Assembly: GCF_013004065.1 (NCBI RefSeq)
Contig: NZ_CP053084.1
Coordinates: forward strand, 806,001 to 870,000
Source: Limnobacter sp. SAORIC-580
Lineage (GTDB): Bacteria; Pseudomonadota; Gammaproteobacteria; Burkholderiales; Burkholderiaceae_B
Direction of reading: 5' to 3'
DNA length: 64,000 bases
Part shown: positions 1-64,000 of the stretch, piece after piece
How positions within the stretch are numbered: the stretch's first letter is position 1
Layout: each line of letters starts with the position of its first letter
Translations under genes and position numbers: made by a program
Notes under the pieces: model-generated
Told to the model about the DNA's origin: nothing
What the model saw: only the letters and a program-made list of their open reading frames with translations
Databases searched by the model: none

Positions 1-1
1 C

Positions 2-292
2 AGTATTCGTCCCGGTTTTCAGGAAAGTTTCTCAGCCATGTTCCCCGCGCCGCGACAGCGCTGGGTAGACGCCATGGCCAGCCATGAAAGCGATATTCGC
101 GCGCTGAATAAAAGCACATTGATTGTGCATGGCCGGGATGATCAGGTCATTCCCTTGAGCACTTCGCTGTGCCTGCACGAAATGATTGTGGATTCGCAAC
201 TGCATGTTTACGGCAAGTGCGGTCACTGGACCCAGATTGAACACGCTGCGCGCTTTGAGCGCTTGGTGACTGACTTCCTGCGAGAGGCTTAA
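2..292 (+). CDS. dmpD: 2-hydroxymuconate semialdehyde hydrolase, C-terminal part (cut by window edge)
   Basis: This is the C-terminal ~96 residues of an alpha/beta hydrolase; the start and the nucleophile elbow lie outside the window. The visible part keeps the catalytic aspartate region (VHGRDDQVIP) and the catalytic histidine region (GKCGHWTQIEHA), both typical of the DmpD/XylF/TodF family. The family hydrolyses 2-hydroxymuconate semialdehyde to formate (or acetate from methylated substrates) and 2-hydroxypenta-2,4-dienoate in the cytoplasm. The stop lies 5 nt before the dmpE start, so the genes are co-transcribed. A dmpC-type dehydrogenase probably lies upstream, outside the window (inference from canonical dmp order). 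Confidence 0.9.
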   Translation, partial: SIRPGFQESFSAMFPAPRQRWVDAMASHESDIRALNKSTLIVHGRDDQVIPLSTSLCLHEMIVDSQLHVYGKCGHWTQIEHAARFERLVTDFLREA

Positions 293-297
293 AGCAA

Positions 298-1080
298 ATG
301 GACACTACTCAAATTCGCGACTTGGGCGATGAACTTTATAACGCGTTGACCCAACGACACACGATTGCTCCGCTAACCAGCCGTGGTTTCGACATCACGA
401 TTGAAGACGCCTATCACATTCAACAGAGGATGATTGCGCGACGCTTGGACAACGGCGAGCACGTTATCGGCAAGAAAATTGGCGTGACCAGTGCAGCCGT
501 GATGAACATGCTGAATGTGCATCAGCCCGACTTTGGCTACCTGCTCAATGGCATGGTTTACAACGAGGGCGAAGCCATTGAAGCGGCCAGCCTGATTCAA
601 CCGCGTGCTGAAGGTGAAATCGCATTTTTGATGAAACGCGATTTGATGGGCCCTGGTGTAACCGCCGCCGATGTGCTGGCCGCCACTGAAGGCGTGATGG
701 CTTGTTTTGAGATTGTGGACTCACGCATCGCCGATTGGAAAATCAAGATTCAAGACACCGTGGCCGACAACGCCTCTTGCGGCGCCATTGTGTTGGGTGA
801 CCGGGTTGTTGATCCTCGCAAAGTGGACCTGTTTACCTGCGGCATGATGCTGCAAAAGAATGGTGACATCGTGGGCACTGGCGCGGGCGCTGCTGCACTT
901 GGGCACCCAGTGAACGCGATTGTTTGGCTGACCAATACGCTGGGCCGTTTGGGTATTGGCCTGAAGGCAGGTGAAATTATTTTGTCAGGTTCTCTGGCAG
1001 CACTTATTCCCGTGAAGGCAGGCGATTCGCTGCACATGTCGATTGGCGGCATTGGCAACTGCTCTGTTCGCTTCGCGTAA
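298..1080 (+). CDS. dmpE: 2-oxopent-4-enoate (2-hydroxypenta-2,4-dienoate) hydratase
   Basis: The protein has 260 residues, the family's normal length, and belongs to the hydratase/decarboxylase fold shared with 4-oxalocrotonate decarboxylase. It hydrates 2-hydroxypenta-2,4-dienoate to 4-hydroxy-2-oxovalerate, using a divalent metal. The metal-site region is visible around [11 protein letters not shown] (about residues 101-111) and in the following [10 protein letters not shown] stretch. It lies between dmpD and dmpF in the canonical lower-pathway order. DmpH at 3063 is a paralogue with the same fold; order in the operon and closer resemblance to the MhpD/XylJ type separate the two. Confidence 0.92.
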
Positions 1081-1109
1081 GTTACAACGCAAAAGGCAAA
1101 AGGAATTCG

Positions 1110-2027
1110 ATGATGAAAAAGATCAAATGCGCACTGATTGGTCCCGGCAATATTGGTACCGATCTCTTGATGAAACTGAAACGAAGTGCAGTGCTCGAGC
1201 CTGTGTGGATGGTCGGTATTGACCCCGAATCAGATGGCCTGAAGCGCGCTCGCGAGATGGGTATTAAAACTACAGCGGAGGGCGTGGATGGTTTGCTGCC
1301 CCATGTGGAAGCCGATGGTGTGCAAATCGCATTCGATGCCACCAGTGCTTATGTACATGCTGAGAACAGTCGCAAGCTGAACGAACTGGGTGTGTTGATG
1401 ATCGACCTCACGCCCGCAGCAGTTGGGCCTTTTTGCGTGCCTCCTGTGAACCTGAGGGAGCATGTTGGCAAGCGTGAGATGAATGTGAACATGGTGACTT
1501 GCGGTGGCCAGGCGACCATTCCCATGGTGTATGCCATTTCACGAGTTCAGGCAGTCAGCTACGGCGAAATTGTGGCCACGGTGTCGTCGAAATCCGTAGG
1601 CCCAGGTACCCGCAAAAACATTGATGAATTCACCCGCACTACAGCAGGTGCTGTTGAAAAAGTAGGCGGTGCCAAAAAGGGCAAAGCCATCATCATCATC
1701 AACCCGGCTGAACCGCCCCTGATCATGCGTGACACCGTGCATTGCCTGGTGGAAGGCACACCTGATCAGGAAGCAATTACCAAGTCGGTTCACGACATGA
1801 TCAAGGAAGTACAGAAGTACGTGCCTGGCTACACGCTGGTGAACGGTCCTGTGTTTGATGGCAACCGTGTGTCAGTGTTCATGCAAGTGGAAGGCCTGGG
1901 TGATTACCTGCCGAAGTACGCAGGCAACCTGGACATTATGACGGCTGCTGCGGCCCGTGCTGCTGAAATGTTTGCTGAAGAAATTCTCAGCGGCAAGCTG
2001 ACCCTTGAACCCACCGTGAGCGCCTAA
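1110..2027 (+). CDS. dmpF: Acetaldehyde dehydrogenase (acylating)
   Basis: This 305-residue enzyme oxidises acetaldehyde to acetyl-CoA with NAD and CoA. The N-terminal Rossmann motif ([12 protein letters not shown], about residues 7-18) and the catalytic cysteine region ([11 protein letters not shown], Cys near residue 131) are visible. It forms a channelling complex with the aldolase DmpG, encoded immediately downstream with a 10-nt gap. An AAGGA ribosome site precedes tandem ATG codons at 1110 and 1113; either could be the start. It completes the lower meta pathway together with dmpEGHI. Confidence 0.94.
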
Positions 2028-2037
2028 GGAGAACCCC

Positions 2038-3066
2038 ATGAGCTTGAAAGGAATTGAAATCAAAGTGCATGACATGACACTTCGCGATGGCATGCACCCC
2101 AAGCGCCACTTGATGAGCCTGGAACAAATGCTGAGCATTTCAAAGGGGCTGGACGAGGCAGGTGTTCCGCTGATTGAAGTGACCCATGGCGATGGTTTGG
2201 GTGGGTCGTCTGTGAACTATGGTTTTCCGGCGCACAGCGATGAAGAGTATTTGAGCACAGTGATTCCTGCGATGAAGCAGGCCAAAGTGTCCGCATTGCT
2301 GTTGCCTGGCATTGGCACTGTAGACCACTTGCGAATGGCCAAAGAACTGGGTGTTCACACGATACGTGTAGCCACCCACTGCACCGAGGCCGATGTGAGT
2401 GAGCAGCACATCACTTATGCCCGCAAGCTGGAGATGGACACTGTGGGTTTCTTGATGATGGCCCACATGGCCAGTGCAGAGAAGCTGATTGAGCAAGCCA
2501 AATTGATGGAAGGCTACGGCGCAAATTGCATTTATGTGACTGACTCTGCAGGCTACATGCTGCCCGAAGATGTGTACGCAAAAATCAGCGCAGTGCGCGA
2601 TGCACTGAAGCCTGATACCGAAATTGGTTTTCATGGTCACCACAACCTGTCGATGGGTGTTTCAAATTCCATCGAAGCCATTCGTGGCGGCGCTCGCCGC
2701 ATTGATGCAGCCGCAGCCGGTTTGGGTGCGGGGGCAGGTAACACACCGATGGAAGTGCTGGTGGCGGTGTGTGAACGCATGGGAATCAACACGGGTGTTG
2801 ATGTTTTCAAGATTTCTGATGTGGCCGAAGACCTTGTGGTGCCGATCATGGATCACCCCATTCGCATTGACCGAGACTCCATGACCCTTGGCTATGCCGG
2901 TGTGTATTCAAGCTTCCTGTTATTTGCCAAGCGAGCCGAGAAGAAGTATGGCATCAGCGCTCGTGAAATTTTGGTTGAGCTTGGACGACGCGGCATGGTG
3001 GGCGGTCAGGAAGACATGATTGAAGACACTGCCATCACCATGGCCCGTGCAAGGAGCGTTGCATGA
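2038..3066 (+). CDS. dmpG: 4-hydroxy-2-oxovalerate aldolase
   Basis: The protein has 342 residues. The N-terminal HMGL-like TIM-barrel motif ([15 protein letters not shown]) carries the metal and substrate Arg/Asp residues, and [14 protein letters not shown] supplies the two metal-binding histidines. A C-terminal communication domain follows. It cleaves 4-hydroxy-2-oxovalerate to pyruvate and acetaldehyde, and the latter is passed to DmpF. A GGAG ribosome site lies at 2028-2031. The end overlaps the dmpH start by 4 nt (ATGA), indicating translational coupling. Confidence 0.95.
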
Positions 3067-3851
3067 AACTCGATAAAAAAACCATCTCTGCACTGGCGGA
3101 GCACCTGGAGAGCGCAGAACTGAATGCGCGCGATGTGGTGAAGATTACCGATGACCACCCAGACATGGATTGGGACGATGCCTATGCCATTCAGGATGAA
3201 ATTCGTGCTCGCAAAGAACGCCGTGGCGTGCGTATTGTGGGCTTGAAAGCTGGTTTGACTTCGCATTCCAAAATGAAGCAGATGGGCGTAGACACACCCG
3301 TATTCGGGTTTCTGGCTGATTACTACAGCGTGCCGGAAGGTTCGGCCGTGAAGGTGAGTGAGTTGATTCACCCAAAGGTGGAGCCAGAAATTGCCTTTGT
3401 TACCAAAGCTGATTTGCGTGGCCCAGGTTGCAACATTGCCACTGTGCTGGCGGCCACTGACTTTGTGATGCCAGCCATTGAAGTGATCGATTCACGTTAC
3501 CGCGATTTCAAATTTGATTTGAAAAGCGTGATTGCAGACAACACGTCCGCTGCACGTTTTGTGGTGGGTGGCACCATGAAACCAGTCAACGGCATGGACT
3601 TGAAAACCACTGGCATTGTGTTGGAAAAAAATGGCGTGCCAGTGGCTTTTGGCGCGGGTGCCGCAGTGGTGGGGCACCCAGCAGCAGCCATTGCCATGCT
3701 CGCCAATGAACTGGCCAAGCGCGATCAATTTGTGCCTGCAGGTTCGCTGATTTTGTCGGGCGGCATCACCGAGGCCGTGGCCGTGGAAGCCGGCGACAAC
3801 GTCACCTTGCATGTGCAGGGTTTGGGCCAGGTTGGCCTGCGTTTTGAGTGA
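3063..3851 (+). CDS. dmpH: 4-oxalocrotonate (2-oxohex-3-enedioate) decarboxylase
   Basis: This 262-residue member of the hydratase/decarboxylase family decarboxylates 2-oxo-3-hexenedioate to 2-hydroxypenta-2,4-dienoate, and in relatives it forms a complex with the hydratase DmpE. The metal-site segment [17 protein letters not shown] (from about residue 107) and the [13 protein letters not shown] segment parallel those in DmpE. The start overlaps dmpG by 4 nt and the stop lies 11 nt before the dmpI start, so this is a continuous operon. Its position before the tautomerase matches canonical dmp/xyl order (G-H-I). Confidence 0.93.
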
Positions 3852-3862
3852 GGGCGAACACC

Positions 3863-4054
3863 ATGCCATTTGCACAAATCAATTTGATTGAAGGGCGCAC
3901 GGAAGCGCAAAAACGTGCGGTGATTGAGAAGGTGACCCAGGCCTTGGTTGAGGCTGTGGGTGCACCGATTGAAGCGGTGCGGGTTCAGATTATTGAAGTA
4001 CCCAGCACCAATTGGGGCATTGCAGGCGTGTCTGCAAAAGACCGGGGGCGATAA
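3863..4054 (+). CDS. dmpI: 4-oxalocrotonate tautomerase
   Basis: This 63-codon gene gives a mature protein of 62 residues starting with the catalytic Pro1 after Met removal (MPFAQINLIEGR). It is the usual size of 4-OT, a homohexameric tautomerase isomerising 2-hydroxymuconate to 2-oxohex-3-enedioate. Arg residues expected for substrate binding are present (EGR and AVRVQI). The frame is open upstream to 3848, but an exposed N-terminal proline is essential in this family and GAGGG lies just ahead, so 3863 is chosen. It ends the lower meta-pathway gene set. Confidence 0.93.
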   Translation: MPFAQINLIEGRTEAQKRAVIEKVTQALVEAVGAPIEAVRVQIIEVPSTNWGIAGVSAKDRGR

Positions 4055-4141
4055 GCCAGTGAGATAAACCGTTCGCATTCCAGCTGCACATAAAAACCAC
4101 AGCAGCTTTTCATTTGCCAAACAGAGAAGGCAGGAGACATT

Positions 4142-5146
4142 GTGAATATTCAGTATTCAGGGGCGCCTTTGCGCCTAAAAAAATCAACAATTAGCTTGGC
4201 ACTACTTGCAGTGGTCGGTGCTGCACTATTGAACGCTTGTGCTGACAGCACGGTTCAAGCCGGCAGCAATTCAGCTCAAAAGTCAGCCACAGTAGAGCGC
4301 TATGAGGTGGTTCAAACCCTCAGCGCGAATGGCGACACGGTGCTGGGGGGTACGCAAACCGGTGTTGTGACTGTATCTACCGACGCTGGTAATAGGTGGG
4401 CCCGCAAGCAGGTATCCACGACCGCATCTTTCATTGATTCGACGTTTTGCCCTGACGGTAGCGCAGCCATGCTGGATGTGTACAACACGGTGTGGACTTC
4501 CTCAGGCGATTTCACAGATTGGTTGCCCTCCAAATTCGACAAGCCCTCCAGCCCTGTGGCAATTGAGTGCCACATCAGTGGTTTGTGGGTGGTCGGCTCT
4601 GGTTCTAACCTGATCAACTCCACTGACCAGGGCAAGAGCTGGCGCGTGGTCAGCTTCGATGAAGATGCGCAGTTCACGGCGCTGGCTTTTACCAGCGATA
4701 CGCACGGTATTGCATTTGGCGAGTTTGGCATGTTGGCGTTTACCAATGACGCGGGTCAATCCTGGCAGCGCGGTGAACCGATCACCGGTGATTTCTACAC
4801 TTACGATGCCTTGTTTATCGACACTTCAACTGGATATGCCAGTGGCTTGGCTGGTCAGGTTTTGAAGACCACAGACGGTGGACTGACTTGGGTGCGAGTG
4901 GTGAACACCACAGAGGCTCCGTTGTATCGCCTGTTTATGCACGCAGGCGTGCCGCACGGTGTGGGTGCCAACGGCACGTTGGCGAAGCTCGAAGCTGATC
5001 AATGGGTGTCCGTGGGCTATGAGCGACCGGTGTTGTCGTTCTTGGGTGCCGCTGTATCGGGTAATCAATCCATTGTTGTGGGCGGCCCAGGCGGCCTGCT
5101 TCGAACGGTTCAAAGTTCTAATTCAAGTCAGGCGGACCCATCATGA
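4142..5146 (+). CDS. BNR/Ycf48-like repeat lipoprotein of the RND-DUF1302-DUF1329 cassette
   Basis: This 334-residue protein begins at GTG after a GGAG ribosome site. An N-terminal hydrophobic stretch ends in the lipobox LLNAC (Cys near residue 33), so it is probably a lipoprotein. Four or more Asp-box repeats are visible: STDAGNRW, STDQGKSW, TNDAGQSW and TTDGGLTW. These define a Ycf48/sialidase-type beta-propeller. The Ycf48 label comes from photosystem assembly, but here it is likely a periplasmic accessory or assembly protein for the RND transporter whose start it overlaps by 4 nt. The substrate is unknown. Confidence 0.75.
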   Translation: MNIQYSGAPLRLKKSTISLALLAVVGAALLNACADSTVQAGSNSAQKSATVERYEVVQTLSANGDTVLGGTQTGVVTVSTDAGNRWARKQVSTTASFIDSTFCPDGSAAMLDVYNTVWTSSGDFTDWLPSKFDKPSSPVAIECHISGLWVVGSGSNLINSTDQGKSWRVVSFDEDAQFTALAFTSDTHGIAFGEFGMLAFTNDAGQSWQRGEPITGDFYTYDALFIDTSTGYASGLAGQVLKTTDGGLTWVRVVNTTEAPLYRLFMHAGVPHGVGANGTLAKLEADQWVSVGYERPVLSFLGAAVSGNQSIVVGGPGGLLRTVQSSNSSQADPS

Positions 5147-7551
5147 TCAAGTCTTTCGCCGATCGTTTGATCGCTCAAATTATTCGCGCTGAAGAGTGGC
5201 TATTTGCCAATCCCAAGATTGTGCTGGGCATGATTTTGCTGGTCACCTTGGGTTTTGCCGCAGCCATTCCGCAACTGAAGGTGTATTCCGATTTTTCGGA
5301 CTTGTTACCCCAAAATCACCCCTACATCAAAACTTACAACCAACTGAAAGAAAACTTCGGTGGCGCCAACATGGTGGTGATGGCGGTGGAGGTGAAAGAG
5401 GGCACCATTTTTAACAACGACACCTTGAAGTTGATTGAAAAAGCGACTCAAGGTGTGGACAACCTGCCCAGTGTGAACCACAACCTGGTCAGCAGCCTGA
5501 CGCACCGTTCTTCTCGAAAAATTTATCTGGATGAAACCGGCGCCTTTCTTTCCGACACGTTTTACGACAGCAATAACGGTGAGTTAAGTGAAGCCCAACT
5601 GACGCAGCTGCAGAAAGACGTGACCGCGAACCCCACCATTTACGGTTTGCTGGTGTCGCCTGATATGAAGGCTGCCCTGATCAAGGCGCAGTTAAACGAA
5701 GGTGATATTGATTACGAAAAAACATTCGGTGCGCTGATGCAACTGCGCAGCGAGTTGACGGACGACAAACATAATTTGTACACCACAGGTAACCCTGTAC
5801 TAACCGGTTGGGTTTACACCTATCTGGATCAATTGGTGGCCATCATGGCCTACACACTGGCTTTACTCACACTATTGCTGATTGTGTATTTCCGACGTTT
5901 CTACGGCATTGCCTTGCCTTTGTTGGGAATCGCTTTGTCATCGATTTGGGGTTTGGGTTTCATGGCCATGGTGGGTATCAACCTTGAGCCATTGTCTTTG
6001 CCGATTCCTTTTCTGATCGCTGCGCGTGCCACTTCGCACGGTGTGCAGTTAGTGGTGCGCTACTACGAAGAACTGGCCATTGTAAAGAATGGAAAGAAGG
6101 CGGCACGCAATGCGCTGGAAGCACTTTTCCGCCCAGGTTCACTGGCGATTATTGTGGATGCCTTGGGTATTGCCGTGCTGGTGCTGGGTGCTGCCCCGTT
6201 CAATTACAAGCTTGGTATCGCAGCCGGCTTCTGGGGCTTCTCGGTCATTTTCACAGTGCACTTCATGGTGCCACTTGCGCTGACCATTCTTCCCCAGCCC
6301 AAAAATACCAAAAACGAAAACCAGGGTATTCGTGATGCGCTGGGCAGTATCACCAGCAAAACCGTGGCGCGTTTCAATGGTGCACTCACTGTGTTGATCG
6401 CCACCGTGGCATTTTCAGCAGCGGGTTTGTATTACGTGAAAGACGTGCAAATGGGTGAATCTGAACCAGGCTCGCCTATTCTGAACCGTGATCACGACTA
6501 CAACCTGGGCACCAAAGCGATCAATGATTTGTTCCCAGGTTCGGAGGAATTGCATGTGCTGGCGCGCACGGCAGAGAAGGGTGGTATCAAGCGCCCTGAA
6601 GTGATGGCAGCGATTGAAAAGTTTCAGGCACACATGCTAAGCGACCCTGAGCTTGGTGGCACCAAAGCCATCCCGGGCGTGGTTCGAGTGGTGAACCGAT
6701 TGTTGCACAACGATGATCCCCGCTGGGCGCAGTTGCCCGACAACGAAGCTGAGGTGGGCGGATTGATGTTCGCCTACCAGGTGTCAAGCCCGATTCCCGG
6801 TGCGCTGAAAGAGTTTGTTACGCCCGACGAAAACGAAGCCAATATGGTTTTTTACTACAAAGACCACAAGGCCAGCACCATCAACCGCATTGTGGCTTTG
6901 GCTGAAGAAGGCAAGCGCATTGCTGAAGCCGAAGTACCTGGACTGACGATTGAACTGGGTGGCGGCATCATTGGCGTGACAGCCGCAGCCAACCAGGCTT
7001 TGCACACCGACCACATGATCATTATTCCCGCTGTGATGATCATGGCCTTCACCTTGGTGATGGTGTATTACCGCTCAGTTCATGCTGGCTGGTTAATGAT
7101 TATGCCAATGCTGTTTGCCACGCTAATGACCTACGCCTACATGGGTGCATTTGGTATCGGCATCAGTGTGAACACCGTGCCAGTGATCGCAGTGGGTGTA
7201 GGTGTCGGTATCGACTATGCCGTGTACTTCATGGACCGCATTCGCGAAGAAATGCATGTCGTCAAAAATATCAAGCAAGCCGTGATCAATGCCGTGGCAT
7301 CCACAGGTTATGCCGTCAGCTTCACTGCCGCCACGCTGATCGCAGGTGTGGTGTTGTGGATTTTCATGTCTGATCTCCGATTCCAGTCTGACGCCGCTGT
7401 GCTGCTGAGTTTCATGCTGATTGTGAATGCCATCGCCGCCATGTTGATTGTGCCGGCTTGGTGTGTCGTATTCAAACCGAGGTTTGTGATGGGTGAAGTG
7501 CGACAAGAGAAAGCACAAGCCGCTGATTTGAAACTGGCGAAAGCCGCCTGA
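5143..7551 (+). CDS. RND/MMPL superfamily transporter
   Basis: The protein has 802 residues in the two-fold RND layout: one membrane segment near residues 25-47, a large periplasmic domain, a bundle of five segments at about 230-400, another segment near 415, a second periplasmic domain (about 440-625), and a final bundle to about 780. The motif GVGVGIDYAVYFMDR is typical of MMPL/HpnN-like members. Such proteins move lipids or hydrophobic molecules from the inner membrane or periplasm. The N-terminus overlaps the BNR lipoprotein by 4 nt, and DUF1302 and DUF1329 genes follow. Direction and substrate cannot be read from the sequence. Confidence 0.85.
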   Translation: MIKSFADRLIAQIIRAEEWLFANPKIVLGMILLVTLGFAAAIPQLKVYSDFSDLLPQNHPYIKTYNQLKENFGGANMVVMAVEVKEGTIFNNDTLKLIEKATQGVDNLPSVNHNLVSSLTHRSSRKIYLDETGAFLSDTFYDSNNGELSEAQLTQLQKDVTANPTIYGLLVSPDMKAALIKAQLNEGDIDYEKTFGALMQLRSELTDDKHNLYTTGNPVLTGWVYTYLDQLVAIMAYTLALLTLLLIVYFRRFYGIALPLLGIALSSIWGLGFMAMVGINLEPLSLPIPFLIAARATSHGVQLVVRYYEELAIVKNGKKAARNALEALFRPGSLAIIVDALGIAVLVLGAAPFNYKLGIAAGFWGFSVIFTVHFMVPLALTILPQPKNTKNENQGIRDALGSITSKTVARFNGALTVLIATVAFSAAGLYYVKDVQMGESEPGSPILNRDHDYNLGTKAINDLFPGSEELHVLARTAEKGGIKRPEVMAAIEKFQAHMLSDPELGGTKAIPGVVRVVNRLLHNDDPRWAQLPDNEAEVGGLMFAYQVSSPIPGALKEFVTPDENEANMVFYYKDHKASTINRIVALAEEGKRIAEAEVPGLTIELGGGIIGVTAAANQALHTDHMIIIPAVMIMAFTLVMVYYRSVHAGWLMIMPMLFATLMTYAYMGAFGIGISVNTVPVIAVGVGVGIDYAVYFMDRIREEMHVVKNIKQAVINAVASTGYAVSFTAATLIAGVVLWIFMSDLRFQSDAAVLLSFMLIVNAIAAMLIVPAWCVVFKPRFVMGEVRQEKAQAADLKLAKAA

Positions 7552-7595
7552 AAAATTATCAAGCAGTACAACAGCAACAAAGGAGAAGGGGCAAC

Positions 7596-9518
7596 ATGAA
7601 AAAGATGAGACAAAAACCGGCCTTGCGTTCTGCGGTGTTGGCAGTAGCGGTACTCGGCGCATGGCCGTGTGTTGCAACTGCGGCAACGTTTGAAGGTGAG
7701 GATTATGAGGTGGACATGTTCTACGAAAACCACTCGGTGTATCGCGGTGAAGACAACACTGGCGAATCGGTGGGCATGGCCAAATTCAGAAATACACTTA
7801 TTGCGGAAGGTGAAAAGACAGGCAAGAACGGATGGCGTTACAACGGCACGTTCCGCGGTACCTACGATGGTGTGTATGACCTGAATAAAGACCAGTTTGG
7901 CAAATCGGCGGGTGGCCCGATTCAGCTGCAAAGTTCGATCGGCCCTGGAGGCAGCGTGCCCCACGGAGGTGGTGTGCCTTTGTTCAATGGCGCAACGTAT
8001 CCGAATAGCCCCAACGAAGGTTTCCGTGTGCTGGGCGATCGTTGGCATGGACAAAACGGTGGTGTGGCCTTTGGTGTGCCGGTGCGTCCATGCGACTACG
8101 ATTCACGTGGTTGCGTCGACTTTGGTGGTTACGGTGATTTGACGTTGAACGAGTTGCGTCACCCGGAGTTCAACAGCCGCCTCGACTTCATTCGTGAAGC
8201 GTATGCAACCAATAGCTTTGCATTGAAAGATGGAACGGATCTTTTTGTTCGCGTGGGTAAGCAGCAGGTTGTGTGGGGACGCACCGATTTGTTCCGTGTT
8301 CTTGACGTGATCAATCCAGTTGATTTTTCCCGCAACAATATTTACGACGAACTGGAAGATATTCGCATTCCCATGTGGATAGCGCAGGCGGAATGGCGCC
8401 TTGGGCCTTCGGAAACCATGCAGGATCGCAACTTGCAGGTGGTTTGGAATTTCGATAAGTTTCGCCCCAATAATCTGGGTCAGTGCGGCCAGCCCAACGT
8501 TATTTTGGATGCGGGCTGCCTATTTCGCGGTTTGAAAAACCTGTGGGACAACGGTGGTACTGTGGCCAACTTTTTGCCCGATGGTGGGGGTATGCAGACC
8601 ATTGCTGCCAACTTTGGCCCTGGTCAAATTGGCATTCGAAATGTGCATTTGCCCGACTGGAAACTGGACAACACCCAACTGGGTATCAAGTACGAAGGCA
8701 TCACTGCCAACGGCACAGGCTTTTCTCTGAATGCACTGACTTATCGTTCGCAGTTACCATCGTTGCGTGGCATTACCAGTGGCGCTGTGAACGTAGGAAC
8801 CGGTGCGCCTCAAGGCCCCGACAACACGCACTTGATCGCATTTGATTTCGTGTATCCGCGTGTGAATCTGGTGGGTGGATCACTCGACTTCCAGATTGAA
8901 GCTGCTGCAGCTGCTGTGCGCGTAGAGGCCGCATTAACCGAAGGTGAAGAGTTTGCCAACACCCTGCAGCCGCAGTTGTACTCTGAGAACAATGTGTTTC
9001 GTGCAGTGGTCGGTGTAGACCGCCCAACCTTTATCGACTGGATCAACCCACGAATTGCCACACTCATTTCTGGTCAGCTGTTTGTTCAGCACATTTTTGA
9101 CCATGAAGTAGAGCAACGCCCACTTGGCATTGCAGGAATGCCTGATTGGGAAACCAACGCAATTGGCACTTTGCTGGTGAAAGGTTTCTTGCAGAACGGC
9201 CGTGTCAGTCCAACGCTGATCATGGCACACGACTTCAAGGCAGAAGCTACCGCAATTGCGCCATCGGTTGAATGGCTTTACAGCGATAACCTTAAATTTG
9301 TGTTCGGTGCCAACTTCAAAGTGGGTGAGAACAACAAGTACCAGTTTGATGATTGCCGTTCTTGTAACCCATACCCAGGCGTAACTGGTCCACCCGGATC
9401 GATACCTGGGTCAGCAGGTTTGGGTGGATTTGAACCACTTGGCCGATTCCGCGCAGGCCCGATTGGCGCGGCATTCAAAGAAGACGATCTGTTTGTGCAG
9501 ATGCGTTACAACTTCTAA
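7596..9518 (+). CDS. DUF1302 family protein, probable outer-membrane beta-barrel
   Basis: The 640-residue protein has a signal peptide (cleavage likely after VATA, about residue 29). It is rich in aromatic residues and alternating strands, and ends in QMRYNF with terminal Phe, the usual outer-membrane barrel signature. The segment GKQQVVWGRTDLFRVLDVINP is characteristic of DUF1302. Cysteines occur in pairs (CDYDSRGC, CRSC). A GGAG ribosome site precedes the ATG. With the DUF1329 gene 18 nt downstream and the RND gene upstream, it likely forms the outer-membrane end of a transport route for a hydrophobic compound (inference). Confidence 0.8.
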   Translation: MKKMRQKPALRSAVLAVAVLGAWPCVATAATFEGEDYEVDMFYENHSVYRGEDNTGESVGMAKFRNTLIAEGEKTGKNGWRYNGTFRGTYDGVYDLNKDQFGKSAGGPIQLQSSIGPGGSVPHGGGVPLFNGATYPNSPNEGFRVLGDRWHGQNGGVAFGVPVRPCDYDSRGCVDFGGYGDLTLNELRHPEFNSRLDFIREAYATNSFALKDGTDLFVRVGKQQVVWGRTDLFRVLDVINPVDFSRNNIYDELEDIRIPMWIAQAEWRLGPSETMQDRNLQVVWNFDKFRPNNLGQCGQPNVILDAGCLFRGLKNLWDNGGTVANFLPDGGGMQTIAANFGPGQIGIRNVHLPDWKLDNTQLGIKYEGITANGTGFSLNALTYRSQLPSLRGITSGAVNVGTGAPQGPDNTHLIAFDFVYPRVNLVGGSLDFQIEAAAAAVRVEAALTEGEEFANTLQPQLYSENNVFRAVVGVDRPTFIDWINPRIATLISGQLFVQHIFDHEVEQRPLGIAGMPDWETNAIGTLLVKGFLQNGRVSPTLIMAHDFKAEATAIAPSVEWLYSDNLKFVFGANFKVGENNKYQFDDCRSCNPYPGVTGPPGSIPGSAGLGGFEPLGRFRAGPIGAAFKEDDLFVQMRYNF

Positions 9519-9536
9519 TCAGACAGGAGACACAAC

Positions 9537-10841
9537 ATGAAACTGAGAACCCTCGCAATTTCCATCGCCGCAGTGGGCACCTTGGGTACAGCCCAGGCAG
9601 CCACCGAGGCTGATTTGCAAAATTCATTCAATCCGTACAAAAGTGGTGTGCCTTCTGTGCCTGGTTTGCAACCCGGCACAGTGGTAAACAAATCGAATGT
9701 GGAGCAGTTTAAAGAGGCGCTCGACCCTGGCATGTACATGACCGTGAAGAATGGTTGGTACGACATCAAGGTTGGAAAAACAACTAGCTTTGATGTGGAC
9801 AAATTTTATGTGGAAGCTAGCCGCAAGAATATGGGCAAAACGAAGTTAGGTCCCAAGAATGGTGATTTGACAGGTTTTACTGGGGGTCGTCCATTTCTTG
9901 AAGAGCCAGATTCTAAGGATGCACGTGCGGGCGAGAAGCTTGCCTGGAATTACAAGTACGGCATCAACTGGGGCGATGGCGCCGCCATTTATCCTTTCTA
10001 CTGGAAGTTCCGTAACCTGCAAACAGCGCAGCTTGAGCGCACCATCAAGTACAACTTTCACTTTCTGAATTTCAAGCATCGTGTTCAACACTCGCCGACA
10101 CCTGAGGTGACACCGAATCCTTCAGACTTTTTCCGTGCAATTTATGTGAAAGTGCTTGAGCCTCAGGATTTGAAAGACACCCAGTTGTTGATTCAACGTT
10201 ATGACGATGATCAGAAGCTGGACGAAGCTAACTTGTACCTGGGTTTTCAGCGCCGAGTTCGTCGCCTGGCCACTGGGCAAACCACAGATTCATTTCTGGG
10301 TTCTGACCTGATGATTGAGGACTTTGAGGGTTACAACGGTCGGGTTTCTGACATGAACTGGAGTTTCAAGGGCACAAAGAACATTCTGATGCCGTTTTAC
10401 AATCACACCGAGATGAAGTTGACAGACGAGTTCAAGGAAGCCGATGGCTTCAAGTTCATCAACTTCACTGGGCAAGGGCAGTGTTTCCCCGACATCACCT
10501 GGCAGTTGCGCAAGGTGTATGTGCTGGAAGCAAAGCCTGTGAATCCTTCGCACCCCATCGGCAAACGTGTGATGCATGTGGATGCGCAAACATTCGCTGT
10601 GTCCAGAACGTTGGTGTATGACCGCAAGAATGAGTTGTGGAAAAGCTGGACGATTGGCAAGAGCCATCCTGATTTCCACCATCCTATCAACAAGGGCACA
10701 GGTGTGGCGATTGACGACAGTTTCAGCATGGTTGACGTTCAAAGCCAGCACTGCACCACAGGCCAATTCAAGGGCCTGGTTGATCCCAAGTTGACCCCAC
10801 CAGAAATGATGCGCGTGCAGTTCATGCGCGGTGGCAATTGA
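9537..10841 (+). CDS. DUF1329 family periplasmic protein (LolB-like fold expected)
   Basis: The protein has 434 residues with a clear signal peptide (MKLRTLAISIAAVGTLGTAQA). The rest matches the usual length and style of DUF1329, a family I recall as related in fold to the LolA/LolB lipoprotein carriers. Recognisable parts include AWNYKYGINWGDGAAIYPFYWKF-type mid regions and the C-terminal YVLEAKP and GKRVMHVDAQ stretches. It is the last gene of the envelope cassette; a rho-independent terminator follows. A periplasmic shuttle role between the RND transporter and the DUF1302 barrel is inference. Confidence 0.8.
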   Translation: MKLRTLAISIAAVGTLGTAQAATEADLQNSFNPYKSGVPSVPGLQPGTVVNKSNVEQFKEALDPGMYMTVKNGWYDIKVGKTTSFDVDKFYVEASRKNMGKTKLGPKNGDLTGFTGGRPFLEEPDSKDARAGEKLAWNYKYGINWGDGAAIYPFYWKFRNLQTAQLERTIKYNFHFLNFKHRVQHSPTPEVTPNPSDFFRAIYVKVLEPQDLKDTQLLIQRYDDDQKLDEANLYLGFQRRVRRLATGQTTDSFLGSDLMIEDFEGYNGRVSDMNWSFKGTKNILMPFYNHTEMKLTDEFKEADGFKFINFTGQGQCFPDITWQLRKVYVLEAKPVNPSHPIGKRVMHVDAQTFAVSRTLVYDRKNELWKSWTIGKSHPDFHHPINKGTGVAIDDSFSMVDVQSQHCTTGQFKGLVDPKLTPPEMMRVQFMRGGN

Positions 10842-10904
10842 TCTGTTCATCCGCTAGTGTCCGGTAGCGTCTCGCCGGAACTGATCCTCCTCCAGGAGGC
10901 TTTA

Positions 10905-10940
10905 AGGCAAATTTCTGGTTTTCAGGAATTTGCCTTTTTT
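10905..10940 (+). terminator. Rho-independent terminator after the DUF1329 gene
   Basis: A 13-bp stem (AGGCAAATTTCTG pairing with CAGGAATTTGCCT, one G-U pair) with a four-base loop is followed by seven T residues on the plus strand. It ends the plus-strand operon and separates it from the convergent dmpR. Confidence 0.85.
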
Positions 10941-10942
10941 TA

Positions 10943-12607
10943 TCATTCCAGCGGAATGCCTTCTTTCTTCAAACGGTAAGCCAGTTGCGGGCGGGTAATG
11001 CCCAACACACGTGCAGCCTGCGACAGGTTACCCTTGGCCTGTTTCAATGCGGTTTGCATCAGACGGCGCTCCAAGGTGTCTAGCCCCACATTCTTGGTTA
11101 AAATTTCATTGCACAAGTCATCAATAGGGCGCGTTTCAACTGGCGCCAACTCGCCTTGCGCATTAAGCTGCGATTTTTCTTTGCAGGGCTCGATGCGGTC
11201 GTCAAACAAGTGGCAGGCCTCCACATACCCACCGTCGGGTGCCAGCACCACGGCGCGCTCAATCAGGTTTTCCAATTCGCGAATATTGCCGGGCCATTCA
11301 TAGCTCATCACCTCTTGCATGGCTTTGTCGGTCAGCCCTTGCAGCTTCTTGTTGTAGCTTGCGCAGTACTTGGTCATGAAGCGGTTGATCAGTGGCGAAA
11401 TGTCCGCTTGGCGTTCCCGCAGGGGGGGAATTTTGATGGGGAAGGTGTTGAGGCGGTAGTACAAATCAATACGGAATTTGTTTTCGCGTATGGCTTGTTG
11501 CAGCTCCACATTGGTGGCAGCGACAATTCGTACATTTACCTTTTGTACCCGTTCAGAGCCCAACCTTTCGAATTCACCAGTTTGTAGCACGCGCAGTAAT
11601 TTCACCTGGGTTGACAAGGGCAGGTCGCCTACTTCATCAAGAAACAGGGTGCCGTGGTCGGCACGTTCGAAGCGGCCTGCGCGCGGGGTGTGTGCACCCG
11701 TGTAAGCGCCTTTTTCCACACCAAACAACTCTGCTTCAATCAGTTCATGCGGAATGGCCGCGCAGTTTACGGCCAGAAATGGACCTTTGGCGCGCGGGCT
11801 GTTGTCGTGTAACCAGCGGGCAAACATTTCCTTGCCAACGCCGGTTTCGCCCAGCAGCAATACGGTGATGCTGCCCTGTGCTGCACGCTGCAGCAATTCG
11901 AATGCATTCATAAAGGCAGGAGATACGCCCACCAAATCGTCATTGCTGCGTCGGCGAACCAGGGCCGTATCCAGCTTCTCTGCACCCATGTGGTATTCAA
12001 TCAATTCTTCGGCAAAGGCCTGTGCCTTGAAATACTCCTCGTAGTCGGGGTCGTTCCAGGCTTCAGCACTTTGGCCGATGATCAGGCACTGTGAATCGCC
12101 CTGGCTCATGCATTCCATCTCTCGAAACAGCACCAGCTTGCCCATGAAGGCGCTGGTGTAACCCGACGCGTAACCAATCATGGTCCAGCAGGCAGGTTCA
12201 TCGCCTTGGCCATAGTCGGCCACATGCGCTTCGTCTTCCCACGAGTTCTTCCATACAAATTCACCGTAGAAGTGTTTGGTTGGCAGATTAATTTCCATGC
12301 TGAGCTTTTCAACCTGCACCATGCCCTCCAGCGTGTGCAATTGTGGTCCCAGCATGAAGGCTTCCTCGACAGAGCTTCCGGCGCGCCTGTGCTTCAGGGC
12401 CACCTGACCATCGCGGATACCCGAGGCAAAGCCGAGCCGAACCAGCAGGCCGCGCGCGCGTTTTAGGCCCAGGGTTTCAAACAATTCCTTGCGCAGCGCG
12501 CCCAGTGCGCGGGCATGCATCAATAGCATGCGTTGCTCGTCCAGCCAGATATGGCCGGATGGCAGATTGAATTTCAACAGGGATTGCAGGTCGGTCACAG
12601 TATTCAT
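10943..12607 (-). CDS. dmpR: Sigma-54-dependent phenol-responsive activator, DmpR/XylR family
   Basis: The protein has 554 residues in three parts. An N-terminal effector-sensing region including the V4R domain occupies about residues 1-190. A linker (EEYFKAQAFAEELIEYH) follows. The AAA+ domain has Walker A GETGVGKE at 253-260 and the sigma-54 contact loop GAYTGA at 300-305. The C-terminal Fis-type helix-turn-helix is LSQAARVLGITRPQLAYRLK. It is expected to bind phenols directly and drive the sigma-54 promoter upstream of dmpK. It lies downstream of dmpB on the same strand but behind a terminator, so it probably has its own promoter in 12608-12670. Confidence 0.93.
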   Translation of the reverse strand: MNTVTDLQSLLKFNLPSGHIWLDEQRMLLMHARALGALRKELFETLGLKRARGLLVRLGFASGIRDGQVALKHRRAGSSVEEAFMLGPQLHTLEGMVQVEKLSMEINLPTKHFYGEFVWKNSWEDEAHVADYGQGDEPACWTMIGYASGYTSAFMGKLVLFREMECMSQGDSQCLIIGQSAEAWNDPDYEEYFKAQAFAEELIEYHMGAEKLDTALVRRRSNDDLVGVSPAFMNAFELLQRAAQGSITVLLLGETGVGKEMFARWLHDNSPRAKGPFLAVNCAAIPHELIEAELFGVEKGAYTGAHTPRAGRFERADHGTLFLDEVGDLPLSTQVKLLRVLQTGEFERLGSERVQKVNVRIVAATNVELQQAIRENKFRIDLYYRLNTFPIKIPPLRERQADISPLINRFMTKYCASYNKKLQGLTDKAMQEVMSYEWPGNIRELENLIERAVVLAPDGGYVEACHLFDDRIEPCKEKSQLNAQGELAPVETRPIDDLCNEILTKNVGLDTLERRLMQTALKQAKGNLSQAARVLGITRPQLAYRLKKEGIPLE

Positions 12608-12671
12608 GTCTCCAATGTGCCTTTGGCTTTTTTCTTTTGATTATGCCTTGTTTTTCAGCCAAACAATGTAA

Positions 12672-12709
12672 AAAAGCCCAAGCGGGTTGACTACCCCGTT
12701 TGGGCTTTT
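12672..12709 (-). terminator. Terminator at the end of the dmpKLMNOPQB operon
   Basis: An inverted repeat (AAAAGCCCAAGCGGG with CCCCGTTTGGGCTTTT, loop about 7) lies between the dmpB stop and the dmpR start. A/T runs on both sides allow function on either strand. It should insulate dmpR from strong phenol-induced transcription. Confidence 0.85.
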
Positions 12710-12748
12710 CAAGGCCGCAAGAACGGCCCACCGAAAGCAGTCTGTTGC

Positions 12749-13684
12749 TTAGGTGAATACGCCCAAAAAGTTCTCGTTGAGCTTTCTGTCATGGTAGAAA
12801 ATCGCCCGGCCAAGATCGTCGCTTGTCCAGGTAATTATTGGCTTGTCCGGGTAGTGGATGTAACCTCCCGCAAACACCTCGTTGCGGTTGCCCGAGGGGT
12901 CGAAGAAGTAAATCGTCTCACCACGGGTAATACCATGGCGTGTGGGCCCAAGATCGAGTGACACTTTCTTTTTGGAAATGATGTCGGCTGCGCGAAGTAC
13001 CTCGCCCCAGTTGTCCAGAATAAACGAGGCATGGTGAAACGCCCCTTTCATGGGCTGTCGAATGAAGGCCACATCGTGCGGCTTGGTGGAACAACTCAAG
13101 AATACGCTGATGCGGAAGTCGTGGTTGTCCTCAGCCACTACTTGTTCAGTGATGTCGAAGCCTAGTACCTCTGTGAACAGTTTTACCACGCCATCCAGGT
13201 CATCGCCGTACAGCAGGCAATGGTCAAAGCGGGAGGGGCCCATGCCCTTCAGGTCATCTGGCCAGGGGTCAGGGTTCACCAGAGGCAGGCAGTTACCCAC
13301 TTTGTTTTTCTCGGCCAACAATTCCATCGTGTGGCCAGTGGTTGTGGTGAAGCGGAAGCGTTCACCAGTTTCCAGATGCTCGCCAGCAGGTATCCAGCAG
13401 CAGTCGGTGGCAAGGCCACTTTCTTCAACCTTTTTGGACAAATCTTTCAGAGTTTGAATGCTGTCCACGCGCCAGCCCATATAGTCCATACCGGCAGCGT
13501 CGGCCTCACGCAGCACCACACTGTGGTGATCGTGTTCATCCCATGCTTTCAGATACACGCGACCTTGCTTGTCGCGCCCGGTTTCCAGCAGGCCCAGCAC
13601 ATCGGTGTAGTGCTTCACGGCTGGTTCCAAATCCAGCACCCGAAGCGCCACGTGGCTTGGCCTTAATACGCCTGTCATTGCCAT
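12749..13684 (-). CDS. dmpB: Catechol 2,3-dioxygenase (extradiol, metapyrocatechase type)
   Basis: The protein has 311 residues in two vicinal-oxygen-chelate modules. Aligning by eye with XylE gives the iron ligands His155 (SRFDHCLL), His218 (GAFHHASF) and Glu269 (GNRNEVF), matching His153, His214 and Glu265. The Fe(II) enzyme opens catechol between C2 and C3 to yellow 2-hydroxymuconate semialdehyde. AAGGAG precedes the chosen ATG; a second ATG two codons later is possible. It is the last gene of the minus operon, directly behind the ferredoxin dmpQ, which in the xylT precedent reactivates this enzyme's iron. Confidence 0.95.
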
Positions 13685-13714
13685 GTTGATCTCCTTATCC
13701 CTATGGTTTTATAG

Positions 13715-14041
13715 CTATGTGTGCATGGGTTGCTTGGCGAAATGCTTTGCAATGCACTTTTCCATTTTTCCGATTGCCGACAGTTCAAGGTCGGTCAGCG
13801 GAAAACATCGGCAGGCCAGCACCACGCCCTGGGCTTGTTCTTCAGCTGTCACATGCTGTCGACTCATCTTCAGGGTACGGTATTCGCCCGATTCAATCCG
13901 GACACGGCACACGCCGCATCCGCCTCCACGGCACCCCACCGGGATGCCTTTGCGGTTCAGTTGCTCCATACCTTTCAGCAGGTTGTCTTCTGAGCTGCAG
14001 GTGTACTCTTCCTTGGTGTTCTGAATGGCCACGCGATGCAT
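13715..14041 (-). CDS. dmpQ: Chloroplast-type [2Fe-2S] ferredoxin, DmpQ/XylT family
   Basis: The product has 108 residues with cluster ligands Cys37, Cys42, Cys45 and Cys77 in the plant-type C-x4-C-x2-C...C pattern (GCRGGGCGVC, LACRC). Proteins of this family re-reduce the iron of catechol 2,3-dioxygenase after oxidative inactivation, in line with its place just before dmpB. The ligand positions coincide with those in the N-terminal domain of DmpP next door, suggesting common origin (inference). The 30-nt gap to dmpB supports one operon. Confidence 0.9.
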   Translation of the reverse strand: MHRVAIQNTKEEYTCSSEDNLLKGMEQLNRKGIPVGCRGGGCGVCRVRIESGEYRTLKMSRQHVTAEEQAQGVVLACRCFPLTDLELSAIGKMEKCIAKHFAKQPMHT

Positions 14042-14055
14042 CTGTGTGGCTCTCC

Positions 14056-15114
14056 TTACACGTGTTTGAACAGTGGGCTTTTCTTTGCCAATCCCTCTGC
14101 ATCGGCCGAGGTCAGGAACCGCTCGGTGTAAATGTCCCGTTCAAATAATTGACCTTGCATAAGCGTGGAGATACACGCTTCAATCATGGGTGGTGGTCCA
14201 CACATGTAAGCCTTGTGGCCCCGAAAATCATTGTTAAAGTGTGCCTTCAATGCCTCGTGCACAAAACCTTTTGCACCTGTCCAACTCGCGCTCACGTCTG
14301 CATCCGAGAGGGCAGGAATGTAGGTGAAGTTGGCGTGTTTGGCTGCAAGCTCCGTGAAGTAGTTGTGGTAGTACAACTCGGCTTCATTACGTGCCCCTTG
14401 CACTAAGGTCATGGGCAATGTGCAACCCTCATTGAACAATTCTTCAATCATGGCTTTCGGGCTGGAAAGGCCAGAACCACCTGCCAGAAAAATCATGGGT
14501 AGATTGGCCGATTTGCGGGTGAAAAACCGACCCAGCGGGGCGGTGAATTCCAGTGTGTCGCCTATCTTTAGTTCGTCATGCAGCCAGGTGGTAGCCGCGC
14601 CGCCTGGTACTTTTCTAATATGCAATTCAACCAGGTTTGTGCCTGGGGCATTGCCGATTGAAAACGCACGTTCGCCTTGCACGCCTGGTACTTTCAGCAT
14701 GACGTACTGCCCGGCTTGAAAGTGCACTGGCTCATCAACTTCAAGCCAGATACCGCGAATGGTGGGTGTGAGCATGTCGGCTTTGACCACACGCCCGGCG
14801 AAGTCTTGCAGACCAATGAATTGGGCATCGGGATCTTCGTCCACCTCAGCTTCAATCACGGTGTCGCATTCAACGGTTGCGCAGCACGCCAGAATTTTTC
14901 GTTCATCGCGTTCAAAGTCCATCAGCGCAAACGGTGAGGCTTCACCATGTTCGAATTCACCTTCCACCACTTGTACCTTGCAAGTGGCGCACAGGCCATG
15001 ACCACAGGCGTGGGGTAGCCAAACACCTGCACGAAGGCAGGCGTCCAGCACGGTTTGCCCTTCCTCGATGTCGATTGTTTGACCAATCGGCTCGATGGTG
15101 AGTTGATAGCTCAT
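14056..15114 (-). CDS. dmpP: Phenol hydroxylase reductase component (P5)
   Basis: The 352-residue protein has an N-terminal plant-type [2Fe-2S] domain (Cys37, Cys42, Cys45, Cys77) followed by an FAD domain (motif RAFSIGNAP) and an NAD-binding domain (LAGGSGLSSPKAM, then YMCGPPPMIEA). It passes electrons from NADH to the di-iron hydroxylase DmpLNO. Order between dmpO and dmpQ is canonical. Gaps of 14-19 nt to both neighbours indicate one transcript. Confidence 0.95.
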   Translation of the reverse strand: MSYQLTIEPIGQTIDIEEGQTVLDACLRAGVWLPHACGHGLCATCKVQVVEGEFEHGEASPFALMDFERDERKILACCATVECDTVIEAEVDEDPDAQFIGLQDFAGRVVKADMLTPTIRGIWLEVDEPVHFQAGQYVMLKVPGVQGERAFSIGNAPGTNLVELHIRKVPGGAATTWLHDELKIGDTLEFTAPLGRFFTRKSANLPMIFLAGGSGLSSPKAMIEELFNEGCTLPMTLVQGARNEAELYYHNYFTELAAKHANFTYIPALSDADVSASWTGAKGFVHEALKAHFNNDFRGHKAYMCGPPPMIEACISTLMQGQLFERDIYTERFLTSADAEGLAKKSPLFKHV

Positions 15115-15133
15115 TGCGGGTTCCCCTTTGCGC

Positions 15134-15496
15134 TTACGCGCCCGAACCAGACAGGCCTGTCAAGCCGGGGGTGGAGAAGCGCAACACCGACTTGTGCGTC
15201 AAACCGTTTTCATCCAGCGATTTGCCCAAGTCGGGGGTGAAGTTTTCACGCCCGTGTTTCCACTGAACGGTACTCCAATCAATTTTTGCAAAGTCGGGGT
15301 GACTTCCGTATAGCGAAGGCAGTACCTCATTCACCAATGCCCCGAAGGGCATGGCGGGTGGCAGTGGCAAGGCCATGGGTGCGCAAAACATCAGGTGGTG
15401 TTCCCAGTTCACGAACAACAAGCGGTTGCCGTGAAAGTTCTCTTCAAGATCGCGTACCACGCCGGTGTAGCCCGGCTGCAATGAAACGAGTGCCAT
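15134..15496 (-). CDS. dmpO: Phenol hydroxylase subunit P4
   Basis: This 120-residue protein is the small subunit of the oligomeric (DmpLNO) phenol hydroxylase. The N-terminal MALVSLQPGYTGVVRDLEE and the WEHHLMFCAPMALPLPPAMPF region are typical of the P4/DmpO family. It has no redox centre of its own and contributes to hydroxylase assembly. It lies 22 nt after dmpN, with AAGGAGGA ahead of its ATG, giving a strong ribosome site. Confidence 0.92.
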   Translation of the reverse strand: MALVSLQPGYTGVVRDLEENFHGNRLLFVNWEHHLMFCAPMALPLPPAMPFGALVNEVLPSLYGSHPDFAKIDWSTVQWKHGRENFTPDLGKSLDENGLTHKSVLRFSTPGLTGLSGSGA

Positions 15497-15518
15497 GTTG
15501 TTCTCCTCCTTGTTGTTG

Positions 15519-17060
15519 TCAGGCCGCCGGTGCGTCTTTGTGGTCGCGCCCTGTCCATTGCTCCCAGTTCATCTGGTCCTGACTGCCCATGTACTCGCCG
15601 TTGTCCTGGCCGGGCACCAGGTTGTAGTACTTCAGTACATTGTCCAGTCCTTCGCCGCCGCAGTTACCCTGGAAAATCTGGTGCACCGGCAGCCAGCTTT
15701 GAACGTACTTCTCGGGCTCGTTCTCGAAAATGTCTTTACAGCCATCCGAGCAGAAGTGGTACTTCATACCGTGGTAGGTTGTTTCCCGCAGGCAGGTGGT
15801 TGTGGGGTCATCGGGTTCCGTGAAAATTGTCGGCACCTGGCACAACTGGCACAGCATCGGCAGGCCAGGGTTACTCCAGCGCTTACCTTCTTTCTGAAGG
15901 GCATCCCAGTGCTCAAAACGTGGACGATAGTGCTTGTCGAAAGTGTCGGGGTACTTCTCGCTCAACCACTTCAGTTCGCTTTCTTCGGGTACCCAAGTGT
16001 GAAATGCAGCGGCATGGCTGAAGTTGTAGAAAGTAGCCCACACTTCATGGCTCAAACGGCTTTTCTCTTTGCTGGCTACTTCGTGGTACTTGGGCATACG
16101 AATACCGTAGCGGCTCAAGTCTTCGAACAGTGCGCCACCGTTTTTCTCGAAATAGGTTTCCCATGCTTCCTGCCAGCTCATCACGCGTTTGGGCAGCATG
16201 TAGTCCATCATCATCGAAACCAAGGCCAGCAAGCGGTAACCGCGCCAGAACCACTTGTCGATCCACTTTTGAACGATGTCTTTGTTGCCTGGGTCTTGTT
16301 CCAACATGAACTTGACCACCTCAAGACCAAGTGTCATGTGGCGGGATTCATCTGATTGGGCGGAAAAGCCGAAAGTAACCGTGGCCATGTCGCCGTTGTA
16401 GGCAGCACCGCTCATGAATGGCATAAACAACAGGTTGGTCAATACATACTCAAAAGAAAACGAGATGGCTGTAATGAACTCAAACGGGCCTGCGGATTGT
16501 GCGTCTTCAAAATAGCTTTTGGGCACGCTGAGATACCAGACACGATCGTGCATGTGGCGGAAGTCGTGCAAACCATTGAAGAACTTGTTGTAGTGGCTGA
16601 TGGTGTGCACTTGGGTTTGCGCGTGGCGCAATTCATCAATGGCCTGCATCTGCGATGCGATTCGTGCACTAACGCCACGGAAAGAACGACCCACGTGGGC
16701 ATAGCCACGGTGCGCTGCATATTCCAGTGGTGATACACCCGTAAGGAATAACTTCAATGTGTTGATGTAGCGAGCATCCGTTACATTGAACTGACCATTG
16801 TTCTGAGCAAACGCGTCAATAATGGCGTACAGTTTTTTCTCTTTTTCGCCCTGGAATTTCCAGTAGGCGTCCATGGTCAAGCGGAACGGATCTTCCCACT
16901 TGTCCCAGTCATGGATTTTGATGCCTTCGAACTGGTCGTAAGGGAATACATCGTCCATGGCCTGGTAGGTGGTGTCCCAGCCAAGTCCGCGGGTCATCAT
17001 GCCGTATTTCTCTTTCAGGCCCAGTTTTTTGTTGCCTGTGTTCTTGGGTACTGCGCTCAT
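15519..17060 (-). CDS. dmpN: Phenol hydroxylase large (di-iron) subunit P3
   Basis: The protein has 513 residues. All six expected carboxylate-bridged di-iron ligands are readable: Glu113, Glu143 and His146 (IDELRHAQ), Glu204, Glu238 and His241 (SDESRHM). The spacing parallels the soluble methane monooxygenase alpha subunit. It hydroxylates phenol to catechol in the cytoplasm. A C-terminal zinc-type segment with CQLCQVP and FCSDGCKDIF is present, as in other phenol hydroxylases. It sits between dmpM and dmpO. Confidence 0.96.
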   Translation of the reverse strand: MSAVPKNTGNKKLGLKEKYGMMTRGLGWDTTYQAMDDVFPYDQFEGIKIHDWDKWEDPFRLTMDAYWKFQGEKEKKLYAIIDAFAQNNGQFNVTDARYINTLKLFLTGVSPLEYAAHRGYAHVGRSFRGVSARIASQMQAIDELRHAQTQVHTISHYNKFFNGLHDFRHMHDRVWYLSVPKSYFEDAQSAGPFEFITAISFSFEYVLTNLLFMPFMSGAAYNGDMATVTFGFSAQSDESRHMTLGLEVVKFMLEQDPGNKDIVQKWIDKWFWRGYRLLALVSMMMDYMLPKRVMSWQEAWETYFEKNGGALFEDLSRYGIRMPKYHEVASKEKSRLSHEVWATFYNFSHAAAFHTWVPEESELKWLSEKYPDTFDKHYRPRFEHWDALQKEGKRWSNPGLPMLCQLCQVPTIFTEPDDPTTTCLRETTYHGMKYHFCSDGCKDIFENEPEKYVQSWLPVHQIFQGNCGGEGLDNVLKYYNLVPGQDNGEYMGSQDQMNWEQWTGRDHKDAPAA

Positions 17061-17105
17061 GTCTCTACTCCTTCAAATTGAAAGTTCTCTGTGGCTAAGT
17101 TGCGT

Positions 17106-17408
17106 TTAAGCGGCCTGACCCCAGTAAAGTTCAAATTCATCCTCGGTTTCATTGATGCTGCCGGACAGGGAAATCAGGTTCAGGTGAATTTCCTGAAGAT
17201 CCCAGTCACGCCCCATCAGGTCGGACACGCTTTGGCGCTTGACCACCAAACGGCCAGGCGACTCGATCTTGACCATCGCCGGGAACTCCTCAACCGTGGC
17301 TTGCGGGTTGTCTTCCCGAATGGCGGCCACGATATTGCGCGTGTCGTCGTTGGTGACAAATGCAATGAACACCGGCGTTTTCGTGCGTTCTGGGATTGGC
17401 GTGTTCAT
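17106..17408 (-). CDS. dmpM: Phenol hydroxylase regulatory (coupling) protein P2
   Basis: The product has 100 residues and no cofactor motif. It belongs to the MmoB/DmpM family of effector proteins, which bind the hydroxylase and tune substrate access and coupling. The segment VFIAFVTNDDTRNIVAAIRE is typical. Its ATG overlaps the dmpL stop (ATGA), so the two are translationally coupled, as expected for proteins working in the same complex. Confidence 0.93.
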   Translation of the reverse strand: MNTPIPERTKTPVFIAFVTNDDTRNIVAAIREDNPQATVEEFPAMVKIESPGRLVVKRQSVSDLMGRDWDLQEIHLNLISLSGSINETEDEFELYWGQAA

Positions 17409-18418
17409 GCTGGAGCTCCAGGTGTTTTCAAACCGATCTTCTTGGCGCGCACCAGTAGGTCTTCCTTGATCTGCATGAAAATGCTGGCGGCTTCTTCTGC
17501 AAACAATGCGGTCATCAAAGGCTGCAATGCGCGTGTGGTTTCAGTCATCCAGATGTCGAACCAGCGGCTCAGTATTTCCTTGTTCTCTGGTGATTCATCC
17601 ACTGCGGTTTTGATGGTGGAGTCCACCCAACGCTGGGTCTCTGCAAACCATTCCTGCATGAAGTTGGTACACATGGAGAATGTTTGCCCAGCCATCGGAT
17701 TCAGGCGTGTTTCCAGGTGCTTGTAGAACATGGGGTACACCAGTCCGTCCATCACAAAATTCTGGGCTAAAAACACTTCAAACCAGTCTTTCGTTACAAA
17801 CAGGTTTTCCATGCTGCGGCGAAGTTCTTGCCATTCGTGGGTGTGCAGCCAGTGTTGCTTGCCAACTTCCAGCGAGTCGCCCGTGTTGCCATCCAGCAGC
17901 AAACCAAGGCGGCTGACGTATTGCGCCAGGCCCAAACGGTCCATGGTGTTGTACATGGTGGCCTGTGTAATTGCCGCACCGTACCCAAAGCTGGTGCAGA
18001 AGCAGTTGTTCATGTTCGCGCCCCACTCGTAGTGGCGTAGTGGTAGCACTGCGAAAATCAAATGCTCTTTTTCTTTCTCGGACAGGTTAAAAAACACACC
18101 ACGCTTTTCTGCAAACTCAAACTGCTTTTCGGCCGCATCCTGTTGCTTCGCACGGTTCATGGTGTATACGCCGTAGTAATACTGGCGTGGATCTTTAAAG
18201 CTGTACCAATCAGCCATTTTGATGGCTGTGCGGGCAGTGTCGTACAGGTCGTACTGTGGGTCCCAAATGGGGCGGTAGTGGAAGTTGGTGTCCGACTGCA
18301 TGTCGAACGTGGCTTCCTGATACCGTGATGCAGGTTTGTCTGCACCCAGCCTACGGGCCACATGTGAGAACGTGTTGCGCAGTTGTTTGATGTTCGACGT
18401 TTTGATGTCGACTTGCAT
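17405..18418 (-). CDS. dmpL: Phenol hydroxylase beta-type subunit P1
   Basis: The 337-residue protein is the structural partner of DmpN in the hydroxylase heterohexamer. It is a ferritin-like helical protein related to the di-iron subunits but without a full set of iron ligands, as usual for this subunit. Family features include the N-terminal NTFSHVARRLGADKPASRYQ stretch and the central EWGANMNNCFCTSFGYG region. It ends in a 4-nt overlap with dmpM and starts 35 nt after dmpK. Confidence 0.93.
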   Translation of the reverse strand: MQVDIKTSNIKQLRNTFSHVARRLGADKPASRYQEATFDMQSDTNFHYRPIWDPQYDLYDTARTAIKMADWYSFKDPRQYYYGVYTMNRAKQQDAAEKQFEFAEKRGVFFNLSEKEKEHLIFAVLPLRHYEWGANMNNCFCTSFGYGAAITQATMYNTMDRLGLAQYVSRLGLLLDGNTGDSLEVGKQHWLHTHEWQELRRSMENLFVTKDWFEVFLAQNFVMDGLVYPMFYKHLETRLNPMAGQTFSMCTNFMQEWFAETQRWVDSTIKTAVDESPENKEILSRWFDIWMTETTRALQPLMTALFAEEAASIFMQIKEDLLVRAKKIGLKTPGAPA

Positions 18419-18453
18419 GATGTCTTCTCCTTTCCTCGATTTATTTGGTTTTT

Positions 18454-18750
18454 TTATTCGCTAACGCCGGCTTTTCCGAATTGCCATTTCAGCCTTTCGT
18501 AATCCAGCCAGGCGCATTGCTCGGCGGTTAGTTCCACCGCGCGGTGTTGCCTGCAGAACTCACGGAACTGCTCAAACTGCATCACCAGTTCCACACATAA
18601 CTCGGGGTCGCCGATGGAAAATTCAAATTCGACGAAGCGGTTGTTCAAGGTGCCCGTCACTCGCACATAGCGCGGAATGGAGGCCTCCAGAATTCCGTTC
18701 ATCTCCGGTGGCGGGGTGTCGCTTTTGGATGTTTTGACTTCTTTGATCAT
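18454..18750 (-). CDS. dmpK: Phenol hydroxylase assembly protein P0
   Basis: The product has 98 residues and starts the phenol hydroxylase operon. DmpK-type proteins bind the hydroxylase and help iron insertion or assembly, but are not needed in turnover. The typical FVEFEFSIGDPELCVELVMQ core and a C-terminal WLDYERLKWQFG helix are present. Its ATG lies about 25 nt after the predicted transcription start of the sigma-54 promoter; AGAGGG is the ribosome site. Confidence 0.9.
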   Translation of the reverse strand: MIKEVKTSKSDTPPPEMNGILEASIPRYVRVTGTLNNRFVEFEFSIGDPELCVELVMQFEQFREFCRQHRAVELTAEQCAWLDYERLKWQFGKAGVSE

Positions 18751-18786
18751 TTGGAACCCTCTTGCTTGATTTCCCTGTACTAGGGG

Positions 18787-18801
18787 GCAAGGGGTGTGCC
18801 A
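18787..18801 (-). promoter_or_regulatory. Sigma-54 (-24/-12) promoter of the dmpKLMNOPQB operon
   Basis: On the minus strand the sequence reads TGGCAC-N5-TTGC, an exact match to the -24/-12 consensus. It lies 37 nt upstream of the dmpK ATG, where the DmpR-driven Po promoter is expected. The A/T-rich stretch at about 18820-18850, between promoter and upstream sites, is a plausible bending (IHF) region, but I do not find a clean IHF match. Confidence 0.88.
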
Positions 18802-18871
18802 GGAGATCTAAGTGATTGAAATTATGCGTTTTTGAAAAAATAGAGGGGGAATTCTAAGAAATTTACGGGTA

Positions 18872-18907
18872 TTGAAAAGATCAATTGCTGCGGTGCAAGT
18901 TGATCAA
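18872..18907 (-). promoter_or_regulatory. Candidate DmpR upstream activating sites
   Basis: Two TTGATC-type elements lie about 105 and 130 nt upstream of the expected start. One is TTGATCAA at 18900-18907, followed on the minus strand by CTTG. The other reads CAATTGATC then TTTTCAA on the minus strand (18872-18886). Both resemble halves of the XylR/DmpR site TTGATCAATTGATCAA, and they are roughly two to three helical turns apart. Assignment is by pattern only. Confidence 0.6.
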
Positions 18908-18951
18908 ATGGTGAAGCGAGGGCAGCAGGGCCCTCTCTTACGCTTTATCCG

Positions 18952-19140
18952 TCAATGTTGCGGTAGGAGACGAGGAGCGGAAATACTCAATTGCTGCTGC
19001 TTTGAGCAGATACCTTGTGAATGAGATACCAATCGTTCACCTTCGTAGAACGCTGGCTTGATGGGCACGACGGTCTTGTTAAACGCGAAATCCTCGTCTT
19101 CATCGCCCGTATAGACATCGAATACTGATTCTTGTTTTGA
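18952..19140 (-). pseudogene. Decayed gene fragment, possibly STAS-like (DUF4325) protein
   Basis: In the 395-base stretch between dmpK and the manganese exporter gene, the minus strand carries a 62-codon open stretch with no start codon, directly behind a TGA. It encodes VFDVYTGDEDEDFAFNKTVV, then PIKPAFYEGERLVSHSQ. This looks like real protein and recalls the start of STAS-like DUF4325 domains, which contain a LVSRSQAKR-type motif. After SHSQ the similarity seems to shift frame to RYLLKAAAIEYF. No complete gene remains. Family assignment is from memory and weak; that it is a remnant is better supported. Confidence 0.4.
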
Positions 19141-19145
19141 TCAAT

Positions 19146-19727
19146 TCATAGCTTAAAATTTGATCCAATCCCCAACAACGTGGCTACACCAAGCGCCGCA
19201 AACATCGCTGCAGCAATTCGGTGCACCAGCTTCATCGGAATTTTTTCAGCCAGCTTGTCGCCAGCAAACACCGCAGGCACGTCGGCAATCAGCATGCCCA
19301 ATGTAGTACCCGCAACTACCATAAGCACATCGTTGTAGTGTGCTGACATGGCCACGGTGGCTATTTGGGTTTTGTCGCCCATTTCCGCTAAAAAGAAGGT
19401 GATGAAGGTGGCACCGAACACACCCAGCTTGGTAGCCAGCTGAGTTTCTTCATCTTCGATTTTGTCAGGAATGAGTGTCCACACTGCCATGGCGATGAAG
19501 GATGCGCCAAGCACCCAACGCAGAACGGATTGATCCACATTGGCGGTGATCCAGCTACCCACCACGCCAGCCAGGCCGTGATTGATCAGTGTGGCCAAGG
19601 TAATGCCAATGATGATGGGAATTGGTTTTTTGAAACGTGTGGCCAACAGAAATGCGAGTAACTGGGTTTTGTCGCCAATTTCAGCGAGTGCAATTACACC
19701 GGTGGATACGAGAAGTGCCGAAGACAT
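19146..19727 (-). CDS. GDT1/TMEM165 (UPF0016) family manganese exporter
   Basis: The 193-residue membrane protein has about six segments in two homologous halves. Each half carries the family motif E-x-G-D-K-T: LAEIGDKTQLLAF near the N-terminus and FLAEMGDKTQIATV in the middle. Members export Mn2+ (or exchange Ca2+/Mn2+ for H+). The start MSSALLVSTG at 19727 is chosen because the frame upstream runs into the riboswitch leader, and AGGA (19737-19740) lies at ribosome-site distance. The manganese riboswitch upstream independently supports Mn detoxification. It is not the unrelated MntP family. Confidence 0.9.
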   Translation of the reverse strand: MSSALLVSTGVIALAEIGDKTQLLAFLLATRFKKPIPIIIGITLATLINHGLAGVVGSWITANVDQSVLRWVLGASFIAMAVWTLIPDKIEDEETQLATKLGVFGATFITFFLAEMGDKTQIATVAMSAHYNDVLMVVAGTTLGMLIADVPAVFAGDKLAEKIPMKLVHRIAAAMFAALGVATLLGIGSNFKL

Positions 19728-19741
19728 GACATAAGTTCCTG

Positions 19742-19794
19742 GGCCTGGAAAAACCAAATGACCACGCAGCTTCTCCAGGCCGATCTGGAAGCTG
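19742..19794 (-). promoter_or_regulatory. Probable expression platform of the Mn riboswitch (two alternative hairpins)
   Basis: Downstream of the aptamer, two hairpins exclude each other. One pairs CAGCTT...CCAG (19767-19778) with CTGG..AAGCTG (19785-19794). The other pairs CCAGGCC (19775-19781) with GGCCTGG (19742-19748), and its base abuts the ribosome site. There is no T run, so control is probably at translation. This is inferred from pairing only. Confidence 0.5.
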
Positions 19795-19906
19795 AGTAGT
19801 CAAAGGTCTTGCCAAGTTCTAGAACCGCTTACGCCATAGCCTGTAAATGATGATAGGCCAAGTGTGTTGACGTAAGCCTTTCCTTGCGGAAAGAGGCTAC
19901 TCCCCA
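19794..19906 (-). ncRNA. yybP-ykoY manganese riboswitch aptamer
   Basis: On the minus strand the leader starts with GGGGAGTAGCC (19905-19895), continues through a GGCTTACGTCAACAC segment, and closes with CTTTGACTACTC (19805-19794), whose CTACTC pairs with GAGTAG of the 5-prime end. These are conserved elements of the yybP-ykoY class, which senses Mn2+ and commonly precedes UPF0016 genes. A hairpin (CTTTCCGCAAGGAAAG) lies inside. The gene it controls follows at 19727. Confidence 0.85.
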
Positions 19907-19918
19907 ATGAGTGTCGCA

Positions 19919-19947
19919 ATGATAGGACTTGGCATTTAAAAAATCAA
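19919..19947 (-). promoter_or_regulatory. Sigma-70-type promoter of the Mn exporter gene
   Basis: TTGATT and TATCAT are separated by 17 nt on the minus strand, ending about 13 nt before the aptamer start. The spacing and place fit a vegetative promoter for the riboswitch transcript. Confidence 0.55.
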
Positions 19948-19964
19948 GTCAATCGAGATTGGCC

Positions 19965-21086
19965 TCAAAGGGAAATCGACAAATCGTTCAAGGGGTGCAG
20001 CCCGAGAAATCTTGGTTTCAAGAGATCGTGAATAGTTGCTTCACTCACCTCACTTAACTTGCCTGGGTTCCATTTTGGCGATTTGTCTTTGTCCACCAGC
20101 AATGCCCGCACGCCCTCCGGAAAGTCTGGATGTACGCAGCAGCCCACGGAAGCCTGATACTCCAGCCGCAATACATCGGCCAGGTCTGCGCCTGCATGGC
20201 GCTTCATCAATTCAAATGAAAGCGCAGCCGAAGTGGGAGAGCCATGCGCATATGCTTGAGCAGCTTTGGCCAGCCAGGCCACCTCGTTCTGTTGCAGCGC
20301 GCGCAAGGACACGTCGATTTCAGCCAGTGTGTCATGGTTCATTACGGCATCAATTTCTTTGGCGTGTGTATGTAACAAAGGCGTGGGTGCCTTCACTTCA
20401 AACTGTTTCAGCAGGGCAGACAATTTTTCCTTGTCCGATTTCAGCTCACCCTGCCAGCTGGTGTTTTCAATGGCATGCAGTACATTTGAAAACTGCGCAT
20501 GTTCTAGCACTGCATCGGCCCAATCCCCCATCAATGCATCGCCCGCGTTGACGATTGCGCCGGTCAGGGCCAAAAACAAACCCGTGCGCGCGGGCATGCG
20601 ATGCAAGAACCAGGTGCCGGCCACATCCGGGTACAAACCAATGTGAATTTCCGGCATGGCAATGCGTGCATTGGGGCTGACTACGCGGTGGGAGGCACCC
20701 ACCATCAAACCCACGCCACCACCCATCACAATGCCGTGTGCCCAACACAAAATGGGTTTGGGGTAGGTGTGTATGCGGTAGTCCAGCCGGTATTCACATT
20801 CGAAAAATGCCTCGGCTTCAGGCGGTACTACGCCTGCCCCTACGCGCTTGCTGGCGTGGTGCAAACTTACCACGTCTCCGCCCGCACAAAAGGCTTTGTC
20901 GCCTGCTGCACTCAGCACCACGCCAGCGATTGAATCGTCTTCCGCCCAGCTTTTTAATTGGGGGTCGAGCAGGTCGATCATGGGCAATGTGAGCGCATTC
21001 AAGGCTGCGGGGTTATTAAGCACGGCGTGGCCAAAACTGTGGCCGCTTGCGGTTGGGAAAGTGCCGAATGTGACAGGTGCTGACAT
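19965..21086 (-). CDS. 3-hydroxyisobutyryl-CoA hydrolase, enoyl-CoA hydratase/isomerase fold
   Basis: The protein has 373 residues, longer than a plain enoyl-CoA hydratase and typical of HIBCH. The oxyanion-hole segments are AFCAGGDVVSLH and CWAHGIVMGGGVGLM; the catalytic MPEIHIGLYPDVAGTWFL region has the Glu and Asp seen in this hydrolase subgroup. The family's main role is hydrolysis of 3-hydroxyisobutyryl-CoA in valine breakdown. The start at 21086 (MSAPVT) is used because the frame further upstream crosses the katG terminator. No other valine genes are nearby, so the pathway role is inferred from the family. Confidence 0.82.
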   Translation of the reverse strand: MSAPVTFGTFPTASGHSFGHAVLNNPAALNALTLPMIDLLDPQLKSWAEDDSIAGVVLSAAGDKAFCAGGDVVSLHHASKRVGAGVVPPEAEAFFECEYRLDYRIHTYPKPILCWAHGIVMGGGVGLMVGASHRVVSPNARIAMPEIHIGLYPDVAGTWFLHRMPARTGLFLALTGAIVNAGDALMGDWADAVLEHAQFSNVLHAIENTSWQGELKSDKEKLSALLKQFEVKAPTPLLHTHAKEIDAVMNHDTLAEIDVSLRALQQNEVAWLAKAAQAYAHGSPTSAALSFELMKRHAGADLADVLRLEYQASVGCCVHPDFPEGVRALLVDKDKSPKWNPGKLSEVSEATIHDLLKPRFLGLHPLNDLSISL

Positions 21087-21148
21087 AATGTGATTGGAAT
21101 GTAAGGTGTAAACCGACTGCAAACAATACACCGATTCCAGGGACAAAT

Positions 21149-21184
21149 AAAAAAAGCCCGGTGCTTTCACACCGGGCTTTTTCA
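21149..21184 (-). terminator. Rho-independent terminator after katG
   Basis: A perfect 10-bp stem (AAGCCCGGTG with CACCGGGCTT) with a six-base loop is followed on the minus strand by a T run. It lies 15 nt past the katG stop. Confidence 0.9.
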
Positions 21185-21198
21185 GCTACCAAGTCAAA

Positions 21199-23430
<2,232 letters not shown>

Positions 23431-23448
23431 TTATTAACTGCTGAATTC

Positions 23449-23477
23449 AGTGTAGGGTGCTAAATCCTATCAATCAA
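23449..23477 (-). promoter_or_regulatory. Probable katG promoter
   Basis: TTGATT-N17-TACACT on the minus strand, 43 nt upstream of the katG ATG. Upstream A/T-rich sequence with a CTATAGGGTAAATTTAT stretch (around 23490-23505) could hold an OxyR site, but it does not match the four-part consensus well. Confidence 0.5.
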
Positions 23478-23568
23478 GTTGTTTTTATAAATTTACCCTA
23501 TAGGCAGGGGCAATTGATATTTTTGACCTTCAGCATGTCTTTCATATTAATACCGGAAAAAAAGTTGG

Positions 23569-24483
23569 TCACTCCTCGTCGAAAGAGTCGTACTTCTCGC
23601 AAAGAAAGTCGATCAACGCACGCACCGCAGGCAGCATGCCCCGCCTGGAGGGGAATACCACATGAATGATTTCACGACGGGGCGACCAGTCGGGCAATAA
23701 CTTCACCAGCTCGCCGCTGGCAACTTGCTTGGGCACCATGAGGTTAGGCAACTGAACCACGCCCACACCCGCCATGGCGCTGGCCCGCAAGGCCACCATG
23801 TCGGTGGTCACCAGCCGTGGTGAATGGGGTATCACGATTCGCTCACCACTGGCGTGGGTCAGGCACCATTCAAAACTGGTTTGTACCTGACCTTGGGTTT
23901 GCCCCAAACCCAGGCTTGGCCAGTCAATCAAATCGTTGGGGTTTGTGGGCAAGCCCTTTTTGTTGATCAAGCAGGGCGATGCCACCAAACACAGGCCACG
24001 GTCTGAGAGTACCTTGAGCACCAAGTCACTGCTGTCCAAAGGCAATGGGCGAACCCGTATGGCCAGGTCAACACCCTCGGCCACCACATCCACCCGCCTA
24101 TTGCTGGCTTCCATGTGCACTGTGACTTGCGGATGTTTCACCAGAAATTCCGCCAGCATGTCGCCAATGTGTGCATGCAGCAATGCGATGGGACAAGTCA
24201 TGCGGATCAGGCCACGTGGCTCGGAATGATTTTGTTCAATCAATTCCTGCGCACTTTCTGCCTCAATCAACATGGCCTTGCAGTGCTGGTAGTAAGTTTT
24301 TCCGATTTCTGTGATGTGCAGCTTGCGGGTGGAGCGATACAGCAGTTGCGTGTTTAGGCGCTTTTCAAGCTCGGCAATTCGGCGGCTAATTTTCGATTTC
24401 GGAACACCCAGTGCGCGTGCCGCAGCAGAGAAACCCTGGTGTTCAACCACTTTGGCAAAGTAGTACAGGTCGTTGAGATCCAT
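23569..24483 (-). CDS. LysR family transcriptional regulator
   Basis: The 304-residue protein has an N-terminal winged helix-turn-helix (MDLNDLYYFAKVVEHQGFSAAARALGVPKSKISRRI pattern, residues 1-60) and a C-terminal periplasmic-binding-like effector domain. The start at 24483 gives the standard LysR N-terminus; upstream codons are open but lack a good ribosome site. It is divergent from the isochorismatase-pirin pair, so it likely regulates them; a similar LysR-pirin-isochorismatase arrangement is common in proteobacteria. The effector is unknown. Confidence 0.88.
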   Translation of the reverse strand: MDLNDLYYFAKVVEHQGFSAAARALGVPKSKISRRIAELEKRLNTQLLYRSTRKLHITEIGKTYYQHCKAMLIEAESAQELIEQNHSEPRGLIRMTCPIALLHAHIGDMLAEFLVKHPQVTVHMEASNRRVDVVAEGVDLAIRVRPLPLDSSDLVLKVLSDRGLCLVASPCLINKKGLPTNPNDLIDWPSLGLGQTQGQVQTSFEWCLTHASGERIVIPHSPRLVTTDMVALRASAMAGVGVVQLPNLMVPKQVASGELVKLLPDWSPRREIIHVVFPSRRGMLPAVRALIDFLCEKYDSFDEE

Positions 24484-24548
24484 GTGTATTTGCCCCTTAT
24501 TGTTCCTCATGCAGAACGATCTGTTGAGTTTTTGCGTGCTTATCAATG

Positions 24549-24563
24549 ATTGTTTGTTTCAAT
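24549..24563. promoter_or_regulatory. Candidate LysR operator in the divergent promoter region
   Basis: ATTG-N7-CAAT is a short dyad with the T-N11-A shape favoured by LysR regulators. It lies midway between the divergent starts at 24483 and 24606. Pattern only. Confidence 0.35.
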
Positions 24564-24605
24564 AGCATATTGCCATTATTAACTGTCAATGAGAAGGAAG
24601 ACACC

Positions 24606-25226
24606 ATGAGCAAGCCCTATGTTCGTCTTGATAAAAACGATGCTGCTGTGCTGTTGGTTGATCACCAGGCCGGTTTGCTGTCGCTGGTGCGGGATATCGA
24701 TCCCGATCGTTTCAAAAACAATGTGTTGGCCTTGGCCGATTTGGCGAAATATTTCAACTTGCCCACCATTTTGACGACCAGTTTTGAGACTGGCCCAAAC
24801 GGCCCTTTGGTGCCTGAGCTAAAAGAGATTTTTCCGGATGCGCCTTACATTGCACGCCCCGGACAGATCAATGCTTGGGACAACGAAGAATTCCTGGCTG
24901 CCGTGAAAGCAACCGGCAAAAAGCAACTGATTATTGCGGGTGTCGTGACCGAGGTGTGTGTTGCATTTCCAGCCTTGTCGGCCCTTGAAGAAGGTTATGA
25001 GGTGTTTGTGGTGACCGATGCATCGGGCACCTTCAATGAACTGACGCGCCATTCTGCCTGGGAAAGAATGAGCAATGCAGGCGCCCAGTTGATGACCTGG
25101 TTTGGCGTGGCCTGTGAATTGCACCGCGACTGGCGCAATGACATTGAAGGTTTGGGTGCCTTGTTCTCGAATCACATTCCCGATTATCGCAACCTGATTA
25201 CCAGCTACACCGCGCTGACGAAATAA
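24606..25226 (+). CDS. Isochorismatase-like cysteine hydrolase, YcaC family
   Basis: The product has 206 residues, the size of YcaC-type hydrolases. The expected catalytic residues are visible: Asp19 (LLVDHQAGLL) and Cys118 (GVVTEVCVAFPAL), with the family cis-peptide VVTE just before the cysteine. The true substrate of YcaC proteins is not settled; amide or carbamate hydrolysis is expected. The start at 24606 follows AGAAGGAAG. It precedes a pirin gene by 23 nt and is divergent from a LysR gene. Confidence 0.85.
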   Translation: MSKPYVRLDKNDAAVLLVDHQAGLLSLVRDIDPDRFKNNVLALADLAKYFNLPTILTTSFETGPNGPLVPELKEIFPDAPYIARPGQINAWDNEEFLAAVKATGKKQLIIAGVVTEVCVAFPALSALEEGYEVFVVTDASGTFNELTRHSAWERMSNAGAQLMTWFGVACELHRDWRNDIEGLGALFSNHIPDYRNLITSYTALTK

Positions 25227-25249
25227 GTGCAAGGCGTTATGATTTTGAC

Positions 25250-26140
25250 ATGAACAAAATCAGACGAATTGAACTTCGAAGCGCCGATTTGGGCGAAGGC
25301 ATGTTGGTGAAACGTGCCTTGCCCAGTCGCCACCAGCGCATGGTGGGGGCATGGTGTTTTCTAGACCATGCTGGGCCTGTTAATTTTGCACCCGGCAAAG
25401 GCATGCATGTGGGTGCACACCCGCACACGGCCTTGCAAACCTTCACCTGGCTGATCGACGGCGAAGTGCTTCACAAAGACAGCTTGGGCAATGAACTGAT
25501 TATTCGCCCAGGGCAGGTGAACCTGATGACCGCGGGGCGTGGCATTGTACACACCGAAGATTCGGTGGTGAATGGTGGCCGCCTGCATGCAGCACAGTTG
25601 TGGATCGCCTTGCCGCCAGAACTTGCAGATTGCGAACCCGATTTTGCCCATTATCCGGAACTGCCAATTTGGCATGTTGAGGATGTTCAATGCACCTTGC
25701 TGGCGGGCACCTTCAATGCATTCACTGCGCCCACGGCAGTGCGTTCGCCCATGTTGGGCATGGATTTGTTCAGTAAGCAGGGTGGCACAGTGAATCTGAG
25801 TTTGAACCGGGATTTTGAGTACGGATTTCTGACTTTGACAGGGCAGGTGAACGTGCAGGGCGAGACTTACACACCCGATGAGTTCGCCTATCTGGAACCT
25901 GGTTCAGAGAACCTTGAGATGACCCTGAGCACCGATGCGCGTGTCTTGTTGCTGGGCGGTGTGCCGTTTGAAACACCCGTGCAAATGTGGTGGAATTTTG
26001 TTGGCCACAGCAAGGAAGCCATTGCACAAGCTCAAAAAGATTGGGAGCAGGGCGATCCGCGTTTTGGCGACGTACTCGACGAATCAGCAAACACCGGTGT
26101 TGCTGCTCGACTGGCTGCACCAGCACTGCCCTGGAAATAG
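25250..26140 (+). CDS. Pirin family bicupin protein
   Basis: The product has 296 residues in two cupin domains. The N-terminal metal site is visible as HVGAHPHTALQTFTW and GRGIVHTED, with the three His and one Glu expected in pirins. Bacterial pirins include quercetinase-like dioxygenases and redox or stress-response proteins, so exact function is open. It is co-directional with and close to the isochorismatase-like gene and probably shares its LysR control. Confidence 0.87.
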   Translation: MNKIRRIELRSADLGEGMLVKRALPSRHQRMVGAWCFLDHAGPVNFAPGKGMHVGAHPHTALQTFTWLIDGEVLHKDSLGNELIIRPGQVNLMTAGRGIVHTEDSVVNGGRLHAAQLWIALPPELADCEPDFAHYPELPIWHVEDVQCTLLAGTFNAFTAPTAVRSPMLGMDLFSKQGGTVNLSLNRDFEYGFLTLTGQVNVQGETYTPDEFAYLEPGSENLEMTLSTDARVLLLGGVPFETPVQMWWNFVGHSKEAIAQAQKDWEQGDPRFGDVLDESANTGVAARLAAPALPWK

Positions 26141-26209
26141 GGTTTTTAAAGCCATTTCAGGGTTATCCATAGGCCACGCTGACAGCTTGCATTTGGGCAG
26201 CCGTGTTGA

Positions 26210-26235
26210 AGTCGATTACAGTAGATGTATCGACT
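26210..26235. promoter_or_regulatory. Inverted repeat before the acyl-CoA dehydrogenase operon (candidate operator)
   Basis: AGTCGAT-N12-ATCGACT, a perfect 7-bp dyad, lies 15-40 nt upstream of the ATG. It overlaps a possible -10 (TACAGT) whose -35 would be TTGGGC, 18 nt upstream. It could be the site of a repressor not encoded in the window. Confidence 0.4.
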
Positions 26236-26250
26236 GACACGGAGTGCCCC

Positions 26251-27420
26251 ATGGATTTTTCCCTGACCCCTGCATTGAAATCGCTTCAAGATGAGGTGAG
26301 AACTTTCATTGCCGAACAGATCATTCCTCTGGAGAAAGACCCACGTCAAACCGCGCACGGACCTTCTGAGGGACTGCGCGAGGAATTGGTGAGTTTGGCC
26401 CGCAAGGCAGGTTTGTTGACTCCGCATGCGTCCAAAGAACTGGGTGGGCGCGGCTGGAGCCACATTGAAAAAGCAATTGCATTTGAAGAGGCTGGTTACT
26501 CCACCTTGGGGCCCACGGCCATGAATATTCATGCGCCCGATGAAGGCAATATTCACTTGCTGGAAGTGGTGGCTACACCTGAACAAAAAGAACGCTGGCT
26601 CAAACCCATGGTGCAGGGAAAAATTCGTTCGTGTTTCGCCATGACTGAGCCCGCGCCCGGCGCTGGTGCTGACCCTTCGATGATGCAAACCACCGCAGTG
26701 AAAGATGGCGACCACTATGTGATCAACGGTGACAAGTGGTTTATTACCGGCGCGGAAGGGGCAAGCTTTGCCATCATCATGGCGAAGATGGAAGACGGCA
26801 CAGCCACCATGTTTTTAAGTGACATGAATGCCCCCGGGATTGAGTATGTGCGCACCATGGATGCAATGGACGCCTGTTTTACCGGTGGGCATGGCGTGTT
26901 GAAGTTCAACAATTTGCGTGTGCATGAAAGCAGTGTATTGGGTGAAATTGGCAAGGGGTTTCGATATGCGCAAGTGCGCCTTGCACCGGCCCGTTTAACC
27001 CATTGCATGCGCTGGCTGGGCCAGGCACGTCGCACACACGACATTGCATTGAACTACGCCCGCAAACGGCAGGCCTTTGGTGTGCAGTTGGGTGCGCATG
27101 AAGGCGTCAGTTTTATGTTGGCTGACAATGAAATGGATTTGCATACGGCGCGTTTGCACATTTGGCACACCGCCTGGATGCTGGACCAAGGCGAGCGATG
27201 TAATTTTGAATCGAGCCGTGCGAAGGTGGTGTGTTCAGAAGCCGAGTGGCGGGTCGTGGATCGCAGCGTGCAAATTCTGGGTGGGCAGGGCGTCACAGGT
27301 GAAACCATCGTAAGCCGCATTTTTACCGACATGCGCGCATTTCGAATTTACGATGGCCCCAGTGAAGTGCACCGCTTCAGCATGGGTAAAAAACTGATTG
27401 CAGGCCTGGACAAAAAATAA
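26251..27420 (+). CDS. Acyl-CoA dehydrogenase family protein (LvaC-like)
   Basis: The 389-residue flavoprotein has the usual N-terminal helical, middle beta (CFAMTEPAPGAGADPSMMQT) and C-terminal helical domains, with RIYDGPSEVHRFSMGKKLI near the end. In the P. putida levulinate pathway, the neighbour-defined homologue LvaC acts on 4-phosphoacyl-CoA, removing phosphate to give the enoyl-CoA rather than performing a net oxidation. SDR, APH-kinase and DUF6285 genes follow, the same set as lvaABCD. The start MDFSLTP follows GGAG. A conventional acyl-CoA dehydrogenase remains the alternative. Confidence 0.85.
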   Translation: MDFSLTPALKSLQDEVRTFIAEQIIPLEKDPRQTAHGPSEGLREELVSLARKAGLLTPHASKELGGRGWSHIEKAIAFEEAGYSTLGPTAMNIHAPDEGNIHLLEVVATPEQKERWLKPMVQGKIRSCFAMTEPAPGAGADPSMMQTTAVKDGDHYVINGDKWFITGAEGASFAIIMAKMEDGTATMFLSDMNAPGIEYVRTMDAMDACFTGGHGVLKFNNLRVHESSVLGEIGKGFRYAQVRLAPARLTHCMRWLGQARRTHDIALNYARKRQAFGVQLGAHEGVSFMLADNEMDLHTARLHIWHTAWMLDQGERCNFESSRAKVVCSEAEWRVVDRSVQILGGQGVTGETIVSRIFTDMRAFRIYDGPSEVHRFSMGKKLIAGLDKK

Positions 27421-27429
27421 GGAAAAACC

Positions 27430-28203
27430 ATGAGCAACAATGATCTGTTTTCCATGCAAGGCAAATTGGTGCTGGTGACTGGTGCTTCGAGTGGCTTGGG
27501 AAAACACTTTGCACAGGTGCTTGCCGGTGCAGGGGCAACCGTGTTGTTGAGTGCGCGCAACGTTGAAAAACTGCAGCAAGTGTTGGATCAAATTCAGGCA
27601 GCCGGTGGCAAAGCGTATGCGGTGGCCATGGATGTCAGCAAATCGTCTTCAGTGAACACAGCCATGGCGAATATTGCTCAACAACATGGTGTGCCCGATG
27701 TGTTGATCAACAATGCCGGCCAGTCGATTGCCAAACCCATGTTGGAGCAAACCGAAGACGATTGGGACCAAATACTGGATACAAACCTGAAAGGTTGCTG
27801 GCTGGTGGGCACTGAATTTGCGCGCGCCTTGGCTGCTGCGGGTAAACCGGGGGCGATTGTGAACATTGCATCCATTTTGGGTGAGCGCGTGGGCGGTGCG
27901 GTGGGGCCGTATGCCATTTCAAAGGCCGGGTTGGTGCAGGCCACCAAGGCGATGGCGCTGGAACTGGCCCGTTACCATATTCGCGTAAACGCCATTTTGC
28001 CTGGCTATGTGGCCACAGAGATGAATAGCGAGTTTCTGGCCAGCGAACTGGGCGACAAATTGCGCAAACGAATTCCGACACGGCAGTTTTGTGAGCTCAG
28101 CGATTTGACTGGGCCGCTATTGCTGCTGGCCTCGAATGCAGGGGCGGGGATGACTGGCGCTTGCGTTGCAGTGGACCGCGGGCATTTGGTCAGCGCTTTG
28201 TAG
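27430..28203 (+). CDS. Short-chain dehydrogenase/reductase (LvaD-like)
   Basis: The product has 257 residues with the Rossmann motif TGASSGLGKHF and the catalytic Ser...Tyr-x3-Lys (NIASILGE and GPYAISKAG). It is a classical NAD(P)-dependent SDR. By analogy with LvaD, it could reduce a 4-oxoacyl-CoA to the 4-hydroxyacyl-CoA that the downstream kinase then phosphorylates (inference from context). It lies 9 nt after the dehydrogenase gene and 11 nt before the kinase. Confidence 0.88.
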   Translation: MSNNDLFSMQGKLVLVTGASSGLGKHFAQVLAGAGATVLLSARNVEKLQQVLDQIQAAGGKAYAVAMDVSKSSSVNTAMANIAQQHGVPDVLINNAGQSIAKPMLEQTEDDWDQILDTNLKGCWLVGTEFARALAAAGKPGAIVNIASILGERVGGAVGPYAISKAGLVQATKAMALELARYHIRVNAILPGYVATEMNSEFLASELGDKLRKRIPTRQFCELSDLTGPLLLLASNAGAGMTGACVAVDRGHLVSAL

Positions 28204-28214
28204 GGCGCCATGCA

Positions 28215-29243
28215 ATGAACGATACTCAAAAAAAGTCTCTGGAAAAATATTTGACGCAGGCATTGCTCGCAGACAGGGTTGAAATCTTGCAAGCAGCATT
28301 GCTTTCCGGTGGTGCCGTACAAGAAAACTGGGCACTGGATTTGCAGGTCACTGGTGGTGTTCATGGAAGTACTCAAGGTGGCCGATTGAACACTGTATTG
28401 CGTTGCGATTCACCCACTGCAGGTGTGGCCATCAGCCACGGTCGTGCGCAGGAATTCGCTTTGTTGCAAACCGTGTTCAATGCAGGTGTAACCGTACCGC
28501 AACCCTTGTGTTTGTGCACCGACACTTCCGTGTTTGGGCGCCCGTTTTTTGTGATGCGCAGAATAGGCGGCACAGCGGCTGGCCATGTGCTGGTGAAGAA
28601 CACCACTTACGCACCCGATCGTGTTGAACTGGCTAATCGCTTGGGTAGGGAATTGGCGCGTATCCATTCGATCAGGCCACCCCAGAAAGCGCTTGATTTT
28701 TTGCACACTTACGCTGAATCGCCCGCGCAGTATCGGATCAATACCCATCGCGAGTTTCTGGATCAACACCACACCGCTTACCCGGCACTGGAATGGGGTT
28801 TGCGCTGGCTTGAGCGCCACGCGCCAGCACGCGACTTGATTACACTGGCTCATGGCGATTTTCGCACCGGCAACTACATGGTGGATGAACATGGGCTGAC
28901 CGGTATTCTGGACTGGGAGTTTGCAGGTTGGAGCGATCCGCTGGAGGACGTTGGCTGGTTTTGTGCGAAATGCTGGCGCTTTGGGCAAGACGATTTACCG
29001 GCAGGCGGCATTGGTCTGCGCGAACATTTTTACCACGGTTATGAGGTCGAATCTGGTCGCACGATTGATCGAGATCAAATTCATTATTGGGAAGTGATGG
29101 CCCATGTGCGTTGGGCGGTGGTGGCCATTGAGCAGGCACAACGCTTTTGTTCCGGGCAAGAAAACTCCCTGTTGCTGGCTTTGACTGGCCACATTGTGCC
29201 GGAGCTGGAATGGGAAATTTTGAACATGACGGAGCACAACTGA
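28215..29243 (+). CDS. APH-family phosphotransferase (LvaA / ACAD10-11 kinase-like)
   Basis: The 342-residue kinase-fold protein has the Brenner motif LAHGDFRTGNYM and the metal-binding ILDWEFAGWSDPLEDVGWFC. This subgroup is annotated as aminoglycoside phosphotransferase but is found with acyl-CoA dehydrogenases. In P. putida, LvaA with LvaB phosphorylates 4-hydroxyvaleryl-CoA; in vertebrate ACAD10/11 the same kinase domain is fused to the dehydrogenase. The chosen ATG at 28215 lies just after the SDR stop; the open frame upstream overlaps the SDR gene. Its stop overlaps the next ATG (TGATG). Confidence 0.85.
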   Translation: MNDTQKKSLEKYLTQALLADRVEILQAALLSGGAVQENWALDLQVTGGVHGSTQGGRLNTVLRCDSPTAGVAISHGRAQEFALLQTVFNAGVTVPQPLCLCTDTSVFGRPFFVMRRIGGTAAGHVLVKNTTYAPDRVELANRLGRELARIHSIRPPQKALDFLHTYAESPAQYRINTHREFLDQHHTAYPALEWGLRWLERHAPARDLITLAHGDFRTGNYMVDEHGLTGILDWEFAGWSDPLEDVGWFCAKCWRFGQDDLPAGGIGLREHFYHGYEVESGRTIDRDQIHYWEVMAHVRWAVVAIEQAQRFCSGQENSLLLALTGHIVPELEWEILNMTEHN

Positions 29244-29617
29244 TGCGTGAACAACCCACTGGTGAATTGCTTTTGCAGTGCGCGCGCGAGCTGCTTAAGA
29301 GCAAAGTGTTGCCTATGTTGCAGGGTGATGCCAAGCGAGATGTGTTGATGGTGATGAATGCCATGTCGATTGCGCAGCGTGAGTTGCAGCAAGGCGCCGC
29401 ACTTGAGGAAGAAGAGCAACGCGGATTGGCCGAAGTATTAGGTGAACCTGTATTCGATGTGGCCCGGGCAAACCGTGTATTGGCGGCCCGCATTCGTGCT
29501 GGTGTTGCAGACCCTCACAACCCAGAGCGTACTGAAGTACTGAGCCACTTGCGTGTTGTGGGTAAAAACCGTTTGCTGGCCAGCAACCCCAAAATACTGA
29601 CGAGCCACAAAGTATGA
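29243..29617 (+). CDS. DUF6285 small protein (LvaB-like kinase partner)
   Basis: The product has 124 residues, mostly helical and charged, with no catalytic motif. It begins MREQPTGELLLQCARELL. DUF6285 proteins occur next to this kinase type; the P. putida homologue LvaB is needed for LvaA activity. Stop-start overlap with the kinase gene (TGATG) suggests stoichiometric coupled synthesis. An upstream in-frame ATG exists inside the kinase gene but would create a long overlap. Family assignment is by neighbourhood and general pattern. Confidence 0.75.
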   Translation: MREQPTGELLLQCARELLKSKVLPMLQGDAKRDVLMVMNAMSIAQRELQQGAALEEEEQRGLAEVLGEPVFDVARANRVLAARIRAGVADPHNPERTEVLSHLRVVGKNRLLASNPKILTSHKV

Positions 29618-30288
29618 GCACCTTGGTGTTGATGCGACATGGTCAGGCCTCGTTTGGGGCCGCGCGTTACGATGCTTTGTCGGAACTGGGACAAGCCCAG
29701 GCGCGAGCCACCGGGCTGTGGATGCGCAATCAAGGCGTACATCCAAATGCGGTGTTGCACGGACCCCGACAAAGGCAGGCTGACACCGCAAACTTGTTGC
29801 TCAAGGAAAGCGGGTATCTAATTTCTGGCAAACAATCTGAGGCATTGGATGAGTTTGCCGAGGGTGAAGAAATTTTCAGTGCAGCAGAGCAATTGCTTGG
29901 GCGCAGTATGGCACTCGACTCGGGTCGGTCACGCCTTGAAGTGCTGCGTGATTACGATGCAACCTGCCGGGCCTGGGCCAATGGAGACGTGCGTATCCCG
30001 GGGCGATTAAGCCTTGGCGAGTTTCGTGAACAGTTGCGCGATTGGTTAAGTTCGCACACACAGGCGCAACATGCCAACGGGCAGATTGAAGTGGTGGTCA
30101 CATCTGCCGGATCTATTGCAGCACTGGTGTGCGAAGTGATGGGCTTGCCCGATGCAAGCTGGTACAGCCTGCTGCGTGTAATTCGAAATGCATCGCTCAC
30201 CGAGGTACTGTATTCAAAAGGCAAAGTCAGCTTACTCAGTTTCAATGGTGTGAGTCACTTGCCACCGCAATTAAACACGTCCATGTAA
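29614..30288 (+). CDS. Histidine phosphatase superfamily protein
   Basis: The product has 224 residues with the catalytic LVLMRHGQASFG motif (Arg8, His9) and a later basic site (GPRQRQADTA). The second catalytic His is less obvious; the region VVVTSAGSIAALVCE has Ser-Ala where many members have a GH pair, so activity is uncertain. It overlaps the DUF6285 gene by 4 nt and closes the operon. In a phosphorylation-based acyl-CoA pathway a phosphatase could act in proofreading or recycling, but that is speculation. Confidence 0.82.
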   Translation: MSTLVLMRHGQASFGAARYDALSELGQAQARATGLWMRNQGVHPNAVLHGPRQRQADTANLLLKESGYLISGKQSEALDEFAEGEEIFSAAEQLLGRSMALDSGRSRLEVLRDYDATCRAWANGDVRIPGRLSLGEFREQLRDWLSSHTQAQHANGQIEVVVTSAGSIAALVCEVMGLPDASWYSLLRVIRNASLTEVLYSKGKVSLLSFNGVSHLPPQLNTSM

Positions 30289-30309
30289 TTTAGCGGCAGT
30301 AAACACAGA

Positions 30310-30696
30310 TCAAGCAGTTTGCTTGCCTCCTGCGGCATTTCCATGGCTGACCAGTTCCCGTGCAGGGCGCACTTCAATTGAGCCATAACGGGCGGGTGGA
30401 ATTTTCTCGGCCAGTGCAATCGCTTCATTCAGGTCTTGGGCTTCCAGCATGTAAAAACCTGCGAGCTGTTCTTTGGTCTCTGCAAAGGGGCCATCAGTCG
30501 TGTGGGTCTTGCCATTTCGAACCCGCACGGTAGTGGCGGTATTGACTGGCAACAAAGGGCTACCTGTGATGAAGTGCCCCTTGTGGCTTAAATTTTCAAC
30601 GCAGGCGATGCACTCGTTGTTCAGTGCATCCCATTCCTGTTGCGACATGCTGTTCATGATGTTCTCGTCGTAATACACCAAGGCCAGATATTTCAT
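30310..30696 (-). CDS. YciI/DGPF-domain protein (ECF42 partner), downstream copy
   Basis: The product has 128 residues with the family start MKYLALVYYDE and the DGPF motif (TTDGPFAETKEQLAGFYMLEA in part). Such YciI-like proteins are the hallmark partners of ECF42 sigma factors; their biochemical role is unknown. It is paralogous to the gene just upstream (30699-31073), 2 nt away. The frame is open past 30696, but the conserved MKYL start is chosen. Confidence 0.85.
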   Translation of the reverse strand: MKYLALVYYDENIMNSMSQQEWDALNNECIACVENLSHKGHFITGSPLLPVNTATTVRVRNGKTHTTDGPFAETKEQLAGFYMLEAQDLNEAIALAEKIPPARYGSIEVRPARELVSHGNAAGGKQTA

Positions 30697-30698
30697 AT

Positions 30699-31073
30699 TC
30701 AATCTCCGTAGCGACAATCTTCGCGAAGTGATTCTTCAATCGGACGAATTTCGATCGTACCCAACCGCGCAGAGGGCCATTGCGATGCAATTCGCAAGGC
30801 CTCGTTGAAATCATGGGCTTCAATCAGAAAAATACCACCCAGTTGTTCCTTGGTTTCTACAAAGGGCCCGTCGGTTGTTACCAACCTTTGATTACGCACC
30901 CGCACCAGCACACCATGGTTGGCGCTCTGAAGTGCATGGGTGGTAATCAAGTGGCCGCTTGCTTTCAAGGATTCCACATAACTCAATGTTTCCTGCCTCA
31001 AAGCCAGCCATTCTTCATGTGGCATGGCTTTGAAGAGGGCCTCTTCCTCATGGGCAAGGCAAAGGTATTTCAT
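30699..31073 (-). CDS. YciI/DGPF-domain protein (ECF42 partner), upstream copy
   Basis: This 124-residue paralogue of the downstream gene begins MKYLCLAHEEEALF and has TTDGPFVETKEQLGGIFLIEA as its signature region. The tandem pair probably arose by duplication. It lies 13 nt after the SnoaL-like gene. Both are on the same strand as the ECF42 sigma gene and likely belong to one transcript from the motif at 31537-31563. Confidence 0.85.
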   Translation of the reverse strand: MKYLCLAHEEEALFKAMPHEEWLALRQETLSYVESLKASGHLITTHALQSANHGVLVRVRNQRLVTTDGPFVETKEQLGGIFLIEAHDFNEALRIASQWPSARLGTIEIRPIEESLREDCRYGD

Positions 31074-31086
31074 GGCAGGTTGCCTC

Positions 31087-31503
31087 TCAAGGTTGGGCAT
31101 CGAAAATGGCTTTACCGCTTTCAGGGTCGAATGGCGAAGAAAAATGCTCATGCACAATTTTCCATTCATTTTTTTCCTGACGCAGACACACGGTGGCACG
31201 CATCCAGCCAACGTTTTCATTGCCAAAGTCTTGAACCGAACCACAACGCGACAGGTAATGGCAGAAGGCCAGTTCGCCGCTGCTTTGAATGTTCAATTGA
31301 TGAATTTCAAAGATGATGCCGCCACCGCACAACTGCATGCAGTATTTCCAGTGTTCTGCGTAATTCGCTTTGCCGACGATGTGCAGCACTTTGACTGCAT
31401 CAAACGACACCACATTCTCGCTGTAGTGGCTCATGATTTTTTCCAAGTCTTCGTCGACCACCGATTGTTGCCAGCTTTCCAGCACTGCCTTGATTGCGTT
31501 CAT
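31087..31503 (-). CDS. SnoaL/NTF2-like protein of the ECF42 operon
   Basis: The product has 138 residues with the cone-shaped NTF2-like fold expected from VLESWQQSVVDEDLEKIMSH and the C-terminal WKIVHEHFSSPFD. Similar calcium/calmodulin- or YybH-type proteins have ligand-binding or isomerase roles, but no specific function can be given. AAAGGAG lies before the ATG. It is the first gene after the predicted ECF42-type promoter and precedes two DGPF proteins. Confidence 0.8.
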   Translation of the reverse strand: MNAIKAVLESWQQSVVDEDLEKIMSHYSENVVSFDAVKVLHIVGKANYAEHWKYCMQLCGGGIIFEIHQLNIQSSGELAFCHYLSRCGSVQDFGNENVGWMRATVCLRQEKNEWKIVHEHFSSPFDPESGKAIFDAQP

Positions 31504-31536
31504 GGTTTCTCCTTTAGTTGGGGGTTTCATGAATTA

Positions 31537-31563
31537 GTCGAACGGCACTTTCTGAAATCGACA
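31537..31563 (-). promoter_or_regulatory. Candidate ECF42-dependent promoter (TGTCGA-N17-CGAC)
   Basis: On the minus strand TGTCGA and CGAC are 17 nt apart, about 34 nt upstream of the SnoaL-like ATG. I recall TGTCGA (-35) and CGA-type (-10) as the reported ECF42 motif, so this would make the operon a direct target of the adjacent sigma factor. Confidence 0.6.
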
Positions 31564-31584
31564 TTGTTTGAAATTTTTTTTAAA

Positions 31585-32835
31585 TTAATTTTTCAGTCTG
31601 CCCAAGTCATCCAGACGTTGTTGTAAAAAGCGCTGCTCCGGCCCTTGTCGAGTCAGACGAAGTGCGTCTTGATAGGCATCACGGGCTTCCTTTACGTGGC
31701 CCATTCGCCTGTACAGGTCTGCGCGTGTGGCGTGGGCCAAGTGGTAGTCGTGCAGGTGGCCTTGCGCCATCAACTCGTCGACCAGCGCAAGCCCTGCCTC
31801 GGGACCGTCTCGCATTGCCACGGCCACAGCCCGGTTCAGTGCAACCACCGGCGAATGGGTGTGTTCCAGCAGGGCGTCGTAAAGGCCAACAATTTGTATC
31901 CAGTCTGTTTTCTCCGTGCTGGGGGCTTCGGCATGCACAGCACTGATTGCTGCCTGCAGCGTGTATGCGCCAAATCGGCGTGTGGCCAAGGCCTGCAACA
32001 CCAACTGGCAGCCTTCGCGGATCTGGGCCTGATTCCAGAGTGTGCGATTCTGGTCTGCCAGCAAGATCAGATCACCATTGGGTGTGCAACGTGCTGCCTG
32101 GCGGGAGTCATTCAATAACATCAAGGCAAGCAGCCCCACAGCTTCGGGTTCTGGCAACAGTTGTACCAGCAGGCGCCCAAGGCGGATAGCTTCGCTGCAG
32201 AGTTCTTTGCGAATCAATGCTTCGCCGGTCGAGGCCGAGTAGCCTTCATTGAACACCAGATAGATCACATGCAGTACGGCATGCAGACGTTCTTGAAGCT
32301 GATCGGCTTGAGGCACTTCGTAGGGAATTTTGGCATCGCGAATTTTGGTTTTGGCGCGAACAATTCGTTGCGCCATGGTGGGTGTAGTGCTTAAAAATGC
32401 GCTGGCGACTTCTTCCGTGGAAAGCCCGCACACCTCCCGCAAGGTGAGCGCCAATTGGGCTTCAGGTGACAGGCTGGGGTGACAACAGGTGAAAATCAAC
32501 CGCAAGCGATCGTCTTCAATGGTTTCGTCGGCGTAATCGGGTTCATGGTGTAGTTGCTCGGCGAGATCGTCGGCAACGTCTTCAAACGAGGTGTCGAATT
32601 TTGCACGGCGGCGGATTTGATCAATGGCTTTGAATCGGGCGGTGGACACCATCCAGGCCCTTGGGTTGGTGGGGATGCCTTCGACTTCCCACCGCTGTAA
32701 TGCAATTGAAAATGCTTCGTGCATGGCTTCTTCAGCCACATCAAAATCGCCAAGCAAGCGAATGAGGGTGGCCAGAATTCGGCGGGACTCCTGTTGGTAA
32801 AAAGTATCTAGCCAAGGTCGCAGGGCAGTTCTCAT
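31585..32835 (-). CDS. ECF42-type RNA polymerase sigma factor with C-terminal extension
   Basis: The 416-residue protein has a normal ECF part (region 2: LLGDFDVAEEAMHEAFSIAL; region 4: LALTLREVCGLSTEEVASAF) in the first ~180 residues, plus a ~230-residue C-terminal helical TPR-like extension (DUF6596). This build, with DGPF proteins next door and no anti-sigma gene, is typical of ECF42. The extension is thought to control activity in place of an anti-sigma factor. Its ATG is 29 nt from a Fur box, so iron could influence its expression. Confidence 0.9.
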   Translation of the reverse strand: MRTALRPWLDTFYQQESRRILATLIRLLGDFDVAEEAMHEAFSIALQRWEVEGIPTNPRAWMVSTARFKAIDQIRRRAKFDTSFEDVADDLAEQLHHEPDYADETIEDDRLRLIFTCCHPSLSPEAQLALTLREVCGLSTEEVASAFLSTTPTMAQRIVRAKTKIRDAKIPYEVPQADQLQERLHAVLHVIYLVFNEGYSASTGEALIRKELCSEAIRLGRLLVQLLPEPEAVGLLALMLLNDSRQAARCTPNGDLILLADQNRTLWNQAQIREGCQLVLQALATRRFGAYTLQAAISAVHAEAPSTEKTDWIQIVGLYDALLEHTHSPVVALNRAVAVAMRDGPEAGLALVDELMAQGHLHDYHLAHATRADLYRRMGHVKEARDAYQDALRLTRQGPEQRFLQQRLDDLGRLKN

Positions 32836-32861
32836 GTACTTAAATTAACATTCGTTAATAC

Positions 32862-32882
32862 AAATGATAATAGTTATCATTA
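32862..32882. promoter_or_regulatory. Fur box between the sigma factor and TonB receptor genes
   Basis: ATGATAA-TAG-TTATCAT is a perfect 7-bp dyad and close to the GATAATGATAATCATTATC consensus. It lies 34 nt before the TonB receptor start and 29 nt before the divergent sigma gene start, so it may repress both when iron is plentiful. Confidence 0.8.
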
Positions 32883-32916
32883 TAATTGGTGGATTGTCCA
32901 TTCTCCGAAGTTTCTC

Positions 32917-35073
32917 ATGATCTCCCAGAATCCCAAAGTCAGCTTCTTGGCTCTCGCAGTATTTTCAGCCCTGTCATCCAACGCATTCGCCCAAGCCAAC
33001 GAGTTACCTGCAGTGCAGGTCAATGCCAGTGCCGATGCCTCAGCCGACGGACTTGCACCTGAATACGCAGGGGGCCAAGTGGCCACAGGCGGACGTGTGG
33101 GTTTGTTGGGCACGCAATCAAATATGGATTCGCCGTTTAACCTGACCAGCTACACCTCGAAGTTGATTCAAGACCAACAAGCATCCAGCGTTGGCGATGT
33201 GTTGTTGAACGATCCGGCAGTTCGCGTGGCGCGTGGTTTCGGTAATTTTCAGCAGGTGTACCTGGTGCGCGGCCTGCCCATTTTCTCGGACGACATGTCG
33301 TACAACGGATTGTATGGTCTGCTGCCCAGGCAATATCTGGCCGCAGAATTGATCGAACGCGTTGAAGTGCTGCGTGGCGCGAACGCGTTTTTGAATGGTG
33401 CAGCGCCCGGCGGCAGTGGCTTGGGTGGTGCGATCAATGTGGTGCCCAAGCGCGCGCCGAACTACGACATTAACCAGGCCACAGTGGGTGTGCAGAATGG
33501 TGGAGAAACTTACCTGGCTGGCGACTTTGCTCGCCGTTTCAACGATGGGTCTACCGGCATGCGGGCAACCATTGCCAGGCGCGATGGCGACACCAATGTT
33601 GAAGGAGAGTCGCGTGAACTTTCCTTGTTCGCAGTGGGCGCAGATTTTCGCAGTGACCATCTGCGAATCTCCGCAGATGTGGGCTATCAAGAGCACAAGC
33701 TTCAGGCTTCGCAGCCCAATATCACAATCGCCGCAGGCCTCGCCATTCCAACCACACCGCGTGCAGACCGCAGCATTGCGCAGCCCTGGACCTTCTCCAA
33801 CGCAGAGGACACATTCGGCACTGTACGTGCTGAATATGATTTCAATGACACGGTGACTGGCTGGTTGGCCGGTGGTGCAAGGGAAAGCAACGAGGCCGGG
33901 AATTTTTCCAACCCCACCGTGGTGGATGAACAGGGGAATACCAACGCCTTGCGTTTTGCAAATGTTCGTGAAGACTCCGTGCAAACTGCCGAAGCAGGTT
34001 TGCGCTTTAAGTTCAACGCGGCTGGGGTAAAGCACACCGTGAGTACCACCGCTTCAGTGTTTGAACTTGAGTCAAAAAATGCTTTCGATTTTTCCAGCTT
34101 TACCGGTTTCTCGAACAATATTTACAATCCAACAGCAGTTCCCGAACCCGCATTGGGCGCATTCCCCAGTGGCAATTTCAACAATCCTTTGCTGACCGAG
34201 AAAACAGAAACTTCAAGCCTCGCTGTAGCAGACACCATGGCGTTTTTGAGTGAGCGATTGTTGCTGACCGTGGGGGCGCGCCACCAGCAAATTGAAGCCA
34301 CCAGTTTTAATGGAAACACCGGTGAGCAAACCGCCAATTACTCTGAGAATGCCACCACACCGGTGGCGGGCGTGGTATTCAAACTTAGCCCCAAGTACTC
34401 GGTATATGCCAACTACATTGAAGGACTGGTGAAGGGTGACACCGCACCTGCCACTACTGGCGCAGGTGCACCTGTGGCCAATGCAGGAACTGTGTTCAAA
34501 CCTTACATTACTGAGCAGGTTGAGCTGGGCGTGAAATATGACGGCGGCAGCGTGGGTGGTTCAGTGTCGGTGTTCCAAAGTGAAAAGCCCAACTACGGCA
34601 TTGACAGTTCCAATACTTTTTCACAAGTAGGCGACCAAACCAATGAAGGCCTGGAACTCATGGCGTTTGGCAAAGCCAGCAAAACAGTCACCGTGCTTGG
34701 TGGCGTGAGTATTTTGAACACCGATGCTGATGGCCGCGATGCGATTGGCGCCCCTTCAACACAGGCCAACGTGGGGCTGGAATGGAGCCCGGCGCAGGTG
34801 CAGGGGCTTGCATTCGAGACAAGGGCAATTTACACCAGCAGTCAGTACGCTGATGCAGCCAATACACAAGAGGTGCCATCATGGACTCGCCTTGATTTGG
34901 GTGTCAGGTATGTGATGCCGGTGGGCAATGCGCAAGCGTTGACACTGCGAGCCCGTTTGGACAATGTGACTGATCGGAATTACTGGGCCTCTGCGGGTGG
35001 CTTCCCTGGTTCGGGTTACTTGACGATTGGCAACCCGCGTACCTTGACAGTGTCTGCTTCGCTGGATTTTTAA
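32917..35073 (+). CDS. TonB-dependent siderophore receptor
   Basis: The 718-residue outer-membrane receptor has a signal peptide (cleavage after NAFA), a TonB-box-like LPAVQVNA segment, a plug domain (FNLTSYTSKLIQDQQASSVG to VLRGANAFLNGAAPGGSG), and a 22-strand barrel ending in LTVSASLDF with terminal Phe. It imports a ferric siderophore using TonB energy. The Fur box upstream supports iron control. The siderophore cannot be named from sequence. Confidence 0.92.
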   Translation: MISQNPKVSFLALAVFSALSSNAFAQANELPAVQVNASADASADGLAPEYAGGQVATGGRVGLLGTQSNMDSPFNLTSYTSKLIQDQQASSVGDVLLNDPAVRVARGFGNFQQVYLVRGLPIFSDDMSYNGLYGLLPRQYLAAELIERVEVLRGANAFLNGAAPGGSGLGGAINVVPKRAPNYDINQATVGVQNGGETYLAGDFARRFNDGSTGMRATIARRDGDTNVEGESRELSLFAVGADFRSDHLRISADVGYQEHKLQASQPNITIAAGLAIPTTPRADRSIAQPWTFSNAEDTFGTVRAEYDFNDTVTGWLAGGARESNEAGNFSNPTVVDEQGNTNALRFANVREDSVQTAEAGLRFKFNAAGVKHTVSTTASVFELESKNAFDFSSFTGFSNNIYNPTAVPEPALGAFPSGNFNNPLLTEKTETSSLAVADTMAFLSERLLLTVGARHQQIEATSFNGNTGEQTANYSENATTPVAGVVFKLSPKYSVYANYIEGLVKGDTAPATTGAGAPVANAGTVFKPYITEQVELGVKYDGGSVGGSVSVFQSEKPNYGIDSSNTFSQVGDQTNEGLELMAFGKASKTVTVLGGVSILNTDADGRDAIGAPSTQANVGLEWSPAQVQGLAFETRAIYTSSQYADAANTQEVPSWTRLDLGVRYVMPVGNAQALTLRARLDNVTDRNYWASAGGFPGSGYLTIGNPRTLTVSASLDF

Positions 35074-35084
35074 CAGAGCATGTT

Positions 35085-35110
35085 GCGGCGCATGATTGAC
35101 CATGCGCCGC
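35085..35110. repeat. Strong intergenic hairpin after the TonB receptor gene
   Basis: GCGGCGCATG, a six-base loop, then CATGCGCCGC: a perfect 10-bp GC-rich stem 12 nt past the receptor stop. There is no T run, so it may be a stabilising or weak termination structure rather than a canonical terminator. Confidence 0.6.
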
Positions 35111-35181
35111 GAATGGCTGATGATGTAACCGCTCAGTTACATCTGTGTTGCAGTACTTTTTCCCTTCACTGGAACACCGCC

Positions 35182-36291
35182 ATGCTCACCCGCTTTCTGC
35201 TTGCCTCACTGGCCTTTGTTGGAACTGCGGCTTCCACGCCTGCACTTTCACAGGTCAAGGGACCGGAAATTCCGCCCAACCTCATCGGCAATGTCTCTCG
35301 CCAGCTTATGAAAGAGATGAAGCCATTGGACAAGCCACTGCACATCAAGATTTGCATTTTCGATATTTTGGGCAAGGCTGGGCCGGTGTTCAGCGTGGCG
35401 CAAGACATTGCTTTGGAAGCACGCAAGTGGAATGTGTTCGCCGAGTTGATTCCTCACACCAATGAAACGGTGGCCACCGAGTCCTTCAGGACAGGGCAAT
35501 GCGAGGCGGTGGGCATTACCACCTTGCGTGCGCGTTTGTTCAATCAGTTCATGGGCAGCTTTGATGCAGTGGGTGCGCTGCCCTCTTACGATCATGTTAA
35601 AACTGCTTTGCAGGTTTTGATGGGTAACGACGCTTTGTACGACCTGTCAATTCAAGGCAAGTATCAGGTGGTTGGCATGGCCCCATTGGGTGCAGCGTAT
35701 GTGATGGTGAACGACCGATCCATCGACTCGATTGAAAAGGCTGCGGGCAAAAAAGTGGCGGTGATGGATTGGGACAAAAGCCAGGCCAAAATGATTCAGC
35801 AATTGGGCGCACAGGCTGTGCCCAGCGATATTACCAACTTCGCGCAAAAATTTAATAACGGTGTGGTCGATATTGTGGCTGCGCCCGCCGTGGCCTTTGC
35901 ACCGCTCGAGTTGTACCGTGGCTTGGGCACCAAGGGTGGTGTGTACAAAATGCCGCTGTTGAACGTGACAGGTTCGGCCATTATCAACCGCACGCGCTTG
36001 GAGAAAGAAATTCCGGACCTCGATGAGCGTTTGAAAAAAATGCGCAAGTTTGGCTTGGGCTTTATTGATCAAGCGCTGGATGCTGTCAGGCTGATTGAGA
36101 AGCAGGTGCCTGCCAAATACTGGATGAACGTGACACCAGTGGATCAGGAAAAATACAATGTGATGATGCAGCAGGCGCGTGTGCAGTTGACGCAGGAAGG
36201 TGTATACGACAAACGCATGATGAGCCTGCTGAAAAAGGTACGCTGCCACCACACACCCAGTGCTGCGGAATGCAGCACGAATGTGGAGTAA
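35182..36291 (+). CDS. AdeT-like putative solute-binding protein
   Basis: The 369-residue protein has an N-terminal signal peptide (MLTRFLLASLAFVGTAASTPALS). The body resembles periplasmic TRAP-type or AdeT1/2-type solute-binding proteins, with a two-lobed fold suggested by KICIFDILGKAGPVFSVAQD and GKKVAVMDWDKSQAKMI. AdeT proteins were first linked to drug resistance in Acinetobacter, but their transport role is unproven. The start at 35182 places the signal peptide at the N-terminus; the open frame upstream crosses the intergenic hairpin. No permease gene is adjacent. Confidence 0.7.
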   Translation: MLTRFLLASLAFVGTAASTPALSQVKGPEIPPNLIGNVSRQLMKEMKPLDKPLHIKICIFDILGKAGPVFSVAQDIALEARKWNVFAELIPHTNETVATESFRTGQCEAVGITTLRARLFNQFMGSFDAVGALPSYDHVKTALQVLMGNDALYDLSIQGKYQVVGMAPLGAAYVMVNDRSIDSIEKAAGKKVAVMDWDKSQAKMIQQLGAQAVPSDITNFAQKFNNGVVDIVAAPAVAFAPLELYRGLGTKGGVYKMPLLNVTGSAIINRTRLEKEIPDLDERLKKMRKFGLGFIDQALDAVRLIEKQVPAKYWMNVTPVDQEKYNVMMQQARVQLTQEGVYDKRMMSLLKKVRCHHTPSAAECSTNVE

Positions 36292-36300
36292 TGCAACGTT

Positions 36301-37563
36301 TTATTGTCGCAAGAAGCTGGCCGCTTGACGCTGTGCAAGCAGCACCAAATTGCCTTGCGCAATTGACACATCAATCAGGTGAAGTCCCCAATTCGATCCG
36401 CCAATAAATTCACCGGGATAGTCGTCTGCGCGCGGATCGTCGGGGTTTGCCACGATACTCGCTTCAAGATAACTGACACCATTCGGCCCCACCTTGCATT
36501 CTCCTTTCACTTGCCCGGGCATGGAGTAGTAGGGGGTGGGAATGGTGAAGTTGCTGATTGGATTCGCGTAGGGGCCGCCAGGTCCACGTGGAATCAGTAA
36601 CACACGAAATACCGGTGGCTGCTGGCGAGGCACAATAGGAAACAAATCTGCTTGTCCGCCTGCCAGTGCTGCGGGGTTTGTGCACAGCGCTTGTTGACCT
36701 TCTTCAGCGCTTAAACCAAAGCGTGGATCTTCAAGCTGAGGATCGCCTGCGCGGTAGGTCACATAGGCCACTACGCAGCCCAGTTGGTTGGCATTTCGAC
36801 AAGCGGGTACCGTTTGAAACGATCCGCCCACATCGCGACCCTTGGGCACCAGCACATTGGTACCGGGTATGTGGGCTGAAATGAAACGGCTCATCAGCTC
36901 GGGTCTGGTTTCAATTTCCTCTGCAATCAGCCTGCGCAAAATGCCCGAACCTTGAGAGTGCCCCACCAAAATAAAACCGCGTCCATCGCTTTGATTCGCG
37001 ATGTATTCCTTGAAGGCGTCCAGTACATCGGCATACGCCACTTCACCGGCATTCGGTGCAATGTCGATACCGCCCAGTGCACCCGTGAATGTGGTCAGGC
37101 CCAGCGCGGTCAATGTGCGCTGTCGGTAAACGGGTGCGAACTGACGACACACCTCGCCATAACGGCCAAATTGCAGTGCAGTGGTTTGTTGTTCTTGCAA
37201 GTCATCATTCAAGTCTGAGTTGCCCATCAGGTCGATGCTGGTGGTTGGGTAGACGTAGAAACAATCCACTTGGGGCGCTGTGGCAGATGCGTAGCTTAGT
37301 GTGGTAGCAGTGGCATCTGCAGCCACTGCAGTGCTGTCAAAATTGCCGTTGCACACGTTGCTGGTTCCCATCAAATCGGGGTGACACAACCAATTGCTGG
37401 TGCCTGTGTACAAAGTGCTTTGGTAGCCCGGGAACGGGTTGCTGGTATTGGCGGCACTCGCGCCTACTCGTGTGGCAGCACTGCTGGTGCTGCTTGAGTC
37501 TCCACCGCATGCGGACAGCAACAGCGATACAGTCGCAACGCTCAATAAAAATGGATGAATCAC
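36301..37563 (-). CDS. DUF3089 lipoprotein, alpha/beta-hydrolase-like
   Basis: The 420-residue protein has a lipoprotein signal with lipobox LLSAC (Cys near residue 19) and a Ser-rich linker. A nucleophile elbow GHSQGSGILRRL and the upstream VDCFYVYPTTS segment are typical of DUF3089, a lipase-like family. It is probably an envelope-anchored esterase or lipase of unknown substrate. Its start overlaps the ceramidase stop (ATGA), so the two are translationally coupled and likely act on related lipids. Confidence 0.82.
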   Translation of the reverse strand: MIHPFLLSVATVSLLLSACGGDSSSTSSAATRVGASAANTSNPFPGYQSTLYTGTSNWLCHPDLMGTSNVCNGNFDSTAVAADATATTLSYASATAPQVDCFYVYPTTSIDLMGNSDLNDDLQEQQTTALQFGRYGEVCRQFAPVYRQRTLTALGLTTFTGALGGIDIAPNAGEVAYADVLDAFKEYIANQSDGRGFILVGHSQGSGILRRLIAEEIETRPELMSRFISAHIPGTNVLVPKGRDVGGSFQTVPACRNANQLGCVVAYVTYRAGDPQLEDPRFGLSAEEGQQALCTNPAALAGGQADLFPIVPRQQPPVFRVLLIPRGPGGPYANPISNFTIPTPYYSMPGQVKGECKVGPNGVSYLEASIVANPDDPRADDYPGEFIGGSNWGLHLIDVSIAQGNLVLLAQRQAASFLRQ

Positions 37564-40010
37564 ATTCTTCTCCCGTCACTGCAGGTGGCACCTGTAGCCG
37601 TTACATCAAACGCCTCGCTCACACCTTCAAATGGCTCGGGCGACCTCGCTGGTACGGCAACACCCCGGTGCTTGATTCGATATTTACCCGCAGGCGTGTT
37701 GGCCGGAATTTTCCATTCCGCCAAGGCGGAGGATACAAAGCCGGGCAATGGAATCGGGCTTAAGTACGGCGTGGGCTCGAAGGGCTGCCAGCGGAAAATC
37801 AGTTCGGGCGAACGGTCGTGGGTAAAACTTTCCCATTCACCGTTCGCATTCATTCGCTCCACTTCCACAATCGCCAGCCCACGGGTTTTCATGTTGCGCG
37901 GATGAGCGCTTTGAAATTGTGCGGTCACCGTGTTGCCGGCCGTCACCGTGGGTGTGGGTTGGGCCAATACATCGCCAAATGCGGCACTGGGGGCCTGATC
38001 AAACGGCACATAGGGTGGGCGGGGAATCGGGTTGCTGGTCACTGTGCGGGGTGGGCCGGCAGGCGGTTGATTTTGCTGGGCCAATGACAGGGCCAGCCTG
38101 CGGCTTTCCTGTTGCACGGCGGCCAGCGTCCAGGGTCCAAATTGCGTGGAGGCGCCCTCATATTGCTGAATGGAATATTCTTCACGCGTGGTGAGGTAAT
38201 TGACAAAATCATTGCTCAGGCCACTGATGATCACCTGGTCAATGCCTTGTGGCTCCAACACTTCCAGCACAGTTTGACGAATGCGCCGCCCGGCCATGGT
38301 GGTGATTTCCCAAGGCAAGCCCAACACTGCCACATTGCCAATGGTGAACAACTGAAATGGCAGCACATTGTTGCTGAAGTTCAGGGGCGGGCCGAGTACA
38401 AACAGCACAGGTTTTTCAGCTTGGCAACTTAGGCTGGTGCCAGCGGGCACCGCGTCAAATGGAAGGTCATTCAGGTTGCACAGCACGGCGGTGGCCAATA
38501 TTTCCGGTGGCAGTTTGCCTGCGGCCAGCGCAGCCAGGTCGCGGGTGAGGCGGGCCGGGTCGGTGCGGCCGTTGCAGCTCGCGCCTTCCACTGTGGGGCC
38601 AGGGCCGTCTTCAGCGCCTGCACCAAATGACACGCCCATGGCGGCGGTGCAGGTTTTTTTCACGGCGCTGTTCAGTGATTCTGGGTGGCGCAGTGAATTC
38701 AGCACCACGGGGTCTGTAATTTCCACTTCGTCCATCTTCACGTGGAATTGTGCAAAATTCACTCCACCACGCACCAACTGGTTGGCATCGCGGTACAGGG
38801 TCAGTGCGCGCGCCAGTTGCTTGCTGCCGTTGATTTCCACAGCCTTCAATTCATCGGTAGAGCCACCACGTTCCTCAAAAGGTTTGTCTTTGAAGAAAAT
38901 ATTGGGGCTGCTGTCACCTTCATCGGTTTGTGCAAATGCAGCCACGAAAGTGTCTTTCCCGGCCGGTGCCTCGTATTGTGTGCCCATCAATTTTTCAAAG
39001 GCCAATGCTGCCCAACCTTTGTTGTCTGAGGAAATCAAGGGATTGGTGTTGCCTGTGGTGGTGGGGTGCACACCAAACCAGTTGATTTGCCCGATGGGTG
39101 TGCCATCGGCGCGGCGCAGTTTCAGCAGTGCCATTTCCTTGTTCACATTCTGGCTTTCACCACGCTGGTTCAAGTACTGGTTGCGTTCTTCTTGCGGGTT
39201 TTGATCGTATGCAATCGCAGAGCGATTCACATTGGCATTCAACAATTCACCATTGTTGACCAACAGGCGACCTGGCTCTGGGTTGGCTTGCAGGTTGGCA
39301 TGTGCACGTCGAATGGCTTCCACAATGCCGTCTACGATGAAGTTGTAAACCTCCTCGTCATGCCCCAAACGGAACGCATTGAAAGCGGTGAAGTGCGCAT
39401 AGCCACCGGGTCCGGCGTGGGTGTGGGTGGCGTTTAGCATGATGTTCTGCTCGTTGTAGAACGGTGCCAATTGAGCATCGGCTGCCACCTTGTTCAAAAC
39501 CCCTTGGCGCACAGCATGGAAAATCATGCCGAGGTCGTTGACCACATACACCACGCGGTTACCGTTGCATGGTGAACCAATCACATACGCGCGGGAAAAC
39601 TGGCGGGTGTGCAGGCCAAGGCTGGCGTGGGTGGGGCTTTCATAACCCATCATCACAGAACCCGCTGCGGGGCCAGTGATGTCGACAATGCCGGTGCCCA
39701 TGGTAAACGCGGTGTTGTTTCTGCAAGTGCCACTGTTCAAGCCTGTGCTGGGTTGAATATTGCTGTTCGGTGTACTGGCTGGGGTCAGGGAGGGGCTGTC
39801 TTGCCCTTCACCGATCAACAGGTTTGGATCGCTTAGCGCACATTGCAAACCTGCGGTGTCAACAAACTCAGCGTTGCCGGGGTTTTCATTGGGGTTGGTG
39901 CGATTGTCGGTTTGGGTCAGATCGCTGCTTTCGCCAAGGCAGCCTGCCAAAGTGGCTGCGGCCAGCAAAACTGTGACAGCGCGAGTTGTGCGATGCAAAT
40001 GGATGTTCAT
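37560..40010 (-). CDS. Neutral ceramidase-like lipoprotein
   Basis: The 816-residue protein starts MNIHLHRTT and has the lipobox TLAGC. The body matches the neutral/alkaline ceramidase N-terminal domain: GTGIVDITGPAAGSVMMGY, VVYVVNDLGM and the zinc-site segment NATHTHAGPGG. Neutral ceramidases cleave the amide bond of ceramide to sphingosine and fatty acid; the substrate here may be another N-acyl lipid. The C-terminal Ig-like region contains VTAGNTVTAQFQSAHPRN. A good AAAGGAG lies 21 nt upstream of the ATG, unusually far. It is coupled to the DUF3089 gene. Confidence 0.85.
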   Translation of the reverse strand: MNIHLHRTTRAVTVLLAAATLAGCLGESSDLTQTDNRTNPNENPGNAEFVDTAGLQCALSDPNLLIGEGQDSPSLTPASTPNSNIQPSTGLNSGTCRNNTAFTMGTGIVDITGPAAGSVMMGYESPTHASLGLHTRQFSRAYVIGSPCNGNRVVYVVNDLGMIFHAVRQGVLNKVAADAQLAPFYNEQNIMLNATHTHAGPGGYAHFTAFNAFRLGHDEEVYNFIVDGIVEAIRRAHANLQANPEPGRLLVNNGELLNANVNRSAIAYDQNPQEERNQYLNQRGESQNVNKEMALLKLRRADGTPIGQINWFGVHPTTTGNTNPLISSDNKGWAALAFEKLMGTQYEAPAGKDTFVAAFAQTDEGDSSPNIFFKDKPFEERGGSTDELKAVEINGSKQLARALTLYRDANQLVRGGVNFAQFHVKMDEVEITDPVVLNSLRHPESLNSAVKKTCTAAMGVSFGAGAEDGPGPTVEGASCNGRTDPARLTRDLAALAAGKLPPEILATAVLCNLNDLPFDAVPAGTSLSCQAEKPVLFVLGPPLNFSNNVLPFQLFTIGNVAVLGLPWEITTMAGRRIRQTVLEVLEPQGIDQVIISGLSNDFVNYLTTREEYSIQQYEGASTQFGPWTLAAVQQESRRLALSLAQQNQPPAGPPRTVTSNPIPRPPYVPFDQAPSAAFGDVLAQPTPTVTAGNTVTAQFQSAHPRNMKTRGLAIVEVERMNANGEWESFTHDRSPELIFRWQPFEPTPYLSPIPLPGFVSSALAEWKIPANTPAGKYRIKHRGVAVPARSPEPFEGVSEAFDVTATGATCSDGRRM

Positions 40011-40096
40011 TGTGAATACTTGTTGTGTGTGTCTCCTTTGATTCTTACTGCTTCGTTGTTGGCACAGATTCAGGCCAGGGCTCCATGTGACGTACT

Positions 40097-40114
40097 GTGT
40101 CGTGTAACCGACAC
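40097..40114. promoter_or_regulatory. Inverted repeat upstream of the ceramidase operon (candidate operator)
   Basis: GTGTCG-N6-CGACAC, a perfect 6-bp dyad, lies about 90 nt upstream of the ceramidase start and just beyond the nitroreductase stop. The shape fits a TetR- or GntR-type operator, but no local regulator is evident. Confidence 0.35.
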
Positions 40115-40146
40115 TAGTCACTTTTGAAGCCCTGAAGCGGGGGCGC

Positions 40147-40749
40147 TTAAAAAGTGTTGTTCACCAGCACTTCGTCCAGGCTGAGCTGGCCGGGCTTTGG
40201 CCAAGGCGCTTTGGTTCCTTTTCCAATGGCCACCATGGGGCCCATCACATGGTCAGCAGGCAAGTTGATCAACTTGGCCACCGCTTCAATGTCAAATCCG
40301 ATCATCGGGCAGGAATCCAGGCCAATGCCTTTGGCGGCCAGCATCAGCGTTTGCATGGCCATGCCAATGGATCGTTGGGCTTCATCGCGCTGCAACCAAT
40401 CGCGACCATCGTGGAAAGGTCCCATCCAGCCAACCAGCAAATCTGCGACTTCTTTTGGCGCCTGCACCCAATAGCGTGAAGGGTCTTTCTGCCAGGCTTT
40501 CATGTCGGCGGTCATGATGACCAGCAAGGATGAGTCCGTGATTTGGGTTTGGTCGTTGCCCAGTTTGCGCATTTCTGCACGCAGGACCTTGTCGCGTACC
40601 ACCACGAAACGCCAATGCTGAATGTTGAAACTGGTCGGTGCCTGAATGGCGGCCTCGAACAGTTTTTTCTCATCGTCTGCGGAGATGATGTGCTCGGGAT
40701 CAAATGCCTTGATGGCCCGGCGTTGATAAATTGCGTCAAATAATTCCAT
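40147..40749 (-). CDS. Nitroreductase family FMN protein
   Basis: The 200-residue flavoprotein begins MELFDAIYQRRAIKAFDPEH with the FMN-phosphate-binding Arg pair of the family, has the core QAPTSFNIQHWRFVVV, and ends with MVAIGKGTKAPWPKPGQLSLDEVL. Members reduce nitro groups, quinones or related electrophiles with NAD(P)H. The start at 40749 gives the conserved family N-terminus. It lies between a catalase terminator and the ceramidase promoter, so it appears to be its own unit. Confidence 0.87.
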   Translation of the reverse strand: MELFDAIYQRRAIKAFDPEHIISADDEKKLFEAAIQAPTSFNIQHWRFVVVRDKVLRAEMRKLGNDQTQITDSSLLVIMTADMKAWQKDPSRYWVQAPKEVADLLVGWMGPFHDGRDWLQRDEAQRSIGMAMQTLMLAAKGIGLDSCPMIGFDIEAVAKLINLPADHVMGPMVAIGKGTKAPWPKPGQLSLDEVLVNNTF

Positions 40750-40782
40750 GTACTGCTCCTTGTGGACTGCTGTGCACCGCAT

Positions 40783-40816
40783 AAAAAAAGCCGGAACCCT
40801 GGAGGGGGAACCGGCC
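40783..40816 (-). terminator. Rho-independent terminator after the catalase-like gene
   Basis: On the minus strand GCCGGTTCCC pairs with GGGTTCCGGC (a 2-nt internal mismatch) and seven T residues follow. It lies 30 nt past the catalase-like stop. Confidence 0.8.
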
Positions 40817-40846
40817 AATAGTGTACAGGCTAAAAGGGAAAGTCGT

Positions 40847-41848
40847 TTATTTGGCCAAACGACGTGCCTGTGACACTGCGTAGCTGCCTGCCCGTGCTGC
40901 AAGCAAAGGATCATCCGATCCTTCGATACCGGTGGGCAATACCAGTGGGTTGAAGTTGATGCCGTCGCAAGCGGACTTGTCTGTCACTGCGGTTACTTTC
41001 AGGCGACCGGCCACTACTTTTTTACGGTCGTCAGGCCAGGCCACAGTGGCGTTGTCGGTGGGGTCTCCAGCTTCAGCCAGTTGCAGCACCATGTCGAATT
41101 CAACTGGAATTTGTGACACTCGGCCTTTCAGTTCGTCTTCAAGAAACACCTTGGCGTGTGTGGCCAGTTTGTCTTCGGCAATGAATTCCTGGCCTGTTAC
41201 GGGTACAAACATCCACTTTGCGAACTGGGTTTTGCCTGCTGCATTGGTGAACTTGAATGCGTTTGCGCTCCAGTAGTTCACTGCACCGTAGCTGGCAGGT
41301 ACGCCAGTTTTGGCAACCCATTCCATTTGCGGTTTGAAGTCAGGGTACTTGGCGGCCGCCGCTGCTATCTTTGCAGGATCCGGTTTTTTAGTTGCAGGGT
41401 CTGGCTTGCGTGCCTCCAGGAAAGCAAGGAAACCGTCGGGTGTGGCAGCTGTGAAGAAGGGGGATGAAATGTTGGCCATCAGCCATTGCTCGCCATTCGG
41501 CAAGTCAAATTGGGCGGCCAGGCCGCGTACGCCTTTGCCGTTTTCAGGCGCATTGGGATTGCCGCCACCCACGGAAAAGCGCAGGGTAACCGGCACTGGT
41601 TTGCCAGAAAAAACAGACGCTTTGGAAACGGCCGAAGCTGCCTTGTTGCCTGTGAATGTGCCCGCAGCGCAAACGCCGCGAGCGCCTGACCGGCGCGAAC
41701 CCGCATGCGTGCCAAACACACCTTCAAGGCCGTCCACCAAATTCACTGCGTTGGCCGGTTCGCTGGGAATTGCAGTCTGAGCGACCGCTGTTTGTGTGCC
41801 AAGGGCGGCCAGTGCCGCAACAACTGCCAAACCAATTGCTGTTCTCAT
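40847..41848 (-). CDS. Exported catalase-family peroxidase (SrpA-like)
   Basis: The 333-residue protein has a signal peptide (MRTAIGLAVVAALAALGTQTAVA), so it acts in the periplasm. It is a short catalase-fold heme protein: FGTHAGSRRSGARGVCAAGTF carries the distal His region, and VTLRFSVGGGNPNAPENGKGVRGLA is the diagnostic core. SrpA-type proteins are smaller than classical catalases and mainly peroxidatic. AAGGA precedes the ATG at 41848 at good distance; two further in-frame ATGs lie upstream. It is monocistronic, with its own terminator. Confidence 0.85.
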   Translation of the reverse strand: MRTAIGLAVVAALAALGTQTAVAQTAIPSEPANAVNLVDGLEGVFGTHAGSRRSGARGVCAAGTFTGNKAASAVSKASVFSGKPVPVTLRFSVGGGNPNAPENGKGVRGLAAQFDLPNGEQWLMANISSPFFTAATPDGFLAFLEARKPDPATKKPDPAKIAAAAAKYPDFKPQMEWVAKTGVPASYGAVNYWSANAFKFTNAAGKTQFAKWMFVPVTGQEFIAEDKLATHAKVFLEDELKGRVSQIPVEFDMVLQLAEAGDPTDNATVAWPDDRKKVVAGRLKVTAVTDKSACDGINFNPLVLPTGIEGSDDPLLAARAGSYAVSQARRLAK

Positions 41849-41963
41849 TTCCTGCATCCTTCTTTTGATGGTCATCGATCTCGCAACCCACCCGGTGAGC
41901 CGGATGGTCTACGCTATAGATCGCTGACGCGAGAAGGAAGTTACAGTGTCACAAAAATATAAT

Positions 41964-43178
41964 TTATTGGGTAGGCAGCAGGTTCTTGATCACTGACTCG
42001 GCGACGCGCTGATTCATGTAACGCGGTACCGCATAAGTAAAGCGGGCTTCTGCGATTGCAGACTTGGCCACAGCGGGAATGTCAGTTGCTTTCAAGGCAG
42101 CCAGCTGGGTTGGAATGCCAAACTTTTCATTCATGGTGCGAATACGGGCAATAAAGGCCCTGGCCAGGTGTACGTCGTCGGCACCTTTGTCACCAATGCC
42201 GCACGCGCGGGCCAGAATGGCCAGGCGGTCGGCACAGTTGGGCAGGGAATAGTCCAGCACATGGGGCATCACTATAGCATTGGCCAGGCCATGGGGCGTG
42301 TGGTACAAGGCACCAAATTTGTGAGCAATGCCATGCACATAACCCACTCCGGCTTGTGTGAAAGCAATGCCAGCCAGGTGCGATGCCCGAGCCATTTTCT
42401 GGCGAGCTTCCAGGTTGCTGCCGTCTGCAACAGCAGTTTCCAGGTGCTTCATGATCAGCTGGGTTGCTTCCAGGGCTTTTTCATTGGTTTTTCGGGTGGC
42501 ATTGCGTGATACAAAGGCTTCCACAGCGTGGGTTAAGGCGTCCATGCCCGTGGCCGAGGTGATGTGCGCAGGCAAGCCGGTCATGAGCGATCCATCCAGC
42601 GCGGCGGCCGTGGGCAACAAGCGAATGTCCATGGCGGCTACTTTCCGTTTGTTTTCTGTGTCGCTGACCACGGCCGCAATGGTGACTTCTGCACCGGTAC
42701 CAGCGGTAGTGGGTACGGCAAACAAGGGAATCATGCCCTTGTGCACCCGCAGCAAGCCGGTCAGTTTCAATACAGGCTTGTTGTTCTTGGCGCGGGCACC
42801 AATCATTTTGGCGGCATCAATGGGGCTTCCTCCGCCCACTGCCAAAATAGCCTGGCAGCCGTTTTCCATCAGCATGCGGTAACCGGCTTCAATTTGCTCC
42901 ACAGTGGGGTTGGGTTCCACGCCGTCATACACCACGTACTTCACGCCCTGGGTTTCAAGCTCAGCCTTCATTTTCTCAAGTACGCCAAGCTTGACCAACA
43001 CAGCATCGGTCACGATCAATACATTGCGGTGGCCCGCGTCGGCCATGTGCCGAACCAAGTCCAGTGAGGAACCGGTGCCTTCGAACATGCGGGGCCACTT
43101 GAAGGGCATCAGTGCAGTGACCACTTTGAAAATGGCCATATAAATGCGTAACGCGAGCACTTCGAGTGCATGCAACAT
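41964..43178 (-). CDS. Iron-containing alcohol dehydrogenase
   Basis: The 404-residue group III alcohol dehydrogenase has an N-terminal nucleotide-binding domain (AVGGGSPIDAAKMIGARA, with the GGGS motif) and a C-terminal metal domain with the Fe-ligand region MDALTHAVEAFVS and GIAHKFGALYHTPHGLANA. It interconverts an alcohol and an aldehyde with NAD(H); the substrate is not evident. GGAG precedes the ATG. An unusual ~30-residue hydrophobic N-terminal extension (LRIYMAIFKVVTALMPF) could loosely associate it with membrane. Confidence 0.87.
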   Translation of the reverse strand: MLHALEVLALRIYMAIFKVVTALMPFKWPRMFEGTGSSLDLVRHMADAGHRNVLIVTDAVLVKLGVLEKMKAELETQGVKYVVYDGVEPNPTVEQIEAGYRMLMENGCQAILAVGGGSPIDAAKMIGARAKNNKPVLKLTGLLRVHKGMIPLFAVPTTAGTGAEVTIAAVVSDTENKRKVAAMDIRLLPTAAALDGSLMTGLPAHITSATGMDALTHAVEAFVSRNATRKTNEKALEATQLIMKHLETAVADGSNLEARQKMARASHLAGIAFTQAGVGYVHGIAHKFGALYHTPHGLANAIVMPHVLDYSLPNCADRLAILARACGIGDKGADDVHLARAFIARIRTMNEKFGIPTQLAALKATDIPAVAKSAIAEARFTYAVPRYMNQRVAESVIKNLLPTQ

Positions 43179-43355
43179 GCGGGTGTCTCCTAACTTTTAT
43201 TGTGGGGTTAACAGTTGTTACTATGATTGTACAAAGAGTAGGCAGTGTAGAGGCAGAGGAAATATTCCACTTTTCTTGACGATCGGGAAAATTTCACGAG
43301 CCCTTTCGGTCAAGCTTGCCGCACTGTCAACAACAACATTCAAGAGACATTGTTC

Positions 43356-45389
43356 ATGAAGCACCGCAGTACACCCTTAATTGCCGCCTTGGCCACCCTC
43401 AGTATTACGCAACCCGCACTGGCACAAACCGAAAACCTGGACACCTTCGTGGTCTCGGCCACCCGCGAAGCACGCGACCCGTTTGAGGTGCCAGCCTCGG
43501 TCGACAAGATCAACCAGAACACCCTGGAGAAAGCGGCCAGCTTTCAAGTGAATTTGTCGGAAACACTGACCCGTGTGCCGGGTTTGGTCATCAACAACCG
43601 CAATAATTTTGCGCAAGACCTGCAAATTTCAATTCGGGGCTTTGGGGCGCGGGCCACCTCGGGGGTGCGAGGCGTGCGTTTGTTTTCCGATGGCATACCC
43701 GCCACCATGCCGGATGGTTCCGGCCAAATTTCCCACTTCAGTCTGAGTTCAACCGAGTCCATCGAGGTGCTGCGCGGGCCGTTTTCATCCCTGTATGGCA
43801 ATTCCTCGGGCGGCGTGATCTTGCTGACCACCGAGAACCCGCGCGTGGGCACTGAGCTGGAGGTGAACCAGATATTTGGAACCGACAGCACCCGCAGAAG
43901 CGGTATCAAGCTGAACAAGGGCAATGAGGAAGTGGGCATTGTGATTGATGCATCCACTTTCCGAACCGATGGATACCGCGACCACAGCAAAGCACGTCGA
44001 GACAATTTCAACAGCAAAATGGTGTGGAATTTAAGCAGCGACACCAGGCTGAGTTGGGTGGTGAATTATGTGGACATTCCACTGGCGCAAGACCCGGCTG
44101 GCTTGACCGCTGCCCAACTGGCCAGCAACCGCCGGCAGGCTGGCACCAACACGGTGGGCAACAACACCAATAAAACAGTGGAGCAAAGCCAAACAGGCAT
44201 TGTGTTGGAGCACAAGTTCAGCCCCGGCACCAATATCACTTTCAGCCCTTATTACGGGGACAGGAAGATTCGCCAGGTGTTGGCCAGCACTGCGGTGATC
44301 GATTTGAAAAACGAATACAGCGGCGCCGACCTGCGATTTGGGCACCAAACCAGCCTGCTTGGGAAACCCTTGTTTTTGAATGCGGGCTTGACCGTCGGTG
44401 AACTGGAGCAAGCCAGATTGGGCTTTTTTGGTGCCAGCACCACACCCAACCGGGATGAGGCCAACACGGCCAGCCAGTTCGATCAGTACCTGCAGGCGGA
44501 GTATTTTTTCACCGACAAATTGAGTGTGCTGGGCGGGGTTCGAAATTCGTCCATCGAGATCGAATCCAATGATCAATTTTTGAGCAACGGCGACGGCAGT
44601 GGCAGCAAAAAGTACGATGAGGTCACCAGCAATGTGGGCTTCACCTACCGTTTGCAACCCAACATCAACACCTATATTTCATACGGTGAAGGATTCGAGA
44701 CCCCCACCTTGCTTGAAACTGCGTATTTGTCAGTTGCACCACCCAGTCCAAACTTCAACTCCCAGCTGGAAGCCGCAAAAAGTGAGCAACTTGAAATTGG
44801 TGTTAAAGCCAAATTTGGTGGCACCTTGGTGAATGCAGCGCTGTACACGGTAGACACCGACAACGAGATCGTGGTGTTGGCTGCGAACGGTGGTGCCACC
44901 TCATTTCAGAACGCTGGCTCGACCAGTCGCGAAGGTGCGGAACTGGCCCTGCAGCATGCTTTCAACAGGCAATGGCAAGCCAATGCGGCGGTGAATTACA
45001 TTCGTGCCACCTACGACACCTCGGTTAACAGCATTCAGGCCGGCAACAGCTTGCCCAGCATTCCGAAAAAAACCTTCTTCGGTGAGCTGGTCTACAAGCC
45101 TTCAAGCCTGTATGAGGCAGCCACAGAATTGCGGTATGTCGACAAGCTGTTTGCCAACGATGCGAATGATGCGTTTGCCCCTTCCTACTCGGTGGTGAAC
45201 CTGCGCGCCAGCAAGGACTGGCCTTTGAATGGTGGCTGGAATGTGCGCACCTATGCCCGTGTGGACAATGTGTTCGACAAGGAATACGTGGGGTCAGTGA
45301 TTGTGAACCAGGGGGCAGGGCAGTTCTTTGAGCCTGCCAGCGAACGCCAGTTTTTACTGGGCGTTACCGTGGGTTTGAAGTGGAAGTAA
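43356..45389 (+). CDS. TonB-dependent receptor
   Basis: The 677-residue receptor has a signal peptide (cleavage after ALAQ), a TonB box-like LDTFVVSA segment, a plug domain (PGLVINNRNNFAQDLQISIRG; VLRGPFSSLYGNSSGGVI) and a barrel ending LLGVTVGLKWK. It is similar in build to PfeA/FecA-like iron or unknown-ligand receptors. No Fur box is obvious in the 177-nt upstream gap. A TTG two codons earlier is a possible start, but ATG at 43356 is more likely. Ligand unknown. Confidence 0.9.
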   Translation: MKHRSTPLIAALATLSITQPALAQTENLDTFVVSATREARDPFEVPASVDKINQNTLEKAASFQVNLSETLTRVPGLVINNRNNFAQDLQISIRGFGARATSGVRGVRLFSDGIPATMPDGSGQISHFSLSSTESIEVLRGPFSSLYGNSSGGVILLTTENPRVGTELEVNQIFGTDSTRRSGIKLNKGNEEVGIVIDASTFRTDGYRDHSKARRDNFNSKMVWNLSSDTRLSWVVNYVDIPLAQDPAGLTAAQLASNRRQAGTNTVGNNTNKTVEQSQTGIVLEHKFSPGTNITFSPYYGDRKIRQVLASTAVIDLKNEYSGADLRFGHQTSLLGKPLFLNAGLTVGELEQARLGFFGASTTPNRDEANTASQFDQYLQAEYFFTDKLSVLGGVRNSSIEIESNDQFLSNGDGSGSKKYDEVTSNVGFTYRLQPNINTYISYGEGFETPTLLETAYLSVAPPSPNFNSQLEAAKSEQLEIGVKAKFGGTLVNAALYTVDTDNEIVVLAANGGATSFQNAGSTSREGAELALQHAFNRQWQANAAVNYIRATYDTSVNSIQAGNSLPSIPKKTFFGELVYKPSSLYEAATELRYVDKLFANDANDAFAPSYSVVNLRASKDWPLNGGWNVRTYARVDNVFDKEYVGSVIVNQGAGQFFEPASERQFLLGVTVGLKWK

Positions 45390-45418
45390 GCACTCATGTG
45401 ACTGTCAGGTAACTTTAG

Positions 45419-45451
45419 AGCGCCCACACCACTCCCCGTGGCTTGGGCGCT
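45419..45451 (+). terminator. Stem-loop after the TonB receptor gene
   Basis: AGCGCCCA pairs with TGGGCGCT, with an inner CCAC/GTGG pair. The T run is absent, so terminator strength is uncertain. Confidence 0.5.
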
Positions 45452-45495
45452 GTTAGAATCTGACACACATAATTTTCACAATCAGGTTTGCCGCC

Positions 45496-46599
45496 ATGTC
45501 CACTGCACTCAGCCTTCGTCGTATCAGCCACATGTCCAGCAATGGCTGGGATCGCTTGTTCAAATCAGAATCCATGGTTCGCGCGGGTTTGCAGCCGTTT
45601 GAAATTGTTCACCAAAGCGGCATTCACAGCGTTCGTCATTACTTGCCGTTAACTGAAGAAAGCATCACCGTAGGTGACGACACGCTGCCAGTGAGCAAGA
45701 AGCGCAATCAAATTCCGCTTGTGCTGATCGCACCCCTGGCCGTGAACATGTATGTGTACGATTTGCTGCCCGAGCGCAGTTTTGTGCGCTACCTGATGGC
45801 GCAGGGCTTTGATGTGTACCTGATCGATTGGGGCAAGCCCACGCGCAAACAGGCAGGTTTAACCCTTGAGAATTACATCAAGGAATTTTTGCCCGCGTAC
45901 CTGAATGCCGTGCGTGAACACAGTGGTTCCAAAAAGCTGAATCTGCAGGGCTGGAGTATGGGCGGTGGCATGGCCTTGGCTTACACGGCCTTGTTCAAAG
46001 ACGAAAACATCAACAAAGTGGTCACCTATGGAACGCCCATCGATGGCCACGCCAACGGTGCCATCGGCCAACAATACAAACGCTTGGCGAACCTTCTGAA
46101 GTCGGCCCGAATCAATTTCAGAAAGGTGCCCGCCAAATTGCTGTACACGCCGGGCTGGGCCAACGTGATCGGTTTTAAATTGCTCGACCCTGTGGGTAGC
46201 CTGAAAGGTTACTGGAACCTGATTTCACAGTTGCACGACCGTGAGTTCGTGGCCCAGCATGCCAACCAGGCGGCATTTATTGACAGCCTGGAGGCCTACC
46301 CCGGTGGTGCATTGCGAGACTGGTTTGCGAGCATTTGGCTTGAAAATGAAACAGCGCACGGCCACTTCAGAGTGGGCAAGGCCGTGGCCAACTTCAAAGA
46401 CATCACTTGCCCGGTGTTGGGTATTGCAGGCAAATCGGACAACCTGGCCAACGTGGCGTGCTGCAAGCCGATCACCAAGGTTGTTGGCTCGGAGAAGTCC
46501 GAATTCTTTATCGGCCCGGGCGGCCACATTGGCATCATGAGCGGCAAGGAATCGCCCAATACCATTTGGGCGAAAACCGTGAGCTGGCTGAATAGCTAA
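45496..46599 (+). CDS. PhaC-like alpha/beta hydrolase with serine nucleophile
   Basis: The 367-residue protein resembles class III PHA synthase catalytic domains (PLVLIAPLAVNMYVYDLLPE; FDVYLIDWGKPTRKQAGLTL). However, the PhaC nucleophile elbow G-x-C-x-G-G is here GWSMGG, with Ser154 in place of cysteine. The rest of the triad is present: Asp315 (AGKSDNLAN) and His344 (GPGGHIGIMSG). PHA polymerisation normally needs the cysteine, so a lipase, esterase or PHA-depolymerase-like role is more likely. No phaA, phaB or phasin gene is adjacent. It ends only 4 nt from the convergent LVIVD gene. Confidence 0.8.
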   Translation: MSTALSLRRISHMSSNGWDRLFKSESMVRAGLQPFEIVHQSGIHSVRHYLPLTEESITVGDDTLPVSKKRNQIPLVLIAPLAVNMYVYDLLPERSFVRYLMAQGFDVYLIDWGKPTRKQAGLTLENYIKEFLPAYLNAVREHSGSKKLNLQGWSMGGGMALAYTALFKDENINKVVTYGTPIDGHANGAIGQQYKRLANLLKSARINFRKVPAKLLYTPGWANVIGFKLLDPVGSLKGYWNLISQLHDREFVAQHANQAAFIDSLEAYPGGALRDWFASIWLENETAHGHFRVGKAVANFKDITCPVLGIAGKSDNLANVACCKPITKVVGSEKSEFFIGPGGHIGIMSGKESPNTIWAKTVSWLNS

Positions 46600-46603
46600 C
46601 TTA

Positions 46604-48028
46604 TCATTTCAATGGATATACGTCGTTAGTAAACCTCAACACCATGAAGCCGTTGTCTTGGCAAGTTACCCAAATTTGATCGCTGCCTACAAAGCGGGGC
46701 GGCGAGCTGCACCAATCGGTGCTTAGATCCGCAGTAAAACCAAGCGCACTGCTGGCATGCTCTGAACCTGCCAGTTGTGCTTTTTTCTCGGATTGTGCGG
46801 GTGGATTATAGTAAGCAATTTCCTTGGCTGATAGTGGATCGCGTATATCAAACACACGCACACCCGATTGAAAATAGCCGCACGCAATGGCGGTTGGATT
46901 TATTTTCCGGTCTACGCCGCAGTAATGCCCTTCGTAGCCAAAGCTCCCATTGTTTGCAGTGTCTGCTGCACGAATTGCGGCATTTGCCTCGGCATGAATG
47001 GCCAGTTTCAGCTTGGATACAACCACAGGTGCGGTTTCATCTGAAATGTCGATAATTCTTGCTGCACCGGCTCCACCCTCATCTACAGCAATTACAAACG
47101 GTTTCCCGTTGTAGAAAACTGGAATGGTGTGCTGGCTCAAGTCGCCGTCCTCCCAATACACACTGCCTACTTCGGACAACATGGGCACAGGGTCTCTGTT
47201 TTGAATGCTGCTGGTATCCAGAATGATCACGCCAGGCGGGGTCAGTGACGTCAGGTACATGCGGTTGCCGTCTTCGCTCAACTCAAAGCCATGATTGCTG
47301 GGAGAGGCAACCGTGGTGTAGAGAATGCGCGGAAGGCTCGGGTTGCTGGTGTCGATTGCGGTAATACTGCCCGGGTTCAGGCCCGTTGCCCAATAGGTGT
47401 TGCCATCTGGCGACCATGCACCTTCATGACCAATCAGGTTGGCGGGCAATGTCAGGTTGGCCGCAAATGAATTCAGTAGGGTTGGCTTCGCACAATCGGT
47501 ACCGATGTCGTAAATATCAAAGAAGCCAGCGCTAAGTACAGGCCCTACCGCAACGCCGCCCAACAAACCCCTTGCTTCGTTCACTTTTAGCGATTCCCAA
47601 GTGCTTTGCAAAAATGCAGGGCTGGTCAGGTTTGCTGACAGGGTTGGGTTGCTGGGGTTGCTTGCATCAATCACCTGAACACCTTGCGACACCTTCTTGG
47701 GGATACCTGTAAATGTGGTGCCCATGTAGGAGCAGGTTTTGTACGAAGGATTCACCCAGGTGCTGCCTTCGCCTTGGTACTGACCAACCAGTTCCATGTT
47801 GCACTTGTAGCCTTGCTTACTGCGTCCGCTTTCCCGGTCGGCCAATGATACTTGGCCTTGGAGTCCGGTCTCCGGCACCGAGCCTGCGCCACATTGCGCC
47901 GGTGTCACAAAATTTGCGCCGCTTAATTCATTAGGTGTCGTGCGGGAAGTTGTACCGCCACCATCGTCAGACCCACATGCAGCCAAAGTGGCAGCACCTG
48001 CAATCAACCAAATTACATTGTGTTTCAT
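46604..48028 (-). CDS. LVIVD-repeat lipoprotein
   Basis: The 474-residue protein has a lipobox (TLAAC, Cys near residue 18) followed by an Asp/Gly/Thr linker. Repeats of the form VQVIDASNPSNPTLSANL, SITAIDTSNPSLPRIL and ARIIDISDETAPVVVSKL identify the LVIVD family, predicted to fold as a beta-propeller at the cell surface. Function is unknown; similar proteins occur beside exported hydrolases. It lies 138 nt after the DUF305 gene on the same strand. Confidence 0.82.
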   Translation of the reverse strand: MKHNVIWLIAGAATLAACGSDDGGGTTSRTTPNELSGANFVTPAQCGAGSVPETGLQGQVSLADRESGRSKQGYKCNMELVGQYQGEGSTWVNPSYKTCSYMGTTFTGIPKKVSQGVQVIDASNPSNPTLSANLTSPAFLQSTWESLKVNEARGLLGGVAVGPVLSAGFFDIYDIGTDCAKPTLLNSFAANLTLPANLIGHEGAWSPDGNTYWATGLNPGSITAIDTSNPSLPRILYTTVASPSNHGFELSEDGNRMYLTSLTPPGVIILDTSSIQNRDPVPMLSEVGSVYWEDGDLSQHTIPVFYNGKPFVIAVDEGGAGAARIIDISDETAPVVVSKLKLAIHAEANAAIRAADTANNGSFGYEGHYCGVDRKINPTAIACGYFQSGVRVFDIRDPLSAKEIAYYNPPAQSEKKAQLAGSEHASSALGFTADLSTDWCSSPPRFVGSDQIWVTCQDNGFMVLRFTNDVYPLK

Positions 48029-48166
48029 TGCCCTGTCTCCTCTCTAATTTTTTGTTAGCGTAGAGCGCGGGCACTTACTGGTTTCTGACAGTTAACCAAC
48101 TCCTTACAAAACTTCAGCATGTGCTGTCGGCGTTATTACGGGGTTTGTGGGTACAAATATGCACTG

Positions 48167-48832
48167 TCAGCTGTCTAGTTGAGTCAACAGTTTTTTCATC
48201 ACTGTTATTTCTGCGTTCTGTTCGCGAATCATTGCTTTGGCCAAACCCTTCACCAGCAAGGATTGACCATTGTTAATCGCAAACCGTGCCATCGGAATTG
48301 CGGCTTCGTGATGCCTTATCATTGATTCCAGAAAATGGCGCTCCAGTTCAGCCCCCGACAGGGACCTCATGTGATGGAATTCATCCACATTTAACATTCC
48401 CGGCATTTGGCCTTTTGTCGACTTGCATTGGGTGATGTAAAGAAGGTCTTGAACATTGGTCACATCCTTGGCATTTTCTACCCAGGCCATGGGGGCATTG
48501 GCGGGGGGAGTCACTCTTTGACCCCAGGCCGTCAGCCATCCTTTCATCTGTCCGATTTCTTGAAGCTGTGCCGTCAAAATTCCATAGGCCAGCAAATCAA
48601 TATTGGTTGAAACCTTGCCTTTGACGATGCTGGCCATCGAGATAGCTTGATCATGATGAATGATCATGCTCTGAGCAAAGCCAATATCAATTGAGTTGGC
48701 TTGGGTGACTGGTTTGTTCGCTGTTTCGCTTGTGGCGTTTACACGGGTAGGTTCGGTATTACTACAGGCAATGCCAACGGCGATACCAATCAATAAAAGA
48801 CAGGCAGCGTATGAAAGTTGTTGTTTCGACAT
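48167..48832 (-). CDS. DUF305 lipoprotein
   Basis: The 221-residue protein has an N-terminal hydrophobic segment with a lipobox-like VGIAC. Two DUF305 halves each carry a His-His motif: FAQSMIIHHDQAISMA and HFLESMIRHHEAAIPMA. The family is ferritin-like helical and is often linked to metal (copper or iron) handling, without proven function. It is the gene before the LVIVD lipoprotein and is divergent from the intradiol dioxygenase. Confidence 0.85.
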   Translation of the reverse strand: MSKQQLSYAACLLLIGIAVGIACSNTEPTRVNATSETANKPVTQANSIDIGFAQSMIIHHDQAISMASIVKGKVSTNIDLLAYGILTAQLQEIGQMKGWLTAWGQRVTPPANAPMAWVENAKDVTNVQDLLYITQCKSTKGQMPGMLNVDEFHHMRSLSGAELERHFLESMIRHHEAAIPMARFAINNGQSLLVKGLAKAMIREQNAEITVMKKLLTQLDS

Positions 48833-48945
48833 AAGGGCGCCAGGATAGATTAATCGTTGTTATTGCGTGCTGAGACTCTTACTGAATGGAACGTTTGTTT
48901 GGATGTAGTATCCAAGAACAGACAGTCTGTAAGGTAGGAGGTGGC

Positions 48946-49539
48946 ATGCTGAAATCCAGACGAAAAATTCTTCAGGCCAGCGCAGGCCTCGTGCTTGCAG
49001 GCCCCATGTTTGGTCAACGCCGTGCCTTGGCGCAAACACCTGCATGCGATGACAGCCCTACACCCCGTCAAATCGAAGGCCCGTATTACACCCCGCAAAC
49101 TCCCCGGCGCAGCAATTTGATCGATGGTTTGCCCGGAGAAGTTCTGATATTTGAGGGCAGGGTATTGAGCACCGTATGCCAGCCCGTTCCCGATGCGATT
49201 GTCGATTTGTGGAGTTGCGATGCCCAAGGTGTTTACGACAACTCAGGTTTTAAACTGCGCGGGCATCAAATCACGGATGCACAGGGCAGGTTTCGTTTTC
49301 AAACTCTTGTGCCCGGGTCTTACGGCAATTCCAGTTTCAGGCGCACACCGCATTTTCATGTAAAGGTTCAGTCTCCGGCAAGCCCTTTGCTGACCACGCA
49401 ACTTTATTTTCCAGATCATCCATTGAACCAGCGCGATAGTTTTTTCAATCCAGCCTTGCTGGTGAAGATTGAAAAAAAGGTGCAACAACCCAAGCTGGCC
49501 TTGTTTGACTTTGTAGTGCCTGTGCAGGCTGGGGGATAA
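48946..49539 (+). CDS. Exported intradiol ring-cleavage dioxygenase-like protein
   Basis: The 197-residue protein starts MLKSRRKILQASAGLVLAG, a Tat-like twin-arginine signal. The mature part matches the protocatechuate 3,4-dioxygenase beta fold: iron ligands are visible as Tyr in EGPYYTP, Tyr in VPGSYGN and two His in PHFHVKV. GGAGG lies 4 nt before the ATG. The in-frame open stretch upstream lacks such a site. Exported members of this family have unknown substrates; catechol-type lignin or humic aromatics are possible. It is followed 5 nt later by a ChaN gene. Confidence 0.85.
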   Translation: MLKSRRKILQASAGLVLAGPMFGQRRALAQTPACDDSPTPRQIEGPYYTPQTPRRSNLIDGLPGEVLIFEGRVLSTVCQPVPDAIVDLWSCDAQGVYDNSGFKLRGHQITDAQGRFRFQTLVPGSYGNSSFRRTPHFHVKVQSPASPLLTTQLYFPDHPLNQRDSFFNPALLVKIEKKVQQPKLALFDFVVPVQAGG

Positions 49540-49544
49540 GTTCA

Positions 49545-50381
49545 ATGGCAGTACCCACACGAAGTTTGTTCGCCCTGTGCGCTGTGCTGGTGGCAGCCGC
49601 CTGTTCAACGCTGCCCGCTACGCGGCCGGCTGCGCAAGTTGCGCCAACCGTGTGGCTTATGGGCGAGGTTCATGATAATCCCCAAGCCCACCGGGCCCGT
49701 TACAACTTAATTGCCAGCAAAGTGAAAACAGGCTGGCGACCCGCCATAGCCATGGAACAGTTTGATCGCGAACACCAAGGCCTGTTGCGCACCGCGCAAG
49801 ATGAATGTAAAACCGCTGCCTGCATTACCTCCAGGCCGTGGGTCGAAAAATGGCAGTGGGAGCTTTACGAACCGCTGATTCAACTGGCCTTGGACTATCA
49901 ATTGCCTTTGCTGGCGGCCAATGTGTCGCGCGAAGATGCAAACCGGATTGTGAAGGGTGGCTATACCGCTGCCCTGGACCCTGACACGATTGCCCACTAT
50001 GAATTAAATAAGCCTTTGCCAACGGCTCTGGCCGAACAGCACCGGCAAAACATTGTGGAAGGGCATTGCAATATGTTGCCGCTTCAGGTGGCCGAGAAGA
50101 TGATCCCTGCGCAAGTGGCCCGAGATGTCTGGATGGCCAATGTAATCGAGCAGCAAGCCGAACAGCGCGATGTGGTTTTGATTGCGGGCAATGGCCATGT
50201 TCAAAAAGATGTCGGCGTGGTGCATTGGTTGCCCGTTACACTACAAGAAACAACAACCGTGTATGGTTTCATTGAGAATTCGCAGGCGGGTGGCTCTGAG
50301 CAATTCGATGTACTGGCGCAGGTGCCGGCACATCCCCGTGAAGACCCTTGCGAGGCATTCAAGGCCATGATGAAAAAATAA
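49545..50381 (+). CDS. ChaN family lipoprotein
   Basis: The 278-residue protein has a lipoprotein signal (LVAAAC). The ChaN core is visible as LMGEVHDNPQAHRARYNLI and the C-terminal VVLIAGNGHVQKDVGVVHWL. ChaN proteins bind heme in pairs and belong to a superfamily with EreA/ChaN-type hydrolases; several are iron regulated. It sits 5 nt after the intradiol dioxygenase and 26 nt before the HExxH gene, so the three probably form one operon. No Fur box is seen nearby. Confidence 0.85.
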   Translation: MAVPTRSLFALCAVLVAAACSTLPATRPAAQVAPTVWLMGEVHDNPQAHRARYNLIASKVKTGWRPAIAMEQFDREHQGLLRTAQDECKTAACITSRPWVEKWQWELYEPLIQLALDYQLPLLAANVSREDANRIVKGGYTAALDPDTIAHYELNKPLPTALAEQHRQNIVEGHCNMLPLQVAEKMIPAQVARDVWMANVIEQQAEQRDVVLIAGNGHVQKDVGVVHWLPVTLQETTTVYGFIENSQAGGSEQFDVLAQVPAHPREDPCEAFKAMMKK

Positions 50382-50407
50382 GCCACACTCAGGCAGGGGG
50401 CAAACAA

Positions 50408-51076
50408 GTGGGTAGTTCATTGCATTGGCGGTGCGCTGGCGCGCTCCTGCTTGGCGCAGCGGCGTGTTATTCACAACCATTGAAAGCCAATGGGTTCGAA
50501 GATTTCGATGATGCTGAATTGATTGATCACATCGCAGGCAGTGTTGCACGTGGCTACGGACGCATGTATGGCTACGGCGTCGATTTCAAACTCATCGGAA
50601 AAGAAACGCCACATCAGTCGCCCTTGCTGGTTCAATACAATGCGCCGCTGAAGCGATGTACTTTTTTTATCAGTACGCGCGATAAAACATGGCACAGCTT
50701 TGAGCAGTACCTGGAATTTTTTGAAGGTTTGCCCAAGCAAGTAGTCTATGAGGCCTTCTTCGCGCATGAATCAGGGCATTGTGTCCAGATGAATGAGCAA
50801 ATCGATTTTGGTCCGGTGCGGCGCCGTCACCGTGAGGAACTGTATGCCGATGTGTTTGCCCTGTCGCATGTAGAACGTTATTACCCCAAGCATCGCAAAG
50901 CATTTCAAGAGGCGCAGTTGAAAATGCGCCGTGCTGCGTTGGGCATTCAAAACGAATATGACTTTTACAAAGAATTGCTGAAGTTGCATTACAGTCCTGG
51001 CCTTCAATCGGCATTGAAAGTGAAAAATCCGCAAGAAAGAGCGTACTCAATTGCCAAAGCGGTGGATCTGTTGTGA
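50408..51076 (+). CDS. Exported HExxH-type predicted metallopeptidase (unrecognised family)
   Basis: I do not recognise the family. With the GTG start at 50408, preceded by AGGGGG, the protein has 222 residues and an N-terminal hydrophobic segment ending in GAAACYS, possibly a lipoprotein signal. A zinc-peptidase motif HESGH (His120, Glu121, His124) lies in AFFAHESGHCVQMN. A downstream ELYADVFALSHVERYYP helix could give the third ligand, as in HExxH...D/E families. The length is modest and there is no propeptide. The open frame upstream overlaps ChaN and is not used. Confidence 0.65.
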   Translation: MGSSLHWRCAGALLLGAAACYSQPLKANGFEDFDDAELIDHIAGSVARGYGRMYGYGVDFKLIGKETPHQSPLLVQYNAPLKRCTFFISTRDKTWHSFEQYLEFFEGLPKQVVYEAFFAHESGHCVQMNEQIDFGPVRRRHREELYADVFALSHVERYYPKHRKAFQEAQLKMRRAALGIQNEYDFYKELLKLHYSPGLQSALKVKNPQERAYSIAKAVDLL

Positions 51077-51083
51077 TAGTTTG

Positions 51084-51095
51084 TTATCGTGATAA
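51084..51095. promoter_or_regulatory. Operator-like dyad upstream of the dienelactone hydrolase gene
   Basis: TTATCGTGATAA is a one-base variant of the core TTATCGCGATAA in the dyad before ohr. It lies 41 nt before the dienelactone hydrolase start and may be a second site for the OhrR-type regulator. Confidence 0.5.
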
Positions 51096-51136
51096 GTAAT
51101 TAGGCTTAATCCCAAGGAAGCACAGGAGTAGTGAAC

Positions 51137-52003
51137 ATGGATCAAATGAAATTTGGCTTGGCAGAGAAAATCAAGGAAACAACCGTCAGTCGCCGGGGCT
51201 TTTTGCTCACTTCGCTGGCAGGCGGTTTTGCGGTGGCTTCAGAGCCTCTGTTTGCCCAAGCCATCAAAACAGACACACAGGGCATTACCGCCGGTGAAGT
51301 GAAAGTACCTGTAAAGGATGGACAAATTCCAGCCTACCGCGCCATGCCTGCCAAAGGTAAAAACTTTCCGGTCATTCTCGTGATTCAGGAAATTTTCGGT
51401 GTTCACGAGTACATTCAGGACATTTGCCGTCGCTTGGCCAAGCGAGGCTACTATGCAATTGCACCCGCGCTGTTCAGCCGCGAGGCCGATGTGTCCAACA
51501 TGAGCCTTGATGCAATCTTGAAGGAGGTGGTGCCGGTGGTGCCCGATGCACAAGTGATGACCGACATCGATTCCACAGTGGCTTTTGCCAAAGCCAGTGG
51601 CAAGGCCAACACTGCCCGCTTGGGGATCGTGGGCTACTGTTGGGGTGGGCGCACCGTGTGGCTCTATGCCAATCACAACCCTGCAGTTAAGGCAGGCGTG
51701 GCTTATTACGGCCTGCTGGCTGGCTTGAAAGGCCCCAACAAGCCGGCTGATCCGGTTGATGTGGCTGCAAACCTAAAAGTGCCAGTGCTGGGCCTGTATG
51801 CTGGTGAAGACAGTTTTGTGCCCGATGAAGTGGTCGACAAAATGCGCAACGAGTTGGGCAAAGGCAACAGTGCTTCTGAAATCGTGGTATTCCCTGCGGT
51901 AAACCATGGTTTTCATGCGGATTACCGACCCACTTATGACAGACGAGCGGCCACGTATGCCTGGAAACTGACTTTGGACTGGTTTAAAGAGCGTGGCGTG
52001 TAA
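51137..52003 (+). CDS. Exported dienelactone hydrolase family protein
   Basis: The 288-residue protein has a twin-arginine-type signal (SRRGFLLTSLAGGFAVASEP). The mature part is an alpha/beta hydrolase with the dienelactone hydrolase triad: Cys168 (VGYCWGGR), Asp225 (YAGEDSFVP) and His257 (NHGFHADYRP). ATG at 51137 is eight nt after AGGAG; a GTG two codons earlier is possible. An operator-like dyad shared with ohr lies upstream, and ohrR follows 144 nt downstream on the same strand, hinting at a role in peroxide or electrophile response rather than chlorocatechol breakdown (inference). Confidence 0.85.
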   Translation: MDQMKFGLAEKIKETTVSRRGFLLTSLAGGFAVASEPLFAQAIKTDTQGITAGEVKVPVKDGQIPAYRAMPAKGKNFPVILVIQEIFGVHEYIQDICRRLAKRGYYAIAPALFSREADVSNMSLDAILKEVVPVVPDAQVMTDIDSTVAFAKASGKANTARLGIVGYCWGGRTVWLYANHNPAVKAGVAYYGLLAGLKGPNKPADPVDVAANLKVPVLGLYAGEDSFVPDEVVDKMRNELGKGNSASEIVVFPAVNHGFHADYRPTYDRRAATYAWKLTLDWFKERGV

Positions 52004-52056
52004 ACAAGGGTTCGGATGAGGGGGATTTGAGTCAAATTTGCTGAATTTATCCCGGA

Positions 52057-52079
52057 TTGTCTTGGATTGACTTAGACAA
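52057..52079. promoter_or_regulatory. Dyad upstream of ohrR
   Basis: TTGTCT-N11-AGACAA lies about 70 nt before the ohrR start. A second small dyad TTTGA-G-TCAAA is at 52026-52036. Neither resembles the ohr operator; their role is unknown. Confidence 0.3.
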
Positions 52080-52147
52080 AGATGACTCAATTCGCTCAAG
52101 CGTTTACACTTGAAGCACCCCAATCGTTTGGTTAAAACTCCAAAAAC

Positions 52148-52585
52148 ATGAAAACCGAGAATCCTTTAGCGCTAGACAACCAGCTTTGTTTCTCTTTGTA
52201 TGCCACCTCCCTGGCAATTACCCAGGTTTACAAGCCGCTGCTGCAACCCTTGGGCCTCACCTTTCCACAGTATTTGGTCATGATGATTTTGTGGAAAGAA
52301 GACGGTGTCAGCTTGATCAATGTGGCTCGCCAACTGGGTCAACAGCCCGGTGCACTCACGCCAGTCATCAAACGCATGGCCGAACAGGGCCTTCTGACCC
52401 GCAACCGAAGCGCTGACGACGAAAGACAACTGCAAATTTATCTGACTGACGAAGGCAAACGGATTCGGGAAAAGGCACTGGATGTTTATGCGTGTGTGGT
52501 TGAGCAATGTGGCATGACACCCATGGATATTCATCGATTGAAGTGCGAATTGGATGCTCTGCGCGAAAGGCTGTTGAAAGCCTGA
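52148..52585 (+). CDS. ohrR: MarR-family organic peroxide sensor OhrR
   Basis: The 145-residue repressor has the OhrR N-terminal signature LALDNQLCFSLYATSLAITQ with the reactive Cys14, which is oxidised by organic hydroperoxides. The winged helix-turn-helix follows (LINVARQLGQQPGALTPVIKRM). The peroxide acts on the cysteine and releases DNA, inducing ohr. It sits upstream of ohr (128-nt gap) with a large dyad between them. Further cysteines near 118-123 (VYACVVEQCG) could allow disulfide formation. Confidence 0.93.
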   Translation: MKTENPLALDNQLCFSLYATSLAITQVYKPLLQPLGLTFPQYLVMMILWKEDGVSLINVARQLGQQPGALTPVIKRMAEQGLLTRNRSADDERQLQIYLTDEGKRIREKALDVYACVVEQCGMTPMDIHRLKCELDALRERLLKA

Positions 52586-52606
52586 TTGCTTGTCCGTAAT
52601 TAATTA

Positions 52607-52616
52607 TTGCGATAAC
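52607..52616. promoter_or_regulatory. Half operator upstream of ohr
   Basis: TTGCGATAAC equals one half of the dyad at 52655-52680 (GTTATCGC on the other strand). It could be an auxiliary site about 55 nt from the main operator. Confidence 0.4.
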
Positions 52617-52654
52617 ATTCCCAATCATTGATGTTTCTTATTGAAGTGTCTCTT

Positions 52655-52680
52655 CAAATAGTTATCGCGATAACTATTTG
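52655..52680. promoter_or_regulatory. 26-bp perfect palindrome, predicted OhrR operator of ohr
   Basis: The left arm is CAAATAGTTATCG and the right arm is its exact complement, centred between 52667 and 52668. It ends 32 nt before the ohr ATG. A smaller dyad TTGAAG-N5-CTTCAA (52641-52657) adjoins it. The place and symmetry suit a repressor site over the ohr promoter. Confidence 0.75.
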
Positions 52681-52712
52681 TTTGTTCATCCATCCAATCA
52701 CAGGAGAAAACA

Positions 52713-53135
52713 ATGCAAGTCGTGTACTCAACCAAAGCCACATCCACCGGCGGTCGTGAAGGGGGCTCAGCCACCGAAGACGGGCGCTTGAAAGTACAAC
52801 TCAGTACCCCCAAAGAATTGGGTGGAGCAGGCGGTCCAGGCACCAATCCTGAGCAATTGTTTGCCGCGGGTTACTCGGCCTGCTTTATCGGAGCCATCAA
52901 GTTTGTAGCCGGGCAAGACAAAATCAGCTTGCCTTCCGAGCCTGAAATTACTGCCACAGTCGGTATTGGTGGCAACCCCAACGGTGTGGGTTTTGCAATC
53001 ACTGTGGACATGAGCATCAAGCTGGAAGGCATGGACAAAGCCGCAGCCAACGCCTTGGTGGAAAAGGCGCACCAGGTGTGTCCGTACTCCAATGCAACCC
53101 GTAACAATGTGGATGTAAAGTTGACGGTGGTGTAA
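52713..53135 (+). CDS. ohr: Organic hydroperoxide resistance protein (peroxidase)
   Basis: The 140-residue OsmC-fold protein has both catalytic cysteines: Cys57 (GYSACFIGA) and Cys123 (HQVCPYSNATRNN), plus the active-site Arg near residue 15 (TGGREG). Ohr reduces organic and fatty-acid hydroperoxides using lipoyl-type thiols. CAGGAG precedes the ATG. It is paired with ohrR upstream and preceded by the large dyad. Confidence 0.95.
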   Translation: MQVVYSTKATSTGGREGGSATEDGRLKVQLSTPKELGGAGGPGTNPEQLFAAGYSACFIGAIKFVAGQDKISLPSEPEITATVGIGGNPNGVGFAITVDMSIKLEGMDKAAANALVEKAHQVCPYSNATRNNVDVKLTVV

Positions 53136-53220
53136 GCACCAAAAAGCCACAAAACCATTGATCAGCGGTGGGCTTTTGTAAGCAGCCCATCGCTTTTGTT
53201 TTTTTGCAGGGAAACATTGA

Positions 53221-54210
53221 ATGCACAAGCACTATGCCAAACCCGCGTGGATGAACAATGCCAGGGGCGATGTACGCTGTGCAGGGTTCGAGTTGGAGTT
53301 TGCCGGGCTCGATTTGCAAACAGCAGCCAATGCAGTCGCGAAGGCTATCAACGGCGAGGTGATCAAAGACACCCAAGCCGAGTGCAGGGTAAGGCATCCG
53401 CAGTTTGGTGATTTCAAGATCGAACTGGATTGGAGTTTCGCCAAAAATATGGCACGCAAGCGGCTTGAAGAGCAGGGTGCAAGTGAAGATGCGGTACTGG
53501 CGCTGATGACCGACCTGGCTCGGCAAATTGTGCCTCTTGAGGTGGTCTGCCCACCTGTTCCAGTTGATCAACTCCAAGTGCTCGATGGCATGGTGAAGGC
53601 CTTGCAACAGGCCGGTGCCTTGGGTACTTCTGATTCACTGATTTACGCATTTGGTGTGCACATCAATACCGAATTACCTGCCCTGGATTCGAAAACACTG
53701 GTGCCCTATTTGCAGGCGTATTGCGTGTCGCAGTACTGGTTGATGAAGGCACATGACGTGGACACACTGCGTCGGTTAACGCCTTATATCGACACCTATC
53801 CCAAAAAGTACATCCAGGAGGTGATGACCTACACGGCAGATACACCTTTGCAACAAATCATTGACGATTATCTGGAATACAACCCGACCCGAAACCGGGG
53901 CATGGATTTGCTGCCTTTGTTCAAACAGATCGATGAAGCACGTGTGTTGGCTGCGGTTAAGGATGAGCGCGTGAACGCACGCCCCACCTTTCATTATCGT
54001 TTGCCGAATTGCGAGATTGAAAAGCCCCAATGGGAGCTTTCCCGAAGCTGGAATATTTGGTGTGTGGTGGAACACCTGGCTGCGGACCCGGTCACATTGA
54101 AGTCCATGTGTGAACAATGGACCGATTACAACGAAAACCTGATCAACTTGAAGGAAGAGCCTTGGCACCAGCAACTGGCGACCATTCACGAAAACCTGTT
54201 GTCGGTGTAA
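53221..54210 (+). CDS. Amidoligase family protein (putative ATP-dependent COOH-NH2 ligase)
   Basis: The 329-residue protein carries the family's N-terminal GxExE signature (AGFELEFAGL, Gly22-Glu24-Glu26), expected to bind Mg-ATP in the glutamine-synthetase-like fold. Other conserved parts are FGVHINTELPAL and PTFHYRLPNCEIEKP. Amidoligases of this group join a carboxylate to an amine and are often next to class I glutamine-amidotransferase genes, as here. No carrier peptide is visible. The physiological product is unknown; cell-wall, peptide-tag or gamma-glutamyl chemistry are all possible. The amidotransferase gene starts inside its 3-prime end. Confidence 0.8.
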   Translation: MHKHYAKPAWMNNARGDVRCAGFELEFAGLDLQTAANAVAKAINGEVIKDTQAECRVRHPQFGDFKIELDWSFAKNMARKRLEEQGASEDAVLALMTDLARQIVPLEVVCPPVPVDQLQVLDGMVKALQQAGALGTSDSLIYAFGVHINTELPALDSKTLVPYLQAYCVSQYWLMKAHDVDTLRRLTPYIDTYPKKYIQEVMTYTADTPLQQIIDDYLEYNPTRNRGMDLLPLFKQIDEARVLAAVKDERVNARPTFHYRLPNCEIEKPQWELSRSWNIWCVVEHLAADPVTLKSMCEQWTDYNENLINLKEEPWHQQLATIHENLLSV

Positions 54211-54866
54211 CTGGCAACGCAAAGTGGTGGTCACCGTCGTGGTTCAGCATTCGGTTGGCAGTGTGGCTGGCCGGTGGCAAAGCCCGACGCATTAGCGTGA
54301 AGCACCCGTGGCCGATTTCGCAAATTGATGCCTTGATTGTGAGTGGTGGTGATGACATTCACCCCTCCCTGTATGGCGAGGAGGAAGCACCCAAAGCCCA
54401 TTACGACCCCGATCGCGATGCCTTGGAGCAGGCGCACATTGCCTGGGCCTTGAAGCACCAGTTGCCCATGCTGGGCATTTGCCGGGGCACCCAGTTGATC
54501 AATGTCAGTTTGGGTGGCAGTTTGCACATCGACATTCGCGCAAAGCGTAAATTAACCTCGAACAGGGGCACGGTGTTGCCACGTAAAACCGCCGCCTTGC
54601 GGGCCAGCAGTTGCTTGGCTTTGGTAACCCGCGCCAGCCGCTTGCGCATCAACAGCCTGCATCACCAAGCGGTAGACCAACTGGGCGAAGGTGTTCAAAT
54701 TGTAGCCCGCGACCTCGATGGCTTTGTACAAGGCATTGAGCCCACCGGCCCCTGCCACTGGCTGGGTGTGCAGTGGCACCCGGAATATTTGTTGTACCGC
54801 CCGCAGCATCGGCGCCTGTTCAAATGGCTTGTGCAACAATGCAAGCAAGCTTCCCTCCGCGTGTAA
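54162..54866 (+). CDS. Class I glutamine-amidotransferase-like (peptidase C26) protein
   Basis: The 234-residue protein resembles gamma-glutamyl-gamma-aminobutyrate hydrolases. The nucleophile is Cys107 (LGICRGTQLINVSLGG), and the His206/Glu208 pair is in QWHPEYL. The start is set at TTG 54162 because AAGGAAGAG lies just upstream and no ATG follows before the conserved KPVVGVTG; the ATG at 54117 is the alternative. Either way it overlaps the amidoligase gene by about 50-90 nt. It probably edits, supplies ammonia for, or reverses the amidoligase product. YqaA follows after 3 nt. Confidence 0.75.
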   Translation: MAPATGDHSRKPVVGVTGNAKWWSPSWFSIRLAVWLAGGKARRISVKHPWPISQIDALIVSGGDDIHPSLYGEEEAPKAHYDPDRDALEQAHIAWALKHQLPMLGICRGTQLINVSLGGSLHIDIRAKRKLTSNRGTVLPRKTAALRASSCLALVTRASRLRINSLHHQAVDQLGEGVQIVARDLDGFVQGIEPTGPCHWLGVQWHPEYLLYRPQHRRLFKWLVQQCKQASLRV

Positions 54867-54869
54867 CCC

Positions 54870-55301
54870 ATGTCGTATCTTTTGCTGTTTGCCTCTGCTT
54901 TTTTGGCGGCCACCATTTTGCCCTTTTATTCCGAAGTGGTTCTGTTTGCCATGATTCGCGCTGGTGAACCCGCTGGTTTGTTGCTGGCCGTGGCCGCAGT
55001 GGGCAATACCCTGGGTTCGGTGGTGAACTGGGTGCTTGGGCGTTACCTTTTGCACTTCCAGCACAAAAAATGGTTTTACTTCAAGCCTGAGCAAATCGAG
55101 AAAATGCAGGCCTGGTTTCAGCGCTATGGGGTTTGGAGTTTATTGTTGGCCTGGATGCCCGTTGGAGGTGACCCGTTGACGCTGGTCGCCGGTATTATGC
55201 GAGTGAACCTGTGGCTGTTTATTGTGCTCGTCGGTATTGGAAAAACATTGCGTTATGTGGCGGTGATTTATTTTTCTGAAATGTCGGTGGCCTGGTTTTA
55301 A
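54870..55301 (+). CDS. YqaA/DedA-like small membrane protein
   Basis: The 143-residue integral membrane protein is of the VTT/DedA superfamily, YqaA type. It has an N-terminal re-entrant-type [16 protein letters not shown], a [16 protein letters not shown] segment and a final [20 protein letters not shown] helix. DedA-type proteins flip or move lipids. It begins 3 nt after the amidotransferase stop, so the three genes seem to be one operon, possibly modifying an envelope component (inference). Confidence 0.82.
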
Positions 55302-55333
55302 TCAAATTCAAACAAGAAGGAAATGGTGTTGTC

Positions 55334-56044
55334 ATGAACCCGAGTGATTTGCCCAACCTGGATGCCAACTGTTTCAAGCAGCCTGATCGTGACCTGCTGG
55401 GCGACAGCTTGTTGCACCCGCCACGGATTCTGATTTTGTATGGCTCGCTGCGTGCGCGTTCATTCAGCCGTTTGGCAGCCGAGGAAGCTGGGCGCTTGCT
55501 AACCTTGATGGGTGCCGAGGTTCGGTTTTTTAACCCGGAAGGTTTGCCTTTGGTGGATGAAGCGAATGAGCAACACCCCAAAGTGCAAGAACTTCGTGAG
55601 TTGGCAGATTGGTCGGAGGGCCAGGTGTGGAGCTCGCCCGAGCGCCACGGTGCCATGACAGGCGTGATGAAAACACAAATCGACTGGTTGCCCCTGACTG
55701 GTGGCGCCAAGCGGCCCACTCAGGGCAAAACCCTGGCTGTGATGCAGGTGTGCGGTGGTTCGCAATCGTTTAATGTGGTGAACCAGTTGCGTGTGTTGGG
55801 CCGATGGATGCGCATGATCACCATTCCCAACCAATCTTCGATTGCCAAAGCATTCATGGAGTTTGATGAGAACAACCGCATGAAGCCTTCGCCGTATTAC
55901 AACCGCTTGGTGGATGTGATGGAAGAGCTCATGAAATTCACCTTGCTGACGCGCGGGCATGCGCAATACCTGGTTGATCGCTATTCCGAGCGTGTAGAGT
56001 CTGCGGAGGAGTTGTCCAAACGTGTGAACCAGCGCAGCATTTAA
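55334..56044 (+). CDS. arsH: ArsH-type NADPH-dependent FMN reductase
   Basis: The 236-residue flavoprotein has the flavodoxin-like motif [20 protein letters not shown] and the ArsH-specific [21 protein letters not shown]. ArsH proteins oxidise trivalent organoarsenicals or reduce flavin, quinones and azo compounds. No arsR, arsB, arsC or arsM gene is in the window, so this copy may serve general oxidative protection. It is the fourth gene in a same-strand run after the amidoligase set. Confidence 0.9.
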
Positions 56045-56068
56045 TTTTGAATAGGTAGGCGAAACACT

Positions 56069-56833
56069 GTGTTGAAAACATTGGCCTGTTTTGTTTTACT
56101 GATCAGCCTGGGCGCAGCCCATGCAGGCAGCGCTACAGTTGCCGCTGCAGCCACTTTGCGCTACGCGCTGGACGAAATTTCCCCCCAATTTACCAAAGCC
56201 ACCGGGCACAGCTTGAAGGTGGCGTATGGTTCGTCGGGCAACTTTTATAGCCAGATTAAACAGGGCGCGCCGTTTGATGTGTTTTTGTCTGCCGACATGG
56301 TTTTTCCCCAAAAGCTGGTGGATGAAAAACTGGCTGCATTGCCGGTATTGCCCTATTCTGAGGGGCGTTTGGTGTTGTTGCTGCCGCGTAAAACTCGTTT
56401 GAAACCCGATGGCTCTTTGGCAGACCTGGCCGCTGCGCTGAAGGACGGTCGCTTGAGCAAGCTGGCCATTGCCAACCCCACCGTGGCACCTTATGGCATG
56501 CGTGCGCAAGAAGCGCTGATGCATGCTGATTTGTGGGCAAAGGTAAAGCCACGCTTGGTGATGGGTGAAAACATAGGGCAGGCTACGCAGTTCGTGGCAT
56601 CAGGTGCAGCACAGGCCGGGCTGGTGGCGTTGTCGCTAGCCCTTGCACCCGAGTTGGCCGTACGCACCCAATATGCCCTTGTGCCCCGTGAATGGCATCA
56701 ACCCTTGGTGCAAGGCATGGTATTGATTCGCCCCGATAACCCGGCTGCAAAGGCATTTGCGGATTTCATGAACACGGCACCTGCTCGCGCGGTGCTCAAG
56801 AAATACGGCTATGACGAGGTACTTGGGCGATGA
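56069..56833 (+). CDS. modA: Molybdate ABC transporter, periplasmic binding protein
   Basis: The 254-residue protein begins at GTG with a signal peptide (LACFVLLISLGAAHA). The ModA core is visible: VAAAATLRYALDEI, YGSSGNFYSQIKQGAPFDVFLSAD in part, and GENIGQATQFVASGAAQ. It binds molybdate or tungstate. It overlaps modB by 4 nt. No modE gene or ModE site is evident. Confidence 0.93.
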   Translation: MLKTLACFVLLISLGAAHAGSATVAAAATLRYALDEISPQFTKATGHSLKVAYGSSGNFYSQIKQGAPFDVFLSADMVFPQKLVDEKLAALPVLPYSEGRLVLLLPRKTRLKPDGSLADLAAALKDGRLSKLAIANPTVAPYGMRAQEALMHADLWAKVKPRLVMGENIGQATQFVASGAAQAGLVALSLALAPELAVRTQYALVPREWHQPLVQGMVLIRPDNPAAKAFADFMNTAPARAVLKKYGYDEVLGR

Positions 56834-57498
56834 TGGATTGGTCTGCGTTTTCGCTGTCCATTCAATTGGCCCTTAGCACTTTGCTGGTGTTGTTGCCCGT
56901 GGGTTTGTGGGTGGGGCGCTGGTTGGCTCGCACAGCGTTCAAAGGGCGCACATGGATTGAGGCTGCCATTTTGCTGCCTCTGGTGCTGCCACCCACGGTG
57001 ATGGGTTACTACCTGTTGGTGGCGGTGGGGGGTGGTTCGCCTGTGGGGCAGTGGCTTCAAAACACCTGGGGAATTTCGCTCACTTTCAATTTTGCTGGCC
57101 TGTTGCTCGCTTCCGTGTTGTTCAATATTCCTTTCATGCTGCAACCCATTCAGCGCGCATTCGAATCCATTCCCCACAACTTGAACGAGGCTGCACAGGT
57201 GAGTGGTTTAAGCACCTGGGCCATTTTCACCAAGGTGGAATTGCCTTTGGCCTGGCCCGGTATTTTGTCAGCCATGGTGCTGACCTTTGTACATACCTTG
57301 GGCGAGTTTGGTGTGGTGCTGATGATAGGCGGCAGCATTCCTGGCGAAACCCGAACCTTGGCCATTTCAATTTACGACAGCGTGCAAAGTTTTGACTTGA
57401 ATGCAGCCAACACCATGTCGCTGGCCCTGTTGATGTTCTCGCTGGTGGCGGTGGCCACTTCGCTGTTATTGTCTGGCCGAAAAAGGCGCAAGCCATGA
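56830..57498 (+). CDS. modB: Molybdate ABC transporter, permease
   Basis: The 222-residue inner-membrane permease has about five segments and the EAA loop SIPHNLNEAAQVSGLSTWAIF. It is short and typical of ModB. It overlaps modA and modC by 4 nt each (ATGA), so all three are translationally coupled. Confidence 0.94.
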   Translation: MMDWSAFSLSIQLALSTLLVLLPVGLWVGRWLARTAFKGRTWIEAAILLPLVLPPTVMGYYLLVAVGGGSPVGQWLQNTWGISLTFNFAGLLLASVLFNIPFMLQPIQRAFESIPHNLNEAAQVSGLSTWAIFTKVELPLAWPGILSAMVLTFVHTLGEFGVVLMIGGSIPGETRTLAISIYDSVQSFDLNAANTMSLALLMFSLVAVATSLLLSGRKRRKP

Positions 57499-58658
57499 GC
57501 GTCACTACGAACAGGCCAAGTGAATTGCTGGTCGACATCGAGCAGCAAAAACCCATGCCGCTGCGCGCAAATTTTTCTTGCGAGGCCGGGCAATTGCTCG
57601 CCTTGGTGGGGCCATCGGGGGCGGGCAAATCTTCCATATTGCGTGTACTGGCGGGCTTGATGAAACCGGCAAAAGGCCGCATTGAGGTGGGTGGGCAAGT
57701 GTGGCTCGACACGCAGAAGGGTGTTTTCCAAACACCCCAGCAGCGTCGGGTAGGTTTGGTCTTCCAAAATTACGCCCTGATGCCTCACCTAAGCGCTGCT
57801 GCCAACGTGGCGCTGGCCTTGCAACACTTGCCCAAGGGCGAACAAATTATTGAAGCGGTGCAGTGGCTCAAGCGCGTGCGCCTGACTTCCGATGAAGCCA
57901 TGCGCAAACCGGCACAATTGTCGGGCGGGCAGCAGCAACGCGTCGCGCTGGCCCGCGCCCTGGCGCGTCAGCCCCAGTTGTTGTTGCTGGATGAGCCTTT
58001 TTCTGCGGTGGATCAAATGAACCGTGAAGGCTTGTACCGTTTGTTGGCCGAACTGCGGGCTGATCTGAATATTCCGATTGTGCTGGTCACCCACGACTTG
58101 AATGAAGCCCGTATGCTGTGCGACAAACTGGTGGTGCTGGACCAAGGTCAGGTGCTACAGGAGGGCCCAGCCTTTGATGTGCACCGAAGACCCCGCAATT
58201 CCAGGGTGGCCGACCTGGTGGGCATTCAAAACCGGTTTCACGGGGCATGGCTTGGGCCTGGCCAGGAAGCCGGCGTGGGGCATTTGCAATGGACCCGTGC
58301 GCTGGATACCCAGCAGGCAACTCTTTCCAACAGCTATCAGCTTCGGGTGAAAGACAAAGGCAAGATTCCGCCTGGTTTCCCGGTGAACTGGGTGGTGCAT
58401 GCCGACGGCCTGGCCTTAAAGCCGGCAGCATACAATTTGCAGCGAGAGGGTTTTGTGGTGTTGCCTGTGCATGTTCAAGCGCACCGTGACCTGGGTGAAC
58501 TCAGCTTGATCGATTTGGCCTTGGATGTGGCGCCGTTTGAGACGCTGAAGATGGCTGTGTCGGGGGCGCAGCGTTTGGGCCTGAAAAAGGGCGAGCCCTG
58601 TGTGGTGGAAATGGATTTGGGATTAATCCACATCATGCCGAAAAAACACCGGCAGTAA
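57495..58658 (+). CDS. modC: Molybdate ABC transporter, ATP-binding protein
   Basis: The 387-residue ATPase has Walker A GPSGAGKSS (39-47), ABC signature LSGGQQQRVALARA, Walker B LLLLDEPFSAVD and switch His (VTHDLNEA). The C-terminal ~90 residues form a TOBE-type region (RVKDKGKIPPGFPVNW), as usual in ModC. Molybdenum import could support molybdoenzymes elsewhere in the genome. Confidence 0.94.
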   Translation: MSVTTNRPSELLVDIEQQKPMPLRANFSCEAGQLLALVGPSGAGKSSILRVLAGLMKPAKGRIEVGGQVWLDTQKGVFQTPQQRRVGLVFQNYALMPHLSAAANVALALQHLPKGEQIIEAVQWLKRVRLTSDEAMRKPAQLSGGQQQRVALARALARQPQLLLLDEPFSAVDQMNREGLYRLLAELRADLNIPIVLVTHDLNEARMLCDKLVVLDQGQVLQEGPAFDVHRRPRNSRVADLVGIQNRFHGAWLGPGQEAGVGHLQWTRALDTQQATLSNSYQLRVKDKGKIPPGFPVNWVVHADGLALKPAAYNLQREGFVVLPVHVQAHRDLGELSLIDLALDVAPFETLKMAVSGAQRLGLKKGEPCVVEMDLGLIHIMPKKHRQ

Positions 58659-58779
58659 TAAACTGCAACTGTGATTAGGTAAAGTGCGAAATAAAGTAAG
58701 TAACTGATTTACAAGGTGAATCTGAAAGTGTTGGCTTGAAGTATGAAGGTTTGGAGACAATTCAAACTTACAATACAAA

Positions 58780-61377
58780 ATGAGCAAAACACTTCAGCCC
58801 GCGCTGGCGCTCAGCACGCTTGCGCTTCTTGCCGGTTGCCTGGGTGGCAACGATTCCAGCATTCTGGCTGGGGGTGATGGCCCCACGGTCACCAACCCCA
58901 ACGAAGAAACACCAGTCGAACTGGAGCCAGGGGATGGCATTCGCGTTTTGTCCAATCGTGCCGACTTGATCAGCGACGGCAATGCCCTGGTTGAAATTAC
59001 CGCCGAAGACCCCGCCAATTTGCAGAATGTGAAAGTGATGCTGGGCTCCGTGGATGTAAGCGACCAGTTTGCGCTGCGCGAAAATGGCCGTTACATGGGT
59101 CGCATTCAGGGCTTGGCCTTGGGTGAAAACCGCATCATGGCAGTGTTGAAAAACACAGGCCGAATTGTGACCACCATCACCAACCACCCCAACGGCGGAC
59201 CGGTGTTCTCCGGGCCGCAAGTTCAACCGTGGACCTGCACCAACGAGGGTGCAATGGACGCCCAGTGCAATCAGCCGGCCGTGTTCAGTTTTTCATATCT
59301 GCCTGCCAACAAGCTGCAACACGTACTCACCAACTCCAATTTCCAGGAACAGGAATTTGCACCCACCTTCTTGCCCTACGATCCTGAAAACCCGCCGCCC
59401 GCCAGTGAAATTGCGATGACCACAACCGACAACGGTGTGACTGTGCCTTTCATCGTTCGCACCGAACGGGGTGTGCAAAACCGCGATCGTTATCAAATCC
59501 GCACACTGTTCAACCCGGCCGAGGACTGGCAACCGTGGAAGCCTCAGCCGCAGTGGAATGGCAAAGTACTGATTCACCATGGCGGCAATGTGGGCGTAAC
59601 CTACGGCCCGGGCAACCCGCCCAATGGCGACATTTCGGGCACAGCACCGGATGGTGCCGAGTTTTTGCTGGGCGACAGCATTACTGTGGCCTTGGGTCGC
59701 GGCTTTATTGCCACTTCCACGGCCCTGGCCAATTTGGGCCACAACGTAAACCTGGTGACGGCTGCAGAATCGCTGATGATGGTGAAAGAACGCATTGTTG
59801 AACAGTACGGCGAAATCCGCTACACCATGGGCACCGGTTGCTCGGGTGGTGCCATTGCCCAGCAGCACATTGCCAATGCCTACCCTGGTATTTACCAAGG
59901 CATCATCGTGCAGTGTTCGTACCCCGATGTGTGGACCACGGCCTCACAGTTTGCCGATTACAACTTGTTGAATTCCTACTTTGGCAATCGCTATCCCGGC
60001 GTGAATGAAGCTGAAAATGCCAATCAGTTTCCCAACTTCAATACCAACTTTCTGCCCTACGTGCAGTGGAGTGCAGTGTATGGTCACTTGCCGGTGAACC
60101 CTGTGTTGTCGGACAACGCGTTTTTCCCAAAGGCCTATCCGTTCGCAGACAACTGCCGTGGCCTGAATGGGGCCGCTACGCCTTATGACCCAGTGAACAA
60201 CCCGGGCGGGCTGCGCTGTGGCTTGATCGACTACATGAGCACGCAGTTTGGCTTTAGAACGTCAGATGTATGGAGTGCCAACGAGAAAAAGATTGGTCGA
60301 GGTTTTGGTGGTATTCCGCTGGACAACGTGGGCGTTCAATATGGCCTGGGTGCTTTGAAGCAAGGCACCATTACCGCCAATCAGTTCCTGGATTTGAACC
60401 GCAACATTGGTGGTTTTGATGTGGACATTCAACGCGTGGCCAACCGCACAGTGGCTGACCCCTTGGCTTTGGCCAATTCCTACAAAACAGGCGCGGTGAA
60501 CACGGCCGAACACCTCAGCAATATTCCGATTATTGACTTGCGGGGCCCCGATCCCGGCATTGCACACGATGCCTTCCACAGCTGGCAAATGCGCGCCCGC
60601 CTGAATGCCACACAGGGGCACTTTGACAACCATGTGATCTGGTTTGGGCAATTGGTGTTGGCGGGTGATTCTACCTACAGCACCGAAGCCTTGCTGGTGA
60701 TGGACCGCTGGTTGAGCCAGATTGAGGCCGATGAAAGCAACAAACCTTTGCCTGAAAAAGTGGTGGCCAACAAACCGCGTGCAGCCCGCGACAAATGTTT
60801 GTCAGCGCAAAGCATTTATGCTGACGATGGTCCCTTTGTCCCCATGAGCGGCAACCTGCTTTATCCGGACCCGGTGTTGCCCATGGCCAACTCGAGCAGT
60901 ATTCCAAAGCCACCCCCCGAGGCGGGTCAAATTTTTGACCAACTCAGCAATCAGGTGTGTGGTCTGGACTTCTCGGCTTTTGACCCCACGGGCATGTCGG
61001 GCCAACTCACCGGCCCCATTGCGGAGTTGCAACATGTGTTGGTGCAAACCCGTTTTGGCACGCCGCGCACAGTGGCGGGTGACGACATTCGTACCTTGAC
61101 CAACAAATGTGTACTGAAACCGGTGGATGCAGCCGATTATGCGGGTGCAGTTTCAATTACTGATTCAGCCGCTTTTGTAGCCCAGGTGAAGGAAATTTTC
61201 CCACAAGGCGTGTGTGACTACAGCAAGCCTGGAGTGGGCACGCAGGCAACGCAAACCTGGTTGCGTTATGGCACTGCCACCGAGAAGTTGATCGGAGGAA
61301 CACCCTTGCCAGTCAAGCCCGCCAATTCAAGGCAGGGTTGGTCAGCATCTGCTTTTAGGAATGTTAATTCACAGTAA
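58780..61377 (+). CDS. DUF6351 lipoprotein, large exported hydrolase-like protein
   Basis: The 865-residue protein has a lipobox (LLAGC, Cys near residue 20) and an Ig-like N-terminal part (LISDGNALVEITAEDPANLQ). A later segment YTMGTGCSGGAIAQQHIANAYPG has a G-x-S-G-G nucleophile-elbow form, suggesting an alpha/beta hydrolase fold as in tannase- or feruloyl-esterase-like proteins. An acid/His candidate region is RLNATQGHFDNHVIWF. There is no clear ribosome site before the ATG. Family assignment to DUF6351 is from memory; substrate unknown. Confidence 0.72.
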   Translation: MSKTLQPALALSTLALLAGCLGGNDSSILAGGDGPTVTNPNEETPVELEPGDGIRVLSNRADLISDGNALVEITAEDPANLQNVKVMLGSVDVSDQFALRENGRYMGRIQGLALGENRIMAVLKNTGRIVTTITNHPNGGPVFSGPQVQPWTCTNEGAMDAQCNQPAVFSFSYLPANKLQHVLTNSNFQEQEFAPTFLPYDPENPPPASEIAMTTTDNGVTVPFIVRTERGVQNRDRYQIRTLFNPAEDWQPWKPQPQWNGKVLIHHGGNVGVTYGPGNPPNGDISGTAPDGAEFLLGDSITVALGRGFIATSTALANLGHNVNLVTAAESLMMVKERIVEQYGEIRYTMGTGCSGGAIAQQHIANAYPGIYQGIIVQCSYPDVWTTASQFADYNLLNSYFGNRYPGVNEAENANQFPNFNTNFLPYVQWSAVYGHLPVNPVLSDNAFFPKAYPFADNCRGLNGAATPYDPVNNPGGLRCGLIDYMSTQFGFRTSDVWSANEKKIGRGFGGIPLDNVGVQYGLGALKQGTITANQFLDLNRNIGGFDVDIQRVANRTVADPLALANSYKTGAVNTAEHLSNIPIIDLRGPDPGIAHDAFHSWQMRARLNATQGHFDNHVIWFGQLVLAGDSTYSTEALLVMDRWLSQIEADESNKPLPEKVVANKPRAARDKCLSAQSIYADDGPFVPMSGNLLYPDPVLPMANSSSIPKPPPEAGQIFDQLSNQVCGLDFSAFDPTGMSGQLTGPIAELQHVLVQTRFGTPRTVAGDDIRTLTNKCVLKPVDAADYAGAVSITDSAAFVAQVKEIFPQGVCDYSKPGVGTQATQTWLRYGTATEKLIGGTPLPVKPANSRQGWSASAFRNVNSQ

Positions 61378-61423
61378 TTAATCATTTATCAATTGAACGA
61401 ACAGAGGGGGCTTTACCACGGTA

Positions 61424-63058
61424 ATGCCTCCTTCTTTTTTTTCCGGATCGGGCACACTGGGGGTGTTAAATCCAGTGAATCCGTTCCCCTTGAACTCTGA
61501 AAAAATAACTCCCGACGTGTTGGAGCACAGCCCCGTTGGCTTGATGCAGGTTGATCATGCCGGGCGAATTCTCTCCCTGAATTCATATTGCGCCGATATC
61601 TTCGGTTACTCCGTGGCCGAGTTGCTGGATCAGCCCTTTGAAAAGCTGTTGCCGCCTGAGTTGAGAAGGGGGCATTCCAGCCTGTTTCAGGAATTCATGC
61701 AGTCGTCCAAGGGGCGCATGATGGGGCAGGGCACCGGGCAAAAATACTTCCCCGCCCATCACAAAGGGGGGCATGAAATTTCCGTGCAAATTGGTTTGAA
61801 CGTGAATCGAGAAGGTGCAAGGCCTGTGATAATTCTGGCCATTGTGGACGTGACTGACAAAGCCAGGTTGTTGAATGAACTCAAGCATGGCAACGAGCGC
61901 CTGCGTCACAAAACCAAAGAATTGATGCAAGTGGTGCGCCAGCAGAACCACTTTTTGAATGTGGTCAGCCACGAGCTGCGCACCCCTTTGAACAATTCTC
62001 TTGAAATGTTGAACCAGCTGTCGGCCACACAACTGGATGAGGACCAGGCGGAGTTGTTCCAAGACCTGGACAAAGCCAATATTGATGTCACCCGCAGCGT
62101 AAAAATGCTGATGGATTATGCCGATAGTATGTTGGGCGAGTTGCAACTGGAAGAAGAGGAATTTGACTTGCGCGCGCTTTGGTTGGACCGCTTGAGATTG
62201 GTGCAGCGTGCGCACCCCGGTCAAATCCACTTGCTGCAATTGCGTGAGGAATTCGATTTTGACCCTTTGGTGCTGGGCGACAAAATACGCATTGGTCGCA
62301 TGATGCATGGTTTGATCGACAACGCCATGAAGTTTTCTGATGCCCACCAGATCAAGGTGCACATTGCATTCAAGGCTGAGCCTTGTGCAGAGCTTTATTT
62401 TGAGGTCAGCGATGACGGAATCGGTATGTCCGATTCACTGATTCAATCGATTGGCCAGCCATTTGCCAATCAATCGGTGCGCCGCACCCGTGGGGGCGGT
62501 GGCATGGGGGTGGGTTTTTACCTTACTCACAAATATCTTGAAATGATGGGCGGGCAGTTCTCATTGACAAGCCGGCAGGGCGAAGGCACATGCAGCAGTA
62601 TTCAACTGCCACTTAAGTTGATGGGCCGGGCCAGTGCACAAGCGGTCTCTGCCGACAGTGCAGGGGGCGATTTGCCTTTGAGTAATTTGCGGCTTTTGCT
62701 GGTGGAAGACGACCCCACTGTGGCGAAAATCAATGCCATTCGACTTCGCAAACTGGGTGCCCATGTGGTGGTGGCTGGCAATGGTCAAGTGGCCGTTGAA
62801 ATGCTTCAGGACAAAAGCGTGGACATTGCCGCAATCCTGATGGACTTGCACATGCCCGTGATGGATGGTTTCAGCGCAACGCGCCACATTCGGGACATGG
62901 TTGAGTATGTAAAAATTCCAATTGTGGCGGTGACTGCGGGTTCGCGTTTGGCTGAATATGCACGTGCCATGGCAGCAGGCATTGATGCCTTTTATTCCAA
63001 ACCCTTTGAGCCCAATGTATTGATTCAATACTTCAAGGCGCGTGGTGTTATTCGCTAG
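61424..63058 (+). CDS. Hybrid sensor histidine kinase/response regulator
   Basis: The 544-residue cytoplasmic protein has no membrane segment. A PAS domain (about 28-140) and a coiled-coil linker (NELKHGNERLRHKTKELMQ) lead to a HisKA domain with phospho-His183 (FLNVVSHELRTPLNN) and an ATPase domain (LIDNAMKFSD; DDGIGMSDSLI; MGVGFYLTHKYLEMM). A C-terminal receiver has phospho-Asp474 (LMDLHMPVMDG). There is no DNA-binding output, so phosphate must pass to a partner encoded elsewhere. The signal is unknown. Confidence 0.92.
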   Translation: MPPSFFSGSGTLGVLNPVNPFPLNSEKITPDVLEHSPVGLMQVDHAGRILSLNSYCADIFGYSVAELLDQPFEKLLPPELRRGHSSLFQEFMQSSKGRMMGQGTGQKYFPAHHKGGHEISVQIGLNVNREGARPVIILAIVDVTDKARLLNELKHGNERLRHKTKELMQVVRQQNHFLNVVSHELRTPLNNSLEMLNQLSATQLDEDQAELFQDLDKANIDVTRSVKMLMDYADSMLGELQLEEEEFDLRALWLDRLRLVQRAHPGQIHLLQLREEFDFDPLVLGDKIRIGRMMHGLIDNAMKFSDAHQIKVHIAFKAEPCAELYFEVSDDGIGMSDSLIQSIGQPFANQSVRRTRGGGGMGVGFYLTHKYLEMMGGQFSLTSRQGEGTCSSIQLPLKLMGRASAQAVSADSAGGDLPLSNLRLLLVEDDPTVAKINAIRLRKLGAHVVVAGNGQVAVEMLQDKSVDIAAILMDLHMPVMDGFSATRHIRDMVEYVKIPIVAVTAGSRLAEYARAMAAGIDAFYSKPFEPNVLIQYFKARGVIR

Positions 63059-63100
63059 TACAATGTAATTTTATTACTTCGGGTTTAACCCGGCGTGTGC

Positions 63101-63955
63101 ATGAATTTACTTGATCGAATCCGCATGGAACTGGACCAGTTTTCCAGTGCTGAACAGGCAGTGGCACAGTTGGTGTTGAAAGACCCCAGTGGTTTTCAAA
63201 AAATGCCTGTGACTGAACTGGCCAAACGTGCAGGTGTCAGCAGCCCGTCGGTGGTGCGGTTTTGCCGCTCGCTGGGTTACGAAGGCTTAAGTGATTTCAA
63301 GTTGAAACTGGCCGCCAGTTTGAATGCAGGTGTGCCGTTCATTCACCAGTCGGTGAAAGCTGGCGACAGCGGTGAAACCCTGATTCAAAAAGTACTCGAC
63401 AATGCCATTCACACTCTGCGCACTTTTCGAAACACAGCCCCAGCCAAACCCATCGACAAAGCCACGCAACTGCTTGCAAAAACAATTGCCAAAAAAGGCC
63501 GGCTTGTTTTCTATGGGGTGGGCAATTCAGGCTTTGTGGCGCTGGATGCCGAGCACAAGTTTTTTAGAATGGGTTGCACAGCGCATGCCTACTCCGATGG
63601 GCACTTGCAAATTATGGCTGCATCCATGTTGAACAAGGGCGATTGCCTCATCATCATTTCAAATTCGGGCCGCAGTCAGGATTTGCTCGACGCCACGCAA
63701 ATTGCACGTGCAGCCGGTGCAAGTACCATTGCAATTACGGCGTCGGGTTCGCCTTTGGCACAGGCAGTGCAGGTACATATTCCAGCCGACCACGGTGAGT
63801 ACTATGAGCAGTACAGCCCCATGGTGTCGCGTTTGTTGCACCTGTGCGTGGTGGATGTACTGGCCACGCAAGTGGCCTTGCAACTGGGCGATTCAGTTCA
63901 GAAAAACATGGCACGCTTGAAGAAGAACCTGATCGACAGCCGTTACACCAAATAA
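63101..63955 (+). CDS. MurR/RpiR family transcriptional regulator
   Basis: The 284-residue protein has an N-terminal helix-turn-helix domain (MTVTELAKRAGVSSPSVVRF pattern, about residues 1-78), then a sugar-phosphate-binding SIS domain (LVFYGVGNSGFVALDAEHKF; CLIIISNSGRSQDLLDATQI). This class senses phosphosugars such as KDPG or N-acetylmuramate-6-phosphate; the HexR subgroup is likely from overall appearance. ATG at 63101 is chosen; a GTG two codons earlier is possible. The remaining 45 bases of the window show nothing further. Confidence 0.9.
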   Translation: MNLLDRIRMELDQFSSAEQAVAQLVLKDPSGFQKMPVTELAKRAGVSSPSVVRFCRSLGYEGLSDFKLKLAASLNAGVPFIHQSVKAGDSGETLIQKVLDNAIHTLRTFRNTAPAKPIDKATQLLAKTIAKKGRLVFYGVGNSGFVALDAEHKFFRMGCTAHAYSDGHLQIMAASMLNKGDCLIIISNSGRSQDLLDATQIARAAGASTIAITASGSPLAQAVQVHIPADHGEYYEQYSPMVSRLLHLCVVDVLATQVALQLGDSVQKNMARLKKNLIDSRYTK

Positions 63956-64000
63956 GCCGGATTGGCGAAATTTTCTGACAACGCTTTGAAGCCTGTTTCA

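Follow-up and report, generated by a model that had tools for sequence, protein, structure and literature searches.

Judged from its sequence, a tightly packed operon of Limnobacter sp. SAORIC-580 is of the lva type, with genes in C-D-A-B order plus a phosphatase gene (Table 1; the window is the whole 64-kb stretch analysed, 806001-870000). Quite likely, this operon feeds short 4-oxo/4-hydroxy acids into beta-oxidation, the phosphatase perhaps clearing 4-phospho compounds that have escaped. Taken on their own, the first four enzymes very probably form a phosphorylation-elimination pathway. Levulinate, 4-hydroxyvalerate and near homologues, all short 4-oxo or 4-hydroxy acids, would enter it as CoA esters made by an acyl-CoA ligase encoded elsewhere. 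4-Oxoacyl-CoA would then be reduced by the SDR. Next, the LvaA-type kinase, partnered by DUF6285/LvaB, would phosphorylate the 4-hydroxyl group, and the dehydrogenase-fold enzyme would eliminate the phosphate to yield 2-enoyl-CoA. Escaped 4-phospho acids or 4-phosphoacyl-CoA would be turned back into the 4-hydroxy compound by the histidine phosphatase.

Table 1. Features of the operon (positions within the window).
Feature	Position	Strand	Basis
LvaC-type acyl-CoA dehydrogenase-fold enzyme, 389 aa	26251..27420	+	Pfam above cut-off; identity to LvaC
Dehydrogenase R243 to R254, RLAPARLTHCMR	26977..27012	+	counterpart of ACAD11 R626, R631, H634, R637 (alignment)
Dehydrogenase D368	27352..27354	+	counterpart of ACAD11 catalytic Asp D753
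LvaD-type SDR, 257 aa	27430..28203	+	Pfam above cut-off; TGASSGLG, NNAG, YAISK motifs
LvaA-type APH-fold kinase, 342 aa	28215..29243	+	Pfam above cut-off; profile assignment
Kinase catalytic loop HGDFRTGN, residue 213	28851..28874	+	sequence motif
DUF6285 / LvaB-like protein, 124 aa	29243..29617	+	PF19802, 68 bits
Histidine phosphatase, TSGG family, 224 aa	29614..30288	+	PF00300, 68 bits
Phosphatase RHG motif, residues 8-10, nucleophile His9	29635..29643	+	R8, H9 in 120/120 listed
Phosphatase Ser164, site of second catalytic His	30103..30105	+	alignment

The dehydrogenase and SDR genes are separated by 9 nt and the SDR and kinase genes by 11 nt, while the kinase and DUF6285 genes overlap by 1 nt and the DUF6285 and phosphatase genes by 4 nt. 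An earlier note on this DNA had described five tight genes at 26251-30288, and its coordinates and overlaps agree with ours. The order of the five genes and their flanking genes is retained on two further Limnobacter contigs, and purifying selection acts on all five genes of the SAORIC-580 operon (NG86 dN/dS 0.03-0.15 versus these contigs). The annotation of an Azoarcus sp. KH32C plasmid gives the identical order, C-D-A-B-phosphatase, and the same genes occur in the same order in a Rhodocyclaceae MAG. Since the order is conserved between the Limnobacter contigs and the Azoarcus plasmid and dN/dS is low, the operon is more than a chance arrangement. Promoter and terminator scans found fewer sites than in shuffled sequence and were uninformative. 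Elsewhere, the genome holds a second, ACAD10/11-like set that includes a phosphatase of its own.

The earlier note had also remarked on the lack of a CoA ligase and LvaR at the operon, and our searches bear this out. The cluster has no LvaE ligase: nine AMP-binding proteins are encoded across the genome and none in the window. The best match to LvaE in the genome is 33% identical. Profile searches gave no match to LvaF or LvaG within the window and no LvaR beside the operon; the sole LvaR-profile match in the window (10943-12607) was rejected as an XylR-type regulator. Counting against our best explanation, the operon has no lva-type ligase, transporter or regulator next to it.

With the LvaC proteins of two complete lva operons, on the P. 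aeruginosa plasmid and in P. citronellolis, the dehydrogenase shares 69-70% identity (LvaC of P. citronellolis LA18T and of KT2440 are reported to be 78% identical, PMC6692424). A clade far from LvaC had been considered for this enzyme and was dropped. ACAD11 requires a set of pocket residues (roles per PMC12440821), and the corresponding 4-phosphoacyl-CoA pocket is complete here: R243, R248, HCMR at 251-254, and D368, the last invariant in 10/10 rows of the dehydrogenase alignment. An LvaC/ACAD11-type pocket, whose absence the earlier note had named as refuting its reading, is therefore present. The SDR is ~54-55% identical to LvaD homologues and has the nucleotide-binding and YxxxK motifs. 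The kinase shares about 50-51% identity with LvaA homologues of complete operons, and all 93 distinct kinases compared, LvaA-type and ACAD11-type alike, have the Asp and Asn of its catalytic loop. The DUF6285 protein is 33-38% identical to the LvaB homologues encoded in P. citronellolis and on the P. aeruginosa plasmid (~38% for the gene annotated LvaB on the latter). The equation of these four genes with LvaC, LvaD, LvaA and LvaB, made in the earlier note, thus stands.

Because of the LvaC identity, levulinate, 4-hydroxyvalerate or near homologues are our default guess for the substrate. Alternatively, the operon could serve 4-oxo/4-hydroxy acids other than levulinate (longer, branched or lactone-derived), the variant pathway that the earlier note had envisaged. 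Such a role would fit the absence of LvaE, LvaF/G and LvaR nearby, and in Azoarcus a TRAP transporter precedes the five genes, with an AMP-binding gene ~2.7 kb beyond them. However, the close identity to LvaC of complete operons leaves this proposal less supported, the second, ACAD10/11-like set could serve other chains, and P. putida lacking lvaE alone is reported to still grow on levulinate (PMC6692424), lvaE being dispensable there. We therefore regard a substrate range of this other kind as rather unlikely.

The likeness to vertebrate ACAD10/11 pointed out earlier holds for the chemistry but not for the kinase, which is of LvaA type and lacks the ACAD11-type arginines: by alignment, it has neither the arginine beside the alphaC Glu (AQEF) nor the R176-equivalent one. 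Among distinct kinases (repeats of the same gene removed), these two CoA-near arginines occur in 0/36 and 1/36 LvaA-type versus 57/57 ACAD11-type proteins. Conversely, DUF6285 adjoins 34/36 LvaA-type and 0/57 ACAD11-type kinases (Fisher tests on kinase type ignore relatedness). In DUF6285 itself, Arg46 is Arg in 32/33 and Arg85 in 33/33 distinct sequences. Its predicted structure is all-helical (pLDDT 87.6); a fold search with the model gave no match at E <= 0.001, which does not imply a new fold, and a literature search on DUF6285 found nothing on point. We propose that LvaB supplies CoA recognition to LvaA-type kinases, acting in trans as a substitute for the pair of CoA-contact arginines built into ACAD10/11-type kinases. 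This would explain why LvaB accompanies one kinase lineage and not the other.

By fold and RHG motif, the fifth gene product is a branch-1 histidine phosphatase from which the second catalytic His is absent (predicted structure pLDDT 93.1; a fold search places it with PGAM5, PhoE and phosphoserine phosphatase). Ser occupies that site in 33/33 alignment rows of the TSGG family and in 118/118 listed proteins with a residue there, whereas two GpmA-like proteins of the same genome retain the His. Given this loss, TSGG catalysis may be weak. A decayed pseudoenzyme is nevertheless harder to maintain, as R8, H9, R54 and E80 are invariant in 120/120 proteins among the matches listed. Substitution of the lost residue by the conserved C-terminal His215 was also weakened as an idea, since the solved phosphatase 9mmh has, in our alignment, a C-terminal His as well as the GHGG-type one. 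Our literature search on second-His loss yielded nothing on point.

We tentatively favour a role for the phosphatase in recycling 4-phospho compounds that escape elimination, although we put it at somewhat below an even chance. The 4-phospho free acid is reported in mammalian cells, probably from hydrolysis of the CoA ester (PMC11342911), and the free acid is described as no substrate of the ACAD10/11 kinase (PMC12440821). Together with the invariant catalytic residues and the occurrence of two different histidine-phosphatase families, TSGG and VSHD, in lva-type operons, these observations underlie our preference. Another reading takes the phosphatase as a regulatory partner of the kinase rather than a catalyst on intermediates. 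A parallel would be the HAD domain of ACAD10: its catalytic motif is incomplete, and it is reported to have negligible phosphatase activity and to restrain the kinase (PMC11342911). The replacement of the second His throughout the TSGG family is consistent with regulation, as is the proximity of the two genes, which lie within 31 nt or overlap at 9/20 TSGG loci showing a kinase. Yet the invariance of R8, H9, R54 and E80 goes beyond purely structural need, and VSHD, the other lva-linked family (found in pseudomonads and Acinetobacter), keeps the second His in 11/11 rows. A regulatory function is thus possible but doubtful.

The earlier note had suggested surveying co-occurrence of the phosphatase. 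The TSGG family also occurs with ACAD10/11-type kinases: in 249 genomes, 22 of its 44 copies adjoin such a kinase or a dehydrogenase, and all listed neighbours of these 22 are on the same strand; 22 copies do not adjoin one. For 19 of the 44 loci only ~1.5 kb of flank was available, all 19 being hits, and some of the remaining 25 are cut by contig ends. A dehydrogenase relative (E <= 1e-50) is found in 39/41 genomes with the TSGG family versus 33/208 others, a comparison uncorrected for relatedness, and the linkage extends to Deinococcus and Streptomyces. In turn, a histidine phosphatase is absent within 4.5 kb at 16/32 LvaC loci with an LvaA-type kinase, and an Azotobacter lva operon has only a scar of one. 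The 80 genome loci used were not drawn at random but were the best by similarity out of at least 586; in addition, 40 regions were taken from the upper part of a list of matches, 8/40 without an HCMR frame. A phylogeny-aware test of kinase type versus phosphatase gave no significance, with only three independent pairs on supported branches. Hence, given the unlinked copies, the loci without it and the Azotobacter scar, the phosphatase is neither essential nor exclusive. The fifth gene noted earlier is indeed present but not unique. It recurs in Azoarcus and in other lva-type and ACAD10/11-type loci. That it acts on an unrelated substrate, its position being an accident of gene order, would agree with the unlinked copies and the LvaA-type loci without one, but same-strand linkage of half the copies, the co-occurrence with dehydrogenase relatives, and the Deinococcus and Streptomyces loci make this improbable.

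Phosphatase folds may have been recruited repeatedly as partners of 4-hydroxyacyl-CoA phosphorylation-elimination: TSGG, the separate VSHD family and the ACAD10 HAD domain. We offer as a speculative pair of linked claims, unlikely to hold jointly, that LvaB is a CoA-recognition subunit and that this recurrent recruitment includes TSGG as a single-His class devoted to 4-phospho acids. Reports of mammalian enzymes that handle 4-hydroxy acids by phospho-elimination date from 2024-2025 (PMC11342911, PMC12440821). Recurrence of a phosphatase beside this chemistry in Pseudomonadota, Deinococcus and Streptomyces directs attention to an unstudied step: what becomes of phospho-intermediates that fail to eliminate. 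From the kinase comparison follows a residue-level prediction for the need of LvaB in P. putida and the lack of such a need in ACAD10/11. As lva enzymes are in use for metabolic engineering, that field would benefit from a repair phosphatase or from a kinase complex that is better understood. A literature search for Limnobacter with levulinic found nothing on point.

Like lvaABCDE(FG) of P. putida KT2440 and relatives, the operon comprises kinase, LvaB, dehydrogenase and SDR. Unlike it, the order is C-D-A-B instead of A-B-C-D, a phosphatase is the fifth gene, and LvaE, LvaF, LvaG and LvaR do not adjoin. A histidine phosphatase among lva genes is already known from P. citronellolis (reported in 2019, PMC6692424), though of another family in strain LMG 18378, and also occurs in the lva cluster of the Stutzerimonas stutzeri S116 plasmid. 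In both clusters it belongs to VSHD, with the second His intact, and lies between lvaB and lvaC, whereas the window enzyme is TSGG (23% identity to the Stutzerimonas protein). PMC6692424 describes P. citronellolis LA18T as lacking an lvaB homologue; in LMG 18378, however, the kinase and phosphatase genes flank a DUF6285 gene. The window enzyme differs from PGAM5, PhoE and phosphoserine phosphatase in having Ser for the second catalytic His (~20% identity). With ACAD10/ACAD11 the operon would share phosphorylation of 4-hydroxyacyl-CoA followed by elimination, and it has the same pocket residues; ACAD10, too, includes a phosphatase-fold (HAD) domain, albeit of a different fold. Here, kinase and dehydrogenase are separate genes rather than one fused chain, and the kinase lacks the ACAD11-type arginines and is accompanied by DUF6285.

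The five genes that the earlier note had read at 26251–30288 (an LvaC-type dehydrogenase, an LvaD-type SDR, an LvaA-type kinase, the LvaB-like DUF6285 protein and a histidine phosphatase) are present on the forward strand and correctly placed, and each protein scores above the cut-off of its Pfam family. Their tight packing is borne out as well: kinase and DUF6285 genes overlap by 1 nt, DUF6285 and phosphatase genes by 4 nt, and the other two pairs of neighbours are separated by 9 and 11 nt. The host genome is one contig of 3.3 Mb, and its nearest named proteins come from Limnobacter. The order of the five genes and of their flanking genes is unchanged in two other Limnobacter contigs. Against these, pairwise NG86 dN/dS is 0.03–0.04 for the dehydrogenase, 0.08–0.09 for the SDR, 0.06–0.10 for the kinase, 0.10–0.15 for DUF6285 and 0.08–0.12 for the phosphatase; all five genes are thus under purifying selection. 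Convergent to the operon, at 30310–32835, lie two related small proteins (30310–30717 and 30699–31244), one more small gene and a DUF6596-containing sigma-70-like factor, a group also kept in other Limnobacter.

A complete lva set was found on a P. aeruginosa plasmid, in the order regulator, kinase, LvaB (as annotated in the record), dehydrogenase, SDR, acyl-CoA synthetase, DUF485 protein and acetate symporter. The window proteins are 69.2% (dehydrogenase), 54.9% (SDR), 50.7% (kinase) and 38.1% (LvaB) identical to this set, and 70.5%, 53.7%, 48.7% and 32.8% identical to that of P. citronellolis LMG 18378. LvaC of P. citronellolis LA18T and P. putida KT2440 are reported to be 78% identical (PMC6692424). 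Absence of the LvaC/ACAD11-type pocket had been named beforehand as a refutation. The window dehydrogenase has this pocket, retaining R243, R248, the HCMR motif (251–254) and D368, so this test fails to refute the lva-type reading. The corresponding ACAD11 residues R626, H634 and R637 are reported to touch the 4-phosphate and D753 to act as the catalytic Asp; substitutions at these positions abolished the reaction (PMC12440821). The window dehydrogenase is 36% identical to the ACAD10/11-like one of the same genome, unlike the 62% and 56% given for ACAD10/11 versus LvaC in a figure legend (PMC11342911, Fig. 1).

The operon indeed lacks the CoA ligase LvaE and the regulator LvaR. None of the nine AMP-binding genes of the genome lies in the window, and a genome-wide comparison with an lva-operon ligase gave a best match of 33% identity. 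A profile search of the window gave zero matches to LvaF and LvaG; the sole LvaR match (10943–12607) is a XylR-type regulator, which rules it out as LvaR. This sigma-54 regulator, with a V4R domain, and a glyoxalase-fold, catechol 2,3-dioxygenase-like gene together span 10943–13684 and resemble aromatic degradation clusters. Overall, the best supported mechanism, and on sequence grounds a highly probable one, is the four-enzyme lva-type pathway: a ligase encoded elsewhere in the genome would make the CoA ester, the SDR would reduce it, LvaA and LvaB would phosphorylate it, and LvaC would eliminate to 2-enoyl-CoA.

We compared 93 distinct kinases from fetched loci, 36 LvaA-type and 57 ACAD11-type. 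DUF6285 lies within 2 kb of 34/36 LvaA-type and 0/57 ACAD11-type kinases (at least 600 nt of downstream sequence being visible for 50 of the 57). Two LvaA-type kinases are exceptions: in L133 (Acinetobacter) a short LvaB-like frame, below the profile cut, sits at the expected place; inspection of L025 revealed no recognisable LvaB-like frame. All 93 kinases share the alphaC Glu, the catalytic Asp and Asn, and the DWE Asp. An Arg next to the alphaC Glu occurs in 57/57 ACAD11-type versus 0/36 LvaA-type kinases, and an R176-equivalent Arg in 57/57 versus 1/36. A published simulation places R86, an Arg adjoining the alphaC Glu, and R176 near CoA (PMC12440821); the first was identified from the description there and sits, in an alignment counted by eye, two positions before that number. 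DUF6285 has Arg46 in 32/33 and Arg85 in 33/33 distinct sequences; its model is all-helical and matched no PDB fold at E ≤ 0.001. We infer that LvaB may provide CoA recognition for the kinase lineage without the two arginines. LvaB reportedly co-purified in an LvaA pull-down and growth on levulinate required both (PMC6692424), which is compatible with such recognition and no proof of it. An lvaB homologue was reported as not found in P. citronellolis LA18T (PMC6692424), in contrast to LMG 18378 (table). At many betaproteobacterial loci an ACAD11-type kinase, without DUF6285, comes after the LvaC-SDR pair (L064–L066, L068, L069, L071–L074, L007 and others). Since one dehydrogenase family occurs with two kinase types, the kinase module has apparently been swapped during evolution.

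Features located in fetched loci
Feature	Locus	Position	Strand
Second 4-hydroxyacyl-CoA set, without DUF6285	L003 (own genome, 212000–228000)	6484–9611	-
Short remnant resembling a VSHD phosphatase, between lvaB and lvaC	L009 (Azotobacter salinestris plasmid lva operon)	8433–8912	
DUF6285/LvaB gene, between kinase and phosphatase	L101 (P. citronellolis LMG 18378)	6890–7267	

The window phosphatase (model pLDDT 93.1; nearest structures PGAM5, PhoE and phosphoserine phosphatase) belongs to a family, here TSGG, with Ser for the second catalytic His. This Ser occupies 11/11 and 33/33 rows of two phosphatase alignments (A2 and A4) and, among the matches listed, all 118 proteins with a residue there (window protein included; two are gapped); R8, H9, R54 and E80 are present in 120/120 listed. 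The second His is retained in the other lva-linked family, VSHD (11/11 rows), and in two further histidine phosphatases of the same genome, a third match being short.

We surveyed 90 LvaC-type loci (the window, nine plasmid loci and the best 80 of at least 586 genome loci) for same-strand kinases within 4.5 kb. Loci with an LvaA-type kinase have DUF6285 in 31/32 cases and a histidine phosphatase in 16/32 (5 TSGG, 11 VSHD). With an ACAD11-type kinase, DUF6285 occurs in 0/33 and TSGG in 2/33; the 25 loci with neither kinase have neither gene. On the tree of the 90 dehydrogenases, phosphatase state requires at least 8 changes and kinase type 17, with only three independent pairs on well supported branches, too small a number for a statistical test. 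The VSHD scar in A. salinestris (table) means that the phosphatase gene can be lost; the kinase gene there is also duplicated farther along. Among 249 genomes of the phylum, TSGG occurs in 41 and a dehydrogenase relative in 72 (E ≤ 1e–50; 8/40 fetched loci lack an HCMR frame): 39 have both, 2 TSGG alone and 33 the relative alone, kinship ignored. Half of their TSGG genes (22/44, kinship ignored) adjoin an LvaA- or ACAD11-type kinase or HCMR dehydrogenase, and every neighbour listed shares the strand of the phosphatase gene; the other 22 do not adjoin such genes. All 44 have the Ser (43 by script, one by eye). The same neighbourhood occurs in Deinococcus radiodurans and Streptomyces records, and at 218–222 kb of the window's own genome an ACAD10/11-like dehydrogenase, a kinase and a TSGG phosphatase are consecutive; they make up the second set of the table.

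As for its role, we tentatively favour recycling, in which the phosphatase would act on 4-phospho compounds that escape elimination, because mammalian cells are reported to contain the 4-phospho free acid, probably from CoA ester hydrolysis (PMC11342911), and the free acid is not a kinase substrate of ACAD10/11 (PMC12440821). The main rival, a regulatory role, seems somewhat less likely; its model is the ACAD10 HAD domain, described as regulatory with an incomplete catalytic motif (PMC11342911).

In the literature searched, mostly without subscription papers, we found no description of the TSGG family, of its link to 4-hydroxyacyl-CoA chemistry, or of a link between missing kinase arginines and LvaB. 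The operon type itself is already known, and a histidine phosphatase within an lva cluster was published in 2019 for P. citronellolis (PMC6692424). Azoarcus sp. KH32C has the same five genes, placed after a TRAP transporter, with an AMP-binding gene ∼2.7 kb farther.
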